Positions 1 through 64,000 of a DNA stretch of 64,000 nt are shown here, piece after piece; position 1 is the first letter of the stretch, and each line of letters begins with the position of its first letter. The notes beneath the pieces are model-generated. The model had not been told where the DNA came from, ran no database searches, and was given only the letters and a program-made list of their open reading frames with translations. Source of the DNA: Candidatus Zhuqueibacterota bacterium (lineage in GTDB: Bacteria > Zhuqueibacterota > Zhuqueibacteria > Zhuqueibacterales > Geothermadaptataceae); contig JAUZRQ010000089.1 of the NCBI GenBank assembly GCA_030950365.1, positions 1-64,000 on the forward strand, written 5' to 3'. A program made the translations under genes and the position numbers.

Positions 1-5
1 ATCTC

Positions 6-857
6 TCACAACCGCCGCTGCACTGTCAACATCGCGCCGAGAAAGCCGTAGGTCAGGCCCAGGGCAATCAGGGAGAGAAACGCTTCGGGGGGCATGCGTA
101 AGGAGATTTCCAATAGCCAGGAAAACACGCGCAACAACGCCCACAGCGCCATGCCGGCCAGCGCGCCGCCGATCAGGCCTTCCAGAATGCCCTGAATCAC
201 AAACGGGCCCCACACCATGCCGCGGGTCGCGCCGACCAGTTCCAGGGTCTCGATAATCCGCCGCCTGGCCGCAATGGTGAGCCGGATGTTGTTCGACACC
301 AGCACGAAACTCAGCACGCCAAACAGCGCGCCCAACCCAATCAGTACGTTGCGCATGGTGTCAAACACCTGGATCAGTCGCTGCAGCACGCGCTCGCGGT
401 ACACCACCTCGTCGATGCCCGGCAGGGCCGCCACCCGCCGCAGCACCGCGCGGCTCGAGTCCTCGCGAACATAGGCAGGATTCAGGAAGAGCTGAAAACT
501 GGCCGGCAGGGGATTCTCCTCCACGACGTTCAAAAACGTGTCATCGAACAGGGTTTTGAAAACCTCGATGGCCTGTTCCCGACTGATATACTCAATGGAA
601 TCGATGCCGGCAATTTGCGAGAGCTGCTCCTGCAACCGCTGAATGTCCGCTTCGGTAGCCGTGTTATCCACGAATGCCTCAAAGCCGACGCGGCCTCGGA
701 TTTCCTGCACGATGCGCAGCACATTCTTACCGCCCACGTAAAAAATGCCAACGAACAGCAGCGAAATGCTCACCGTGAGGATGGTCAGCGCAGCGGAAAA
801 TTTAGCGCGGTGGATTCCGCTCAGGCTCTCTTTCAGCACAAACAGCAGCGTTCTCAA
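6..857 (-). CDS. ftsX: Cell-division ABC transporter permease FtsX
   Basis: FtsX is the membrane half of the FtsEX complex, which couples ATP hydrolysis by FtsE to activation of periplasmic murein hydrolases at the septum. The 283-residue product has the family layout: a first membrane segment near residues 20-45, a periplasmic loop of about 120 residues, and three C-terminal membrane segments (about 170-195, 217-240, 258-280). The start is a TTG whose last two bases overlap the ftsE stop (TTGA), so translation is probably coupled. The stop lies at the very edge of the window, so the next gene is not visible. An EnvC-like activator begins at the other end of the window, not next to it. Confidence 0.93.
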   Translation of the reverse strand: MRTLLFVLKESLSGIHRAKFSAALTILTVSISLLFVGIFYVGGKNVLRIVQEIRGRVGFEAFVDNTATEADIQRLQEQLSQIAGIDSIEYISREQAIEVFKTLFDDTFLNVVEENPLPASFQLFLNPAYVREDSSRAVLRRVAALPGIDEVVYRERVLQRLIQVFDTMRNVLIGLGALFGVLSFVLVSNNIRLTIAARRRIIETLELVGATRGMVWGPFVIQGILEGLIGGALAGMALWALLRVFSWLLEISLRMPPEAFLSLIALGLTYGFLGAMLTVQRRL

Positions 858-1510
858 TCTAACGTTACTCCTCCCTCAATTCGCACCACGCGGTGGTTGT
901 AGCGTTTTACCAGATCATAATTGTGCGTCGCCATCAGCACGGCCGTGCCCCGCATGTTGATTTCCTCGAGCAATTGCATGATTTCCTCCGCGGTCTGCGG
1001 ATCGAGATTGCCGGTGGGCTCGTCGGCCAGCAGCACCATGGGCTCGTTCACCAGCGCGCGGGCAATGGCCACCCGCTGCTGCTCACCGCCAGACAGGTGG
1101 TACGGCATCTGATAGCGTTTGTGGCTGATGCCCACATCGCCGAGCACGCGCAGCACCCGCTTTTTGATCTCTTTGGGCCGGGTGCCAATCACTCGCAGCG
1201 CAAACGCCACGTTTTCAAACACGTTGCGATCCTCCAGCAGGCGAAAATCCTGAAACACGATGCCGAGCTGCCGGCGCAAATACGGAATATCCCGCGGCCG
1301 GATTTTCGCCGAATTGAATTGGCCCACCTGCACCTGACCCAAACCGGGGCGTTCCTGCATGTAGATCAGCTTCAGCACCGTGCTCTTGCCCGCGCCGCTC
1401 GGCCCGACCAGAAACACGAACTCGCCCTGCTCCACGGTGAGATTGACCTGCTTCAGGCCCTCGCCGTTGGGATAACGCATTTGTACGTTTTTCATCCGAA
1501 TAATTTTCAT
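854..1510 (-). CDS. ftsE: Cell-division ATP-binding protein FtsE
   Basis: This is the cytoplasmic ATPase partner of FtsX. The 218 residues match the usual size. Visible motifs are Walker A GPSGAGKS at residues 36-43, the ABC signature LSGGEQQR near 138, and Walker [13 protein letters not shown] near 157-163 followed by the switch histidine in MATHN. Its start ATG overlaps the stop of the upstream methyltransferase (ATGA) and its stop overlaps ftsX, so it sits inside a tightly coupled operon. The identification rests on sequence motifs plus adjacency to ftsX; a LolD-type ATPase would look similar but would not be paired with FtsX. Confidence 0.95.
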
Positions 1511-2280
1511 GGCTTCCGCATCACAAAATGCACCCGATCCGATTTCTCCGTTCCCGGACGGCGGGAAAAATTATCAAAAATGCCAAGCATTTCCCAGGAA
1601 AATTTTTGCAAACTCACTTCAATCTGATGCAGCCGGTAGATGCGCTGCACGTGCCGCTCGTAATACCGTTGCACCCCGCCGTCATATACTTTGATCATAA
1701 ACTCGTTGATCTGCTGTTCGTTTTTGAAATCAAAGTGCGACTGCCGGATGTACTCATAGTTCTCGTACTGGTCGTGCTCGTAAAAATCGCGGAAATGGCG
1801 CTTGCAATTGCGCTGGGTGACCACATCGAAAATGAATACGCCGCCACTGGCGAGCGCCGCATGCGCATGATCGAACACCTGTTCCACCTCTTCCGGGGTC
1901 AGGCAGTAGTTCAGGCTGTCGTACAAACAAATCACGGCATCCATGGGCCATTTCACGGCGAACCGGCGCATATCGCCCACCCACAGGTGCGCCGCCGGCT
2001 GCGAACCTTGCAATCGCTGCCGGGCGATGGCCAGCATGGCCGGTGAGCGATCGAGGCCGAACACCTCCCAGCCGGCATCGGCGAATTTTTCCAGCATTTT
2101 GCCCGTGCCACAGGCCAGTTCCAGCACCCGCCGCTGGTGCAACAGGTGACGATTCAACATATCGGCGAGGTATTCAAACCAGCGGGGATAGTTGACGTGG
2201 CGCATCAGGTAATCGTAAAACGGCGCAATGCCAGAATACGCCTCGGCCGGTTTGCTACGTTTGCGCCAGCTCCATGGCAA
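1507..2280 (-). CDS. Class I SAM-dependent methyltransferase
   Basis: The 257-residue protein carries the S-adenosylmethionine-binding motif I LELACGTGK (residues about 53-61), an acidic residue ending strand 2 in FGLDRS, and the GGVFIFD strand typical of methyltransf_25 and methyltransf_11 domains. The substrate cannot be told from sequence. It overlaps the 3' end of pdxA by 26 bases and the ftsE start by 4, which suggests coupled translation, although this gives no pathway link. Its small acceptor is unknown; the fold call is firm and the role is open. Confidence 0.85.
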   Translation of the reverse strand: MPWSWRKRSKPAEAYSGIAPFYDYLMRHVNYPRWFEYLADMLNRHLLHQRRVLELACGTGKMLEKFADAGWEVFGLDRSPAMLAIARQRLQGSQPAAHLWVGDMRRFAVKWPMDAVICLYDSLNYCLTPEEVEQVFDHAHAALASGGVFIFDVVTQRNCKRHFRDFYEHDQYENYEYIRQSHFDFKNEQQINEFMIKVYDGGVQRYYERHVQRIYRLHQIEVSLQKFSWEMLGIFDNFSRRPGTEKSDRVHFVMRKP

Positions 2281-3262
2281 GGTCGATCGCCTCCATCATG
2301 CTTGACTCATCGGCCTGATTTTTTCCCGCGATGTCGAACGCCGTGCCGTGATCCGGCGAAGTGCGGATGATGGGCAGCCCACAGGTATAGTTGACGCCGG
2401 CGCCACGGGCGAGCATTTTCAATGGAATCAGGCCCTGATCATGGTACATGGCCAGAACCGCATCGAAGCGCTGCTTTGGCAACAGGCGCGCAAACAGCGC
2501 ATCGGCGGGAAACGGGCCCACCGCCTCGATGTGCTGCCGCCGGGCTGCCTCGATGGCCGGAGCGATGATCTGGATTTCTTCGCGGCCAAACGTGCCCTGC
2601 TCGCCGGCATGCGGATTCAGACCGGTAACGGCAATTCGCGGCTGTGCCATGCCGAACCGCTGGCGCAGGTCCTCGTTCAACACCTGCAGTGTTTGCAGGA
2701 GGTGCTCAACGGACAGCGCATCCGGCACCTGGCGCAGCGGGATGTGCCGCGTGGCCACGGCCACCCGCACCGTCCCGGCGAGGAGCAGCATCACTGGATG
2801 TGGCACGCCGCACAAATGCGCCAGAAACTCTGTGTGCCCCGGATAATCCAGCCCGGCCAGCTTCAACGCCGACTTGGCAATGGGCGCGGTGACCACCGCG
2901 TGCACGCGGCCATTCAGCGCCAGCCGCACCGCTGTTTCGATGGCATGCGCTGCCACCTGACCGGAATCAGAGGTTGGCCGTCCCACATCCAGTTGCGGTT
3001 GAGAAAATTCGGCATCCACCAAAACCACCACCGGCGACGCCAGCGCATCGAGATTGGCATCGTAGGTCAGCGCCGGCCAGTCCGGCCACACGAAGCCGAG
3101 CCGTTCGGCCCACCATTTCAGCGCGCCGGGCGGATCGACGACCACCACTTGCCGTCGCTCCGGCTGCGGATGCTGCAGCGCCCGCAAAATTACCTCGGGA
3201 CCGATGCCATTGATATCACCGATGGTGATGGCGATGCGGATGGGTTGTTCGACCTTTGGCAT
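2255..3262 (-). CDS. pdxA: 4-hydroxythreonine-4-phosphate dehydrogenase PdxA
   Basis: PdxA oxidises 4-phosphohydroxy-L-threonine in DXP-dependent pyridoxal 5'-phosphate synthesis. The 335 residues fit the family length. The glycine-rich N-terminal motif reads GDINGIGPE (residues 15-23; the family often has GDPAGIGPE), and the metal-ligand histidines are visible in PGHTEF and in HDQGLIPLKM near residue 270; NPHAGE is also conserved. No pdxJ or other B6 gene is nearby, so its operon placement between an antiporter and a methyltransferase looks incidental. Confidence 0.94.
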   Translation of the reverse strand: MPKVEQPIRIAITIGDINGIGPEVILRALQHPQPERRQVVVVDPPGALKWWAERLGFVWPDWPALTYDANLDALASPVVVLVDAEFSQPQLDVGRPTSDSGQVAAHAIETAVRLALNGRVHAVVTAPIAKSALKLAGLDYPGHTEFLAHLCGVPHPVMLLLAGTVRVAVATRHIPLRQVPDALSVEHLLQTLQVLNEDLRQRFGMAQPRIAVTGLNPHAGEQGTFGREEIQIIAPAIEAARRQHIEAVGPFPADALFARLLPKQRFDAVLAMYHDQGLIPLKMLARGAGVNYTCGLPIIRTSPDHGTAFDIAGKNQADESSMMEAIDLAMELAQT

Positions 3263-3264
3263 TT

Positions 3265-4554
3265 TTAATCGTATTTGCGAAATTCTGCGGTCTCCCGCGC
3301 TTTGAACAGGCCATAGCGAAACAGCACCGGACCGATGACCTGATTGACGGTGATCGCCGCAATGATCAGGGTTTTGAGTTCGCTGCCCCAGTCGGGAAAT
3401 GAGCGCTCGATCAATATTGCCATGCCGAGGGTCACGCCGGCCTGCGCCACGAATCCGGTCCAGCCATATTTTTCAACCGCCTTGTTGCCATGCACCACGC
3501 GAATGCCAGTGTATGTGCCGATCCATGTAAACGCCAGCCGCAACAGCACCAGCGCGATGGCAAATTCCCACAAATTAAACAGCGCATCCAAATCGAGCCC
3601 GGCGCCGGCGATAGCAAAAAACAACACCAGCACGGGCAGCACGCTGCGCTCGATGGCTTCGATAAACTGCTTGCCCTGCTGCGAAAAGTTCTGCACCACA
3701 AATCCGGCGGCGATGCACAGAAGAAGCGCATCCAGGTGAAACAGGGGAGCAAATTCGGCGACCAGCAACACAGAAAGCAACAAAAACACTTCGGTTTCGG
3801 TACGAATGCGCTTTAAATAAAAAATAAACAGTCCACCCAGGCCTGCGCCGATACTCAGGCTCAGTCCGATCTCCATTACCAGCTTCATCAAAAATGTAGC
3901 ATCAAAACTCTGCCCGGGATGCGCCAGCATTCTGGACACCGACATGACTACGGCAAAGATGAGCAACACCACCACATCTTTGAGGATAGTCACGCCCAGC
4001 ACCAGATCGGTCATGGGACCGCGAGCCCGGTATTCGTTGATGATTGCAATGGTGGTCGCCGGCGATTTCGCCACCGCCGTCACGCCCAAAAAAATAGCCA
4101 CAATTATCACCGTGTTCAAAGGCAAATCTCTGGTCACTGGCAACATATTATGAAACAACAGCACCGTTAGAGAAATGCCGATAAACACGATGGTAACTTG
4201 AAAAACCAGTACGGAAAGAATACTCGCGAGCTGCTTCTGAATTTCTTTCATCTTTAGCTCGCCGCCAGCGATCAGGGCGATCAGCGCCAGCGCCAGGCCA
4301 TCGATGAGGCGCAGCCGGTCGATCTCCGCATGACTGAGCAAATTGAGCAGGTGGGGTCCGAAAAGGATGCCGGCCAGAATGTATCCGCTGATTTTGGGCA
4401 ATCGGAACCGGGTGCCGAACCGGCCCAGAAAATAGGCCGTCAGCAAAATGAAACCGAGATAAAACGTTGGAGCGAATTCCGAATGAGGAACATTGACCCA
4501 GCGCACCCCTGCGGCTATGGCAAACAGCAGTATCAGTGGAAAAAGGTCGAACAT
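3265..4554 (-). CDS. CPA2-type cation:proton antiporter (first of a pair)
   Basis: The 429-residue protein is almost entirely hydrophobic, with about a dozen membrane segments and the Na/H-exchanger family motifs SGYILAGILFGPH near residue 57 and GVTAVAKSP near 165. It probably exchanges Na+ or K+ for protons across the inner membrane. No C-terminal TrkA-N or TrkA-C regulatory domain follows, unlike KefB/KefC. It lies 10 bases after the next antiporter gene and 2 bases before pdxA on the minus strand. Ion specificity cannot be read from sequence. Confidence 0.85.
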   Translation of the reverse strand: MFDLFPLILLFAIAAGVRWVNVPHSEFAPTFYLGFILLTAYFLGRFGTRFRLPKISGYILAGILFGPHLLNLLSHAEIDRLRLIDGLALALIALIAGGELKMKEIQKQLASILSVLVFQVTIVFIGISLTVLLFHNMLPVTRDLPLNTVIIVAIFLGVTAVAKSPATTIAIINEYRARGPMTDLVLGVTILKDVVVLLIFAVVMSVSRMLAHPGQSFDATFLMKLVMEIGLSLSIGAGLGGLFIFYLKRIRTETEVFLLLSVLLVAEFAPLFHLDALLLCIAAGFVVQNFSQQGKQFIEAIERSVLPVLVLFFAIAGAGLDLDALFNLWEFAIALVLLRLAFTWIGTYTGIRVVHGNKAVEKYGWTGFVAQAGVTLGMAILIERSFPDWGSELKTLIIAAITVNQVIGPVLFRYGLFKARETAEFRKYD

Positions 4555-4564
4555 ACCGTCTCCG

Positions 4565-5758
4565 TCAACTTGCTCGGGCGACTCGATATCGCAGGGTCAC
4601 GTGTGCGAACAATAGGCTCAAAATAAACGCCAACATGCCGGTGTACAGCAGCTCGTTGCCTTCCGGGCTGTGCACCACCAGCCGGATATCCACCAGCATG
4701 GCGATGAAAATGCCGCTGAGTGCCAGAAACGGCAATTCCCGCCTGGCCTTGTCCGGCGCGCCGATGCGGCTGACCGTCCAATAACCCACGTATTTGCTCA
4801 GCCAGCGGAATAACACAAAGGCCATGGCTACAAAGCTGGTAAACAACAACATATCGTCTTCATTCAACATATGCAATTCAATCAAGCCCCCCGCCAGCAC
4901 CAGAAAAAAGAAAAACACCGGTCGTTCGGCTTTTTGCAGCACCTCGGCAATGCGCAGCCGTTTCAGGGAACTATTGGCTACCAGCAGGCCACACACCGAA
5001 CAGGTCAGAAAGGGAGAGATGCCCAGCATGGCCGAAAGACCGGAGGCAAAAAACACCACGCCCAGCAAAATAAGCTGCAATTCCGAGCGTTTGCGGGAGG
5101 GAATGGTAAGTAAGTTCAATATCAGGGCGCTGAGCAGGCCGATGGCGAAGCTGTAGAGCAGATTCTTATGATAACTGACGCCTGTGATGCGACTGGTGAG
5201 TAGCGGGAAAATCAACAAATAAAACAGAATGCTGTAAAAATCATCCAAAATGCCCATGGTAACCAGCCTGGTGAGCTCGCGGGTGCGCTGTCCGAAGGCC
5301 CGGGCCTTGGCGGCCAGCACTTCCGGAGCGGCCGGGATGGCCAGCACCGCAAGCATCAGCGCCCAGTCGAATTTGGACACCAGCGGCAACTGCGCCAGGA
5401 TCATTCGAATCAGGATATAGGTAATGCCGAAGGTAATGAGGCTGGCAATCAGCGAATACACACCCAGTTGGGGCGGCATGCGCTGGAATTGCTTCAAATC
5501 CATTTCGATCATCACGGTCATGCCAATCCAGCCGAGACCAAGGGCGAACACCGGAAACATGCCTTCCAGCGCCTCGCGGGTGATCAGATTGAACCCCTGC
5601 GGGCCCAAAAGCACGCCAATGAGAATGAACTCGATTCCCACCAGGGTTTCGCCTTTCAGACCAAAAATGCTGGCAATAATGCGGGAATATTTCTGGGCAA
5701 CCAGGCCTAAACCGATGAGCAGACTCAAAATCAAAATCAGTTCAGATCGCGGATCCAT
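4565..5758 (-). CDS. CPA2-type cation:proton antiporter (second of a pair)
   Basis: The 397-residue, roughly twelve-helix membrane protein resembles Na/H-exchanger domains, with a GVLLGPQGFNL motif near residue 47 and AIPAAPEVLAAKARA in the core near 140. It is related in fold to the following gene but clearly divergent from it, so this is an old pair rather than a fresh duplication. The close spacing to its partner and their co-transcription suggest that the two work together or as a heteromer, which is inference. No soluble regulatory domain is present. Confidence 0.8.
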   Translation of the reverse strand: MDPRSELILILSLLIGLGLVAQKYSRIIASIFGLKGETLVGIEFILIGVLLGPQGFNLITREALEGMFPVFALGLGWIGMTVMIEMDLKQFQRMPPQLGVYSLIASLITFGITYILIRMILAQLPLVSKFDWALMLAVLAIPAAPEVLAAKARAFGQRTRELTRLVTMGILDDFYSILFYLLIFPLLTSRITGVSYHKNLLYSFAIGLLSALILNLLTIPSRKRSELQLILLGVVFFASGLSAMLGISPFLTCSVCGLLVANSSLKRLRIAEVLQKAERPVFFFFLVLAGGLIELHMLNEDDMLLFTSFVAMAFVLFRWLSKYVGYWTVSRIGAPDKARRELPFLALSGIFIAMLVDIRLVVHSPEGNELLYTGMLAFILSLLFAHVTLRYRVARAS

Positions 5759-5802
5759 GAATCAGGCTTCGCCCCGTTTGGTTTGATGGCAACTTCGGCA
5801 CC

Positions 5803-6195
5803 TTAACCGCGCACGTCGAGCCAGAACCGGCGGCGACGAGGACCGTCGAATTCGCAGAAAAAGATTGCCTGCCAGGTTCCCAATTGTAACCGACCGTTTT
5901 GCACTAGAACCTGAACGCTACTTCCCATCATGGAAGCCTTAATGTGCGCCGGGCTGTTTCCTTCCTTGTGACGATATGGCCAATCGTTGGATACGATGCG
6001 CTCCAGGGCCATCAGGATATCGCGCACCACATCTGGATCGGCCCCTTCGTTGATGGTCACTCCGGCCGTGGTGTGCGGCACGTAAATCGTGCAAACACCA
6101 TCCAGCCCCCCAAGCTCTGTAACGGCTTCCTGCACCCGCCGGGTGATGTTGACTAATTCTTCTTTTCGGCTCGTCTGCAATTCCAAAATTTTCAT
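5803..6195 (-). CDS. YjbQ/UPF0047 family protein
   Basis: The 130-residue protein is a full-length UPF0047 (YjbQ) member: it has the conserved stretches VPHTTAGVTINEG, PYRHKEGNSPAHIKAS and the C-terminal LGTWQAIFFCEFDGPR. Some members have weak thiamine-phosphate-synthase activity in vitro; the physiological role is not settled. The start ATG lies 1 base from the stop of the upstream 'asparagine synthetase B'-like gene. Conserved histidines in VPHTT and PAHIKAS are the likely metal or substrate ligands. Confidence 0.92.
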   Translation of the reverse strand: MKILELQTSRKEELVNITRRVQEAVTELGGLDGVCTIYVPHTTAGVTINEGADPDVVRDILMALERIVSNDWPYRHKEGNSPAHIKASMMGSSVQVLVQNGRLQLGTWQAIFFCEFDGPRRRRFWLDVRG

Positions 6196-6196
6196 A

Positions 6197-7468
6197 TCAG
6201 GTCTTCCTCTTCTTCTTTTTGGCAGCCGGGAACAAAATGTTATTTAAAATCAGACGATAGCCAGGCGAATTTTTGTGCAGGGAAAGCTGCGTCGGCGGAT
6301 CGTACACCAGATGCTGATAATCCTCTGGATCATGGCCGCCGTAAAAGGTGAAGGTGCCCCGCCCGACATTGCCGTGAATGTATTTGACTTCCTCCGTTCC
6401 GGGCACCTCGCCCAGTATCACCACCGATTTTTTGATCAGCGAGCGTCGAAAACCGGTGGTTTGCCCCATGAATCCGTGCACCACCGCCACATGATTTTGC
6501 GTCAGCATGGTGGGCACGGGATCGTATTTGGCCGAAAACTCAAAGAGCGTAAAATAATCGGTTTCCGGATCCCGGTTGCGCGGTCCCGTGCTCGGCGGAA
6601 TGTCGATGTCCGAGTATTCGTACACCAACGGATTTTTAACAAGAGTGAAATTCTCGAACGCCACGGTTTTGGAAAAATCCAGTTTTTCCTGGCAGTTCGG
6701 ATCCATCGGATCGCCGTCATATATGGTATCGGCAATGTCGGTGTTTTCGGCGGCCAGAGCAATATCGAAGGTATCGGTGGCCGAACACATCGCGAACACG
6801 AAGCCACCGCGCAGCATGTATTCTTTGATGGTGCGCGCCACCGCCTTTTTTAGCTCGCTAACTTTTTTGAACCCCAGTCGGCGCGCCATGGCTTCGTTTT
6901 TGGCCACCTCTTCCTGATACCATGCGGTGGCATGATAGCTGGCATAAAATTTCCCATACTGGCCGGTGAAATCTTCGTGGTGCAAGTGCAGCCAGTCGTA
7001 TTTATCCAACTCGCCGGAAAGCACTTCCGCATCCCAGACCGTCTCGTACGGCACCTCCGCATAGGTGAGCGCCAGAGTGACGGCATCGTCCCACACCTGC
7101 TTGTTGGGCGGGGTGTACACGGCAATTTTGGGCGGTTTCTCAAGCAACACGATGTCCATGTTGCCGGCTTCGATTTCGGCGTAGATTTGCGCCGCCTGGT
7201 CGCCAGTGATTTTGCTGAAGGTGATGCCGCGAATGCGGATTTCGCGCTCGATTTCCGGATAATAATCCATCATAAATGAGCCGCCGCGGTAGTTGAGCAG
7301 CCATTCCACATTCACGCCGCGCGTTAACACCCAATAGGCGATGCCGTACGCCTTGAGGTGGTCGGTCTGCTTCAAATCCATGGGAATGAGGATTTTCTGG
7401 GAAAATGCGGCGGAATGGCTCAAAACCAGCGCGACGACGGCGATGATAAGTTTCTTAATCATGCGCAT
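6197..7468 (-). CDS. Secreted 'asparagine synthetase B'-like protein (function unknown)
   Basis: The 423-residue product starts with a signal peptide (MRMIKKLIIAVVALVLSHS, cleavage near AFSQ). The body matches a family common in Bacteroidota and relatives that databases label 'asparagine synthetase B'; that label does not fit, since there is no glutaminase N-terminal Cys and no PP-loop. Recognisable stretches are IPMDLKQTDHLKAYGIAYW, WLLNYRGGSF, WLHLHHEDFTGQYGKFYA and AMCSATDTFDIALAA. The sequence suggests a glutamine-amidotransferase-like alpha/beta fold exported to the periplasm. It lies 6 bases downstream of the TPR gene and continues the DUF4159-DUF4175-TPR run. The basic tail AKKKKRKT is odd for a periplasmic protein. 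Confidence 0.8.
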   Translation of the reverse strand: MRMIKKLIIAVVALVLSHSAAFSQKILIPMDLKQTDHLKAYGIAYWVLTRGVNVEWLLNYRGGSFMMDYYPEIEREIRIRGITFSKITGDQAAQIYAEIEAGNMDIVLLEKPPKIAVYTPPNKQVWDDAVTLALTYAEVPYETVWDAEVLSGELDKYDWLHLHHEDFTGQYGKFYASYHATAWYQEEVAKNEAMARRLGFKKVSELKKAVARTIKEYMLRGGFVFAMCSATDTFDIALAAENTDIADTIYDGDPMDPNCQEKLDFSKTVAFENFTLVKNPLVYEYSDIDIPPSTGPRNRDPETDYFTLFEFSAKYDPVPTMLTQNHVAVVHGFMGQTTGFRRSLIKKSVVILGEVPGTEEVKYIHGNVGRGTFTFYGGHDPEDYQHLVYDPPTQLSLHKNSPGYRLILNNILFPAAKKKKRKT

Positions 7469-7474
7469 GGTTCC

Positions 7475-9337
7475 TCAAAACACCCGTCCCGATTTGGCCT
7501 GCAGAGCACGCAACCGTTGTCGGGCTTCTTCAAGGTAAATACTCTCGGGAAAATCGACAAGCAATTTTTCATAATGCTCGATGGCTTGGGTGGTACGGCC
7601 GGCCGTTTCCAGCGCCACGGCCAGCGAAAACTGCGCCGCATCCACATAAATGGATGATGGATAGTTTTCCAGTAGCCGCTGATAGGTCTCGATCTGCGCT
7701 TCGGTTTGTTGCAACCGTCCCTGAATGTCCCCCAGATCCAGCAGCGCTTTCGGGGCGATGGTGGAATTCGGATAGGTTTCGATCAGTTTCTGCAGGGCGC
7801 TGGCCGCCCGGGCAAACCGTTCCTGCGTTTTGAACTTTTCCGCTTTTGCATACAGCGGCAGTGCCCCGGCGCTGTCCGGCAACGCCTGCTCGATGAAGAA
7901 TATCCAGTCCAGCGCGTCGTTGACCAGGTCTTCGGTGGCCATCCGTGCGGCGCCGGTCGTCAGCGGCTGGATGTTTTCGAGCAGGGTCATAGCTTCGCTA
8001 AAGCGATTTTCGAAGAACGCCAGCTTTGCCTGCTTGAACAGAATACGGTTGCGCAGGGCCTGGTCCTGTGTCCGGGTCAATTTATATGCTTCCTCATACC
8101 ACTCGCGCGCCTTATCGAGGCGGTCCAGTTTCAAATAACTATCGCCCAGGGAAATTGCCGCGCCCCGGCGCGCCTGCAAATCCGGATAGGTGTTGAAAAT
8201 CGCCTCGAACACCTCGATGGCGTCGGTGGGCCGGTTCAATTCCTGCAGGTAGATATCGCCCTTTTTCAGCAGCGCGCGAAATTTGAACACCCGCTGCCCG
8301 GGCTTCTGCAAGATGTCGTCCAGAACCCGGATGGCCGCCTCAGGCTCGCCGGCTTTGAGGTAGGCATCGGCCAGCCCCATGCGCGCCGAATGAATGTACG
8401 GCGTGTCCGGCCAATGCTGAATCAGCAGGCGATACGCGCGAATAGCGATCTCCGTTTGCCCGGCGCGGTTGGCTTCGCTGGCAAAGTTGTACAGTTCATT
8501 GCCCCGGTTGCGCTCTTTGGGCGAACGCCGTTCTTCGATACTCCGGTAAATTTCCAGCGCTTCGGCAAACCGGCCGATCCGTTTGAGACACTCGGCCTGC
8601 AGCTTCAACAGGGGCACCGGCGGCGGCTGTTGTTTTTTTGCCGCCGCTTCCAGGGTGCGCAGAATTTTCAACGAATCTGTTTCATCGAAAAACTGTAAAA
8701 TCCGGCGCTGAATGTAGGGAAGCTGCCGCGGATTGCGCTCAAGATAGCGGATGAATTCTTCAGTGGCACGTTCATATTGCGATCTCGCCGCATAAGCATT
8801 GGCCAGCTCGATAGCAAACATCACATCACTGCCAAAGGCGCGCCGCGCCTGCTTGTACACCTCGATGGCGTCATCAAAAAGTTGGTTGCTGATCATGGCC
8901 GCAGCTACCTGCGCATAGGCACCGGAATTTTTGGCAAATTTGCGCAGAGTCTGCCGCCAGACCTGCCTGGCATCGTCGATCCGGCCCAGCTTGTACAGCG
9001 CACTGCCCAGATCGCTGCGGCCGAGCGCGTCATCCACCACGGCCATCCGCCGGCGAATGATGTTTGCCATTTCTTCGTATTTTCCCAGACGCTCGAGATT
9101 GCGCTTCAGGCCACGGTAATAGGTCGTATTGTGCGGCTGCCAGGAAAACAGCAGTTTGTATTGCTCCACGGCGCGGTCGTAATAGCCCATGCGCTCGAAA
9201 TCGGTGGCCATGCGGTAAATCTGCTGTAGTTTTTGCTGCGTCTGCGCCTGAACGGGGTGATTCGCCGCGCCAAACCACACCATCAGTATCAGGCTCAGGC
9301 CGATGAGGCCATGAAGGATTTTATTTCTTGCCATCAT
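7475..9337 (-). CDS. Secreted tetratricopeptide-repeat protein
   Basis: The 620-residue protein has a signal peptide (hydrophobic stretch at residues 9-25, cleavage near VQAQ) and then a long array of TPR-like helical hairpins, recognisable from repeated A.EQY / A.E.Y...L..YP patterns across the whole length. The C-terminal repeats (YPNSTIAPKAL, YPSSIYVDAA, FPESIYLEEA) resemble those of YbgF/BamD-like periplasmic scaffolds. It overlaps the end of the DUF4175 gene by 17 bases. Two adjacent ATG codons make the start ambiguous by one residue. It is probably a periplasmic or outer-membrane assembly scaffold acting with its operon partners. Confidence 0.85.
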   Translation of the reverse strand: MMARNKILHGLIGLSLILMVWFGAANHPVQAQTQQKLQQIYRMATDFERMGYYDRAVEQYKLLFSWQPHNTTYYRGLKRNLERLGKYEEMANIIRRRMAVVDDALGRSDLGSALYKLGRIDDARQVWRQTLRKFAKNSGAYAQVAAAMISNQLFDDAIEVYKQARRAFGSDVMFAIELANAYAARSQYERATEEFIRYLERNPRQLPYIQRRILQFFDETDSLKILRTLEAAAKKQQPPPVPLLKLQAECLKRIGRFAEALEIYRSIEERRSPKERNRGNELYNFASEANRAGQTEIAIRAYRLLIQHWPDTPYIHSARMGLADAYLKAGEPEAAIRVLDDILQKPGQRVFKFRALLKKGDIYLQELNRPTDAIEVFEAIFNTYPDLQARRGAAISLGDSYLKLDRLDKAREWYEEAYKLTRTQDQALRNRILFKQAKLAFFENRFSEAMTLLENIQPLTTGAARMATEDLVNDALDWIFFIEQALPDSAGALPLYAKAEKFKTQERFARAASALQKLIETYPNSTIAPKALLDLGDIQGRLQQTEAQIETYQRLLENYPSSIYVDAAQFSLAVALETAGRTTQAIEHYEKLLVDFPESIYLEEARQRLRALQAKSGRVF

Positions 9338-12300
9338 GTTTTTGCATTTCCCGGGTCAGGGCTTCGAAATATTTCTGGATCAATAGCTTGTAATCTTTGG
9401 CGTAGTTTTCGCGCAGGGCGCGCAGCAGGTCCTGGTGTATTTTGAACTCTGTCTCGCCGAGATGTTTCGGCAGCCGTCGCGGATCGATCCCGACATAAGT
9501 CTTGCCGGTTTCGGCCTTGCGTTTTTTGCTCAATTCCCGCTGGTGCACTGATTTTTGCGCATCGAGCAGCCGGGACAGGATGCGCTGCTGTCGGCGGATG
9601 AGCTCGCGCGACACCCGTTTCTGCCGCATTTCTTCGGCCACCTTTTTCATGTCCTCGGCGATCTGATCCAGACTGCCCAGAATTTCCTTGCGGTTGCCGA
9701 ACTCCTTTTGCAACTGCTGGAGCGATTTGCGCAGAGCTTCCTGCTGGGCAGCCAGCCGCGACAGCGCCGCCTGTTGCTGCAAGCTGAGCTGCCCGGATTG
9801 GCCCATGCTCTGCGTCTGCCGGTTGATGCCCTGCTGCTTATCGCTGATGCCCATGAGCTGCTGCATGAACTGACTCATGCCTGAACTGCCCTGGGCGTTG
9901 TTCAGGCTTTGCATGGCCTGCCGCAGTTGCGCGGCCGCTCCATTCAGCGCCTGCATGGCCTTGCGTTGCGCGCTGGATGCCTGGCTGGATCGCCGCTCTT
10001 CCAACTGCCGAATCGCATTCTGCATCTGCTGCAGCGATTCGCCCAGCTTGCGGCCCAGTTCATGCGGCACGAAAAAATTGTTTTTGGTCAATTCAAAAAG
10101 CTGTTGCGTCACCCGCTGTGTGGCCGACAGCAAATCCTGCTGCCGGTTGGCGATGTCGCGGTATTTCGGCGAACTGGCATTCAACTGCCGCGTCTGCTGG
10201 CTGAGCTGCTCTTCACGTTTGGAAAGCTGCAACACATTGCGCGTGCCGCGCCGCAGTTGCCGCATCAGCTCGGCGCGCTGATTTTGCTGCATTTTTTGCT
10301 GCGCCAGGCTAAGCAGATTCTGCATCTGCTGCAGGGCGCTGGACACGCGCTGTCCGGCGTTTTGGGCCTGACGGGGCTGTCCTTGCTGCATCAACTTCTG
10401 CGCCTGCTGTATGTCCTTGCGCAAGCGCTCGCTACGTGCCAGGTCCTGCGCTTGCTGCACTTCCTTTTCGGGCAGGTTCAGTTGCGGCGCGTCCTGTTTC
10501 TTTTGCTGCAGTTCCTTGAGTGTGCGTTTGAGGTGCTCCAGCTCTTCGAGCTGTTGTTGTTGCTTGTGCACCAGTTGATCAAGGGATGCATTTTCGGGTT
10601 GCCGCTGCAATTCATGATTGATCTGCTCTTGATTCTCCAGCATTTCTTGCGCCAGCCGCAGCGCTTCATCGAGTTTCTGCTCCGCCTGCAACTGTTTTAG
10701 CATGTTGATGGAGCGCTCGAGGCTCTTGAGAAATTCTTCCTGCGAGAATTGCATTTCCTCGAGCGCTTTCTGTACTTGCTTCGGATCCACATTTTCCAGC
10801 GCCTTGTTGAGCTCCTCGATCATCTTTTTGAGCTCCGGCGTGGCGATTTCCTCCAGCAGTTGCTGCAGTTCCTGATACTTTTTCAGCGTCTCCAGGGCCA
10901 GCAGGTCATTGCGCTCAAGTTTATCCACCATCTCGTTGATTTTTTGCTTCAGCTCCTCGAGTTCCTGCAGCATGTCCCGCTGTTTTTGCACTTCTTCCTT
11001 GAGCGCCTGCTTTTCCTCCCAGCTCAACTCTTTATTTTGGCGGATCTCGCGCAGCACCTCATCCACGCTTTCCTGAATTTCCCGCGATTTTTCCAGCATT
11101 TCTGAAAACGTTTCCTCGGCGTCTTCCTGCTGCTGCGAGGCCTCGGCGAAGATTTCCTGAATGGAAGGAAACCTCAGCCGGAAGGTGCTGCTTTCAGCTT
11201 TTTTCGGGCCGGAGACGGCATCGTTGTCAAACGCCACGGCGCGGTATTCCACCACATCTTCCGGCAGCAGCTCCAGATCAGTCAAATCCCAGTCGAATTC
11301 CGCGCGCAACTGACCGTTTTCCACGCGGAACGGCACATTGACCTGACCGGAATCCTGCATGGGATACGGCCCACCCCGATACACGGTGTATTTCAGCAGC
11401 AGCCGCGAAAAGCCGTAATCATCCTCACCCATGATGCCCAGCAGCACCCTCATCGATTCGTCGATATCCACATCCTGGCCGGGCAACACGATTTCCACCG
11501 CTGGAGGCTGGTCCGCCACGGTTTTAATTTGGTATTCAATGGGATTGGGATTGGTCAGGCCGCGCTCATCCTGCAGATGGATGAAATAGGTGTCGTCCCG
11601 GTACGCGCGAAATTCGCCGACATGGGCCTGTTCGCTGTGCTGCAGATACAGAGTATCGCGTTTAGCAAATACCACGGCCGCCTGCTGTACGGGCTTGTTG
11701 GTTTGGATGCGCAGACGAATCCGTGTGCCGGCCAGCACCTGCACATTACCGACGTTCGGCTCCAGGGTTTGTTCGGGCAACCGCGTGTATCGCGGCGGCT
11801 GCACCGTCAACTGCAAATCGCGCACATCGGGCTGATCGATGAGCTTGACGCGGTAAGTCGACGAAATGAACTCGTCCGCAACAACGCGGTATTCGAACGG
11901 CTCGGTGATGTTTTCAAACTGATATTCAAAACGATTGGTCGAACGCGCAAACAGCGGCAGGTTTTCTTTCACCTTGCCGTTCTGGTAAATCGTCGTCAGC
12001 GCAATGGAGCGCACGCGCGCGTTTTGCACCTCGGCCGCGATAGTCAGCGAGCTGCCGCGCAGCACCTCCACATTACCTGGGGTGATTTTAATCGCCAGTT
12101 GCGCGGCCTGCGGCGGTTTCCATGGCTGTGCCCACATGGTAGCCGCCTTTTGATACGACGCCGGAAACATCGACAGCACCACGGCCAGCGCCGCGCCGGC
12201 AGCCACAAACGCCAGACCGTGCTTTTTCAGGTTGGCCAGCGACAGACTTTTTTCAAATTCAATGGGAGCCACCTTCTGTGCGGTCTGCCAGAATGCGGCC

Positions 12301-12692
12301 CAGGCCAGAGTTCGTTCGGCTTCCGATTGCGACTCGGCCTCCTGCACAATCTGCAGTGCATTGCTAAATTCGTCTTTGATGTCAGGATAGCGTTTGCCGA
12401 TGTCGAGGGCGATTTTATCCAATGAGGGAATGTTGCGCTGGAACCACCAGCGGTACAGCGGGTGTAGCACATGACGCCAGCCGAGATAACCCAGCGCGCC
12501 AGCGGTGCTCAAACTCACCAGCCAGCGGTACACGGCATCGCCGGGGGCAATGCTATAGGTAGCGGGCAAAAGCAGCCAGACTCCGGCCACGACGGCGAGA
12601 AAAAAGCACAGGCCTTCAAAAAAGGCGATGCGCTTCTGGCGCGCGCGGTAGGCGCGAAGTCGCTGCTGCAGCTCTGTATATGGATTTTGCAT
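9321..12692 (-). CDS. DUF4175-like membrane-anchored coiled-coil protein
   Basis: This 1123-residue protein has two membrane segments near the N-terminus (about 24-46 and 57-70), a third near 157-178, a beta-rich region to about residue 500, and then a very long Gln/Glu/Leu/Lys-rich coiled coil (about 510-1060) with many heptad-like QQ and EEL runs. The architecture matches the DUF4175 family of Bacteroidota and related phyla, whose function is unknown. It is flanked 2 bases away by a DUF4159 gene and overlaps the TPR gene, a gene set that suggests one envelope complex. The biased composition of the coil makes database matches unreliable there. Confidence 0.8.
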   Translation of the reverse strand: MQNPYTELQQRLRAYRARQKRIAFFEGLCFFLAVVAGVWLLLPATYSIAPGDAVYRWLVSLSTAGALGYLGWRHVLHPLYRWWFQRNIPSLDKIALDIGKRYPDIKDEFSNALQIVQEAESQSEAERTLAWAAFWQTAQKVAPIEFEKSLSLANLKKHGLAFVAAGAALAVVLSMFPASYQKAATMWAQPWKPPQAAQLAIKITPGNVEVLRGSSLTIAAEVQNARVRSIALTTIYQNGKVKENLPLFARSTNRFEYQFENITEPFEYRVVADEFISSTYRVKLIDQPDVRDLQLTVQPPRYTRLPEQTLEPNVGNVQVLAGTRIRLRIQTNKPVQQAAVVFAKRDTLYLQHSEQAHVGEFRAYRDDTYFIHLQDERGLTNPNPIEYQIKTVADQPPAVEIVLPGQDVDIDESMRVLLGIMGEDDYGFSRLLLKYTVYRGGPYPMQDSGQVNVPFRVENGQLRAEFDWDLTDLELLPEDVVEYRAVAFDNDAVSGPKKAESSTFRLRFPSIQEIFAEASQQQEDAEETFSEMLEKSREIQESVDEVLREIRQNKELSWEEKQALKEEVQKQRDMLQELEELKQKINEMVDKLERNDLLALETLKKYQELQQLLEEIATPELKKMIEELNKALENVDPKQVQKALEEMQFSQEEFLKSLERSINMLKQLQAEQKLDEALRLAQEMLENQEQINHELQRQPENASLDQLVHKQQQQLEELEHLKRTLKELQQKKQDAPQLNLPEKEVQQAQDLARSERLRKDIQQAQKLMQQGQPRQAQNAGQRVSSALQQMQNLLSLAQQKMQQNQRAELMRQLRRGTRNVLQLSKREEQLSQQTRQLNASSPKYRDIANRQQDLLSATQRVTQQLFELTKNNFFVPHELGRKLGESLQQMQNAIRQLEERRSSQASSAQRKAMQALNGAAAQLRQAMQSLNNAQGSSGMSQFMQQLMGISDKQQGINRQTQSMGQSGQLSLQQQAALSRLAAQQEALRKSLQQLQKEFGNRKEILGSLDQIAEDMKKVAEEMRQKRVSRELIRRQQRILSRLLDAQKSVHQRELSKKRKAETGKTYVGIDPRRLPKHLGETEFKIHQDLLRALRENYAKDYKLLIQKYFEALTREMQKHDGKK

Positions 12693-12694
12693 GG

Positions 12695-13378
12695 CTATCT
12701 TGTTAACGCATACAGGATGATGTTTGCTCCCATCTGAAAGGCTTTTTGTCGCACTTCCTCGGGATCGTGGTGCACGTCGGGATCGGCCCAGCCGTCGGAA
12801 ATGTTGGTATTGAAGGTGTAAAACACCACCATCCGCCCCTCGTGGAACAGGCCGTAGGCCTTGCCCGGGCCGCCATCGTGTTCGTGAATTTTCGGCACGC
12901 CGTTGGGGAATTTGTACAAAATGTGGAAAATGTCATGCTTGAACGGCAGCTCCACCCAGCGCTTTTCGGGAAACACCTTTTTCATTTCAGCACGGAAGTA
13001 TTGGTCCATGCCGTAGTCGTCGTCGGCGTACAGAAAGCCGCCGCCGGTCAGGTATAGTCGCAGCCGGGCCGCTTCTTCATCGGAAAAGCGAATGCGGCCG
13101 TGGCCGGTAAGGAACACGATCGGATACGTAAACAGCGCATCATCCATCAGTTCCACGTGCCGCTCCTCAAGGGCGCACCGAAGATGGGTGTTGGCGTTCA
13201 GGAAGCGCAGCATGTTGGGAATGATCGACGGGTCATTGTACCAGTCCCCGCCGCCGCGGTATTTGATGCGCGCGATCACGAACCGACTGTTGTTCCAGGC
13301 GTCCTGCGCATGGGCATCGGGCAGTGCCAGCCACAGGGCCAGCACGACCAGCGCCATTCTCCTGTAAAAAACCATCAT
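12695..13378 (-). CDS. DUF4159 domain secreted protein
   Basis: The 227-residue product has a signal peptide (cleavage near DAHAQ) followed by a complete DUF4159 domain: RIKYRGGGDWYNDPSI, VFLTGHGRIRFSD, GGGFLYADDDYGMD and the C-terminal FNTNISDGWADPD. The family has a glutamine-amidotransferase-like fold and often stands alone or at the C-terminus of larger membrane proteins; the function is unknown. It is the first gene of an eleven-gene minus-strand run that reaches ftsX. The upstream gap (13379-13663) is mostly filled by an interspersed repeat, so its promoter must lie close to or inside that element. Confidence 0.88.
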   Translation of the reverse strand: MMVFYRRMALVVLALWLALPDAHAQDAWNNSRFVIARIKYRGGGDWYNDPSIIPNMLRFLNANTHLRCALEERHVELMDDALFTYPIVFLTGHGRIRFSDEEAARLRLYLTGGGFLYADDDYGMDQYFRAEMKKVFPEKRWVELPFKHDIFHILYKFPNGVPKIHEHDGGPGKAYGLFHEGRMVVFYTFNTNISDGWADPDVHHDPEEVRQKAFQMGANIILYALTR

Positions 13379-13461
13379 CTAATGGCCAGTCCTTGTTGAT
13401 TCGCTATTCAAGATTTTCGGGAGTGGCCTCAAAAGCCAGAACCGGGCCCCGGTGGTTCAGT

Positions 13462-13645
13462 GTAACTATTCAGTTATTCCCGTTGGATGAAATCTTGCCC
13501 GTCATCGCGAGCAGCCGCCGCAAGGCGGGTGCGCCTGTCCGACTGCTGGCGGACGGCGATCTCTTTGGAAATATAACAATGAGATCGCGTTGTCTCCGCC
13601 GGCTGGCGGATCCTCGCGATGACGGGTAGGAGACTGAACAGTTAC
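13462..13645. repeat. MITE-like interspersed element with CTATTCAG ends (copy 1)
   Basis: The left end GTAACTATTCAGTT and right end GACTGAACAGTTAC are inverted copies (12 of 14 positions agree). Inside, CCCGTCATCGCGAG at 13498-13511 and its exact reverse complement at 13613-13626 can form a hairpin about 130 bases across, like REP/BIME elements. No transposase is encoded. It occupies most of the gap between the DUF456 and DUF4159 genes. Confidence 0.7.
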
Positions 13646-13663
13646 CATTCAGCCCAATTTGCT

Positions 13664-14179
13664 TTACAAAAACCTCACCAGAATCATCGCCAGCATGGCC
13701 ACGGCCAGGGTGATTTTTGTCAGTTTGCCGCCAACCGCGCCTAAAAACGCGCCCCAGCCGACGCGTAGCGCATGCGCCGTGTTGGGCGAATGCAGATACT
13801 CGAACACAAATGCGCCGACAAAGCTGCCGGCGAAAGCGCCAAGCAGCGTACCGATCACTGGCAGAAAGCCCGTAGCCCAGACCGCGCCCAGAAATCCACC
13901 GATGATAGCCCCGGCCATAGCCCAGTTGGAGCCACCGAAGCGCTTGGCGGTGAACGCGCCAAGCAGGAACTCGATCACCTCGCCGGCCACGGCAATGCCA
14001 AACAAGATCAGCACATCGCTGCCGTGGATGACGGCAAAATCGGTGAGCCAGCCATACACCAGCGCCGTCCCGGCGATGACAAAAGTGCCGGGCAGGCCGA
14101 ACAAAATCATGATCACGCCGGAAACCAGCACCAGCCAGAACACCGCATGCCCGGACAGCGACAGCAGCGTCTCCCACAT
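13664..14179 (-). CDS. DUF456 domain membrane protein
   Basis: The 171-residue protein is a small integral membrane protein of the DUF456 family: it has about five hydrophobic segments with glycine-rich small-residue helices (FLLGAFTAKRFGGS, GAIIGGFLGA, LLGAFAGSFVGA). Its ATG shares one base with the stop of the upstream M14 peptidase gene (TGATG), so the two are translationally coupled. The function of the family is unknown; glycine-zipper helices suggest oligomerisation in the membrane. Confidence 0.88.
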   Translation of the reverse strand: MWETLLSLSGHAVFWLVLVSGVIMILFGLPGTFVIAGTALVYGWLTDFAVIHGSDVLILFGIAVAGEVIEFLLGAFTAKRFGGSNWAMAGAIIGGFLGAVWATGFLPVIGTLLGAFAGSFVGAFVFEYLHSPNTAHALRVGWGAFLGAVGGKLTKITLAVAMLAMILVRFL

Positions 14180-16797
14180 CAGAACACGCTCCCGAAGAAG
14201 ATCGCGTTCAGCAGCAGCCCGGTGGTGGTGCGCCAGAAATGCCGGAATATCATTTCATTGGCAAACAAAATCACGCGGCCCGCTCCCACCTTTTCTACCG
14301 TCACAACAGCGCTGTTGCTTAATAATTTCGCATTTTTGTCGCTGATGAAGCCGGCCACATGCGCATTTTCCGGCAGCCGCGCTACTACGTGCACCTTTTC
14401 GCTCAGCTCAAACGTTTGCTTGCCGCGTTTCAGCAAATACACCATCGGCTCCTGCCCGAAGCCCAGCGGATGCGTGGTATCGATGACCATGCGAAAGATA
14501 GATCCGGAAATGCGATCGCGCATGCGCTCCTGCTGCTTCTGCTTCCAGCTCCGGATGGCCTTTTTCAGCCGCTCCTCGCGTTTCTGTTTCAGTGAATCTT
14601 TTTTGCTCGGCTTTTCAGTTTTAACCCGGTTGACGCTAATGTTGGCGTCGATCAGAAAGCGCGCACCGGCGCCAATGCCAATGACCGTATTGCCCTCGCG
14701 TAGCCAGCCGCGCAGTTTCTTCTGAAAATTGCTGTCCAACACCGACGCATAGGAGCCCCAGGCGTCCGGCAGGATCAGGGTGTTGTATTTCGCCAGCGAA
14801 AGCCGTTTAAGCCGGGCCGTGCGCACGGCCGAAAACGGCGCTTCGATGCGCTGATCCAGCAGAAACCACAGCGTACCGTAGCTGGTGCTGGACGTGGGCA
14901 CGTCCGCCGCCACGACGATCTTCGGCGGCCGGATCCAGTTGATGTTGCGCGAACCGAGATCGATGCCGGTTTCCGTCAAAGCGGTGGCCGAGCGAAACAA
15001 ATCGACGCCCCATTTGCGCGCCAGTTGCAGCACTTTGCCGTGCACATCGGCCACATCCGCATTGACCGAAACCGGCACGATGATGTCGCCCGGCTTGAAG
15101 CTTTCGGAGTTTAGCACAAACGGTTTTCGGGTCACGTAGCAGCGGATGCCGTTTTCCATCAGATCGGACAGCAGTCCGGCCGTGGCGATGTCATCCCAGT
15201 GAAATAGATAGGCATACCGGGCACGGCTCTCGCCGGTCTGCGACGCCTTTTGCTGCGGCTGCCAGTCCACCAGACCGGGCCATTTTTTGCGTTTCACGCG
15301 GTACGCCTTCACGCCAAAAGCGGCCGGCATCGACCAGCTTGTAATGTCGTAAAAAAACGTATCGGTGATGGCCGGCCGCGGTTCGAACAGCACGCGCACC
15401 AGCCGGCTTGCCGGCTGCGTCAGCGGCACGAACACGCTACCTTCACGCGCGGTCACGGATTGACGTTTCCGGGTGATCAAATCCTGCGCGTCTTTTACCA
15501 ACATACGTCCGGTAATGGCCTGCAAGTGTATGCCCTGATCCTGCAGCCGTTTCAGTAACTCCGTGAAACGCTCTTTCGACACTCCGGGCATCAGCAAATA
15601 GCCGGTGAAATCAGCGCGCTGCGCTTCGGTAACCGCAGAGACCCAGAATTTGTGAAAATCCCGCAGCCGCTGTTCGCGGCGCTCGGCCGTCGCCGCAAGC
15701 GTGGCCATGCTGGCGGTGAAATGGTGATGAATGCGATCCCGGAGCGTAAGTTCCGTGCCGTCTTTACGGCGCACCACCAGCCCGCCGCGTCCGCCGCCGG
15801 CCTGCTCATACGTCATGCCAATGGCGCCGTTCAAGCTCGGCCAGGAATCGCCATATCCCGGATAAAACAAATCGAAATCCTCGGCCGTGTAATACAGCCA
15901 GCCAAAGCGGTCAAACACCGCGGCGAGTTTTTCGCCAAAATAATGCATCCACCGCCGCGTTTCCTCGGGAAATTCCTGCAGAATCGGACCGTGTGGCGGG
16001 AAAAAGAAATATGTGCTTTCGTGCCCCATTTCGTGGAAATCCACATGCACCTGCGGATACCACTGGCGATAGATGGCCATGCGCGCGCGGGTCTCCTTTT
16101 GCGTAAGCCAGGCCCAGTCGCGATTGAGATCGAAATAGTAATGATTGGTGCGGCCACCCGGCCACGGTTCGTCGTGCTCGATGCTGTTCGGATCGGGATT
16201 GGCGCGTTGGCCCACCGTGCCGTTGTACCAGTTCACATACCGGTCGCGGCCGTCCGGGTTGAGCAGCGGATCGATCAGCACCACCAGCCGGGTCAAAATA
16301 ACGCGCGTCAGCGAATCGGTGCCAGCGGCCAGTTGATAGGCCACCTGCATGGCCGCCTCGGCGGACGAGGACTCGTTTCCGTGCACACCGTAGCTCAGCC
16401 ACACCACCGCCGGCGCAGTTTTGAACAGCGCTTCGTTTTCCACGCTGCCCGGCACCCGGCGCAACCGCAACACATTTTCACGGATGCGGTCGAGCTGGCG
16501 CAAGTGCTCCGGCGAGGAAATGGTCAGTAAAAGAAGCGGCCGGCCTTCGAACGTCTCGCCGTATGGCTGTATTTGCACCCGTCCCGAAGCCCCGGCAAGA
16601 TAGCGAAGATAATCCACCATCCGATGGTGCGGTGTGAAACGCTGGCCAAGTTTATACCCAAAAAATTGCGCCGGGGATTGAATCGAAGGATCGTAAGTGC
16701 CTCCCGAGAAAAACGGTTCTTGCGTGAAAGCCCATCCCGGCCAGAGGATCAAAAATAAAAGGAAAAGCCAAACAGAGATATTTCGTCCGTTGCGCAT
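14179..16797 (-). CDS. Secreted M14 family zinc carboxypeptidase
   Basis: The chosen ATG at 16797 gives 872 residues and puts a signal peptide (membrane-spanning stretch ISVWLFLLFLILW, cleavage near AFTQ) at the N-terminus; an in-frame start 21 codons upstream would bury it. The zinc site is visible: H139 and E142 in GVHGNES, the third ligand near 255 in VDFHEMG, and the catalytic Glu in MTYEQAG. A C-terminal half with GATase-like strands (NTLILPDAWGS, GNTVIGIGAGA) follows, as in large M14 proteins of Bacteroidota. It probably degrades peptides outside the cytoplasm. Confidence 0.9.
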   Translation of the reverse strand: MRNGRNISVWLFLLFLILWPGWAFTQEPFFSGGTYDPSIQSPAQFFGYKLGQRFTPHHRMVDYLRYLAGASGRVQIQPYGETFEGRPLLLLTISSPEHLRQLDRIRENVLRLRRVPGSVENEALFKTAPAVVWLSYGVHGNESSSAEAAMQVAYQLAAGTDSLTRVILTRLVVLIDPLLNPDGRDRYVNWYNGTVGQRANPDPNSIEHDEPWPGGRTNHYYFDLNRDWAWLTQKETRARMAIYRQWYPQVHVDFHEMGHESTYFFFPPHGPILQEFPEETRRWMHYFGEKLAAVFDRFGWLYYTAEDFDLFYPGYGDSWPSLNGAIGMTYEQAGGGRGGLVVRRKDGTELTLRDRIHHHFTASMATLAATAERREQRLRDFHKFWVSAVTEAQRADFTGYLLMPGVSKERFTELLKRLQDQGIHLQAITGRMLVKDAQDLITRKRQSVTAREGSVFVPLTQPASRLVRVLFEPRPAITDTFFYDITSWSMPAAFGVKAYRVKRKKWPGLVDWQPQQKASQTGESRARYAYLFHWDDIATAGLLSDLMENGIRCYVTRKPFVLNSESFKPGDIIVPVSVNADVADVHGKVLQLARKWGVDLFRSATALTETGIDLGSRNINWIRPPKIVVAADVPTSSTSYGTLWFLLDQRIEAPFSAVRTARLKRLSLAKYNTLILPDAWGSYASVLDSNFQKKLRGWLREGNTVIGIGAGARFLIDANISVNRVKTEKPSKKDSLKQKREERLKKAIRSWKQKQQERMRDRISGSIFRMVIDTTHPLGFGQEPMVYLLKRGKQTFELSEKVHVVARLPENAHVAGFISDKNAKLLSNSAVVTVEKVGAGRVILFANEMIFRHFWRTTTGLLLNAIFFGSVF

Positions 16798-17145
16798 GCC
16801 ATTGTCATGGATTTCCTGGCATCGCTTCCGCTGTGCTGCACACGCCAATCGTTCCGACACGGAAAAGCCCTCCTCCTTGTTCAGCCTGTGGCGATCATCG
16901 AATTCGGTGCATCGCCGTTTTGAGAACGCTTTCAGTCACGAAACCTTGTTCGGCAAGAAAAAGTCTGCCGGATTTCGCCACGCGCAATCCGGCAGCCAGT
17001 TTCAAATTCAGGTTGGTTGGATGCCAAAATTTTGGCAATGATTCAGCCATTTCGATCGTTGCCCGGTCGTTCCATGGAACAGAACGGAGCCGCCATTCTG
17101 TCTTTTAGCCGGTCGCCCTGTAGGTATCCGCTTTTTAGGTTTTAC
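16798..17145. other. Intergenic region upstream of the M14 peptidase gene
   Basis: No gene is seen in these 348 bases. They should hold the promoter of the M14-DUF456 pair. The only clear structure is a perfect 16-base palindrome, TGCCAAAATTTTGGCA, at 17022-17037, plus a 10-base palindrome TTCCATGGAA near 17081. Neither can be tied to a known regulator by eye. Confidence 0.5.
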
Positions 17146-17349
17146 GCTTATGCACTTAAATCAGATTGGTCCGTCGCAACTCTTTGGAGATAAATGCAAA
17201 TATACCGTTCACCCGTCATCGCGAGCGGCCGCGTGGCGATCTCCAAGGGGATTGCTTCATCGCCGAGTTCCCTCCCGCACTTGATGCGGGCTCCTCGCAA
17301 TAACGGCTTAATCCAAGGCTGTGCTTAGCATTGAATTAAGTGCATAAGC
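17146..17349. repeat. Short element with 14-base perfect terminal inverted repeats
   Basis: GCTTATGCACTTAA at 17146-17159 is exactly inverted at 17336-17349. The interior carries the same REP-type core as the elements at 13.5 and 28.3 kb: CCCGTCATCGCGAG at 17212-17225 and a near-inverse CTCGCAATAACGG at 17294-17306. It ends 3 bases before the stop codon of the surA-like gene. There is no coding capacity, so it looks like a non-autonomous element or a long terminator hairpin. Confidence 0.75.
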
Positions 17350-17352
17350 AAG

Positions 17353-18639
17353 TTAGATTTTATTGATCTTGATGTACAGGTCTTTTTTAATCTCCTCGAC
17401 CCAGCGCTTGAACTCCTGGTTGCGCTTGCGCATCTGGGCAAACTCAGCGATGCGATCCCAGTCTTGCTCCAGGGTCAACTTGCGCGCTTCCTTCCGCTCA
17501 TTGAGCAGCACCAGGTGATAACCGAACTGCGTTTTGATGGGCCGCGAAATTTCACCGGGCTTGAGATTGGCCACCGCCTGCTGGAATTCCTCGACCTGCA
17601 ATTGCTGCAACTCGAACCAGCCGAGATCGCCACCTTTTTCTTTGGTGGTCTCATCGCGGCTGAACTGTTTGGCCGCTTCGGCAAAGCTGATTTTGCCTTC
17701 TATAATCGCCGTGCGCAAGCTATCCATAAACTGCACCGTGCGGCGCTCGTCTTCTTCGGTCATGGGCACGGCAGCGAGAATATGTCGGGCGTGAATTTTC
17801 TCGCCGCGGCGATCCAACAACTGGATGATGTGATACCCAAACTGGGTTTCGACGATATCGGAAATGTCCCCGGGCTCGAGATTGAACGCCACTTCCTCGA
17901 ATGGCCGCACGAAATCGCCGCGCTGGGTAAAGCCCAGATCACCGCCGCGCGAGGCCGACCCCGGATCGTCCGAATACTGCCGTGCCACCTCATCGAAAGC
18001 CACGCCCTCCTGTAATTTCTTTTGCGCCTCTTTGATTTTCTTGAGCGCCCGTTGTTTGGCTTCGGCGCTAGGCTGCACCGAAATCAGAATGTGACTGATA
18101 TGGACGCGCGTCGGCAGCTCCGGCAGGCTATCCTTCATTGTGTTGTAAAATTCAATTACCTCGCGCCGGCTGATGGGAATTTGTGCGAACTTCAGATTTT
18201 GCAGCGTCTCCACCAGCGCGCGCTCTTCGATCTCCTTGCGCAAATTCCGGCGAATCCGGCGCAAGCTGGTGCCGAAATACTCTTCCAATTTATCCGGGGA
18301 GCCGAGCCGATCGATCATGGTGTTGATCTGCTGCTCGAGCATTTTGTCCACCCGGTTTTCGTCGATCTCCACGCTGTCTTCTTTGGCTTTTACCAGTAAG
18401 ACCTTTTGCACCACCAATTGATTCAAAACTTTTTCACGCAGGGCCTTGAATCTTTCCGGATTCTTGCGCGGATCGAGGCCGTTTTGCAATGCAAACTGAA
18501 TGGCAAACTGATCCAATTCGGACTGCAAAATGATGTTGTCATCAATAATGGCCACGATCCGGTCCAGAACCTCCTGCGAATAGCTGGTCTGAAACAGAAG
18601 CAAAACCAGAAGAAGGCCACGCAAAATCGTCTTCAACAT
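17353..18639 (-). CDS. SurA-like periplasmic peptidyl-prolyl isomerase
   Basis: The 428-residue product has a signal peptide (cleavage near SYSQ), a SurA N-terminal chaperone region (VLDRIVAIIDDNIILQSEL onward) and two PpiC parvulin domains (about 173-270 and 280-380), each with the family pattern GGDLG....F...FG-YHI/L. SurA escorts outer-membrane proteins across the periplasm. The ATG at 18639 is preferred over a GTG two codons upstream because an AGGTG lies just before it. It follows another isomerase gene by a few bases, so the two folding factors are co-expressed. A repeat element abuts its stop. Confidence 0.88.
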   Translation of the reverse strand: MLKTILRGLLLVLLLFQTSYSQEVLDRIVAIIDDNIILQSELDQFAIQFALQNGLDPRKNPERFKALREKVLNQLVVQKVLLVKAKEDSVEIDENRVDKMLEQQINTMIDRLGSPDKLEEYFGTSLRRIRRNLRKEIEERALVETLQNLKFAQIPISRREVIEFYNTMKDSLPELPTRVHISHILISVQPSAEAKQRALKKIKEAQKKLQEGVAFDEVARQYSDDPGSASRGGDLGFTQRGDFVRPFEEVAFNLEPGDISDIVETQFGYHIIQLLDRRGEKIHARHILAAVPMTEEDERRTVQFMDSLRTAIIEGKISFAEAAKQFSRDETTKEKGGDLGWFELQQLQVEEFQQAVANLKPGEISRPIKTQFGYHLVLLNERKEARKLTLEQDWDRIAEFAQMRKRNQEFKRWVEEIKKDLYIKINKI

Positions 18640-18647
18640 ACGCACAC

Positions 18648-19547
18648 CTATTTCGATTGATTCAATGGGTTCGATTTGGCGAACAAACTGTCCAAAGATA
18701 TTCTATTCAACAATTGAAAATTCGTTTCGATATGCGCCTTACTTTTCAGCTCGCCCAGAATTTGACGGTATTTTTCCTCTCGCAAATCCTGCTCGATGCG
18801 CGCAATGATGGCCTCGCGTACGTCCACCAGAGGCTTCAACGTGCCCCTGTCTTTTTTGTCGATGATTTTGAAGATGTGATAACCAAAATTGGTTTTGATG
18901 GGTCTCGTAAAAGCGCCGACGCGGTACACCTTCAGCTTACTGGCAATTTCTGGGATCAGTTCGTCTTCGGAAACATAGCCCAGGTCCCAGCTCACCCCCT
19001 TGGGCTGGTTTTTCGCAAAATGCATGGCCAGCGAATCGAACGGCTGGCCGCGCCGCAATAGCGTACGTACTGAATCGGCCGTTTTTCGGGTTTTTACCAG
19101 AATGTGCCACAGGCGATATTCCAGGCTTCGACGCACGAAATCCTCCTTATTCTTTTCATAATAGGCCGCTACGGCAGAATCGCTCACCAGTGGATGTACT
19201 TCCAACACGGTCTCCAGATAGGCATTGCCGATGATGCCCACTTCAAATTCATGAATCCGGCGCTTGATGTCGATTTTATCGCCCAATCCCAGCTTGAGCC
19301 CCTCCTGATACAAAATATGCGCGTTGATCCAGCGCGATACGTACTCCTGCAATTCCTCGCGTGTGATTTTACCGTGAAGTTCTTCAGGGATGGTGTATTT
19401 CAAATCGTCCAGAGTCAGCGCCTCATCTCCGACTTTCACCACGATAGGACTGCGTGGCTTTTCGGTTTTTTGACATGCGTTGAGGCCCCAAAAGGCCAAC
19501 AGCATGCCGATCATGATGACGGTCGGTTTCATATACATCCGTTTCAC
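18648..19547 (-). CDS. Parvulin-type peptidyl-prolyl isomerase lipoprotein
   Basis: Starting from a GTG at 19547, which follows GGAGGG by 5 bases, the protein has 299 residues. A lipobox LNAC puts the lipid-modified cysteine at residue 25. The rest resembles PrsA/SurA: an N-terminal helical chaperone part and one PpiC domain near residues 145-245 (YRLWHILVKTRK, GVSWDLGYV, TNFGYHIFKI). It probably sits on a membrane facing the periplasm and folds outer-membrane proteins together with the next gene. It lies 6 bases after mfd. Confidence 0.85.
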   Translation of the reverse strand: MKRMYMKPTVIMIGMLLAFWGLNACQKTEKPRSPIVVKVGDEALTLDDLKYTIPEELHGKITREELQEYVSRWINAHILYQEGLKLGLGDKIDIKRRIHEFEVGIIGNAYLETVLEVHPLVSDSAVAAYYEKNKEDFVRRSLEYRLWHILVKTRKTADSVRTLLRRGQPFDSLAMHFAKNQPKGVSWDLGYVSEDELIPEIASKLKVYRVGAFTRPIKTNFGYHIFKIIDKKDRGTLKPLVDVREAIIARIEQDLREEKYRQILGELKSKAHIETNFQLLNRISLDSLFAKSNPLNQSK

Positions 19548-19568
19548 CAAATCCCTCCGCAAAATAGC

Positions 19569-22500
19569 TCATTTCGATGATTCATCGACCAGTTCCGGTT
19601 TTGCACTTCCCAGCCCGGTATCACCATCCGGCGTCAACCAGGTTTTTAGCAGGTTCACCACCTGCTTCAACGGACGTGCAGATTCATCCAACCTTATTTT
19701 GATAACCAGAGTTTTCTGTTGGGCAAACTCCACCGACTGCCTGGTTCTATGCACAACCCGGGCCAGCATTTCTTTCACATGCTGATGGTTCTGATTATAC
19801 AATTTTTCCGCAAAATATCCAACCATTAACTGATCATCCACCCGAATTGTGGACAGGCCCACCTGCCGGCCCAGGAGCCGGGCCTTGGCCAGCAGAAACA
19901 GATTCTCCGCTTCTTCCGGCAGCCGCCCAAAGCGGTCCTTCACCTCGTCTTCAATGAACTGCACTTGCTCGTATTCGCGCGCATGCGCAATGCGGCGGTA
20001 GATGTCCACGCGATCCGACGCATGCGCGGCGTACTTCTGCGGCAGGTAGGCGTCCGCCGCCACATCCACCTTGCACTCGTCGGGCAGCCACCGGTCCTCG
20101 TGCTCCTCTTCGGGCAGCTCCTCGCGTTTCAGCTCCTTGATGGCTTCTTCGAGAATTTTCATATACGTGTCATAGCCCATGGCGTCGATGAAGCCGCTCT
20201 GCTCGGCGCCCAGCAAACTACCAGCGCCGCGAATTTCCAGGTCCCGCAAGGCAATTTGCATGCCGCTGCCCAGATCGGTGTATTCTTCGATGGTTTCGAG
20301 CCTGCGTACCGCTTCCGGGGTGAGCTTCTGGATCGGCGGCACGATGAGATAGCAATACGCCTTGACGTTGGAGCGCCCCACGCGGCCGCGCAACTGATAG
20401 AGCTGCGCCAGACCAAAACGATCGGCGCGGTTGATGAAAATGGTGTTCACGTTGGGCATGTCCAGCCCGGACTCGATGATCATGGTGGTCACCAGCACGT
20501 GATAGTGCCGGTGCATGAAATCCCACATGACTTTTTCGAGATCTTTTTCCTTCATCTGGCCGTGCGCCACGGCAACCTCCACCTCCGGCACCAGCTCGGC
20601 CAGTTGCTGCGCCACACGATAAATACTCTCGACGCGATTGTGCACAAAAAACACCTGCCCGCCGCGTTCGACTTCCCGCAAAATGGCCTCGCGGATGCGC
20701 TTCCGATCGAAATGCATGATCTCGGTGTGAATGGGCAACCGATCTCGCGGCGGCGTGTGGATCGGCGACATATCGCGCACGCCGAGCAGCGACATTTGCA
20801 ACGTACGCGGAATCGGCGTCGCGCTCAGCGTCAGCACATCCACGTTGACGCGCAACTGTTTCAGCCTTTCTTTATGGCGAACCCCAAACCGCTGCTCCTC
20901 ATCGATGACCAGCAGGCCGAGGTCTTTAAACTCCACATCTTTGGACAGCAGGCGGTGCGTGCCGATGACAATATCCACCTCGCCTTGTTTCAATTGCTCC
21001 ACCACGCGCTTCTGCTCCTTCGGCGAGCGGAACCGTGATAGCACGTCCACGTTGACCGGAAATTTTTTCAGCCGTTCTTTGAAGGTGAAATAATGCTGCT
21101 CAGCCAGAATAGTCGTCGGCACCAGAACCGCCACCTGCTTGCCATCCTGCACGGCTTTGAACGCCGCGCGGATGGCCACTTCGGTTTTGCCGTAACCTAC
21201 ATCGCCGCACACCAGCCGGTCCATGGGGTGGTCGCTTTCCATGTCTTTCTTCACCTCGCGCACCGCCCGGCTCTGATCCGGCGTGTCTTCGTACATGAAC
21301 GACGCCTCGAGCTCCTTCTGCCAGGTGGTGTCCGGCGAAAAGGCAAAGCCTTTCTCGGTCTTGCGCAGCGCGTAGAGTTGCACCAGTTCTTTTGCAATCT
21401 GTCGCACTTTCGATTTGGTGCGATTTTTCACCCGCTCCCATTCCGGCGATCCCAGCTTGCTCACCGTCGGCACATAGCCATCGCGGCCGCTGTACTTTTG
21501 CACCCGGTTCATCCGATCCAGCGGCACATACAGCTTGTCGCCATCGCGGTATTCCAGCAGTAAACATTCGCGCTCGTGACCGCGCACGCGGATTTTCTCC
21601 AGCCCGCGAAACACGCCGATGCCGTAATCTTCGTGCACCACAAAATCACCCATGGACAGGGTTTTCAATTGCCGCAGGGTGAGACCGTGCCACTGCTTGC
21701 GTCGCACCTTTTGCCGGCGGATGCGACCGTAAAACTGGTGATCGGTATAAACGAAAATGCCCTGGTCGGGCAGCAGGAAACCTTCCGACAGGCTCAGGCC
21801 GCTCAGTCTCACCTCATGCTCATCCAGGCCACGATCCAGAAACAGCTCCCACATACGCAGTGCGTGCCCGCGACTTTCGCACAGGAAATAGTTGGTGCCA
21901 TTATGTTCAACTGTATTTTTGCGAAACTGTTTGATGAGCGCCTTCACATCGCCATTTTGCGGTGGCAGATGGCGCGCGTGAAAATGAACGGTGGGTACGG
22001 CTTCAAGGCATTTGATGGGTGAAAAATACAGGATGCGAAGCGGCTGCAAGCGTTTTTGAAACGCATGCCAGCGCTCCGGCGAATGCAGTTCAAATTGGTC
22101 TGCCAGGTCACCGCCCAACTGTCTGCCATTTTGTTCACCACTATATTGTTTTTCGATAGCCGGAAAATCGTTGTACACCACGAGCGCATCGTCAGGTAGA
22201 TAATCCAGCAGCGTGGCGGTGGATGAATCCGCATCCAGGTTGGGTTTGGGCAAAATGGTCACCGAAGCAATTTGTCGGGTGGAGCGCTGGGATGCCGGAT
22301 CAAATTCGCGCAGGCTCTCAATCTGATTACCCCAGAATTCGATACGCACCGGATGCGGCGCCGAAAAGGGATACACGTCGATGATGCCGCCGCGCGCGGC
22401 CATATCGCCAGGCTTCTCCGCAGTATATTCGCGCTCAAAGCCCATGTCGCTCAATTGCTGCAACACCCGGTCAAAGGCGATTTCCTTACCGACGCCCAGG

Positions 22501-22925
22501 CGCAACACCTGCGATTGCATCGCTTCAGGCTTGCGCAGCGGCGCCCACAACGCGGCGTATGAGGCCAGGTACACCTTCGCCTCGCGGTTGGTCAGCGCTT
22601 CCAGAATTTCGGCCTGCTGCGAAACCACCGTGAGGTCGTCGTGCCCCCACCGGCTTTTCCGGCTCTGCGGAAACAGCGCACTCTGTTTGATGGGAATGAG
22701 ATGCTCGAGATCCTCTTTGAAATGCGTTGCGGCATCCTGGCTTTCGAAAATCCACAAAATTGGACGATCCAGGTCCTGCAGCAGCAAGGCGAGCAGAATC
22801 GCCCGCAGCGATCCCACCGCGCCATTCACTTCCACTTCGCGCGATTCACGGATCGTTCGCCGCAACGCCTCACTGGCGGGAATGGCCCGTATCTGCTGTA
22901 TCAAAGGTGCTAGTGACTTCAGCAT
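19569..22925 (-). CDS. mfd: Transcription-repair coupling factor Mfd
   Basis: Mfd displaces RNA polymerase stalled at DNA lesions and recruits UvrA. The start is taken at the ATG at 22925, 5 bases after murQ, giving 1118 residues (family about 1150); the open frame continues upstream but only as an out-of-frame read of murQ. Visible parts are the UvrB-like N-terminal module, the CarD-like RNA polymerase-interaction domain ([20 protein letters not shown]), the translocase motor with [11 protein letters not shown] and [30 protein letters not shown] and the C-terminal D7 domain. Placement after murQ and before two isomerases is unusual functionally but shows operon-like spacing. Confidence 0.96.
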
Positions 22926-22930
22926 ACGCC

Positions 22931-23845
22931 TCAGAATCCTTCTATGGCTTTTCGAACGAATCCGTCGGCCTTTTCGAGACGCGCCCGCGCTTCCTTGGCA
23001 GATACGCCTGCCAGAATCATGACCAGCGCGGTTTTGACATGACCGCCGGCCTGCTCCAGATAGCGCTCCGCCTCCTCGTACGGCAGGCCGGTCACCATCA
23101 TGACCGTCCGTTTGGAGCGCTCCTCCAGTTTCTTCGAGGTCATCTGCAAATCGATCATCATGTTGCCGTACACCTTGCCCAGCCGGATCATGCTGGCGGT
23201 GGTCAGCATGTTCAGTACCAGCTTGGTGGCCGTGCCGGCTTTCATGCGCGTTGAGCCCATCACCACTTCCGGCCCGACCACCGGGCAAATGGCCACATCC
23301 ACCGGAATGTTCATCTCGCTGCGCGGATTGCAGGTCACGTAAAGCGTCTTTGCGCCGATGGAGCGGGCGTAATCGATCGCGCCCACCACATAGGGCGTGC
23401 GCCGGCTGGCGGCAATACCGCAGGCCACATCGTTGCTGGTGAAGCCACGCGTCTGCAGATCGCGAGCTCCGTTTTCATAAACATCTTCCGCCCCTTCCTG
23501 CGATCGCACCAGGGCCTCATATCCGCCGGCAATGATGCCCTGCACCATCTCTGGATCGGTGCCGTAGGTGGGCGGGCATTCCGACGCATCCAGCACGCCA
23601 AGACGCCCGCTGGTGCCCGCGCCGATGTAAAACAACCGTCCGCCGGCCTTGAACCGTTCGACCAAAAGATCCACCGCCTGGGCGATGTACGGAATTTCTT
23701 TGCGCACCGCCTCCGGCACCTTCGCATCCTCGGCGTTAATCAGTTGCAGAATCTCCCGCGTAGACTTCGTATCGATTTCGGCTGTGTTGGGATTGCTGGC
23801 CTCGGTGACCAGCGATTTCAACTCTTCAAACACCTGTTTTGACAC
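22931..23845 (-). CDS. murQ: N-acetylmuramic acid 6-phosphate etherase MurQ
   Basis: MurQ cleaves the lactyl ether of MurNAc-6-phosphate to give GlcNAc-6-phosphate in cell-wall recycling. The 304 residues match the family. The SIS sugar-phosphate-binding core is clear: FYIGAGTSGRLGVLDASECPPTYG spans the signature (reported here by its key residues Gly-Thr-Ser-Gly-Arg and Glu-Cys-Pro-Pro), followed by GGYEAL and CNPRSEM. It works on the product of AnmK, encoded at 47465-48649 on the other side of the origin. It sits 11 bases after rsmG and 5 bases before mfd. Confidence 0.95.
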   Translation of the reverse strand: MSKQVFEELKSLVTEASNPNTAEIDTKSTREILQLINAEDAKVPEAVRKEIPYIAQAVDLLVERFKAGGRLFYIGAGTSGRLGVLDASECPPTYGTDPEMVQGIIAGGYEALVRSQEGAEDVYENGARDLQTRGFTSNDVACGIAASRRTPYVVGAIDYARSIGAKTLYVTCNPRSEMNIPVDVAICPVVGPEVVMGSTRMKAGTATKLVLNMLTTASMIRLGKVYGNMMIDLQMTSKKLEERSKRTVMMVTGLPYEEAERYLEQAGGHVKTALVMILAGVSAKEARARLEKADGFVRKAIEGF

Positions 23846-23856
23846 CCGATTCTCCT

Positions 23857-24549
23857 TTACGCTCGTTGGTAAACGACCACCAAAAACCGGTTTATGGTAT
23901 GCGGAACCATGTGTCCGGAATATTTACGAATCTCCACAGCTACGGATTTGAACCGTTCCTGCAATGCTCGAATTTCAGGCTCGATTTCGCCGCCCTTCAT
24001 GGCCAGCAGACGGCCGAACGGCCTGAGATAAGGCGCGGCCCATTGCCATAACTCCGGCAGCGGCGCCACGGCTCGCGCAATAACAGCATCGGCCTCGACA
24101 GCCACAGGCCGATCCTCGGCGCGTCCCAGCACCACCGTCACATTGCGAAGGTCGAGCTCTTTTTCGACCTTTTTCAAAAACAGGATCCGCTTCCGTTTCG
24201 AGTCCAGTAAATCAAACTGCACGGAGGGACACACCACCGCCAGCGGAATCCCCGGCAACCCGGCGCCGCTGCCGAGATCGATCACGCGCTCGTATTCACA
24301 TAGACGCACGGCGGTCAGCGGTGCCAACGATTCTACTATGTGACGTCGCACCACAAACGATTCATCCTTCCGTGAGACAAGCTGCGTACGCCGGTTTTCA
24401 GCCAGCAGCCAATCGACATATTGCGTTAGTTTGGCTTCTGCCTTATCTGGCACGTCCACACCAGCCCGCGCTAATTCGGCCAGTGCTCGCCGCAGCGCTT
24501 CTTTTTCCTCAGAACTAAGCGTCGCTGTCGATTGTTTCACGTGAAACAC
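23857..24549 (-). CDS. rsmG: 16S rRNA m7G527 methyltransferase RsmG
   Basis: RsmG (GidB) methylates G527 of 16S rRNA. The 230-residue protein has the SAM motif [17 protein letters not shown] near residues 89-105 and the usual downstream RKRILFL. It starts with GTG at 24549; its first codons (MFHVKQ) are written entirely by a perfect parS site. It overlaps the end of mnmG by 35 bases. The order mnmG-rsmG is ancestral near bacterial origins; parAB, which often follow, are absent here and murQ follows instead. Confidence 0.95.
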
Positions 24550-26422
24550 TGTTCCGTCTTTTGGTCAAATACATTACCAACGCGCTGATGTCCGCCGGGG
24601 ACACGCCCGAAATGCGCGCGGCCTGAGCCAGGGTTCGCGGCCGCACTTTCGCCAGCTTTTCCCGCCCTTCCGAGGAAATCGTTTTGATGGCCGAATAATC
24701 GAGGTCTTCCGGCAGCGGCTTGCTTTCCATCTTCTTCAGCTTTTCCACCAGCTCCTTTTCCCGCCGGATAAACCCCTCATATTTCACCTCGATCTCCACC
24801 TGCTGAACGACCTCCTCCCACAGTTTCGGATCGTCCAGCTCCAGCCGATGCACAAACTTTCTCAGATGCGCCAGCTTGACTTCGGGGCGCTTGAGCAAAT
24901 TGCGCAAGCTCTCCTTTTCTTTCAACGGACTGCTTCCGATTTCATTCAGCGTATCATTCACCTCTTCGGGCGCCACCCAAGTCGAGCTCAAATATTCCAA
25001 CACCTCCTGAATTGCCGCCCGTTTCCGTTCGAGCCGCTGGTAGGTCTCCGCGTCAATCAATCCAAACTGATGGCCAAAGTGCATCAGCCGCAGGTCGGCA
25101 TTGTCCTGGCGCAGCAGCAGTCGGTGCTCCGCCCGCGAGGTAAACATACGGTACGGCTCGATCGTGCCCTTGGTCACCAGGTCATCGATCAGCACACCGA
25201 TGTAAGCCGTGCTGCGATCCAGGATAAATGGCTCTTCGTCGCGCACGTACAGCACTGCATTGATGCCGGCCATCAAACCTTGCACGGCCGCTTCCTCATA
25301 CCCCGTTGTGCCGTTGATCTGTCCGGCGAAAAACAGGCCGCGCACGCGTTTGGTTTCCAGATTCGGCTCGAGCTGGGTCGGCGGGAAAAAGTCGTACTCC
25401 ACCGCATATCCCGGCCGCATCATTTTGGCCGTTTCGAGCCCGGGAATCGTGTGCAGCGCCTTAAGCTGCACATCTTCAGGCAGACTGGTCGAGAAGCCGT
25501 TGACGTATATTTCGGTGGTGTTTCGCCCTTCCGGCTCTAAAAAAATCTGATGCGAGGGCTTCTCGGCGAAGCGGACAATTTTGTCCTCGATCGATGGACA
25601 GTAGCGAGGCCCAACGCTCTGAATCTGTCCCGTGTACAGCGGCGAGCGGTCCAAGCTGCCCCGCAGGATGGCATGGGTTTCTTCCGTGGTGTGCGTCAAA
25701 TAGCACGGAATCTGCTCCACCTCGAGCCGTTCGTGCCGGAATGAAAAAGGCACCGGCGGATCATCGCCGTGCTGCACCCGGGTTTTGACCCAGTCGATGG
25801 TCTTGCCATCGAGCCTGGGCGGCGTGCCAGTCTTGAGCCTGCCGCTCTCGAATCCCAGCTCCTGTAAACATTCGGTCAATCCTGTGGCCGCAAATTCACC
25901 GGCGCGTCCGGCGCGAATCTGCTTCAGACCAATGTGAATGACGCCATTGAGAAACGTTCCAGCGGTCAGAATTACCGCGCTAGCCTGATAGTAAGTACCG
26001 AACTGACCGCGCACGCCAACCACTCGACCTTGCTTCACATCGACTGCAACAGCCATATCCTGGCGCAATTCCAGGTTGGGTTGCATCTCGCAGGCCTTTC
26101 GGATGCGCTGGGCATATTCGGCCCGGTCGGCCTGCGCCCGCGGCGACCACACAGCAGGCCCTTTTGACGTGTTTAGCATGCGGAACTGAATGCCGGCATC
26201 ATCGATAGCCAGCCCCATTTCGCCGCCGAGGGCATCGAGCTCGCGCACGAGCTGCCCCTTGGCCAGTCCGCCAATGGCGGGATTGCAGGACATCTGGCCG
26301 ATAGTAAAAATATTCATGGTGATGAGCATGGTTTTGGCGCCCATTCGCGCCGCCGCCAGCGCAGCCTCGGTGCCAGCATGCCCGCCTCCGACCACGATGA
26401 CGTCGTATCTATCTTCGGTCAT
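24515..26422 (-). CDS. mnmG: tRNA uridine 5-carboxymethylaminomethyl modification enzyme MnmG
   Basis: MnmG (GidA) is the FAD enzyme that with MnmE installs cmnm5 at the wobble uridine of some tRNAs. The 635 residues match. The FAD-binding [10 protein letters not shown] motif is at residues 12-21, [11 protein letters not shown] near 46-56, and the GTFLNG and C-terminal helical GidA-associated domain follow. The C-terminal codons SVSRETI are encoded by a parS site that is simultaneously the rsmG start. A second parS lies just upstream of its ATG. Confidence 0.97.
24533..24548. promoter_or_regulatory. parS centromere-like site (perfect consensus), copy 1
   Basis: The 16-base palindrome TGTTTCACGTGAAACA is the exact parS consensus bound by chromosomal ParB/Spo0J. 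It lies in the overlap of mnmG (read as SVSRET) and rsmG (read as MFHVK). It should nucleate ParB spreading for origin segregation. Confidence 0.95.
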
Positions 26423-26443
26423 TTTTATGCTTGCCGTTTAAAA

Positions 26444-26459
26444 TGTTTCACGTGAAACA
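26444..26459. promoter_or_regulatory. parS centromere-like site (perfect consensus), copy 2
   Basis: A second exact TGTTTCACGTGAAACA lies 22 bases upstream of the mnmG ATG, in the 257-base gap between mnmG and mnmE. It is non-coding, so its perfect conservation is not explained by protein sequence. The rest of that gap shows no further structure that I can support. Confidence 0.95.
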
Positions 26460-26679
26460 ATGGATATAATCAAAACAGTTCTACTTTTCTATTTCAGACA
26501 CGACCTACAATAAGCCAGCCTGATTTCAAAATAGGTCGAGATTTTCCTCCGCTTACTGTGATTCAAAAATCATGGCGAATCTGCGTCATCCGCTTTATTC
26601 GTGTTCCATTGCCGTCTGGGACCATCGCATAAACCTCATGCTAAATGCATTTTCCGATGATAGCGCCAGGACGAAGACA

Positions 26680-28080
26680 TTATTTCCCGATGCAAAAATT
26701 GGCAAATATATGTCCGAGCACATCCTCGGTCGTGACTTCACCGATCAACTCCCCCAGCGCGTCCATGGCGCTGCGAATGTCCGAGGCAATGAACTCCTGC
26801 GACAGCCTCTCGGCGAAATGTCGCTCGGCCTCCTGCAGCGCTTCTAGGGCCCGCGCTGCGGCTTCTTTTTGCCGCAAATTGACCAGCATACTCTGTCTTC
26901 CCTGCTCTGCATCAATGCGACGGCTCGCGATGCTGGCCAGCTCCGCTTCCAGAGTAGCCAGTCCTTCGCCAAGCAAACAGGACAGGGTCATCACTCTGAA
27001 ACCTTCGGCAAAGCGTTCGAGTTCCCGATCGGAAAGTTGTCGCGGTAAATCATTTTTGTTCAATACCAATATTTTTTCTTTTTCCTGATCCCGAGTATAT
27101 TGCAAAATCCGCTGGCGGATCTCCCAATCCTCCGTTTGCAGATGACTGCTGGCATCAACCAAAAACAATACCACCGGCGCGGCTTTCAGAACCGATTCGC
27201 TGCGGCGGATGCCCTCCCGCTCTACCCGATCTTCGACCTCGCGAATGCCAGCAGTATCGACAAACACAAATTGATAGCCAGCAATTTCAAGTGATTCTTC
27301 GATGATATCTCGTGTGGTTCCCGGAATGTCAGTCACGATAGCCCGCTCTTTTTTGAGCAACAGATTCAGTAAACTGGATTTGCCGACATTCGGTCGGCCG
27401 ACAATAGCCACGCGTATGCCCTCGCGCAATAGATGCGTGCGATCGTACGATCGCACCAGATCGCTAAGCAACTGTTGCAGACTGGCAATACGCTGCAACA
27501 GTTCATCACGATTGGCAAATTCTACGTCTTCCTCAGCAAAATCCAGTTCCAATTCCAGCAGACTCAGCAAGTCGATCAATTCGCTGCGCAAGCGCTGAAT
27601 ATCGCGCGAAAATTGGCCACTGTAATGATGATGTGCCAGGTCAAGTTCGGCACGCGTCCTTGCAGAAACGATAAACTCAATGGACTCGGCCTGTGCTAAA
27701 TCCAGTTTATCATTCAGAAATGCGCGCAGGGTAAATTCACCGGGGCGTGCCATTCGAGCTCCGGCCTGGATCAGATTTTCCAGAATCAGCGCCGGCACAT
27801 AGGTCCCGCCGTGGGAAAAAATTTCGATGACATCTTCTCCGGTGTACGAATGGGGAGCGACGTACGGAACAACAATGCACTCGTCAATCCACTCGCCCCT
27901 GGTATTGCCCGTAGCAAACAGACGCACGAGTCGCGCCCGCCCGGGCTCCAGGTTTTTCAAATCATCCGGATGGAGCAACCGGGCCAGAATTTTAAAAGCC
28001 TCCCTGCCGCTCATCCGAATCACCGCAATGGCCGATCGTCCCGGCGCGGTGGCAATGGCCGCAATGGTATCCTGATCCAT
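26680..28080 (-). CDS. mnmE: tRNA modification GTPase MnmE
   Basis: MnmE (TrmE) is the GTPase partner of MnmG. The 466-residue protein has the N-terminal tetrahydrofolate-binding domain (SAIAVIRMSG, GEFTLRAFLNDKLDLAQAE), the inserted G domain with GRPNVGKS near 228-235, DIPGTTRD and NKND, and the diagnostic C-terminal FCIGK whose cysteine is conserved. It is separated from mnmG by 257 bases containing a parS site and from yidC by about 550 bases of repeats, so it may be transcribed alone. Confidence 0.96.
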   Translation of the reverse strand: MDQDTIAAIATAPGRSAIAVIRMSGREAFKILARLLHPDDLKNLEPGRARLVRLFATGNTRGEWIDECIVVPYVAPHSYTGEDVIEIFSHGGTYVPALILENLIQAGARMARPGEFTLRAFLNDKLDLAQAESIEFIVSARTRAELDLAHHHYSGQFSRDIQRLRSELIDLLSLLELELDFAEEDVEFANRDELLQRIASLQQLLSDLVRSYDRTHLLREGIRVAIVGRPNVGKSSLLNLLLKKERAIVTDIPGTTRDIIEESLEIAGYQFVFVDTAGIREVEDRVEREGIRRSESVLKAAPVVLFLVDASSHLQTEDWEIRQRILQYTRDQEKEKILVLNKNDLPRQLSDRELERFAEGFRVMTLSCLLGEGLATLEAELASIASRRIDAEQGRQSMLVNLRQKEAAARALEALQEAERHFAERLSQEFIASDIRSAMDALGELIGEVTTEDVLGHIFANFCIGK

Positions 28081-28146
28081 AGGCTTTCATTATGGTTTGG
28101 CAAATATAACGCCACTAATTTCAATCAATTCGCGCTCATTCTGCTC

Positions 28147-28215
28147 AGCAGAAAATCCGTGCCAATCTGTGAAATCTGTGGTCTCCAGAGAATTTCTATA
28201 CAAGCAGTTAAAAAT
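28147..28215 (-). repeat. Fragment of interspersed repeat (ACAGATTTCACAGAT core)
   Basis: Read on the minus strand, this stretch contains AGACCACAGATTTCACAGA followed by TTGGCACGGATTT. That matches the core of the larger elements at 45351-45635 and 52440-52735. It is the third, shortest copy and adjoins the CTATTCAG-ended element at 28276. Confidence 0.6.
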
Positions 28216-28275
28216 CAATGTGTTATCAAAATTTTGCTAATTTATTGTTTGCCATCACACTTAATTGTATTGCAC

Positions 28276-28389
28276 CTATTCAGCCGTAAAGGACAGAATC
28301 AATAACCACCCGTCATTGCGAGAATCCGTCAGCTGCCGGAGGATCCCGATGCCAGGTCCTTCTTACGCTTTGTTGATAGGGCTGAATAG
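28276..28389. repeat. MITE-like interspersed element with CTATTCAG ends (copy 2)
   Basis: The left end CTATTCAGCC (28276-28285) is perfectly inverted as GGCTGAATAG (28380-28389). The interior contains CCCGTCATTGCGAG at 28309-28322, shared with the element at 13.5 kb. Nothing else recognisable lies between it and the yidC terminator (28390-28591). Confidence 0.65.
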
Positions 28390-28591
28390 TTATATTGTAT
28401 TCATTATATCTTTTTTATTTTCAATAAATTAAGAACGGAATAAAGCAACTGTTCAAATATGAAGAACAGGAATGGAATCCATCAAGCCGGTCCATGAAAA
28501 CAGGCCAGACCGATATCAGCATTCAATCCATGGTTCACCTATGCCGTTATTTTTCAATATTCGAGTGGTATCGCAATCTCCTTTCCCTAAC

Positions 28592-28621
28592 AAAAAAGCC
28601 CTACAAATGCAGGGCTTTTTT
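28592..28621 (-). terminator. Rho-independent terminator of the rpmH-yidC operon
   Basis: The stem AAAAAAGCCCT / AGGGCTTTTTT with an 8-base loop lies 15 bases past the yidC stop on the minus strand. The T-run is present on both sides, so it could also work on the plus strand. Confidence 0.88.
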
Positions 28622-28635
28622 GACCAGCCACCCGA

Positions 28636-30474
28636 TTACTGCCGCCGCATTTGTCGCAGCATTTCGTAGCGATTTCGGGGTCGTCTTTTTTTCTTTTTCT
28701 TTTCGGCCGGTTTATCCGGTTTTCCAGGATCGTCTGGAATGTATTTCTGCTGAATCAATGACAATACATTGAATAGAGTATAATACAGTGTCAAACCAGA
28801 CGGGAATTGATTGAAAATTAGGGTAAAGAAAATAGGCATAATGTAAACCATGGCTTTTTGCTTTGGATCCTGAATCGTCATCTTTTGCTGATAGAACATG
28901 GTCAATCCCATGACGATCGGCAGAATGTTTACGCCGCTGCCGTATAGCGGAATCGTAAACGGCAGCGTGAACACGGTATCGGGCACAGAGAGGTCATGAA
29001 TCCAACCAAAAAATGGTGCACCGCGCAATTCGATGGTGCTACGAAAGACAATAAACAGGGCGTACAGCAACGGCATCTGCAAGAGCATTGGCAAACATCC
29101 ACCCAGCGGATTGACGCCATACTCCCGATACAATTTCATCACTTCCTGGTTAAGCTTTTGCGGATCGTCTTTATATTTCTCGCGCAGGCGCTGCATTTCC
29201 GGCTGCAGCTTCTGCATTTCTTTCATGGACTGATAACTCTTCTTGGTGAGCGGATATAAAATCAACTTGACAAGAATGGAGAAGATGATAATCACCAGGC
29301 CGTAATTCGGGATCACCTTGTAGAGCATGGTCAGGCTCCACAACACCAGCTTGCTGATTGGCCTGATAATTTTCCAGCCGAAATTCATCATCCGCTCGAG
29401 CTGCACGTTGTACTGCTTGATAATCGAATACTGCAGCGGCCCGATGTACACCGTAAACCGATCCTGCGTATCGCGGCGCAGATACGGCATCCGCAATTCG
29501 ATGCTATATTCCTTTAAAAACTGCTCATCGCCCAGCGGGATGCGCCGGCCCACAAATTTAATGCCGTTGCCGTTTTGCGTGGTCGGAATAATCGCGGCGG
29601 TAAAATATTTGGTACGGATGGCTCCCCAGCGAATGATCCAATCATCGGCCCCACCGACGGCAAAGGGTTTATTACCCACATCAAACTCTTCGATATCATT
29701 GGCAGTCAGCGCGTATGCCTTGGTGTAATTCATATCTTCATTGAGATTGGTCTCGGAATTTTTCAATCCGCCCGCCCAGTTGATGCCATAGGCAAATCCA
29801 TCCACTATTTTTTCGAGGCCTTTGATGCTGACATCCATATCCAGCGAGTATTTGTCGTAATAAAACACGAATGCCTGCTCAATGATCCGGCCTTCGCCCA
29901 GTTCCAGCCGCATGCGCACGGTAGCACTTGGCGTTTGTTCATCCAACTGGATGCGCGACTGCCCTTCCAGCAATTCAAAGGTAAAGTCGGCCAGGTTAAG
30001 GGTGTCTCCCTGAATGGGCAGCGATAGCGACAAATTGCCCCATTCTTCGGCAATCATTTGATGCGGCAGGCTGTCCGGTCCGAGATAGTGCTTGAGCGAC
30101 CAGGAAATCACGCTCGGCCCGCGGTTACTCAGCACGGCCTGGTACAGCGGCGTCTCGATTTCAATACGCTGCTCGGCAACTGGCTTGACGGCTAACTGGA
30201 AATCTTCGATCAATGACTGCGTCATTCGCTTTTCGCCTGCTGCTTCAGCGGAAACTTCCTCCGCCACGGTTTCCGATGGCTTTGATTTCGCCTCAGGTTC
30301 GGTTTTTCCCTCCTCCTGTTGCACCAGCGGGGGACCCTCGGTTTGTTGGGTGGCCGAACCGGCCTGCGGCACCTGGCCGTCGTAAACCATTTTTTTATAA
30401 AAATCCGAATAGGTAAATGCGATGACCAATCCGATCAAAATGAGTCCAATAATGGTGTTGCGATCAATATCCAT
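28636..30474 (-). CDS. yidC: Membrane protein insertase YidC
   Basis: YidC inserts and folds inner-membrane proteins, alone or with Sec. From the ATG at 30474 the protein has 612 residues; a TTG four codons upstream is an alternative. The Gram-negative layout is clear: an N-terminal membrane anchor (residues about 8-24), a low-complexity Glu/Pro/Ala linker, a large periplasmic beta domain to about 360, and the five-helix insertase core from about 365 with YPLTKKSYQSMKEMQKLQP and NPLGGCLPMLLQMP. A lysine-rich tail (EKKKKKRRPRNR) may bind ribosomes. Gene order rpmH-rnpA-yidD-yidC is the classic origin-proximal set. Confidence 0.96.
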   Translation of the reverse strand: MDIDRNTIIGLILIGLVIAFTYSDFYKKMVYDGQVPQAGSATQQTEGPPLVQQEEGKTEPEAKSKPSETVAEEVSAEAAGEKRMTQSLIEDFQLAVKPVAEQRIEIETPLYQAVLSNRGPSVISWSLKHYLGPDSLPHQMIAEEWGNLSLSLPIQGDTLNLADFTFELLEGQSRIQLDEQTPSATVRMRLELGEGRIIEQAFVFYYDKYSLDMDVSIKGLEKIVDGFAYGINWAGGLKNSETNLNEDMNYTKAYALTANDIEEFDVGNKPFAVGGADDWIIRWGAIRTKYFTAAIIPTTQNGNGIKFVGRRIPLGDEQFLKEYSIELRMPYLRRDTQDRFTVYIGPLQYSIIKQYNVQLERMMNFGWKIIRPISKLVLWSLTMLYKVIPNYGLVIIIFSILVKLILYPLTKKSYQSMKEMQKLQPEMQRLREKYKDDPQKLNQEVMKLYREYGVNPLGGCLPMLLQMPLLYALFIVFRSTIELRGAPFFGWIHDLSVPDTVFTLPFTIPLYGSGVNILPIVMGLTMFYQQKMTIQDPKQKAMVYIMPIFFTLIFNQFPSGLTLYYTLFNVLSLIQQKYIPDDPGKPDKPAEKKKKKRRPRNRYEMLRQMRRQ

Positions 30475-30489
30475 GTTTTCTACCAAAGT

Positions 30490-30699
30490 TTACGGTACAG
30501 GATCATATCCACCGGGATGAAACGGATGACACTTCAAAATGCGTTTCACCCCCAGAAACACCCCTTTTAGTGCGCCATGTTTTTGTATGGCCAGATAAGT
30601 ATAGTTGGAGCAAGTAGGATGAAATCGGCAGGTTGGCGGGAATAAGGGCGATATCGCTAATTGATAGACGCGGATGAGTGCTAAAAAAATGACCTTCAT
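30490..30699 (-). CDS. yidD: Membrane protein insertion efficiency factor YidD
   Basis: The 69-residue protein is a complete YidD (UPF0161) with an N-terminal amphipathic or membrane helix and the signature [14 protein letters not shown], then HPGGYDPVP. It assists YidC-dependent insertion. Its ATG overlaps the rnpA stop by 4 bases (ATGA). Confidence 0.95.
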
Positions 30700-31040
30700 G
30701 AGTCCATAATCTTGGAAAGAGTTTTTAAAAATTCAATTTGCAAATCATGGAAATTCGCCTCAAGCACCCCTGCTTTGCCAATCATGGCGATATGGAGGGG
30801 AGAAGGAATTTCATATTGACTCAGCCGATAGATTTCCCTCAATCTGCGCTTGATTCGGTTTCGCAAAACATTCTTGCGAATTTTTTTGGAAACCGTAAAC
30901 AATACTTTTGCATCCGAAACATCCGTGCGTACAACCAAATCCATGTTCCTTCCCGGAATATAGCGACCTTCATCAAAAAGCCGTCGAATCTCATTTTTCG
31001 TTCTGAGAATTTTTGATTTTGGTAAGCGATATCGCCGCAT
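30696..31040 (-). CDS. rnpA: Ribonuclease P protein component RnpA
   Basis: RnpA is the protein cofactor of RNase P in tRNA 5' maturation. The 114 residues match the size and carry the conserved basic helix [15 protein letters not shown] near 69-83 and [10 protein letters not shown]. The start at 31040 follows a GAGGGAG at suitable distance. The RNase P RNA gene was not found in this window. Confidence 0.94.
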
Positions 31041-31098
31041 GCCCGGACCATTTCCGCTCCCTCACGCAGGAAGGATAACGGAATCGGATAACTCGCGA

Positions 31099-31245
31099 TT
31101 AACGTTCGTCACTGACGGTGAGCTTCTTGCGTCCCTTGGCTCGCCGCCGCTTCAGCACCAGGCGTCCCGCCCTGGTTCTCATTCTCGCGCGAAAACCATG
31201 TTTGTTCACTCGCTTACGACGATGCGGTTGATAGGTTCGTTTCAT
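31099..31245 (-). CDS. rpmH: 50S ribosomal protein L34
   Basis: The reading frame from the ATG at 31245 to a TAA at 31099-31101 encodes 48 residues beginning [18 protein letters not shown] and ending [11 protein letters not shown], which is a textbook L34. AGGAG lies 8-12 bases before the start. It is the first gene of the rnpA-yidD-yidC operon and is immediately upstream of oriC, as in most bacteria. Confidence 0.98.
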
Positions 31246-31359
31246 TGCTTTATAACTCCTCTTTTTTCAAAATATTTTGCCTCTATGATACCGATCCGGC
31301 AATAAGCCATTTCAATTCAGTTTCTGCATTGCTCTCATAGCCTGAATATGCAATCATTT

Positions 31360-31388
31360 ACTTTAAAAAGAAAAACAAAAAAAGTCAA
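31360..31388 (-). promoter_or_regulatory. Candidate promoter for the rpmH operon
   Basis: On the minus strand TTGACT (31388-31383) and TAAAGT (31365-31360) are separated by 17 bases of T-rich sequence. This places the start point near 31353, about 108 bases upstream of rpmH. The -35 box is strong and the -10 box moderate (4 of 6). Confidence 0.5.
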
Positions 31389-31655
31389 GATTTTTAAAAT
31401 ATTTCCGTGGCGTTTTCTGTTGACATTAAATCTCCTAAAAAATGGTAACTAAACAAGTCAACCCTCAACCCGACTACCAGGCTATAACAATTATAGCTGC
31501 TAAAACAGTTTTTGCCGCTCTAATCTATTTATCAATAGACTATTGGAAGGGAAAAGGAGAATGGAATTTGATGGTCCTGGATTTTTTGCTTGACATTTTA
31601 GGCCGTTTTAATAAATTCACACCGGCCTGAGAAGAGGGAACCTATCTTGATAAAT
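31389..31655. other. AT-rich intergenic stretch left of oriC
   Basis: There is no convincing gene here. A 62-codon open frame from an ATG at 31442 has no ribosome-binding site and no recognisable family. The stretch is AT-rich and may be part of the origin. Confidence 0.4.
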
Positions 31656-31902
31656 TGTGGATAACTTTCACTACTTCATCCATCTCTTCCCCTAAAGTAG
31701 GGCAATTTTCACCGTTCTAAAATCTATTAGTGTGGATAACTTCAACAACGACCAACTTCTTTATTTGTTTTTATTAGCTTTAAATTACCCACATTATCCA
31801 CACGCATTTGTGGATAATTCAACTATCGAATAGGCAAAATTTTCCCAATCTATTAATTTTAATGCTGATATCTTATTCATCAATGGGGGGGGTTGTGAAT
31901 AA
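31656..31902. other. oriC part 1: DnaA-box cluster upstream of dnaA
   Basis: Perfect TTATCCACA boxes are at 31794-31802 (plus) and at 31656-31664, 31731-31739 and 31809-31817 (minus). Variants are TTACCCACA at 31785-31793 and TTATTCACA (minus) at 31894-31902. Boxes 31794 and 31809 form an inverted pair with a 6-base spacer. Position between rpmH and dnaA supports an origin or dnaA autoregulation. Confidence 0.88.
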
Positions 31903-31930
31903 CCTAATGCAAAAAGAGGGATTTACAGCA

Positions 31931-33283
31931 ATGCCAAATGCTGCAAGCGATGTTTGGACCAGGTGCCTCGATCTAATTCGAGATAACATCAACGACCAGA
32001 GCTTTTATACCTGGTTTAAACCTGTCGTGCCTTTGGAGCTGTCCGGGAATACATTAAAGTTACAGGTGCCCAGTCAATTTTTTTATGAATATTTGGAAGA
32101 TCATTACAGCGACCTGCTCAACCGATCGGTAAAGCAGGTCATTGGAGAAAGCGCGCGAATATCCTATTCGATCTATGTTAATGATCAAGAAAATACCCTG
32201 AATCTACCGTCGATGAATCGCCAGCGTAGGAGCAATGGCAGCACCCAAGAAAACACGCATCTGAGTTCCCGCTATACTTTTGAGAATTTTGTGGAGGGCA
32301 GTGGCAATCAATTTGCACGTGCTGCCGCTCTGGCTGTGGCCGAAGCGCCCGGTAAAACTTCCTTTAATCCTTTGGTGATTTATGGCGGTGTCGGATTGGG
32401 TAAAACACATCTCATTCAAGCCATTGGAAATTTTGCTTTGAAAAAGGGGGCGGTTAAAAAGGTCATTTATGTGTCCAGCGAAAAATTTACCATTGAATTC
32501 ATCAATTCCATTCAAAACAACAAAACCACCGAGTTCAGCAATATTTACCGCAACGTGGATTTGCTCCTCGTGGATGACATCCAGTTCTTTATCAACAAAG
32601 AACGAACGCAGGAAGAGTTTTTTCATACCTTTAATACACTGCACCAAAAAGGCAAGCAAATTGTGCTGTCTTCCGATCGGCCACCGAAAGACATTACAGG
32701 AATCGAAGAACGGCTGTTGTCCCGGTTCCAATGGGGTCTCGTCGCCGATATTCAACCGCCGGACCTGGAAACACGCATCGCTATTTTGCAGAAAAAGGCG
32801 GAGGAAAATGGCATCGAATTGCCTGGCGATGTGGTGCAGCTTATTGCCTACAATGTCACGTCCAACATTCGCGAGCTCGAAGGTTGTTTAATCCGCCTGC
32901 TGGCTTTTTCCTCTCTCAATGGTCGGGACATTAATCTCCAGCTTGCGAAAGAAGTATTGAAAGATGTGATCACGCAAAAGCAGAAACATATCACAATTGA
33001 AGAGATTCAAAAAATCGTTAGTGAATACTATCATATTCCGGATGACCTATTGCGCGCAAAGACCCGAAAAAAGGAAGTGGCCATCGCCAGACAAATTGCC
33101 ATGTATCTGGCCAAAAAACACACCAAGCATTCTTTGAAAACCATCGGGCTTCATTTTGGCGGTCGCGATCATAGCACGGTGATCCATGCGGTTAATACTA
33201 TCGAGGAATTCGCCAAAACGGATAAAGAAATCCAGGAAGACCTTGCAAATCTATCCCAAAAGATCGAACTATCGTCAATATAA
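31931..33283 (+). CDS. dnaA: Chromosomal replication initiator DnaA
   Basis: DnaA binds oriC and opens the duplex. From the ATG at 31931, which follows AGAGGG by 10 bases, it has 450 residues, the usual size. The frame is open up to a TTG at 31808, but that codon lies inside the DnaA-box cluster, so the long form is unlikely; an ATG at 31907 is another option. Domain I (WTRCLDLIRDNI), a short linker, the AAA+ domain (GGVGLGKTHLIQ, LLVDDIQFF) and the domain IV signature GGRDHSTVIHAV are all present. Upstream boxes suggest autoregulation. Confidence 0.97.
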   Translation: MPNAASDVWTRCLDLIRDNINDQSFYTWFKPVVPLELSGNTLKLQVPSQFFYEYLEDHYSDLLNRSVKQVIGESARISYSIYVNDQENTLNLPSMNRQRRSNGSTQENTHLSSRYTFENFVEGSGNQFARAAALAVAEAPGKTSFNPLVIYGGVGLGKTHLIQAIGNFALKKGAVKKVIYVSSEKFTIEFINSIQNNKTTEFSNIYRNVDLLLVDDIQFFINKERTQEEFFHTFNTLHQKGKQIVLSSDRPPKDITGIEERLLSRFQWGLVADIQPPDLETRIAILQKKAEENGIELPGDVVQLIAYNVTSNIRELEGCLIRLLAFSSLNGRDINLQLAKEVLKDVITQKQKHITIEEIQKIVSEYYHIPDDLLRAKTRKKEVAIARQIAMYLAKKHTKHSLKTIGLHFGGRDHSTVIHAVNTIEEFAKTDKEIQEDLANLSQKIELSSI

Positions 33284-33291
33284 TCATTGTG

Positions 33292-33330
33292 TTCACAGCT
33301 ACCCACATTGGCAATGTGGGTAGCTGTGAA
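33292..33330. other. 39-base near-perfect palindrome after dnaA
   Basis: The 19-base arm TTCACAGCTACCCACATTG (33292-33310) is exactly inverted at 33312-33330 around a single G. It begins 8 bases after the dnaA stop. There is no T-run, so it is a poor intrinsic terminator. Each arm holds a TACCCACA block like the variant DnaA boxes nearby. Confidence 0.85.
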
Positions 33331-33437
33331 TTGATGTTGAGGACATGTGCATAGAATGGAGTTTTTTAAAAATCATAGAAAGGCTGTAAATTTGGTTGCA
33401 ATTTGTCAACATATCAATAACAGTGCTGTCAAAAACG

Positions 33438-33612
33438 TTCACAGGATGTGAATAAAATCACGGCATCGTATTTATTTGATTTTAGCTGAAATTAGCGCAA
33501 ACGAATTTGGCCTTACCCACATATCCACATTCTCTATTACAATATCTATCTTTAAAATTATCTTGAATTATTTAGTTTACTTTTCTATTTTATAAAGATT
33601 TGATTTTTCTGA
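33438..33612. other. oriC part 2: DnaA-like boxes and AT-rich stretch before dnaN
   Basis: TTCACA-GGA-TGTGAA (33438-33452) overlaps a minus-strand TTATTCACA box (33447-33455). TTACCCACA at 33513-33521 abuts ATATCCACA at 33521-33529. The next 80 bases up to the dnaN ribosome-binding site are almost all A and T and are a good candidate for the DNA-unwinding element. The layout of boxes flanking dnaA resembles bipartite origins such as that of Bacillus subtilis. Confidence 0.65.
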
Positions 33613-33627
33613 ATCGGAGGCCCATAT

Positions 33628-34749
33628 ATGAAATTCAATGCAAACAAAGAATCTTTTGCGCAGAGTTTGCAAAAGGTGGTTGGCGCATTGCCTGCTAAAA
33701 CCACAATTCCCGTTTTGAATAATATTTTACTTCGCATTGAAGGAGACAAGGCCTTTTTCACCGGAACGGATCTAGAAATCTCCATTACGACCTCGTGTCC
33801 TGTGGAAGTGCTCGAAGAAGGCACGATTGCGGTTCCGGGCAGGCGCTTTTTTGATATCATCCGCGAGCTGCCTGACCTGCCGATCAGCCTCGAAAGTGAT
33901 CCGATGAACCATCTGCAACTCAAAAACGATAAAGGCGTCTATAAGTTCATTGGTGAAAGCGAGGACGAGTTTCCACACATCGAAGTTGAAGAAGCCGATT
34001 TTGAATTTGTGCTGCCGGCAGAAACCTTCAATCGCATGGTGGAGAAAACGATTTATGCAGTGAGTACGGACGAGCTGCGGGTCACCCTGACCGGAGTTTA
34101 TCTGCAAATCCTTCCGAATGAACTGCGCATGGTTGCTACTGACGGCCACCGATTGGCTAAAATATCCTATAAACGATTTCAGGGTGGCGAATCCACGATT
34201 TCGGTGATCCTACCGACGAAAGCGCTGAATCTTGTGACTAAAAATATTTCTCCGGAAACAGATTTGAAAGCGCTTATCAGCGAGAACCATGTAATTTTCA
34301 CATTTGATGAAACTAAAATTTATTCTAAGGTCATCAACGGGCAGTATCCAAATTATGAGCGTGTCATCCCCATCGACAACAATATTGAAATGCACGTGAA
34401 CCGTGAAATGCTGATGGCGGCGGTTCGGCGCGTGTCGATTTTTTCCAATCCATATACGCATCAGATCCGATTTTCAATCAGCCCATCCTCGTTGGTGGTA
34501 CAGGCCGAGGATGTGGAAATGGGTGGCGAAGCTCAGGAGGCCATTCCTGCGGACTATTCTGGCGAACCCATGGAAATTGGCTACAATGCGGCATATATCC
34601 TGGACATTCTGCGCCATATCGATAGCGAGAATGTGGTGTTTCGCCTTAAAAATCCAGAAACGGCGGCCATCATCGAGCCTTCGGAACAGCAGGAAAACGA
34701 GGATCTGATGAAACTGCTCATGCCCATTCGACTCAACGATGCTGTTTGA
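33628..34749 (+). CDS. dnaN: DNA polymerase III beta subunit (sliding clamp)
   Basis: The clamp encircles DNA and tethers the replicase. The 373 residues match the family, with the three repeated clamp domains and the C-terminal MPIRL motif (LMPIRLNDAV) that forms the protein-binding pocket; TDGHRLA is also diagnostic. GGAGG lies 9 bases before the ATG at 33628. It is followed 5 bases later by recF. Confidence 0.97.
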   Translation: MKFNANKESFAQSLQKVVGALPAKTTIPVLNNILLRIEGDKAFFTGTDLEISITTSCPVEVLEEGTIAVPGRRFFDIIRELPDLPISLESDPMNHLQLKNDKGVYKFIGESEDEFPHIEVEEADFEFVLPAETFNRMVEKTIYAVSTDELRVTLTGVYLQILPNELRMVATDGHRLAKISYKRFQGGESTISVILPTKALNLVTKNISPETDLKALISENHVIFTFDETKIYSKVINGQYPNYERVIPIDNNIEMHVNREMLMAAVRRVSIFSNPYTHQIRFSISPSSLVVQAEDVEMGGEAQEAIPADYSGEPMEIGYNAAYILDILRHIDSENVVFRLKNPETAAIIEPSEQQENEDLMKLLMPIRLNDAV

Positions 34750-34754
34750 AATAG

Positions 34755-35846
34755 ATGATTCTCCAGCGGTTGCAGTTAACACACTTTCGGAATTTTGACC
34801 ATCTCGAAATTCAGCTTGAGCCGGGCAAAAATTATTTCATTGGCGAGAACGGACAGGGCAAAACCAATCTTCTGGAAGGCATCTACTGTCTGGGCCTGAT
34901 CAAAAGCTTCCGGGCCTCATCGGATCAGGAACTGGTTCAAAAAGGCTTTTCTGGCTATCAAATCGTGGGGGATATTTATAACGAACTGGCCGTACAGCAT
35001 AAGATCGCAATCGTTTACAACCAAGGACGGAAGGCAGTAAGTTTCGATGGAAAGAAAATTGCACGGCACGCCACCCTGGTAGGGCAGTTGCCTATCGTTT
35101 TATTCAATCCAGAAGACCACCGCATTACCAGCGGAAGTCCCTCTGAAAGACGTCGATTTTTGGATATCATTTTAAGCCAATCCCATAAGTCGTATTTAGC
35201 CTCATTACAGGAATTTCAAAAGATTCTAAAGCACCGGAACAGGCTGTTGGCGAATATCCGGGATGGGATATCGGAACAGAGCGAGCTTGAGGTCTGGGAT
35301 TGGAATTTGGCAAAGAGCGGCCAGAAGATCATGGCCATGCGCAAGCAGTTTGTGGATAATATCCGTGAACCGTTGCAAAGCAAGTACGCACACATTGCCG
35401 CGGCTGATGCCGATTTGAAAATCGATTATGTGCCAAGCGATGATCGCTGCGTGGCCCACATAGATGGTTTTCTCGAGGCGCTGAAGGCGCATCGGCAAAC
35501 GGAGCTGGTGCGGCAACAAACGCTGGTCGGGCCGCACCGCGATGATGTCGTGTTTTACCTGAACGGCATGGATGCTCGGCGCCACGCGTCTCGTGGCGAA
35601 CAAAAGAGCATCCTGCTGGCATTGAAATTCATTGAATATGAATATTTGAAACGATCCAGCGAAACGCGGCCGTTGCTTTTGCTCGATGACATTTATTCGG
35701 AACTGGATGAGCAACGCCAACTAGGTGTGGTGGAGCAACTGACCGAAATCGGGCAGAGCTTCATCACGGCCACGCATTTGACCGGCATGCCGGGCGACGG
35801 CAGTGCCGTTTTCAAAGTGGTGCAGGGAACTCTGCAGAGACTATAA
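34755..35846 (+). CDS. recF: DNA replication and repair protein RecF
   Basis: RecF is an SMC-like ATPase that loads RecA at single-strand gaps with RecO and RecR. The 363-residue protein has Walker A GENGQGKTNLLE near residues 31-42, the ABC-type signature region SPSERRRFLD and the Walker B LLLLDDIYSELD near 313. The order dnaA-dnaN-recF-gyrB is the ancestral origin cluster. Confidence 0.96.
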   Translation: MILQRLQLTHFRNFDHLEIQLEPGKNYFIGENGQGKTNLLEGIYCLGLIKSFRASSDQELVQKGFSGYQIVGDIYNELAVQHKIAIVYNQGRKAVSFDGKKIARHATLVGQLPIVLFNPEDHRITSGSPSERRRFLDIILSQSHKSYLASLQEFQKILKHRNRLLANIRDGISEQSELEVWDWNLAKSGQKIMAMRKQFVDNIREPLQSKYAHIAAADADLKIDYVPSDDRCVAHIDGFLEALKAHRQTELVRQQTLVGPHRDDVVFYLNGMDARRHASRGEQKSILLALKFIEYEYLKRSSETRPLLLLDDIYSELDEQRQLGVVEQLTEIGQSFITATHLTGMPGDGSAVFKVVQGTLQRL

Positions 35847-35852
35847 AAAAAT

Positions 35853-36128
35853 ATGCGACCACTGGCTCAAATCCTGGAACGCATCTTCAGCGATCCAAAA
35901 CTCAAATCGCATTTCATCGAGGGCGCGGTTTCGGGCATCTGGAAGCAGGCAGTGGGCGAACGCATCGCCAGAGTGGCTTCACCGGTCTCATTCGATAACG
36001 GCACACTGTATGTGCGCGTGAGTTCGGCCGCCTGGCGCAATGAGCTGCACATGATGCAGCAGCAAATGATCGATAGCTTGAATGCAAAACTGGGACGCAA
36101 TGAGATTGAGCGCATCATTTTTCGATAA
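35853..36128 (+). CDS. DUF721 / DciA-like protein
   Basis: The 91-residue protein is a DUF721 member, recognisable from WKQAVGERIARVASPVSF, LYVRVSSAAWRNEL and the C-terminal LNAKLGRNEIERIIFR. DciA-type DUF721 proteins promote loading of the replicative helicase in bacteria that lack DnaC or DnaI. Its place between recF and gyrB, 6 bases after recF, fits that role, although the assignment to helicase loading is by family and context only. Confidence 0.85.
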   Translation: MRPLAQILERIFSDPKLKSHFIEGAVSGIWKQAVGERIARVASPVSFDNGTLYVRVSSAAWRNELHMMQQQMIDSLNAKLGRNEIERIIFR

Positions 36129-36166
36129 ACGCGATCAGGAATCGAGATAAACAGCAGTCGGATTAA

Positions 36167-38107
<1,941 letters not shown>

Positions 38108-38132
38108 TGAAATAAGGATTGGATGACAGCCT

Positions 38133-40571
38133 ATGGATATTCAGAGAAGCAAGATAATCCCGGTCTTCATCGAAGAGGAGATGAAGGAGTCGTACATCAA
38201 CTACTCCATGTCGGTGATCGTGGCGCGCGCGTTGCCGGATGTGCGCGACGGCCTCAAGCCGGTACACCGCCGCGTGCTCTACGGCATGCTCGATCTGGGG
38301 TTGCGACCGGGAAGTGCTTACAAGAAATCGGCGCGTATTGTCGGTGAAGTATTGGGTAAGTACCACCCGCACGGCGATGCCGCTGTGTATGATGCCATGG
38401 TGCGCATGGTGCAGGACTTTTCGCTGCGCTATCCGCTGGTAGACGGCCAGGGCAACTTTGGCTCGGTGGATGGCGACCCTCCAGCGGCCATGCGATACAC
38501 CGAAGCCCGGCTGGCGAAAATCGCCGAAGAGGTGCTGCGCGACATCGACAAAAACACCGTTGATTTCGTTCCCAATTTCGATGAATCGCTGAAAGAACCC
38601 ACGGTGCTGCCCTCGGTGCTGCCGACTCTGATGGTGAATGGCGCATCGGGCATTGCCGTTGGCATGGCCACCAACATTCCGCCGCACAATCTGGGAGAGG
38701 TGGTGGACGCCTGCGTGGCACTGATCGATAATCCGAAAGCGTCGATCGATGAGTTGATGAAACACATCCACGGACCGGATTTTCCCACCGGCGCGATCAT
38801 TTACGGCAAAGAAGGCATCGAATCGGCCTACCGCACAGGACGCGGCAGCATCATCGTTCGGGCGCGCGCCAGCGTGGAGCAGGTGCGCGGCGGCAAAGAG
38901 CGCATCGTAATCTCGGAAATTCCCTATCAGGTCAATAAAAAGACCCTCATCGAGAAGATTGCGGACTTGGTGCGCAACAAGAAGATCGATGGCATTACCG
39001 ATGTTCGCGATGAGTCCGACCGGGACGGCATTCGTGTGGTGATCGAACTGCGGCGCGAAACCCCGCCCGAGGTGATTCTGAACAATCTGTACAAGCATAC
39101 GCAGCTGCAGATTACCTTCGGCGTAATCATGCTGGCTTTGGTTGACGGCCGGCCGCAGATTCTTAACCTCAAACAGTTGCTGCAGCACTTCATTGATTTC
39201 CGCCATGAAATCGTCGTCCGCCGCACGCAGTTTGATCTCGACAAAGCCGAAAAGCGCGCGCACATCCTCGAAGGTTTGAAAATTGCGCTAGACAACATCG
39301 ATGAGATCATCGCGCTGATTAAAAAATCGCGCAATCCGGAAACGGCCCGTAATGCGTTGATGAAGAATTTCGGCCTCAGCGAAGTGCAGGCGCAGGCCAT
39401 TCTGGATATGCGTTTGCAGCGGTTGACCGGCCTCGAGCGCAAGAAGATCGAGCAGGAATACAAAGAGCTCATCAAGCTGATCGCGAAACTGAAAGCCATC
39501 CTCGAAAGCAAGCGGCTGCGGATGCAGATCATCAAAGAAGAGCTGCGGGAGCTGAAAGAAAAATATGGCGATGACCGCCGCACGGAGATCATCGGCGAGG
39601 TGGAAGAGTTCACCATCGAGGATATGATTGCCGAAGAAGACATGGTGATCACCATTTCGCACAAGGGCTTCATCAAGCGTTTCCCGATTTCCGGCTATCG
39701 CCGACAGGGCCGCGGTGGTCGTGGCTCCACAGGCTCATCCACGCGGGATGAGGATTTCATCGAGCATCTGTTCGTTGCCAGCACGCATCATTACATTCTG
39801 TTTTTCACCAACCGCGGCCGTTGTTACTGGCTGAAAGTGCACGAAATTCCGCAGGCGGGCAAGGCCGCACGCGGACGGGCGATCGTCAATCTGCTCAATC
39901 TGCAGCAGGGCGAGAAGATCGCTGCCTTTGTCAACGTGCGCGATTTCGATGAAAAGCAGTACGTGGTCATGGCCACGCGCAATGGTCTGGTGAAAAAAAC
40001 CTCACTGGCCGCGTTTAGCCATCCGCGCAAAGGCGGCATCAATGCCATCACCATTCGTGATGATGATACGCTGATCTCCGCCGATTTGACCGACGGCACG
40101 CACGACATCATGTTGGCCACCCGGGACGGCAAGGCGATCCGTTTCAATGAAAACGAGGTGCGCGAAATGGGCCGCACGGCGTCTGGCGTGCGCGGCATCT
40201 CGCTGTCCGATGACGATTACGTGATCGGCATGGTGATCATCAAACGTAATGGCACGATTCTGGTGGTGACCGAGAACGGCTATGGCAAACGCAGCAACGT
40301 GGCCGATTATCCGGTGAAGCACCGTGCCGGCAAGGGGATCATTACCCTGAAAACCACGTCTAAGGTGGGCAAACTGGTTTCGATCAAGGAAGTCGTGGAT
40401 GATGACGATTTCATGATTATCACCCAAAAAGGCGTGGTGATTCGGCAGAAAGCCAAAGATATCAGCATCATCGGGAGAAATACACAGGGCGTGCGGCTGA
40501 TCAAGCTGGATGAAGGCGACCGCATTGCGGATGTCGCCCGCGTGTTCAGCAACGGCGATGAAGAAGAATAA
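38133..40571 (+). CDS. gyrA: DNA gyrase subunit A
   Basis: GyrA cleaves and rejoins DNA. The 812-residue protein contains the catalytic region [16 protein letters not shown] and RYTEARL with the active-site tyrosine, a coiled coil near 430-500, and a C-terminal beta-pinwheel. The GyrA box appears as QGRGGRG (canonical QRRGGKG), which supports gyrase rather than topoisomerase IV. It follows gyrB by 25 bases. Confidence 0.96.
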
Positions 40572-40687
40572 TTTGGAAGAACAATTTGCAGGAAAAGCTC
40601 CGCATTTTTTTCATTTGTCGTTATAAAATTAAGGCTGAACCGCCCTTCCTTTTTCTTCCCGAATGGATTGATTTTGTGTATGTTAAA

Positions 40688-40731
40688 AGGGGCTGTTCCA
40701 GAAAGCGATCCTCACTTTTGGAATGGCCCCT
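40688..40731 (+). terminator. Probable terminator hairpin after gyrA
   Basis: AGGGGC-TG-TTCCA is inverted as TGGAA-TG-GCCCCT, giving an 11-pair stem with one internal mismatch step and an 18-base loop, followed by GTCTTTT. The T-run is short, so the call is moderate. Confidence 0.5.
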
Positions 40732-40793
40732 GTCTTTTGATTCAATCAAATCGGGATTCCTGGCAACATTGGACCTTCAACGTGTAGAGCATC

Positions 40794-42272
40794 ATGAAAA
40801 CCATCGAATATCATGAGAATTTGCATCAAGCTATAAAATACCGTCTTGACCAAATCAAGCCGCTGACGTATGAGAACTGCGTCAGGGCCGAGCTGCCTGC
40901 ATTTTTGCTGAATACCATCAAGCCCCAAATTGAGCGTTTATTCGACCGCGAAAAGCCGCTGTTGGTCAAACGGCCGGACCGGTTTGATTTTCAAAATCCC
41001 CAGCTGAAAACCGAACTCGCCCGGCTGAAACGAATATTACTGGCGCATTATTGGCTGCAGCCGGATGAAGTGCATGCGTGGATTAGACAGGCCATCCGAA
41101 TCACGGCAGATGTGTTCATCGCGCCATTTGCCACCCTGCCACGCGTGGTCGCAAATGGTCAGCGAGTGCATTTGCCGTCCCTGCATGCCTACTTGCAGCA
41201 GTTTCCATTTGACTATCCACTAAAACATTCCCTGAGCGAAATCGTGCGCAGTCTGGATGCCGAAGAAATCACGGTGGAACACTTCGGTCAGATTCTCGGC
41301 GAAATTCGGTATCAGCTCTATAATGAAAATATGCTGTCGGTGTTTTTGCAGGATTTGGATGCGCTAAAGGCGCTGTATCAGTGGCTTACCGGGGGAGACA
41401 TCGAGGTATTTTCACATGCGATGATTCTGCGCATGTTCGAGGATAGAGGCGTTCAGGATATGTACCAGGTTTTGCAAAAGGAAACCGTATCAGCGTGGTC
41501 GATTCAGGATATTCAGAATTTTGTGGAACGCTATCTTCTGGTTGGAGGTCTTGAGAAACAGGAGGGAGTTCGCGAATCGCTTTTTGTAGAGGAAAATGTC
41601 GGCGAATTGGTCCTTGATGATTTCGTCAGGGATGCCAATGGACAACAACAGGTGATGTGGGAAGCGGGTGGGGAATTATCGCTTATCCATAATTCGAGGA
41701 CGGATGATGACAACGATTTGGATCTGCCGGAAAGGGATGAGAATATGACCGAAAAAGTTCCCCAGGAGAAGACATCTTTGCAAAGCGGTGACGCTAATCT
41801 GGCCGGGCATGAGGAATCACCGGTGCCGCTAAACGTGGAAGAAAACGGCCAGGATGATGCATCTGCCGCGTCGTTGGATCCGCAGGACGCTGCCCCGGAA
41901 GAGGAGAAAACGGATGAGTTCGATCAGGAAATTGTGCGCGGATACCGCACCAGGCGCCGTGTGGTGGTCAGCAGCGAAAATCCGGTGATCGACCGCGAAA
42001 AACTGGAAGAGCAACCTCCGGGTCCTTATCCATCGCTGTACACATTCATGGATCAAAAAACCCGTAAAGTGTTCATCAAGAAACTGTTCGGCAACGACGA
42101 AGAGGCGTTTGAGGCCTTTGTGGAAAAGGTGGATCACGCCGATAGCTGGAAAGAGGCCAAAGCCATTTTCGATGCCGAACTGACCCGACGCAACATCAAT
42201 ATTTACAGCAAAAATGCCATCAAGCTGAGCGATTTTCTGTTCAGCCGGTATTTTTCAAAAAATCGATATTGA
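40794..42272 (+). CDS. Conserved-looking protein of unknown family next to gyrA
   Basis: I do not recognise the family of this 492-residue soluble protein. It has an N-terminal helical domain (about 1-265, rich in Leu, with no signal peptide or membrane segment), an acidic, probably disordered linker (about 290-395, many D, E, S and N), and a compact C-terminal helical module (about 400-492: KVFIKKLFGNDEEAFEAFV onward) ending in an aromatic-basic RYFSKNRY. The folded-linker-folded layout suggests a scaffold or adaptor. It ends at a strong bidirectional terminator. Being 222 bases beyond gyrA it may have its own promoter. Confidence 0.75.
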   Translation: MKTIEYHENLHQAIKYRLDQIKPLTYENCVRAELPAFLLNTIKPQIERLFDREKPLLVKRPDRFDFQNPQLKTELARLKRILLAHYWLQPDEVHAWIRQAIRITADVFIAPFATLPRVVANGQRVHLPSLHAYLQQFPFDYPLKHSLSEIVRSLDAEEITVEHFGQILGEIRYQLYNENMLSVFLQDLDALKALYQWLTGGDIEVFSHAMILRMFEDRGVQDMYQVLQKETVSAWSIQDIQNFVERYLLVGGLEKQEGVRESLFVEENVGELVLDDFVRDANGQQQVMWEAGGELSLIHNSRTDDDNDLDLPERDENMTEKVPQEKTSLQSGDANLAGHEESPVPLNVEENGQDDASAASLDPQDAAPEEEKTDEFDQEIVRGYRTRRRVVVSSENPVIDREKLEEQPPGPYPSLYTFMDQKTRKVFIKKLFGNDEEAFEAFVEKVDHADSWKEAKAIFDAELTRRNINIYSKNAIKLSDFLFSRYFSKNRY

Positions 42273-42293
42273 TACGCTCTCTTCTTGAAGAAA

Positions 42294-42334
42294 AAAGCCC
42301 GATCCGAAAAACACCTTTTCGGATTGGGCTTTTG
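42294..42334. terminator. Bidirectional Rho-independent terminator
   Basis: AAAAGCCCGATCCGAAAA (42294-42311) pairs with TTTTCGGATTGGGCTTTT (42317-42334), with one G-U pair on the plus strand and a 5-base loop. A- and T-runs on the two sides let it serve both the plus-strand gene ending at 42272 and the minus-strand patatin gene ending at 42353. Confidence 0.9.
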
Positions 42335-42352
42335 CTTTTTTGCGCCCGTCCA

Positions 42353-45082
42353 TTAAAACTTGTATCCCAGGGTGACGTAAAACCGTTCCTGTCCTGTATC
42401 CATGCGTCCATAGGCCACTTCAAATGCCCCCAGCGGCGTTTCAAACGCCAGATAACTGCCCAGTGCCCGGCGAATTTGATGGTAATTGGTATCCTCCGGA
42501 TTGAGCCAAAATCCGCCCATATCCGAGCGCACGCCGAAATGAATCTTCAAAAACGATTTAGCCGGCAGGGAGTACCGGTAGCCCAGGTTGAAGATCCAGA
42601 AGCTGCGCCCGCTCCATTCCTGATCACGCAGGCCGAAGAAATAATCCGATCCGCCGATGCGGAAGAACAGCGGAAACGGTGTGGTCAAATCCGCCGTACC
42701 CAGCATGAACCGGCTGCGAAAGGTGTGCCGGCGTAACAGGGTCAGGTAGGATTCGCCGGAAATGAACATGCGATTGAATGAATAATCGCTTTTGAGCTGC
42801 TTGCTGGCAAAGTCATAGTAAAAATGAATGTATCGCCCACGTGTGGGAAAGGGAATCTTATCGCGCGTGTCCACAATTGAACGGAACACCAGCCGGTTGA
42901 GCAAATAGGGCCGCACCGGGTAGCCGCTTCCGGAGACCCTGCGGATGTCGAAACGATTGAGATGCAGCTCGATACTTACGACCCCCAATTTGCGCATGAG
43001 CTGGCCGATGCTCAGGGTTGCGCCAATTTGCGATTGCGTGTATTCACCCACCGGCAGGCGAATGCCCTGCTGGTACTGAAAATTTTGCTTCCAGATCCAG
43101 TAGGTTTGCACATTCAGGGTCAAATAGGTTTTGAAGATGCGCTCCATGGAAAATCTGGATTGCATGAACCGGTCGCGCTCGCCGATTTCGGTCTGCAGCG
43201 AAAGCTGTGCGCCAAGCCCAAGCAGATTTTCCTCGGCCAGTTCCAGATAAGTGCGTGATTTTCGCTCGGAATCCGAGCGAAACGATACGCCCAGGATATG
43301 GTATTTGTGTTCTTGCAGCTTAATGATGAGTTGAATGCGCCCGGCTTCCCGGCGGATGGACATGCCCACGCGCTGAAACAGTCCGGTCGAATAGATGTTG
43401 TTGATGCCGATTTTCGCTTTATGAAAGTTGAAAATATCGCCCGGCTTGAGGGTAAATTCTCGCAAAACCACATGATCTCGAGTACGATCGTTGCCTTCAA
43501 TCAAAATATGCTGGATCCGCCCTTCATCGAGATAAACCGTTCCGGTGCCGGTATGCGGATCGAACGCGAGCCGGGTGATTCGTGCCAGGGAATAGCCTTC
43601 CTGCCGGTACTTGCGCAGAATGCGTTCCATGTAGCGCCGGGTGTGGCGCGGATTGAGCGGCCGCTGCAATAGCGGCTTTACGATGCCTTGAAGCGTATCT
43701 TTAGAGATGACGCTGCGCCCGAGAAAGCGGATCGCCTTCAGAATGGGGGCCCGGATTGCCACGATGCGCAGGACGGTTCCATCAGCCGCGTCGATCAGCT
43801 CGGCGTGCACATCGGTATAAATGCCTTGCCGGTACAGTGCTTCGAGCTGGTGCAAAATATCGGCATGCGACAGGCGCAACAGGTCGCCATGCCCGTTGCC
43901 AAACGAAGGGATGGACAGCTGCAAGCGCGGCGGTACGGTTTCGATGCGGTTGATCTGCACGATCTGGTGCGACAGGTCTCGGTATTTTGTGATTTCGAAC
44001 TGGCGTATGCGTTCGCGGATGGCCGGCAACTGCCTCAGCGCCTCGCGCCGCCCCAGTTCGATAAGGCCGTCGATGTCGCTGAAATCGATGTTAGTGCGAT
44101 CGGGATCGTTCGCACGGATGAGCACATCCGCTTTTTCACGGCTGATTTGGCTGCGGTTCCGTTGCATGATGCTGGTCACCTGATCGGCGATCTCCCATGG
44201 CGCGTTCAGTTGGCCGGGCTTGCGCAAATTGGAAGTGGCATCCACGGCGATCACCATATCCACGCCCAGTCGGCGCACTTCATCCACCGGAATGTTGTCC
44301 AGCAGGCCGCCATCGACGAGCAGCTTGCCGTTGAGCGGCACCGGCGTGAACAGCAGCGGAAACGACAGGCTGGCGCGCATGGCCTCGGCAAGATCGCCTT
44401 CGGCCAGTACTACTTTTTCGCCGGAATACAAATCCGTGCAAATCGCTCGAAAGGGGATACGAAAACGATCGAATGAAATGCTGGAAGCGTAAAGTGAATT
44501 CATCGCGAATTCCGATAGGATGGTCTGTAGCCGCTGGCCGGGAGTGAGCGCCGGCGGGATATACGGTTTCAGCCCGTCGAGCCGGATTTGGAACAAAAGC
44601 CGGTCCTGCTCCTGCTTTTTGCCGATGAACAGATTTCGGCGGGAAGGCTTGTCTTTCAGAATTTCCTGCCATTGGATGCCTTTGATGATGGCCGCCAGCT
44701 CCTGTGGCGAATAGCCGGCCGCATACAACCCGCCGATAATGCTGCCCATGCTGGTGCCGACAATGGCATCGATGGGGATGTCGTGTTCCTCCAGTACCTG
44801 CAGCACGCCGATCTGGCTGATACCGCGGGCACCGCCGCCGCTGAGCGCCAGCCCGATGCGCAGCCGGTAGAGCTCTTTTTGAGGCAGAAAGGAAAGCAAT
44901 GTGTCCACGTTCGCAAGAAAACTGGGCCGCAAAATGATCACGGAATCGTCAGAAGCAATGGCCTGCCTGGCCAATGCAGACGCATGCGAAAATTGGCCGA
45001 TGCAAACCGTGACCAGCAAAATGGCCATAATCGGGCGCCAATTTCCGGGTATTGTTCGGTAAGCGGGTTGTTGCATTGGCAT
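42353..45082 (-). CDS. Patatin-like phospholipase fused to BamA-type barrel
   Basis: The 909-residue protein joins three parts. After a signal anchor (about 19-40) comes a patatin lipase domain with the oxyanion motif GGGARG near residue 83, nucleophile motif GTSMGS near 113 and the catalytic Asp in DGG near 260. Then come POTRA-like repeats (about 370-590), and a C-terminal Omp85/BamA barrel to the end (final residues LGYKF, with a terminal Phe). This is the PlpD/FplA type Vd layout, with more POTRA-like sequence than the single POTRA domain of PlpD. It should be an outer-membrane protein with a periplasmic or surface phospholipase. It is the only minus-strand gene between dnaA and 54 kb. 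Confidence 0.88.
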   Translation of the reverse strand: MPMQQPAYRTIPGNWRPIMAILLVTVCIGQFSHASALARQAIASDDSVIILRPSFLANVDTLLSFLPQKELYRLRIGLALSGGGARGISQIGVLQVLEEHDIPIDAIVGTSMGSIIGGLYAAGYSPQELAAIIKGIQWQEILKDKPSRRNLFIGKKQEQDRLLFQIRLDGLKPYIPPALTPGQRLQTILSEFAMNSLYASSISFDRFRIPFRAICTDLYSGEKVVLAEGDLAEAMRASLSFPLLFTPVPLNGKLLVDGGLLDNIPVDEVRRLGVDMVIAVDATSNLRKPGQLNAPWEIADQVTSIMQRNRSQISREKADVLIRANDPDRTNIDFSDIDGLIELGRREALRQLPAIRERIRQFEITKYRDLSHQIVQINRIETVPPRLQLSIPSFGNGHGDLLRLSHADILHQLEALYRQGIYTDVHAELIDAADGTVLRIVAIRAPILKAIRFLGRSVISKDTLQGIVKPLLQRPLNPRHTRRYMERILRKYRQEGYSLARITRLAFDPHTGTGTVYLDEGRIQHILIEGNDRTRDHVVLREFTLKPGDIFNFHKAKIGINNIYSTGLFQRVGMSIRREAGRIQLIIKLQEHKYHILGVSFRSDSERKSRTYLELAEENLLGLGAQLSLQTEIGERDRFMQSRFSMERIFKTYLTLNVQTYWIWKQNFQYQQGIRLPVGEYTQSQIGATLSIGQLMRKLGVVSIELHLNRFDIRRVSGSGYPVRPYLLNRLVFRSIVDTRDKIPFPTRGRYIHFYYDFASKQLKSDYSFNRMFISGESYLTLLRRHTFRSRFMLGTADLTTPFPLFFRIGGSDYFFGLRDQEWSGRSFWIFNLGYRYSLPAKSFLKIHFGVRSDMGGFWLNPEDTNYHQIRRALGSYLAFETPLGAFEVAYGRMDTGQERFYVTLGYKF

Positions 45083-45155
45083 TGGATTCGTTTTATTGCG
45101 GATGAAGGCTAATTTATTCCAAATTATGGTTCATCGAAGATGCTTGCGAATAAGA

Positions 45156-45350
45156 ACAGTTCAGCCGTATCAGCCATTGTGTGGCTCATATTGTCATTCC
45201 TTTTTTACACCATTCCGCGAAGGTGGAACGGCAAAAAATACCGGAATCTTTCCACGGAACGGGCTGGACATGAGATTCCGGCATTTCAGCCGCTCCCTTT
45301 CAGTCACCGCTTAATGTCGAAATGACAAATAGCTGTATAATCTGAATCGT
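45156..45350. repeat. Possible further CTATTCAG-ended element with GTCATT hairpin
   Basis: AACAGTTCAGCCGTA near 45156 resembles the left end of the element at 28276, and CTGAATCGTAATT near 45341 resembles the right ends. Inside, TTGTCATT (45191-45198) is inverted as AATGACAA (45321-45328). The match is weaker than for the other copies. Confidence 0.4.
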
Positions 45351-45635
45351 AATTCTTCAGCACAAATCGGGCACTGCCATTTTGAATCACCATGAAAAGC
45401 CTTGCTAATAAATGTAGATATCAGCCCCAAAAAGATAACAAATTTCGCAGATTGGTACTGATTTCCGGGGAGCCACGGATGCACACGGATTGACGCAGAT
45501 GGTCTCCCTGAAACCGTGAAAGGATGAATTCGCGATTCCGAAATCCTCAAAATTAAACCTTAGCGATCTCAGCGCTACTGCGAAAGGTTTGCTTTTCTTC
45601 CTTAATAAGTTTTTCACCATTCACTGAATAGTTAC
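45351..45635 (+). repeat. Interspersed repeat, long form (copy A)
   Basis: The copy runs from AATTCTTCAG to CTGAATAGTTAC. It aligns along its length with the element at 52440-52735: shared blocks are TAATAAAT, GATATC, TTTC-CAGA, CACTGATTT-like, and CTCAGCGC-ACTGCGA-AGGT followed by GCTTT-CTT. Read backwards it gives a spurious open frame ending in KSVPICEIC, seen in all copies. Confidence 0.65.
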
Positions 45636-45714
45636 TCTGAATCGCTACATACAATATTACATATTTATTTGAAAATCAAACAAATAGCCAAATTTTGCCC
45701 TCGCCGAAAAGCCG

Positions 45715-45743
45715 TTGACATTAAACCGGCATTTTCGTATAAT
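45715..45743 (+). promoter_or_regulatory. Consensus sigma-70 promoter upstream of bioY
   Basis: TTGACA (45715-45720) and TATAAT (45738-45743) are both perfect and are separated by 17 bases. The predicted start is near 45750, leaving a leader of about 100 bases before the bioY start codon. No riboswitch fold was recognised in the leader. Confidence 0.85.
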
Positions 45744-45852
45744 TTCGCTGATCGAAATAAAGAAAACACGTTTGCCAATACATACTGAAGTCATCGAAGG
45801 TCTGTTCCCCGGGACGACCGACACACGCTTAAATTAATCATTTTTTTTAAAA

Positions 45853-46440
45853 GTGAAAGCAAAGAATTTTGCAATCAGCCTGACGGCCCTGTTTACTGCC
45901 CTCACCGTGCTCGGAGCCTTCATCCGCATCCCGCTTCCGCTGGTGCCCATCACGTTGCAAACCCTCATGGTCTGGCTTGCCGGATATTTTCTGGGCTACT
46001 TTTACGGCGCCGTCAGTCAGGTGCTGTATCTGGCCATCGGACTGATCGGCTTTCCGGTGTTTGCACAGGGAGGCGGACCGGCGTACGTATTGCAGCCAAC
46101 CTTTGGCTATTTGCTGGGATTTCCGCTGTCCGCCGCGATCATCGGCTGGATGATGCACGGCGCAAAGCGCGAAATGCCGCTTTCAGAAATTATCGCCGAC
46201 CTGCGGGCCGCCGGCAGCGCTCGGATTCTAGTAGCCGGTGGGCTGGGCATGATAGCCGTATTTCTGCCCGGGGTGCTGTATCTGTATTTTGCTGGAAATC
46301 ACTTTGCCGGTCTTCAATTTTCGTTCCAGAAGGCCCTGTGGACCGGCATGCTGGTGTTTTTGCCCGGCGATCTGTTGAAGCTGTTTGCCATTCTGGCGCT
46401 GATTCGCATGGTGACACGCCGCTTTGATGGCGCAGCATGA
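45853..46440 (+). CDS. bioY: Biotin ECF transporter S component BioY
   Basis: BioY is the biotin-binding membrane subunit of an energy-coupling-factor transporter. The 195-residue product has about six membrane segments and the family stretches LGAFIRIPLPLVPITLQTLMV (key: IPLP and PITLQT), GLIGFPVFAQGGGP and FLPGDLLK. The start is a GTG with no clear ribosome-binding site. No bioM or bioN follows, so it must use a shared energising module encoded elsewhere or work alone. It heads the amino-sugar gene run, 41 bases before the kinase gene. Confidence 0.93.
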   Translation: MKAKNFAISLTALFTALTVLGAFIRIPLPLVPITLQTLMVWLAGYFLGYFYGAVSQVLYLAIGLIGFPVFAQGGGPAYVLQPTFGYLLGFPLSAAIIGWMMHGAKREMPLSEIIADLRAAGSARILVAGGLGMIAVFLPGVLYLYFAGNHFAGLQFSFQKALWTGMLVFLPGDLLKLFAILALIRMVTRRFDGAA

Positions 46441-46481
46441 TGCTCGGTTTGAAACAAAAGTCATAAAGCGAGGATGATGAC

Positions 46482-47462
46482 GTGTACATCGTTGGGATTG
46501 ACGGCGGCGGCACCAAAACCGTCGGCTGCCTGATTACCGAGGGCGGCGAGGTGCTGGCGAGGGCGGTGGGGGAGAGCACCAATTACCGCAAAGATCAGGA
46601 ATCGCTACTGATTTCGCGCATTCTTGAACTGGTGCAAACCCTGATGATGCAAGCCAATTTGCACCAGACGCGACCGGACGCACTGGCCGTGTGCCTGTCC
46701 GGTCTGGGGCAGGAGAGTAGCAAGCAGCGTGTGCGGTTGCTACTGGGCGATGCGTTTCTCAGCAACTGGCTGGTGGTGGATAGCGACGCCCGCGCCGCCC
46801 TGCAGGGCGCGTTTGCCGGCGAGTCCGGCATCATTCTGGTGGCCGGCACCGGCTCGATCGCCTTTACCCGCACCCCGCGCGGCGAATTCATGCGTTGCGG
46901 CGGCTGGGGTTACCTGCTCGGCGACGAAGGCAGCGGCTTCGATATCGGCCGCAACGGCGTGGCGGCGGCGCTGAAAGCCCTGGACGGCCGGGGCAGGCCC
47001 ACCCGGCTCCGCAAGCAATTGGAGCGGTTTTTCGGCGTCGAGCGCCTCGATCAGGCGGTGCCGAAAATTTATGCCGAGCTGGCGCAGCGGGGAGACATGG
47101 CCAAACTGGCGCCGATCGTTTTTGAAGTCGCGCAACAGGGCGATGCGGTGGCCGCCGAAATCATCCGGCAGGCGGCGCGTGATCTGGCCGAACTCGTGGC
47201 CACGCTGTATGCCCGCATGCAATCCGAAACCGAGGTCAAGCTGGCGCTAATGGGCAACATTTTTAAACAGAGAGACATGCTGTTGCCCTACATGCAGGCG
47301 TTCTGGAATGAAACGGGCGCAAAGATTGCGGTGGTGGAACCGCGGTTTCCGGCGGAAATCGGTGCGGCGTTACTGGCATTGCAAAGTCTGGGACAGCCGC
47401 TCGAGGAAAAGATGCTGAACAGGCTGGAAAAAACGTTGAAAAAGGTCGCAGTGAAAGGATAA
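46482..47462 (+). CDS. BadF/BadG-type sugar kinase, likely N-acetylglucosamine kinase
   Basis: The 326-residue protein is an ASKHA-fold kinase of the BadF/BadG/BcrA family, with the phosphate-1 motif GIDGGGTKT at residues 5-13, the phosphate-2 loop LVAGTGSIAFT near 124 and GGWGYLLGDEGSGFDIG near 142. That last motif is typical of N-acetylglucosamine kinases rather than of activases for iron-sulfur dehydratases. Its position before anmK and nagB supports a GlcNAc or related amino-sugar substrate. The start is a GTG preceded by GAGG. Confidence 0.82.
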   Translation: MYIVGIDGGGTKTVGCLITEGGEVLARAVGESTNYRKDQESLLISRILELVQTLMMQANLHQTRPDALAVCLSGLGQESSKQRVRLLLGDAFLSNWLVVDSDARAALQGAFAGESGIILVAGTGSIAFTRTPRGEFMRCGGWGYLLGDEGSGFDIGRNGVAAALKALDGRGRPTRLRKQLERFFGVERLDQAVPKIYAELAQRGDMAKLAPIVFEVAQQGDAVAAEIIRQAARDLAELVATLYARMQSETEVKLALMGNIFKQRDMLLPYMQAFWNETGAKIAVVEPRFPAEIGAALLALQSLGQPLEEKMLNRLEKTLKKVAVKG

Positions 47463-47464
47463 CC

Positions 47465-48649
47465 ATGCGACTGAATCCGGACGACCTCTGGCGCGATCGC
47501 ACGCAGCTCACCGCCGTGGGGCTCATGGCCGGTACCTCGCTGGATGGATTGGACGTGGCACTTGTGCGGTTTTACCGCGATGCCGGGCGGATGCCACATG
47601 TGCGCGCCTTTGAAACGTTTGATTTTCCGCCGGCATTGCGCAGCGCGATTGAAACCTGCGTGAGCATCGGCAAGGGGGATATCGAATTGCTGGCCTCGCT
47701 GCACTGGGCTTTCGGCCGGTTCAGCGCCCAGTGTGTGCGCGAGTTGGCAAAAAGGCAAAAAATCGATCTGAAAGATGTGGCATTCATCGCCTCGCACGGA
47801 CTCACCGTTCGCCATTTTCCCGAAGCCGCGCCAATAGGGCTGTGTCCGGCAGGCGGCACGTTTCAAATTGGCGAGCCCGCGGTCATCGCTACGGAGACCG
47901 GTTGTCTCACCATTTCGGATTTCCGCACCGCAGATATCGCCGTGGGCGGACAGGGAGCGCCGCTGTTGCCGTTTTTTGATTATGCCTTTTTCCGCGATGC
48001 CCGGGAAGCGCAATGTTTATTGAACATCGGCGGCATTACCAACATGACGTTCATTCCGGCGGATGCCGCCCCGAAGGACGTCCTGGCCACAGATTGTGGC
48101 CCCGGAAACATGCTGCTCAATGCGCTGGCCAGGCGGCTGTTTCAGAAACCATTTGATGCGAATGGCGAACTGGCCGCGAGGGGCACCGTGGCGAACGGCC
48201 TGTTGGATTGGTTGATGGAGGATCCGTTCATCCGCAAACCAGCTCCGAAAACCGCCGGACGCGAACAATTCGGCGAAGCGTATGTGGACCGCCTCTTGCA
48301 ACAGGCCGAATCCATGCGTCTGAACCCGGTTGATATTCTCACCACAGCCACCTATTTTTCAGCACAGGCCGTGGCCGATGAACTGAATCTCCTTTCCCCG
48401 ACTCCGACGATGACGCTCTGGATCAGCGGCGGCGGACGTAAAAACCAGACCCTGCTCAGATTTTTGAAAGAACGACTCCCCGAAGCGGATATCCACGATT
48501 TCGATGAGACCGGCCTTTCAGCGGATGCGAAAGAAGCGGTGGGCTTTGCCTACCTTGGCCTGTGCCTGCTCCAGGGCGAGCGATTGTGGCTGCCCGGCGC
48601 CACGGGTGCTCGGAAGCCGGCCCTGCTGGGAAAAATCAGCTTTCCATGA
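47465..48649 (+). CDS. anmK: Anhydro-N-acetylmuramic acid kinase AnmK
   Basis: AnmK opens and phosphorylates 1,6-anhydroMurNAc to MurNAc-6-phosphate. The 394 residues fit, with GLMAGTSLDGLDVALV near residue 19, SHGLTV (catalytic region) near 104, FQIGEPAVIA, and GGITNMT near 192. AAGGA precedes the ATG. It lies 2 bases after the sugar kinase. The product is the substrate of MurQ, encoded at 22931-23845. Confidence 0.95.
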   Translation: MRLNPDDLWRDRTQLTAVGLMAGTSLDGLDVALVRFYRDAGRMPHVRAFETFDFPPALRSAIETCVSIGKGDIELLASLHWAFGRFSAQCVRELAKRQKIDLKDVAFIASHGLTVRHFPEAAPIGLCPAGGTFQIGEPAVIATETGCLTISDFRTADIAVGGQGAPLLPFFDYAFFRDAREAQCLLNIGGITNMTFIPADAAPKDVLATDCGPGNMLLNALARRLFQKPFDANGELAARGTVANGLLDWLMEDPFIRKPAPKTAGREQFGEAYVDRLLQQAESMRLNPVDILTTATYFSAQAVADELNLLSPTPTMTLWISGGGRKNQTLLRFLKERLPEADIHDFDETGLSADAKEAVGFAYLGLCLLQGERLWLPGATGARKPALLGKISFP

Positions 48650-48719
48650 ACCGGCTGTGTGATCTCGCGGCCACCGGCTGCGGACAGCCATCGGAATGCA
48701 CACACAGAAGGAGCGTACC

Positions 48720-49949
48720 ATGAATCCCAGGTTGTGTATTTATGAGGATGATCAGTACCGAAATCTGTATCCGCTTTCGTTGACCCGACCGGTCTTTGAA
48801 CTGCGTTGTGGCATGTTCACGCTGCTTGAAAAAATCGTACGGCATTTTCCCGGTTATCCGGTCAGTTATGTACTGCGTCGGGATTTGCAGAAGCTTGCCA
48901 AAGAGCGGCATCCGGAAACGCCGATCAATCAGCTCAAAGCCGAGGATATGTATTTCATCAATGGCCGCTTTATGATCAAATCGGAAATTCCGCGCGATTT
49001 ATCCGGAAGCCGGGTATTCGAATGCAACGGCAAAATTGTAGGCGCGTATGTGCTGGCCAAAGACATCCAAAAAGTGAGGCTAAGCGACGATGGTGTGTTG
49101 CTGGAAGACAGTTTGATGGATTTCGCGCCGGTCCGGGTGGAAGGCAGCTTCATTCATTATCCGTGGGACCTGGTGCATTTGAACGCCGAACAAATTCAGC
49201 AGGATTTCGATATGCTTGGCAGCGGTGGTCATATTCTGGGAAAAGTCTATCCCAACGTGACGCTGCTGGATCAGGCCAACATTTACCTGGCGCCCGGAGC
49301 AGCGCTTTATCCCGGCGTGGTGGTGGATGGCGAGGCCGGGCCGGTGTACATCAGCGAGGGTGCCACTGTGATGGCCAACGCCGTGATCGAGGGTCCGGTG
49401 TACATCGGTCGCAACACACGGATCAAAATCGGCGCCAAAATTTACGGTGGCACCAGTCTGGGCGATGTGTGCAAAGTCGGCGGTGAAGTGGAGGGATCCA
49501 TCATTCACGGCTATAGCAATAAACAGCACGAAGGCTTTTTGGGCCACGCCTACCTGGGTGAATGGGTCAATCTGGGCGCAGACACCAACAACAGCGATTT
49601 GAAAAATAATTATGGCTCGGTCAAAGTGATGCTGGGCGGCAGGCCAGTGGATACCGGTTCCATGTTCGTGGGCCTGTTTATGGGGGATCATTCAAAAAGC
49701 GGCATCAACACCATGTTCAATACCGGATCGGTGGTGGGGGTCATGTGCAATGTGTTTGGCGCGGGCTACACACCGAAATTCATCCGCTCGTTCACCTGGG
49801 GCGGCATCGAAACGGCAGAACGCTACGATTTCCATAAAGCCATTGAGACGGCAAGACAGGTCATGCAGCGGCGAGACAAAACCCTATCCGATACCGAAAT
49901 CGAACTGTACCAATCCATATTCGATCGGTCTCAACATGAACCTATTTAA
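48720..49949 (+). CDS. GlmU-like sugar nucleotidyltransferase / acetyltransferase, alternative form
   Basis: From the ATG at 48720, preceded by AAGGAG, the protein has 409 residues; eight earlier codons are open but lack a site. The N-terminal half starts LCIYEDDQYRNLYPLSLTRP, as in the 'alternate GlmU' family of Bacteroidota and relatives, and lacks the standard GxGxRM loop. The second half is a left-handed beta-helix of hexapeptide repeats (VYISEGATVMANAVIEGPVY region). It probably makes UDP-GlcNAc from GlcN-1-phosphate, which fits its place between anmK and nagB. Confidence 0.85.
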   Translation: MNPRLCIYEDDQYRNLYPLSLTRPVFELRCGMFTLLEKIVRHFPGYPVSYVLRRDLQKLAKERHPETPINQLKAEDMYFINGRFMIKSEIPRDLSGSRVFECNGKIVGAYVLAKDIQKVRLSDDGVLLEDSLMDFAPVRVEGSFIHYPWDLVHLNAEQIQQDFDMLGSGGHILGKVYPNVTLLDQANIYLAPGAALYPGVVVDGEAGPVYISEGATVMANAVIEGPVYIGRNTRIKIGAKIYGGTSLGDVCKVGGEVEGSIIHGYSNKQHEGFLGHAYLGEWVNLGADTNNSDLKNNYGSVKVMLGGRPVDTGSMFVGLFMGDHSKSGINTMFNTGSVVGVMCNVFGAGYTPKFIRSFTWGGIETAERYDFHKAIETARQVMQRRDKTLSDTEIELYQSIFDRSQHEPI

Positions 49950-49969
49950 AATGTGTGAGGTACTGGATC

Positions 49970-50710
49970 ATGCTAGTGATGATTAAAGAGAACTATGATG
50001 AGATGAGCAAAGAAGCGGCAAAACAGGTTGCCGCATTGGTGCGCAAGAAGCCGGATTGTGTGATCGGATTTGCCACGGGCAGCACGCCGCTCGGCCTGTA
50101 CAAGGAACTGATCCGCATGCACAAAGAAGAAGGACTGGATTTTTCCAAAATCACCACCTTCAATCTGGATGAATATGTCGGACTCCCGCCGGAACATCCG
50201 CAGAGCTACCATTATTTCATGTGGGAGAATCTGTTCAATCACATCAATGTCAATCCCTCCAATGTGTACATTCCCATGGGGATGGCCGATGATATTGATG
50301 TATTTTGCGAATGGTACGAAAACAAAATCAAAGAAGTGGGCGGCATCGACTTGCAGATTCTCGGCATCGGCGCCAACGGGCATATTGCGTTCAACGAGCC
50401 CGGTTCGTCGCTGGGATCGCGCACCCGCATCAAAACCCTGACCGAGAAGACCCGGCAGGACAACGCGCGCTTTTTCAGCAGCATGGATGAAGTGCCCAAA
50501 TATGCCATCACCATGGGCGTGGGAACCATCATGGAAGCGCGGCGACTGTTGCTTCTGGCCAGCGGTACTTCCAAGGCGGAAGCCATCCGAGCCACGGTGG
50601 AAGGACCGATCATGGCCAAATACCCGGCGACGATCGTGCAGTTGCACCGCTATGCGACGGTAATTGTTGACAAAGACGCTGCATCGAAACTGGAAGCCGA
50701 TTACAGTTAA
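49970..50710 (+). CDS. nagB: Glucosamine-6-phosphate deaminase NagB
   Basis: NagB converts GlcN-6-phosphate to fructose-6-phosphate and ammonia. From the ATG at 49970, which follows GTGAGG by 9 bases, it has 246 residues. The phosphate loop GFATGSTPLGLYKEL is near residue 34, the catalytic Asp in NLDEYVGL near 68, and GIGANGHIAFNEPG near 133 with the catalytic His and Glu. It closes the route that starts with AnmK and MurQ, although the deacetylase NagA is not seen here. Confidence 0.93.
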   Translation: MLVMIKENYDEMSKEAAKQVAALVRKKPDCVIGFATGSTPLGLYKELIRMHKEEGLDFSKITTFNLDEYVGLPPEHPQSYHYFMWENLFNHINVNPSNVYIPMGMADDIDVFCEWYENKIKEVGGIDLQILGIGANGHIAFNEPGSSLGSRTRIKTLTEKTRQDNARFFSSMDEVPKYAITMGVGTIMEARRLLLLASGTSKAEAIRATVEGPIMAKYPATIVQLHRYATVIVDKDAASKLEADYS

Positions 50711-50732
50711 TAATCTGGAGAACCTGCATCGC

Positions 50733-51590
50733 ATGAAGATTACGCTTCTAGGAACCGGAGCCTCGGAGGGCGTCCCTGCATTTCGCTGTCAGTGCAAAAC
50801 CTGCAAGGAAGCAAGAGAAAAAGGGGGCAGGCACGTGCGGCAAAACGCCGCGGCGCTGGTCGAGGGCCGCCGCGGCGAAAAGCTGCTGCTCGACCTGCCC
50901 CTGTCCATCAAAATGATGCTCAACCACCAGGGCATCTCGGACGACCATCTGGACGCGATTTTTATCACCCATTCCGATTTTGATCACATTGGCGGGCTGT
51001 TTCATTTGCAGCAGAACACCAATCAGAACGGATTTCAGGGAAAGGAAGAAATTCCCGTGTACATGCCCGCCGATGTGGTCGAGCTGTTTGAAAAGAGTCT
51101 GGATCTGACCGAGTTCGAATATGCGGGACAGGTGCTGAAAAAGCAATACATGTTCCGAATCCGGACCATGCGGCCGTATGAAACCATCCGCGTTGGCGGA
51201 CTGGCGATTCAATCGCTGGAAAGCAATCACCTGCGCGTGGATTCTCGTGAGCCGCGCGATTGTTTTGGCTATCTGGTGACCGAAGGGGATCGCCGGATGG
51301 CCTATTTCCCGGATGCCTTCGTGGACATGCCGCAACGCACCTTCGATATTCTGGCCGAATCACGGCTCGATTTTCTGTTCATTGACTGCACGTTCGAGAC
51401 CAGCGAGCGCTTTGCCACCTGCAACCATCTCGACATCTCGCAGCTCATCGATATCAGCAAGCGCATTCGGCCAGATCGCATCTTTGCCACGCATATTAGC
51501 CACCGCAACTTTGGCTACGACGACCTGCGCCACCACCTCCAACCACACGGCATCGAAGTGGCCTACGACGGCCTTGAATTGGAATTGTGA
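50733..51590 (+). CDS. PhnP-like metallo-beta-lactamase-fold hydrolase
   Basis: The start is placed at 50733, so that the protein begins MKITLLGTGASEG as PhnP-like proteins do; the longer frame overlaps nagB. The 285 residues include a CQCKTCKEAR cysteine cluster near 19-25, the metal motif (here THSDFDH rather than the usual HxHxDH), ESNHLRV, and ATHISHR near the end. It is probably a phosphodiesterase-like hydrolase with an unknown substrate. It is 22 bases after nagB and may be part of that operon. Confidence 0.82.
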   Translation: MKITLLGTGASEGVPAFRCQCKTCKEAREKGGRHVRQNAAALVEGRRGEKLLLDLPLSIKMMLNHQGISDDHLDAIFITHSDFDHIGGLFHLQQNTNQNGFQGKEEIPVYMPADVVELFEKSLDLTEFEYAGQVLKKQYMFRIRTMRPYETIRVGGLAIQSLESNHLRVDSREPRDCFGYLVTEGDRRMAYFPDAFVDMPQRTFDILAESRLDFLFIDCTFETSERFATCNHLDISQLIDISKRIRPDRIFATHISHRNFGYDDLRHHLQPHGIEVAYDGLELEL

Positions 51591-51705
51591 TTGTGCCGGA
51601 GAATTATGGCGGGAGTCATGCATCGGTAGGGGGAATTTTATTTAGAGGCTGAATCTAATCTGATCAAATTGTGAATCTTTTAGCAAATTAGAACGAATTG
51701 GAGCA

Positions 51706-52434
51706 ATGGGATTCCAAGCAGATTATCGCAAACTTGAAGATCGAATGCGTCGTCTTGCTGAATTGGAAGGGAACATCTTTCTGCCAAATCTAGAGCCTAA
51801 AGAAGCTGCAAAATATGTTTTGATTTGTATGGAGCCGTCTCTGGGACGATGGGCGCGTTCAAGAAAGGAAGCGAGAGAAAAAATTGAGGCTGGCTTTAGA
51901 AATTTTATTTCTTCTATCGGAGACTTTATCCTTCACTATTGTGTACGAAATTATCTTTGTCATTCTTTGGAAGGTTACCATATTACGGATTTGTCCAAAG
52001 GAGCGATGAAAACGAAGAAAGCTGATCATGAAAGATTTAAACGTTATGATAATTGGTATACTTTATTAATGGATGAAATTGCCCTGATAGCATCTCCGAA
52101 TGCTCATTTTTTTGCTGTTGGTAAAAAGGTGTTTGATTATCTTGGAAAGAAACGATTTCCATTTCCTTTGACATACATTATCCACTATTCGGACCAGGCA
52201 GCAAAAGCAAGAAATGCCGCAATTAAAGGAAGAGAAAAGTGCTTTCAGGCATTTGCGGAAACAGTTGCATTAAATGATATCCTATCTGTAGCAAGGCAGG
52301 TTTTAAAAGAGAACTCTGTTTCTAAAGAAATTTTCGAGCTTATAATTTCAGATTTAGCCAAAAAGAATCTCACGGTTTCTCGAAAAAAACTTATTTTTAG
52401 CTATAAAATAGCTTTTGAATCAGTATTAAGTTGA
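51706..52434 (+). CDS. AT-rich singleton, possible uracil-DNA-glycosylase-fold protein
   Basis: I do not recognise this 242-residue soluble protein with certainty. Its order of motifs resembles the uracil-DNA glycosylase superfamily fold: LICMEPSLG (near 45) in the place of the first loop, YHITDLSKGAM (near 97) in the place of the second strand-loop, FFAVGKKVFDYL (near 143), and IIHYSDQA (near 163) where the family has a His-Pro-Ser loop. Codon use is clearly more AT-rich than its neighbours (one 60-base line counted gives 38% G+C). It stands alone, flanked by a repeat, and looks horizontally acquired. Confidence 0.6.
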   Translation: MGFQADYRKLEDRMRRLAELEGNIFLPNLEPKEAAKYVLICMEPSLGRWARSRKEAREKIEAGFRNFISSIGDFILHYCVRNYLCHSLEGYHITDLSKGAMKTKKADHERFKRYDNWYTLLMDEIALIASPNAHFFAVGKKVFDYLGKKRFPFPLTYIIHYSDQAAKARNAAIKGREKCFQAFAETVALNDILSVARQVLKENSVSKEIFELIISDLAKKNLTVSRKKLIFSYKIAFESVLS

Positions 52435-52439
52435 TCGTT

Positions 52440-52735
52440 TAACTATCCAGTACAAGGCTGTGGCCGCCACCTTAAATAGCAATTCAATGTCTTAATAATA
52501 AATCGGGATATCGGTTCAAAGAGACCACAGATTTCACAGAGTTGCACTGATTTATGGAAGCGGTGGGTTTCAGAAAATCTATCACGGATATTGAGCGGGC
52601 TTGCATTTTGGAAGCACGGATCGATCCGCAATTTGAATAGAAAACGCTTGCCGGTCTTCTTTCGTTGCGCTAAAATGCTTTTGACGGCCTCAGCGCCACT
52701 GCGAGAGGTCGCTTTCTTTCTTATGAGTTTTTCTG
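52440..52735 (+). repeat. Interspersed repeat, long form (copy B)
   Basis: The copy begins with TTAACTATCCAGTAC, like the left ends of the CTATTCAG elements, immediately after the stop of the AT-rich singleton. It contains AGACCACAGATTTCACAGA and CTCAGCGCCACTGCGA, aligning with copy A at 45351-45635 in the same orientation. The right end is degraded. The remaining bases up to the symporter gene show only its ribosome-binding site. Confidence 0.65.
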
Positions 52736-52883
52736 GAGGGCAGAATTCCAACTTGATCTTTATGGTAAGGTTTTGTAAAAATTGGCCTTTTGATATTTGC
52801 TCGTAGATAAGTTCTATGCTTTTCAGGGCCTACTTGTTTTAATGAGATTTTCCAGGTATCAATTTCTAAAATAGGGGAGACGC

Positions 52884-54461
52884 ATGGGCGCGGTGGACTG
52901 GGCCATCATTTTCGTGTACATTGCCGTATTGATCGGCCTGAGCTGGCGATGGGGCCGCGGACAGGCCAATCCAACGGATTACTATGTCGGCGGGCGGCAA
53001 CTGCCCTGGCTGGCCGTGGCCATCTCCACCATGGCCACGCAGACCTCGGCCATTAGCTTCATTTCCATCCCCGCCTATGTCGCCTTGAAACCCGGTGGCG
53101 GCCTCACCTGGCTGCAGTACGAATTCGGCGTGCCCCTGGCCATGGTCCTCGTCATCGCTGTGCTGATCCCGTTTTTCCGCCGCCTCAAACTGGTAACCGT
53201 ATATGAATATCTCGAGCTGCGCTTCGGTCCGCCGGTGCGCACTCTGCTCAGCGCGGTATTTCTGCTGAGCCGCGGCCTTAGCACGGGCGTTGCGGTGTAT
53301 GCCGCCGCGTTGGTGCTTTCCGTCTGCCTCGACAAACCGATCGGCTTCACCATTTTGCTCATGGGTGTCGCCACGGTGGTTTACGACACCCTCGGCGGCA
53401 TGAAAGCGGTGGTGTATTCCGACGTGATCCAGATGCTGGTGCTGGTCACCGGGCTCATGCTGTGCATTGTGTTTGCCGTGCAGGACCTGGGCGGCGTGAG
53501 CGCCGTGCTGACGACCTTCCCGGACGAGCGGTTGCGCACCATCGAATGGGCGTCGGGCATCGGCGACAGCGCCACCACGCCATTCTGGGCATTCCTGCTG
53601 GGAGGCATTTTTCTATACGCCTCGTACTACGGCGTGGATCAGAGTCAGGCGCAGCGCGAGCTGTCGGCGCCGTCGGTCGAGGAATGCAAACGCAGCCTGC
53701 TGTTCAATGGCATGGCACGATTCCCGTTGACCCTGCTGTATCTGGGATTGGGAATCGCCGTCGGTGCGGTGTATTTGCATTTCCCGGAGTTTCGAGCCGA
53801 GGTTCCAGCCGATCATCCCGATTACCTGATTCCCGAATTCATCCTTTACCGGCTGCCGGTGGGCGTGAAAGGCATTTTGATTGCGGCGCTGCTGGCCGCG
53901 GCCATGTCCAGTCTGGATTCGGCGTTGAACTCGCTTTCCGCCGTCACGCTGCGGGATTTCATAGAGAAAAAGTGGCGCCTCAGCGAAAAGCAACTGCTGC
54001 GGCTTGGCAAACTCACCACCGTGGCCTGGGGTGGGGTTATCACCTTTTTTGCGTTTTACGTCGGCCAGATATCCGAGACGGTAATCGAGGCCATCAATAA
54101 AATTGGCTCTGCGTTTTACGGTCCTATTCTGGCGGCCTTCCTGGCCGGAATCCTCATCAAGCGCATCAGCCTGCGAGGCGTCATCATCGGCATCCTCGCC
54201 GGCGTCGGACTGAATCTGACGCTCTGGCTCACCAATGCCCCCATTCACTGGATGTGGTGGAATCTGTTCGGCTGCGTCATGAGTCTCGCCGCCGCCTACC
54301 TTGCCAGCCTGTTCTGGCCACAAATCGCCGCTGTAAACCGGGAATATTTGCTAACAGGTCGGCGATTGAAAGTGGCGTGGTCGGATTCGGCGAAGTTGTA
54401 TTGGATGTTGTTGGTTTATTTCGGGGTGATGGTGCTGGTGGGGATAGCCATTGGCGGTTAG
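52884..54461 (+). CDS. Sodium:solute symporter (SSS family)
   Basis: The 525-residue protein has about 13-14 membrane segments and begins with a helix of the SSS/LeuT fold (VDWAIIFVYIAVLIGLSW), followed by the family's DYYVGGRQLPWLAVAIS and, near residue 340, AALLAAAMSSLDSALNS with the Na2-site Ser residues. It couples solute uptake to Na+. The GGRQLPW and SSLDSALNS motifs are general for sugar, amino-acid and sialic-acid symporters, so the substrate is open; proximity to amino-sugar genes makes an amino sugar or N-acyl sugar possible. AGGGGAG precedes the ATG. Confidence 0.9.
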   Translation: MGAVDWAIIFVYIAVLIGLSWRWGRGQANPTDYYVGGRQLPWLAVAISTMATQTSAISFISIPAYVALKPGGGLTWLQYEFGVPLAMVLVIAVLIPFFRRLKLVTVYEYLELRFGPPVRTLLSAVFLLSRGLSTGVAVYAAALVLSVCLDKPIGFTILLMGVATVVYDTLGGMKAVVYSDVIQMLVLVTGLMLCIVFAVQDLGGVSAVLTTFPDERLRTIEWASGIGDSATTPFWAFLLGGIFLYASYYGVDQSQAQRELSAPSVEECKRSLLFNGMARFPLTLLYLGLGIAVGAVYLHFPEFRAEVPADHPDYLIPEFILYRLPVGVKGILIAALLAAAMSSLDSALNSLSAVTLRDFIEKKWRLSEKQLLRLGKLTTVAWGGVITFFAFYVGQISETVIEAINKIGSAFYGPILAAFLAGILIKRISLRGVIIGILAGVGLNLTLWLTNAPIHWMWWNLFGCVMSLAAAYLASLFWPQIAAVNREYLLTGRRLKVAWSDSAKLYWMLLVYFGVMVLVGIAIGG

Positions 54462-54620
54462 CCAGTAATGCAGCGGCAAGCCGGATAGCCATGGAGTAGC
54501 GAACGTCGTTGCATGCCAGTACGCAGCATACGCTTCCCTGGCCACCAGCGCAATGTAAATCAGAGGCAGCAGCACGGCGACGGTGGCCAATCCGATAGCG
54601 ATTTTATCCGACTGTCCCAC
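54462..54620 (-). pseudogene. Possible membrane-protein remnant
   Basis: From a GTG at 54620 the minus strand reads a hydrophobic segment (KIAIGLATVAVLLPLIYIAL) and about 50 residues before running into the opposite-strand symporter gene, where it becomes meaningless. It could be the broken N-terminus of a small membrane protein displaced by insertion activity. The evidence is weak; nothing else is seen up to 54765. Confidence 0.25.
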
Positions 54621-54765
54621 CTACAACGGCATGATGTCAGCAATGGAAGGCTTGAAGGAAAGGGGGCGGGCTTGAGTTTGGTTTGGGATGCCTTGTATCC
54701 TTTCTCTCTCAAATCACATGACCGGACGACAGCAGGTTTTTCGTATCTGTCTTCAAAAAGCTCTT

Positions 54766-55152
54766 TCAGGTTCGATGAAAAAGATCCAGGATCGAGGAAA
54801 GCAGCCCTTTTCTTTTCTTGTGCGATTCCTGTCGAGTATCAAAAATCGGCGTGTGAATATTGTATTCTCGAAGGAGGACCTGTCCCCTGGAAATCAAATA
54901 AACAAATTCTTCACGAGCATCGCCCTTGCTGAAGGATGTTTCATGACTCAATTTCATGATGATTTCCCCTGAAATATAGCTGACCTGAAAGACGATTGGC
55001 CTGCTGATTTCGACCCGGCCCAAACGTTGATGGATTTTCTGGAACAGGCCCGTTTTCTTCGCCTTCTTGCGGAAGGCCTTTTCCGAGCAGGCATAGATTT
55101 TCCTGTATTCTCTGGCATTGAGCTGTTCATGAAAAGCATTTATTGCTTCCAT
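54766..55152 (-). pseudogene. 5'-truncated gene beside an IS remnant (DUF4019/DUF3887-like?)
   Basis: The 128 residues begin inside what looks like an NTF2-like domain (AFHEQLNAREYRKIYACSEK, then LGRVEISRPIVFQVSYIS), the pattern of small secreted DUF4019/DUF3887-type proteins. Such proteins normally have a signal peptide first; here the frame runs into a stop just upstream and the next feature is a cut transposase gene 72 bases away. The 5' end therefore appears lost through the insertion. The family assignment is tentative. Codons are AT-richer than in the symporter gene. Confidence 0.5.
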
Positions 55153-55223
55153 TACCAGGTCCGTAGATTTCGCTGGTGTTTTTTCATCAAAAAGGCTATG
55201 GGCATGTGACTCAAGAAAAACAA

Positions 55224-55682
55224 TCAGTTGATTTTCTGCATGAGAATGTCAAAGGTCACCAATTGATGCATGATATGATGCATTTGATCAAAGCTAATGC
55301 GCAAGAGTCTAGCTAACTTGGTTTGCTTCTTAAAGGCCTTCAACATGTCGATGGCCAACCGATCAAACATCCGTGTTGTACGGCTCTGAGGCTTGGCCCA
55401 TGGCGTGGCCATGGTGATGACACCATGCTCAGGACACGATACGCGAGGAATCGAACACACAAGCCAGGTCTTCATCTGGCAGGTATCCAGATGTCGCCAC
55501 CGGCGCGGCTTACGGTGATCGTAAATGGGATACGCTTTCCCGCATTCCGGACAGCAGGCCTGGCCAGAACCATATCTGATCCATATCTGGACTTCTTCCT
55601 TCTCCGTGTCTAATTCAACCAAACTCACGTCCCACGGAGAAGTTATGCCCAAGAGCTTTGTGTAAAATTCCGTATCTCGCAT
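55224..55682 (-). mobile_element. Truncated ISL3-family transposase (N-terminal part)
   Basis: The 152-residue frame has the ISL3 N-terminal zinc-binding region (CPECGKAYPIYDHR, RRWRHLDTCQ, CPEHGV) and the start of the helix-turn-helix linker (LAIDMLKAFKK...LLRISFDQMHHIMH). Full ISL3 transposases are about 400 residues; the whole DDE catalytic part is missing and the frame ends in unrelated LVTFDILMQKIN. No terminal inverted repeats were recognised. It is a dead remnant. Confidence 0.8.
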
Positions 55683-56085
55683 AATTGAAAATATAAGGCA
55701 TTAACCACAAAAAAAACAGTAGAGCCGATAATTTAAACATATTCATTGAAGATTCAAAGACTGCGAAAATTCCAGAATCCCTGTCTTTTTCCACCTCGCT
55801 AAATTATACCTGTACATATAAAATTGCCGGTGATTCCTTTTCATAAACGGCTTCGCATTCTATTTGTAGAATATCCTACATGTTTTAGAATATCCTACAT
55901 GATTTTGGAGAATACTCTCTATTGATTTAATTGCATGATTTCGTGAAAAGCTGGTTAGTGTGCTTTAAGTTTGTAATATCAAGTAGTTATGAATTGGTTG
56001 TTGTTGTAGAATAAAATGGTATGTTCATTGCAAAACATCAGGCGAATCCGAGTTTTTCAAGCATGCCATTAAATTTAATGAAATG
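55683..56085. other. Intergenic region with tandem operator, upstream of the transporter trio
   Basis: No gene is seen in these 400 AT-rich bases. They contain the paired palindromes at 55866-55900, described separately, and must hold the promoter of the MMPL transporter gene. The part next to the transposase (55683-55860) may be leftover IS sequence. Confidence 0.5.
55866..55900 (+). promoter_or_regulatory. Tandem palindromic operator
   Basis: TGTAGAATATCCTACA (55866-55881) and TTTAGAATATCCTACA (55885-55900) are near-identical, 19 bases apart, and each is close to a palindrome (TGTAG-ATAT-CTACA). Two sites about two helical turns apart upstream of a transporter operon suggest cooperative binding of a dimeric regulator. 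No regulator gene is adjacent. Confidence 0.6.
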
Positions 56086-56101
56086 ATAGGTGGTATTCCC
56101 C

Positions 56102-59041
56102 ATGTTAAAAATAGCCGATTTTGTGATTCTTAGACGGTGGCTCGTTATTGTGGCAATGATCGCAATCACCGTGTTTATGGCTTTGCAGGCCGTGAAGGTG
56201 AGCCTGAATGCCGATTTTTCCACCTATTTGCGCCAGGATGATCCGCTGGTGCAGGAGTATAACCGCATCGGCGACATTTTCGGGGGGAATTCCGTGGGCG
56301 TTGCCCTGCTTGCGTCCACAGATGTTTTCACCCCGGAGAATCTGAAACTCCTGCAAGAACTCACCGAGGCCTTTAAAAACGTCGAAGGCATTGCCTATGT
56401 TACCAGTCTGACCAATGTGGTGGATTTCCGCAAGACCGATTGGGGGCTGGAGGTGGGTGAACTGTTCGACGGCAAATCGGTGCATTCGCCCGAGGCCATT
56501 GCAGCGCTCCGGGACTACGTGATGCAAAAGGACCGCTACGTGAGCCGGCTGATCTCCGCAGACGGCACCACCGCGGCCATTGTGCTGCGCTTTCAGAGCG
56601 GCAGCGTCCGGGCCGTGAATCAGTTCGCCACTTCGCTGCGCGTGAAAGCTGCGGCCGAAGCTGTGCTGGCGCAACGACCGTTGCCGGAAACCACCCGGCT
56701 CTATTTCGGTGGCATGCCGTTTCTGATTTTCAACATGACCCTGCTGATCACCGAAAACCTGACTGTGCTGGTGCCGCTGATGGTGTTGATTCTGATCCTG
56801 ACCCTTTACCTGGGATTCCGGCACTGGGCCGGGGTGGTCTTCCCCATGCTGGTGGTGGCAATCAGCGTGATCTGGGTGGTGGGACTTATGGGGATGACCG
56901 GCCTGAAGATGGACCTGCTCACCGGCATTGCGCCGGTAATCTTACTGGCACTGGGCAGCGCAGACGGCATCCATCTGCTCAAGCGTTATTTTGAGCGGCG
57001 GCGCCTGGGCGAATCGGCCCGGGAGGCCACCCGCAACGTGTTCAAAGAAATGGGCACCCCCATTCTGTTGACCACGGTAACCACCACGGTGGGTTTTGCC
57101 TCGCTGGCCATTTCAGATTTTGCGGTCATCCAGCAGTTCGGGCTGCTGACCGCACTGGGCATCGTCATCGCCCTGGTGGTGACGTTAACATTGTTGCCGG
57201 CCTTGCTGTCTTTTGGAGTCAATCCGCGTCCCCAAAAGGCTCGCGAACCGGCCTCGCTACGGTTCGGGGAGACACTGGGGCGTTTCGTTTACCGTCGCAA
57301 AATGGCTCTGATCGTCGCTGCGGTCGCGGTGGTGATTGTCGCCGCCTTTGCCCTGCCCCGGGTCGAAAAGGATGTGGACTGGACCCTGTGCCTGCAGAAG
57401 GGCAGCGATCCCTTCCATGCGGAAATGCTGCTGCGGGAAAAATTCGGCGGCTCCCTACCCATCCAGATTCTCGTGGATGGTGATCTGCGCGATCCGGTGA
57501 CGCTGAAGATGATGCGCGAGATCGAGCGCCGGATCGAAGTGGTGCCCGGCGTGAGCAAATCGCAGTCCATCGCCAGCATCATCGCCGAAATGAACGAGGT
57601 GATGAACGACCGCTACACCGTGCCGGAAGACCGGCGGGGGGTGAGCAATCTGTGGTTCCTCATCGAGGGGCGGGAAATGATGGAACAACTGGTTTCGCGG
57701 CAGGAAACCGAGGCGCTGTTGCAGGCCAAACTGAATACCTGGCATACCGCGTTTCTGGTGGCGGCGGTGGATAGCATCGATCAATTGCTGGCGCCGTATC
57801 AAAAACCCCTGGTCGCGATTTCATTGAATGCGTTGCCACCGCAGGCAAAACGCCGGTTGCTGGCCATTCGGCGACGGCAGATGATCACCGACCTGAAGCT
57901 GGACCTGCGCCGCCACGGGCTGGAGATCCCGGCAGAAGACCTGGAAGAGGTGGTTGAGAAAGCGTTGAATCCCGGCGCGGTGGATGGTATCAGTGCGAAG
58001 CTATTGGATGCGGCTTATGCCTATCTGACCGGTCCTGAGGCCGAGGTGGAATTGGCCGGGGCGGCTGCCCGACGAATTAGTCAGGCTATTACCCGCTCGC
58101 TGACCGTGGATGAAATACCGGATTCGGCCGCCATCCGGGACGTCGTTTTGCGCCTGGCGCCGCATCTCGATTCTGAAGACGCCGGCTGGCTGGCCGCATC
58201 TCTGACCGCCGTTCTGCGCGACCGGCTGGCCGAACTGCGGCTACAGCCGGCGCTGTCGCAGTTGCGGAACCTGCTCCCGAACGACCGCCGCAAGAACGCC
58301 GATCTCTGGCGGGATGTTAAAAGCACACTGTGGCAGGCCAACGAGACGATCCTGATCGCCGGGGCCGGGCAGCTCGCGCAAGCTTTGCCCGATGTGGAAA
58401 ACCTGCCGCTGCGCAAAGTTTCCATCCGCGTGGTGCAATCCGGGCTGGCGCCGGTGCTCAACCGCATGGAAGAAGAACTGACGCCGACCCAGGTGGAGAG
58501 TCTGGTGATTACCATGGTGCTGGTCATTATCCTGCTGGCATTCATTTTCCGCTCATTTGCCGGCGGCGTGCTGGCCGTGGTGCCCATTTCATTGACCATT
58601 TTGATCAATTTTGCGGTGATGGGCTACCTGGGCATCGGGCTGGATTCGTTCACCGCCATGATCGCTTCGGTGGCCATCGGCCTGGGCATCGATACGGATA
58701 TTCATTTCATTTCGCGGCTGCGGGATGAGATGAAAAAGAGCCGCGACGCGCTCACGGCGCTGCAACGCACCCTCAACACCACCGGCATTTCCATTATCAT
58801 CAACGCACTGGCCGTGGGGCTCGGCTTTCTGGTGCTGCTGGCAGCCGGCGGGCAACACATCCGCCGTTTCGGCGGCCTTACCGCGATGACCATTTTTGTG
58901 AGCGCGTTATTCACCCTGACCGTGCTGCCGTCGCTGTTGCTATGGATCAAACCGAAATTTCTGCAGCAGGTTGCGGGAACGGAGGTGGAGGAAAGCGAAG
59001 AAACAAGCGCCGGGCTCGGTGTGGCACCGGCGAAGTCATAA
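56102..59041 (+). CDS. RND superfamily MMPL-type transporter
   Basis: The 979-residue protein (ATG at 56102, after AGGTGG) has the duplicated RND layout: an N-terminal helix, a periplasmic loop, six membrane segments (about 215-390) with GSADGIHLLKRYFERR, a short bridge, one further helix near 405-425, a very long second periplasmic region (about 430-795) and six more segments with GLGIDTDIHFISRLRDEM. The paired Asp-rich motifs in TM4 and TM10 are the proton relay. Relatives export lipids or hydrophobic molecules. The genes for a LolA-like carrier and a barrel protein follow. Confidence 0.9.
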   Translation: MLKIADFVILRRWLVIVAMIAITVFMALQAVKVSLNADFSTYLRQDDPLVQEYNRIGDIFGGNSVGVALLASTDVFTPENLKLLQELTEAFKNVEGIAYVTSLTNVVDFRKTDWGLEVGELFDGKSVHSPEAIAALRDYVMQKDRYVSRLISADGTTAAIVLRFQSGSVRAVNQFATSLRVKAAAEAVLAQRPLPETTRLYFGGMPFLIFNMTLLITENLTVLVPLMVLILILTLYLGFRHWAGVVFPMLVVAISVIWVVGLMGMTGLKMDLLTGIAPVILLALGSADGIHLLKRYFERRRLGESAREATRNVFKEMGTPILLTTVTTTVGFASLAISDFAVIQQFGLLTALGIVIALVVTLTLLPALLSFGVNPRPQKAREPASLRFGETLGRFVYRRKMALIVAAVAVVIVAAFALPRVEKDVDWTLCLQKGSDPFHAEMLLREKFGGSLPIQILVDGDLRDPVTLKMMREIERRIEVVPGVSKSQSIASIIAEMNEVMNDRYTVPEDRRGVSNLWFLIEGREMMEQLVSRQETEALLQAKLNTWHTAFLVAAVDSIDQLLAPYQKPLVAISLNALPPQAKRRLLAIRRRQMITDLKLDLRRHGLEIPAEDLEEVVEKALNPGAVDGISAKLLDAAYAYLTGPEAEVELAGAAARRISQAITRSLTVDEIPDSAAIRDVVLRLAPHLDSEDAGWLAASLTAVLRDRLAELRLQPALSQLRNLLPNDRRKNADLWRDVKSTLWQANETILIAGAGQLAQALPDVENLPLRKVSIRVVQSGLAPVLNRMEEELTPTQVESLVITMVLVIILLAFIFRSFAGGVLAVVPISLTILINFAVMGYLGIGLDSFTAMIASVAIGLGIDTDIHFISRLRDEMKKSRDALTALQRTLNTTGISIIINALAVGLGFLVLLAAGGQHIRRFGGLTAMTIFVSALFTLTVLPSLLLWIKPKFLQQVAGTEVEESEETSAGLGVAPAKS

Positions 59042-59162
59042 ATACATCGTGGCGGTTTTCATTTTATGAAAGTCGCCATAATAAAAAGGGCGAAAAACAG
59101 AAAATGTTTCCAAAGTGCAGCATCCCAACGGGGGGCGCTGCCATACAGGACGAGGTGGAAAA

Positions 59163-59915
59163 ATGAAACGATTGCTGATGGTACAGTTCCTGAGCCTCCT
59201 GCTCGGCTGGTGGTTGATCATACCGGCCCATTCGCAGGATGCCGAAACCATTTTGTCGCGCATCGACTCGGTGCTGAACGCGCCGAAGGATCGCGTCATG
59301 GTGGAAAAAATGATCCTCATTGACAAAGAGGGCTCGCAGAAAATCCGCAGAATCAAATTTTACCAGAAGGGCAGCGACCTGCGGCTGGTGCGCTTTTTGA
59401 GCCCGGCCGAAGTGCGCGGCGTCAGTTTTTTACGCCGGGCCGAAGATCGCCTTTATCTCTACCTGCCTGCCTTCCGGCGCATCCGCCGCATCGCCTCTTC
59501 CATCAAAAACGAGCGCTTCATGGGCACCGATTTTACCTATGAAGACATGTCGCAGAGCGAGTTCAGCAAAGATTACTTTGCCGAGCGGCTGCCGGATCAG
59601 GACGGCCTGTTTGTGCTACAGCTCACGCCGCGGCCGGACGCCGATGTCAGCTATGGGCGGCTGGTGGTGTATGCCGATTCAACCAATTACGTGTACCGGA
59701 AGGTTGAATACTACGATCGCGAGGGCAGGGTGCAAAAGGAGCTGATCCTGAGCGACATCGAGCGGGTGGACGGCTACTGGGTGCCGAAAACGATGGAAAT
59801 GCGCGACCTATCCCGGAATCACAAAACCCTCCTTGAGCTGCTCGAAGTCCGTTTTGATCAGGGATTGTCGAATAAATTCTTCACGCAACGGAATTTGAAG
59901 AGGCCGGAACGATGA
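59163..59915 (+). CDS. LolA-like outer-membrane lipoprotein-sorting protein
   Basis: From the ATG at 59163, after GAGGTGG, the 250-residue product has a signal peptide (cleavage near AHSQ) and a LolA/LolB-type fold: the stretch from KMILIDKEGSQKIRRIKFYQ through FLSPAEVRGVSFL, YLYLPAFRRIRRI and GTDFTYEDM is typical of 'outer membrane lipoprotein-sorting protein' families paired with MMPL transporters. It probably binds a hydrophobic cargo in the periplasm. Its stop overlaps the start of the next gene (ATGA). Confidence 0.85.
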   Translation: MKRLLMVQFLSLLLGWWLIIPAHSQDAETILSRIDSVLNAPKDRVMVEKMILIDKEGSQKIRRIKFYQKGSDLRLVRFLSPAEVRGVSFLRRAEDRLYLYLPAFRRIRRIASSIKNERFMGTDFTYEDMSQSEFSKDYFAERLPDQDGLFVLQLTPRPDADVSYGRLVVYADSTNYVYRKVEYYDREGRVQKELILSDIERVDGYWVPKTMEMRDLSRNHKTLLELLEVRFDQGLSNKFFTQRNLKRPER

Positions 59916-61246
59916 TCGGATCGGGCAAAAAGGCAAAAGAGCGATGGGCTATCGTGCCAGCGCTGCTGCTCTTGATTTTGCTTATCACGGATGGGCTATT
60001 CGGGCAGTCGCAACGGTTCAGCGGCTTTTTGCAATTCGATAAGCGCTTCCGGGTGGGCGGTGACAGCACCACCATCGCCGATTTTTACAACCGCCTGCGC
60101 CTGGAAATGCAGGTGCAGCCCGGCGAGAAGGTGTATGCCTTTGCCAGTCTCGATGTGCGGTTTTACGACCTGCCCCGGGTGCGGTCGCTGACCGGCCTGG
60201 AAAACCTGAACCGCCAGTATCCCACCGACCTGTCGGTGTGGGAGGCGTATATCGACGTGTACGGCTTCGTGCTGGATAATTTCGATCTACGCATCGGCAA
60301 GCAGCGGCTGAACTGGGGCACCGCGGATCGGCTAAATCCCACCGACAACCTGAATCCGGATGATTTTTCGGACCTGGTGAACTTCGCCGAAAAAGTGCCC
60401 ACCTGGGCGGTGAAGGGCAGCTATTACGTGGGCGACTTCACTCTGACGGGGGTGTGGTTACCCACGTTGACGCCGATTCTTTTGCCGCACAATAGCGCCG
60501 GGCTGTTTCTGAGCAACGAGCTTGCCGGGGTGAAAGACCGGCTCGATCTGCCGGCCGCCACGCCGCGGAACAGCATGTTCGCCCTGAAAGTGAGCGGCGA
60601 GCTGGGAAACTGGGATTATTCGCTGAGCTACTTCAACGGGTTTGACGATATTCCGGTGCTGCGCCGGATGGTGCTGCAACCCAACAGCAATGGTCTGGTC
60701 CCCACCCGGTTGGAACTCGGTTTTCCTCGGTTGCAGGTGGTTGGCCTGGATGTGGCCACCGAGCTGTTCGGGGCCGGACTGTGGGGCGAAGCAGCGGTTT
60801 TCTTACCGGAGAAAGTGATTTCCGTTACGCAGATCGGCGGCACGGCGTATCCCTCTGTGGAACTGGATGATCGGCCGTACGTGAAGTTTACTATTGGTGG
60901 GGATTACACCTTTCCCGGCGGCGTTTATCTGAATGCCCAATGGATGCACGGCTTTTTTACCGAGCGTGGCAGCGAGGCGCTGCATGATTATCTTTTGGCG
61001 CAATTGAAGAAGAAATATTTTGATGACGTAATGGAGCTGGCGCTGGGCGCCGGCCTGGAAGTGGCGGACTGGGGAACCTTCCGCGATCGTTATGGCTACG
61101 GCCTCTTCCCGGAGCTGATCTACCGTCCGGCGGACAATCTGGCAATGACCATAGGCTTTTTCATCGTGGATGGCCGCGATGGCAGCCTCTTCGGCGCCTG
61201 GCGCGAAACGGATCAGGTGTATGCGAGGGTGAAACTGGTGTTTTAG
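59912..61246 (+). CDS. Outer-membrane beta-barrel protein of the export cluster
   Basis: The 444-residue protein has a signal peptide (hydrophobic segment about 13-30, cleavage near LFGQ) and then alternating polar and aromatic beta strands to the end, with LRIGKQRLNWGTADRLNPTDNLNP resembling the DUF1302/alginate-export-type barrels. The final strand ends in VKLVF with a terminal Phe, the signal for Bam-dependent insertion. The order transporter, LolA-like carrier, barrel suggests one inner-to-outer membrane route. Confidence 0.75.
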   Translation: MIGSGKKAKERWAIVPALLLLILLITDGLFGQSQRFSGFLQFDKRFRVGGDSTTIADFYNRLRLEMQVQPGEKVYAFASLDVRFYDLPRVRSLTGLENLNRQYPTDLSVWEAYIDVYGFVLDNFDLRIGKQRLNWGTADRLNPTDNLNPDDFSDLVNFAEKVPTWAVKGSYYVGDFTLTGVWLPTLTPILLPHNSAGLFLSNELAGVKDRLDLPAATPRNSMFALKVSGELGNWDYSLSYFNGFDDIPVLRRMVLQPNSNGLVPTRLELGFPRLQVVGLDVATELFGAGLWGEAAVFLPEKVISVTQIGGTAYPSVELDDRPYVKFTIGGDYTFPGGVYLNAQWMHGFFTERGSEALHDYLLAQLKKKYFDDVMELALGAGLEVADWGTFRDRYGYGLFPELIYRPADNLAMTIGFFIVDGRDGSLFGAWRETDQVYARVKLVF

Positions 61247-61257
61247 CGGAAAAACAC

Positions 61258-61279
61258 GCTGTGGGATAAATCCCATAGC
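61258..61279 (+). terminator. Weak hairpin after the export cluster
   Basis: GCTGTGGGAT and ATCCCATAGC can pair with a 2-base spacer, 12 bases after the barrel gene stop. There is no T-run, so it may be a pause or a protein site rather than a terminator. Confidence 0.3.
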
Positions 61280-61419
61280 TCAATTCCTGAAAGCCACCTG
61301 AAGATTAGTTATAGGGCAGGGCGATTCAGGCGCTTAACAGATTGAGTTTAGTGTTTCAGTGAGAGTTTTAAAGGGAAAGGAAATAGATACAATCTATTGA
61401 AAGACGCGAAGCTGCAGAG

Positions 61420-62550
61420 TTACCGCAGCAGCGATTTTTCGAAGCGTTCTCGTTCTTCCACGCGGTAGTTTTGCAACCCCCATCGGATTTCGGAGAAGAT
61501 GACTTTCAAGATGCCGGCGGTGGGGACGGCGAGCAGGAGCCCCCATAAGCCCAGCAACGCGCCGCCGATGAGGATGACGATAATGATGGCCAGCGGGTGC
61601 AGTTCCACGCTTTTGGCTACCACGTAGGGGGAAATGAACACGTTTTCGACCAATTGCACGGTGGCGAAGGCGCCGGCCACGGCCAGCACCACGCCAAAAC
61701 TGCCAGTGTCGATCAGGCCGATGATGATGGCTGGCACGGCACCGGCGATGGGCCCGAAATAGGGGATCAGATTCGCCAATCCAGCCATGGCGCCGATGAA
61801 CACCGAGTAGCGGATATCCAGCAACGTCAGCGCGAAAATGGACATGGCGCCGACGGCTGCCGCAACGATGAGCTGGCCGCGGATGTACCGACTGAGCTGC
61901 TCAACGGTCTTGTGCACCACAATCAGCGAAATTTCAAAGTAGCGGTTCGGCATGGCCTCGATGATGGCCCGCTTGATTTTCCAGCCGTCCTTCAGAAAAA
62001 AGAACACGCAGAAACCGATAATAATCAAATTGGGGAAGGACGATAGCAGGCTCACCGCAATCGAGAAGCTCTTTTCCATGAAGCCAATGAGCAGGTTTTG
62101 CATTTTTCCGGTAATGGCCTCGCGGATCTGCGGCGTGTCCAGAATGGGGATGCTTTGAGCCAGCTTGTTCTGTAGCGATTCAATCAGCGCGGCCGGCGAT
62201 TCGCTTTCCAGCGACGAAGCCAGCGAGTTTACCTGTGCGGTGATGATGGGCGACGCAAATGAAATGATCAGACTGAAGAGCAGGATAAACGCTAAAAACA
62301 CCAGGATGATGGCGCCGACGCGGTTGATGCCCTGCCGTTCCAGAAACGACACGATCGGATCGAGGACGGCGGTGATCAGCGTGGCGATGATGATGGTAAA
62401 GATGGCGCCACTGATGGCGGGTAGAAGTTTAAACAGAACAAACAACGCCAACAGCCCCAGCACCATGCGAATGAGGCGGCTGAAGAAGCGATCATCCAGG
62501 TGTACGATCACAGGTGAATGGGCCGAATCGGATGGTCGTTTCATGATCAT
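61420..62550 (-). CDS. AI-2E family transporter (TqsA/PerM-like)
   Basis: The 376-residue membrane protein has about eight segments and the AI-2E exporter family motifs: GIGFCVFFFLKDG-type loop (IIGFCVFFFLKDGW), YIRGQLIVAAAVG, GLANLIPYFGPIAGAVPA and the C-terminal GGALLGLWGLLLAVP. Members export autoinducer-2 or act as Na+/H+ antiporters or general permeases. The start ATG overlaps the stop of the cyclic-nucleotide-domain gene (ATGA), so expression is coupled to it. Confidence 0.88.
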   Translation of the reverse strand: MIMKRPSDSAHSPVIVHLDDRFFSRLIRMVLGLLALFVLFKLLPAISGAIFTIIIATLITAVLDPIVSFLERQGINRVGAIILVFLAFILLFSLIISFASPIITAQVNSLASSLESESPAALIESLQNKLAQSIPILDTPQIREAITGKMQNLLIGFMEKSFSIAVSLLSSFPNLIIIGFCVFFFLKDGWKIKRAIIEAMPNRYFEISLIVVHKTVEQLSRYIRGQLIVAAAVGAMSIFALTLLDIRYSVFIGAMAGLANLIPYFGPIAGAVPAIIIGLIDTGSFGVVLAVAGAFATVQLVENVFISPYVVAKSVELHPLAIIIVILIGGALLGLWGLLLAVPTAGILKVIFSEIRWGLQNYRVEERERFEKSLLR

Positions 62551-63110
62551 ACGATGATTTCGGATTGTTCGAGTTTGGCGCGGAGCAGGTGCAGCTCGCG
62601 GTTGGTGGCCTTGAGCCGCTCCCCGATCACCAGCGCCAGCTTGTACAGAAACTTGTTGCCCAGTCGCGGCTTTTTCTCCAGCAAATTGAACAGGTCCGGG
62701 CGAAACAAGCCGATGATGGTGGATTTTTCGCGGGAAATGCAGGTGGCCGAGCGCGGACTTTCATCCAGCAGGGCCAGCTCGCCAAAAAATTCACCTGCCT
62801 GCAAAACGGCCATTTCTTCTTTTCCACGATCCGGGGTGATTTTATAAATGCCAACGCTGCCGTCCTGCACGATGTACATGCCTACACCGGGCTCGCCTTC
62901 CCAGAAAATCGGCTCGTTCTCACGGAAGACGCGACGGTGCATGATCTTCTGAAAATCGCGCAGTTCGGATTTGGTCATGTCGGTGAACAGCGGAATTTTC
63001 CGCAGGGTCGTAATCACATCTTCTTCGGCGTTGGAAGGCTGGCGAAAGATGTTACCCCAGAAACTATCGGGATTCCTGGACTCGGGGGGATTTCCGTTTT
63101 TGCTTTCCAT
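62547..63110 (-). CDS. Cyclic nucleotide-binding domain protein without DNA-binding part
   Basis: The start is set at the ATG at 63110, giving 187 residues; the frame is open for 48 more codons but those have no recognisable sequence. It consists of one cNMP-binding beta-barrel (about 25-150: FWEGEPGVGMYIVQDGSVGIY, FGELALLDESPRSATC with the phosphate-binding cassette) and a short helical tail. There is no helix-turn-helix, so it is not a Crp/Fnr-type regulator. Coupling to the permease gene suggests that it modulates that protein. Confidence 0.8.
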   Translation of the reverse strand: MESKNGNPPESRNPDSFWGNIFRQPSNAEEDVITTLRKIPLFTDMTKSELRDFQKIMHRRVFRENEPIFWEGEPGVGMYIVQDGSVGIYKITPDRGKEEMAVLQAGEFFGELALLDESPRSATCISREKSTIIGLFRPDLFNLLEKKPRLGNKFLYKLALVIGERLKATNRELHLLRAKLEQSEIIV

Positions 63111-63543
63111 GTGCTGTTGTTTACCGTCTTGGTTGGGTGCCACGTTTTTCAAAATATAGCCATTGGAGTGAGGGCTGTCAAGAATTTTCCCGGCCGCAGA
63201 CCGGGCTTGACTTTTTAATTGCATTTGTATATTCAATATCTTATTTTTATTCAATTAATTGATATTACTATGATTTGCAGAAAATTAATTTGTTGATTAA
63301 CCAAATAAATTGACAAATTTTTCACGATTTGATCGATGACGTTCGTCGATCCCTGCTATATTCGCATTCGGAGCCGAAGTCGGGTTGAGGTTTTTGCCGC
63401 TGAGGCGATCTTTTTGTTTGTTCGATCGTGTTGAACGGTGGTGTTGTTTCAAACCGATCTTTATTTTAAGGATGACGGACGCATTTCAAATACCTTGGGA
63501 TAGACAGGGTTTTCTATGTGAAGGAGTGGATTTTCGACACAGC
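63111..63543. other. Divergent intergenic region with imperfect palindrome and extended -10
   Basis: No gene is seen. GATCGATGACGTTCGTCGATC at 63331-63351 is an imperfect palindrome (8 of 10 pairs, with GATCGA/TCGATC ends), described here by its arms. Just downstream, TGCTATATT (63354-63362) resembles an extended -10 promoter for the EnvC-like gene, leaving a leader of about 170 bases. TTGACA at 63310 is too far from it to be its -35. Confidence 0.4.
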
Positions 63544-64000
63544 ATGGCTGCCAGAATAGATCAAATAAGCGCCGCATACCGCAATTTGTTGCCTAAAAAG
63601 GGATTGATAATCCTACTGGTTTCATGGCAGATCCTGCTGGGATGGACCGTGGTTTCCCGAGCGCAAGCCGGAAGAGCGCAGAATGTAGATGCTTTGCGGC
63701 AGAAAATTCGTGATCTGGAAGCAAAGATTCGAGAAAAAGTCAACCAGGAAGCGCAAACCCTGGATGTGATTGAGGCGATTGATCAAAAGATCAGCCTGAC
63801 TAAAAATCTGCTGTTACGGCTGCAAGCGGAAGTGGAACGCCACAAAGCCGAACTGGACTCACTGCGAGCCCTGCGGCAAGAAAATGCATACCGGCTCGAA
63901 AAATTGAAATCGTTGGTGGCACGCCGCATGGTGAATCTGTATAAATACGGCCGCATTTCCGCAATCGAATCGTTGCTGCGCACCCATTCGTTCCGTTATT
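63544..64000 (+). CDS. EnvC-like murein hydrolase activator, N-terminal part (cut by window end)
   Basis: The visible 152 residues have a signal anchor (about 20-40, cleavage near SRAQA) and then a continuous coiled coil with heptad-like Leu/Ile spacing (LRQKIRDLEAKIREK), ending with RMVNLYKYGRISAIESLL, which matches the conserved end of the EnvC coiled coil before its LytM domain. The LytM/M23 part would lie beyond the window. EnvC acts through FtsEX, encoded at the opposite end of this window. AAGGAG lies 17 bases before the ATG, longer than usual, so the start is uncertain. Confidence 0.8.
   Translation, partial: MAARIDQISAAYRNLLPKKGLIILLVSWQILLGWTVVSRAQAGRAQNVDALRQKIRDLEAKIREKVNQEAQTLDVIEAIDQKISLTKNLLLRLQAEVERHKAELDSLRALRQENAYRLEKLKSLVARRMVNLYKYGRISAIESLLRTHSFRY

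What the first reader, a model, noticed from the sequence alone, without database searches (positions are those of the whole stretch)
31656..33612. Apparent bipartite oriC flanking dnaA
Four perfect and two variant DnaA boxes lie upstream of dnaA, and a second group of weaker boxes plus an 80-base AT-only-like stretch lies between dnaA and dnaN. Bipartite origins are described in Bacillus and Helicobacter; the arrangement here (inverted box pair with 6-base spacer upstream, palindrome and AT-rich stretch downstream) deserves mapping.
Basis: partly seen in the sequence, partly recalled or inferred. Interest (0 to 1): 0.6.

Follow-up and report, generated by a model that had tools for sequence, protein, structure and literature searches.

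The report
Split chromosome replication origin around dnaA
This is the place where an uncultured bacterium starts copying its chromosome: DnaA-binding sites lie on both sides of the dnaA gene, and comparing relatives suggests that only the downstream side is the opening machine, while the upstream side is mainly dnaA's own control region.

Summary
Four perfect and two one-mismatch DnaA boxes lie upstream of dnaA; a weaker set plus an ~81% AT stretch lies between dnaA and dnaN. The contig's cumulative GC-skew minimum is at 33,306, between dnaA and dnaN. So this is oriC, in the known bipartite (Bacillus/Helicobacter) layout.

At 33,513-33,539 two overlapping head-to-tail boxes are followed by a 4-nt spacer and CTA-TTA, the geometry of the Bacillus "DnaA-trio" unwinding site. 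It recurs across the class: 36 of 63 genomes carry one copy each, with one control hit. In this genome only two consecutive trios are present, below the published minimum of three.

Relatives show that the halves are separable. One family lost boxes and trios between dnaA and dnaN and carries the module elsewhere; in most testable cases GC skew flips there, not at dnaA, yet the boxes upstream of dnaA remain. A genus in the window's own family lost the upstream boxes but kept downstream trios. The first upstream box often keeps a fixed spacing to the dnaA promoter. The upstream cluster is therefore probably autoregulatory first.

The parts
31590..31617 (+). dnaA promoter-like site TTGACA-16-TAAATT
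   Evidence: 10 of 12 matches; fixed 66-bp spacing to the first DnaA box in the window's genus and genus g3 of its family
31656..31664 (-). perfect DnaA box, first after the promoter
   Evidence: a perfect leftward box at -345..-230 in 41 of 49 genomes
31731..31739 (-). perfect DnaA box
31785..31793 (+). variant DnaA box TTACCCACA
31794..31802 (+). perfect DnaA box, left arm of inverted pair
31809..31817 (-). perfect DnaA box, right arm of inverted pair (6-bp spacer)
31894..31902 (-). variant DnaA box TTATTCACA
31931..33283 (+). dnaA (start 31931 inferred; 31907 possible)
   Evidence: Pfam Bac_DnaA, Bac_DnaA_C, DnaA_N
33292..33330 (.). palindrome after the dnaA stop; arms hold facing weak boxes CTACCCACA (33299+, 33315-); candidate distal DnaA sites of the core
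   Evidence: facing boxes at similar places after dnaA in family f7
33447..33455 (-). variant DnaA box TTATTCACA
33513..33529 (+). tandem DnaA boxes (33513-33521 TTACCCACA, 33521-33529 ATATCCACA, step 8 bp)
33530..33533 (+). 4-nt spacer (TTCT; usually GC-richer in relatives)
33534..33539 (+). two DnaA-trios (CTA TTA on this strand, 3'-GAT-AAT-5' on the other)
33530..33612 (.). AT-rich stretch, probable DNA unwinding element
   Evidence: 81% A+T over 33520-33599
33628..34749 (+). dnaN
   Evidence: Pfam DNA_pol3_beta domains

Best explanation
This is the chromosomal origin. The opening step most likely happens between dnaA and dnaN. DnaA binds the tandem boxes 33513-33529, helped by DnaA looped in from the distal boxes in the palindrome (33299/33315) and at 33447. 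It then extends as an oligomer across the 4-nt spacer onto the DnaA-trios at 33534-33539 on the complementary strand, and the AT-rich stretch to 33612 melts for helicase loading. The upstream cluster (31656-31902) lies just downstream of the dnaA promoter and is primarily DnaA's feedback and titration site; it may also loop to the core, but across the class the origin does not depend on it. Shown here: the sites, their conservation, the skew minimum and the separability in relatives. Inferred: DnaA binding, looping, melting and repression.
For: Boxes far above chance; GC-skew minimum at 33,306. Core geometry conserved: CTA/TTA at +4 after box 2 in 30 of 35 sites, +7 in 21, +10 in 15, shuffles at most 8; same geometry in six Bacillota loci; one hit per genome in 36 of 63 class genomes with one control hit, 25 of them directly after dnaA on the same contig. 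In family f8 the core is elsewhere and skew flips there in G047, G049, G036 and G053, while the boxes upstream of dnaA stay. Genus g2 lost the upstream boxes, keeps trios, and skew still flips at dnaA. Fixed promoter-to-box spacing in 27 of 50 genomes. Mechanism known from B. subtilis (PMC6669920, PMC8287927).
Against: Only two consecutive trios here, below the published three. No binding or melting data. G045 skew is inconclusive, G023 has no core found, and the G036 change is gradual. The spacing bands were chosen after seeing the data. In B. subtilis and H. pylori both halves are reported essential in vivo (PMC6669920), so the upstream half may matter in this species too.
Confidence: 0.78

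Rival explanations
1. A true bipartite origin as in H. pylori and B. subtilis: both clusters are required parts, with DnaA on the upstream cluster looping out dnaA to remodel the downstream unwinding site.
For: Both clusters are conserved in most genomes of the class; in H. pylori oriC1 and oriC2 interact through a loop (PMC8235120); both halves are reported essential in vivo in two species (PMC6669920).
Against: In family f8 the upstream cluster stays at dnaA although the core is 17 to 111 kb away or on another contig; genus g2 lost the upstream cluster while skew still flips at dnaA. The first upstream box is spaced to the promoter.
Confidence: 0.35
2. The unwinding site is upstream of dnaA, next to the inverted perfect pair, and the downstream boxes are minor.
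For: Highest-affinity boxes are upstream; 71% A+T around 31720-31879.
Against: No conserved trio motif upstream in the scan of both flanks and strands; the conserved core is downstream; the AT-richest stretch is downstream.
Confidence: 0.05
3. The origin is elsewhere, for example at the second DnaA-box cluster on contig C84, and the dnaA boxes are only regulatory.
For: C84 has three perfect boxes in about 310 bp, an arrangement conserved in several families.
Against: Skew minimum is at dnaA and there is no clean flip on C84. In G002, where the C84 counterpart and dnaA share one 1.3-Mb contig, skew flips at dnaA (722 kb) and not at the counterpart (184 kb). No trio core was found at C84.
Confidence: 0.03

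Closest known systems
Bacillus subtilis oriC (incA/incB upstream of dnaA; incC with DnaA-box #6/#7 and DnaA-trios between dnaA and dnaN)
   Same: Gene order, two box clusters, tandem boxes at step 8, 4-nt spacer, CTA-type trios, AT-rich DNA before dnaN
   Different: Fewer trios (two in phase here); far fewer boxes (B. subtilis has 13 and 7, PMC8235120); distal boxes about 70-220 bp away instead of within 100 bp; unrelated phylum
Helicobacter pylori bipartite oriC (oriC1/oriC2)
   Same: Two clusters around dnaA, unwinding only in the downstream one, trios after a GC-rich spacer (PMC8235120)
   Different: Standard TTATCCACA boxes and a tandem pair here; no H. pylori-specific ts boxes; looping not tested
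Origins located away from dnaA (such as E. coli oriC)
   Same: Family f8 of this class also has its core away from dnaA
   Different: Here bipartite sister families, the left-behind upstream cluster and at least two different new sites can be compared; the window itself keeps the core at dnaA

Membership tests
Bipartite oriC (two DnaA-box clusters flanking dnaA, one with the DUE) | Two box clusters separated by dnaA | tested here: met
Bipartite oriC (two DnaA-box clusters flanking dnaA, one with the DUE) | AT-rich unwinding element in one subregion | tested here: met
   33530-33612 by composition and neighbouring trios; melting itself not testable here
Bipartite oriC (two DnaA-box clusters flanking dnaA, one with the DUE) | Located at the GC-skew minimum | tested here: met
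   on the 98-kb contig only
Bipartite oriC (two DnaA-box clusters flanking dnaA, one with the DUE) | Both subregions needed in vivo and joined by a DnaA loop | not testable with these tools
   Comparative evidence speaks against strict need
Basal unwinding system (BUS) | DnaA box with at most 2 mismatches within 16 bp of trios, usually a tandem pair | tested here: met
   33513-33529, one mismatch each
Basal unwinding system (BUS) | At least three consecutive DnaA-trios (3'-NAN-5') | tested here: not met
   Two in this genome; 35 of 44 class sites have three or more. So: works like it, not filed as a formal member
Basal unwinding system (BUS) | DnaA-dependent strand separation that needs boxes and trios | not testable with these tools
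   Needs purified DnaA
datA/DARS-like regulatory locus (contig C84 element, not the window) | Non-coding DnaA-box cluster away from oriC | tested here: met
datA/DARS-like regulatory locus (contig C84 element, not the window) | IHF/Fis sites and effect on the DnaA nucleotide state | not tested
   No assay or motif model applied

The most novel reading that the evidence does not exclude
The 'bipartite' origin is two separable modules under different selection: a roughly 300-bp unwinding module (distal box, tandem boxes, trios, AT-rich DNA) that can leave dnaA and work as a monopartite origin elsewhere, and a promoter-locked DnaA-box cluster that stays with dnaA. One family of this class is a natural experiment in which the module sits in at least two different new gene neighbourhoods.
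Probability: 0.6. Interest if true: 0.62.

Novelty: new member of a known kind. Interest (0 to 1): 0.5.

Why it matters
Why some bacterial origins are split around dnaA is described as unknown in a review of origins (PMC4285127). Here one uncultured class gives a comparative answer: the unwinding core and the dnaA-promoter boxes are kept and lost independently, and in one family the core has left dnaA. That makes 'is the upstream half part of the origin?' directly testable with species pairs. The core pattern (one hit per genome, almost no control hits) is also a practical way to find oriC in fragmented genomes of this class.

Tried and rejected
Palindrome 33292-33330 as an intrinsic terminator: no T run follows and the scan found none. 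C84 cluster as a second origin: no clean skew flip and no trio core. Rfam and tRNA scans of the C84 element and counterparts: nothing. G045 skew was inconclusive. G023 (f8) shows no core at dnaA and none was found elsewhere. A change of DnaA-box specificity in genus g2 was considered: the helix-turn-helix region is essentially unchanged, so drift of its core boxes to TTATTAACA is unexplained. Naming the phylum: the literature search was a guess and was not used.

Full report
WHAT IS THERE. Upstream of dnaA are four perfect TTATCCACA boxes (31656-, 31731-, 31794+, 31809-) and two one-mismatch boxes (31785+, 31894-); the inverted pair has a 6-bp spacer. Between dnaA and dnaN are one-mismatch boxes at 33447-, 33513+ and 33521+, two weaker facing boxes inside a palindrome with 18-bp arms right after the dnaA stop, and a stretch of about 81% A+T before dnaN. 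Resampling gives 0.0035 perfect boxes expected upstream and 0.16 boxes with one mismatch or fewer downstream. The draft genome (4.98 Mb, 136 contigs) has 47 perfect boxes in all.

ORIGIN. GC skew changes sign at dnaA in the window. With the rest of the contig added (97,996 bp), the cumulative GC-skew minimum is at 33,306 and the AT and purine minima at 31,881-31,896. In a relative whose dnaA lies inside a 1.3-Mb contig (G002, same family), sampled 20-kb stretches are mostly negative before and mostly positive after dnaA.

THE MISSED CORE. Comparing the dnaA-dnaN gap in the class shows a fixed signature: two DnaA boxes head to tail with a step of 8 bp, a 4-nt spacer that is usually GC-richer, then CTA/TTA repeats. 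At 35 anchored sites CTA or TTA starts 4 nt after box 2 in 30, 7 nt after in 21 and 10 nt after in 15, while the offsets between them stay at 0-4; shuffles give 2.9 on average at offset 4 and at most 8. Six Bacillota loci fetched in the same session show the same geometry. This is the DnaA-box #6/#7 and DnaA-trio arrangement of Bacillus, in which DnaA on the boxes is guided onto single-stranded trios (PMC6669920, PMC8287927). In the window it reads TTACCCACATATCCACA-TTCT-CTATTA at 33513-33539.

A CAUTION. The published search rule asks for at least three consecutive trios. This genome has two (CTA TTA, then CAA); 35 of 44 class sites have three or more. I therefore say it works like that system and do not file this copy as a formal member.

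HOW SPECIFIC THE SIGNATURE IS. The 27-nt pattern with up to 3 mismatches hits 36 of 63 class genomes, once each, with one hit of the reversed control pattern. Comparing places with the dnaA table: 25 hits lie directly downstream of dnaA on the same contig; G011 and G054 lie just before dnaN at a contig end; G060 cannot be placed; the remaining eight all belong to one family (f8). Genomes without a hit include lineages with variant geometry (for example step 9 and spacer 3 in f5), degenerate boxes (g2), or missing contigs.

THE NATURAL EXPERIMENT. In family f8 the dnaA-dnaN gap is short (about 80-135 bp where measured) and has no boxes or trios. The core is elsewhere: beside an HD-domain (dGTPase-like) gene in G036, G042 and G045; beside a carbamoyltransferase gene in G047, G058 and G053 (Pfam run for G042, G045, G047 and G053; G036 by 75% identity, G058 by sequence reading); and 17 kb from dnaA in G049. 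The six loci laid out are complete modules, with a box 200-223 bp before box 1, the tandem boxes, trios and AT-rich DNA. G062 has a hit not examined further. GC skew: in G049 the minimum of the 45-kb stretch examined is at 2,126 kb, 11 kb from the module (2,138 kb) and 28 kb from dnaA (2,155 kb); in G047 the sign changes at about 53 kb, at the module, and not on the dnaA contig; in G036 it changes between 100 and 180 kb, as expected for the module at 174 kb and not for dnaA at 285 kb; in G053 it changes at 9 kb, at the module, on a short contig. G045 is inconclusive. The DnaA tree joins f8 (support 87/97) with f6 and f10 in a well-supported group (100/99); f6 and f10 keep the core at dnaA, so the bipartite layout is probably ancestral here and f8 lost it. 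Whether f8 moved once with later rearrangement or several times is open.

THE UPSTREAM HALF. All seven f8 genomes with a readable dnaA still carry two or three perfect leftward boxes upstream of it. A perfect leftward box lies 230-345 bp before dnaA in 41 of 49 genomes. Its distance to a TTGA -35-like element is 55-58 bp (mainly f6 and f8) or 64-67 bp (f1, f2, f7 and others) in 27 of 50 genomes, bands about one helical turn apart (bands chosen after seeing the data; shuffles reach at most 1, but shuffling also destroys the boxes). Conversely, genus g2 of the window's own family has no recognisable box upstream of dnaA, keeps CTACTACTA downstream with boxes drifted to TTATTAACA, and in G002 skew still flips at dnaA. 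The upstream cluster thus follows the dnaA promoter rather than the unwinding core. Repression of dnaA by promoter boxes is known in other bacteria (PMC8203912). A contribution to initiation, as in H. pylori and B. subtilis, is not excluded.

VERDICT. The finding is correct as an observation, and correct that this is oriC with boxes on both sides of dnaA. As a feature it is a new member of a known kind. The added value is the unwinding-core signature and the relatives that separate the two halves.

LIMITS. No experiment. Most genomes are fragmented drafts; skew was sampled. Family and genus labels are anonymous handles, and the phylum could not be named with the tools (nearest named DnaA matches are MAGs labelled only 'bacterium', Latescibacterota and Calditrichia).

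Noticed in passing
G000:C84:3044-3352 (L111); counterparts L133, L136, L137, L139, L141, L143, L144, L147, L201, L203: A second, non-coding DnaA-box element: perfect boxes in the same direction about 260-315 bp apart, one or both ends doubled at 11-13 bp, in AT-rich DNA, mostly near a DUF92 membrane-protein gene, found in families f1, f5, f6, f7 and f8. In G002 it lies about 540 kb from dnaA. A candidate datA/DARS-like regulator of DnaA; function untested.
   Followed up: partly
L085, L086 (genus g2, same family as the window): dnaA flanks: No recognisable TTATCCACA box upstream of dnaA; core boxes drifted to TTATTAACA with intact CTACTACTA trios, while the C84-type element keeps perfect TTATCCACA boxes and the DnaA helix-turn-helix is essentially unchanged.
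   Followed up: partly
window 33292-33330: Palindrome with 18-bp arms directly after the dnaA stop, built from facing weak DnaA boxes; partly kept in G001, and facing boxes at similar places follow dnaA in family f7.
   Followed up: partly
L067 (JAGVIM010000106.1): A contig labelled 'Nanoarchaeota archaeon' encodes a bacterial DnaA: probably a binning error in that public genome.
   Followed up: no
G023 (family f8; dnaA locus L117): A 96% complete genome with no core between dnaA and dnaN and none found elsewhere with the patterns used.
   Followed up: no
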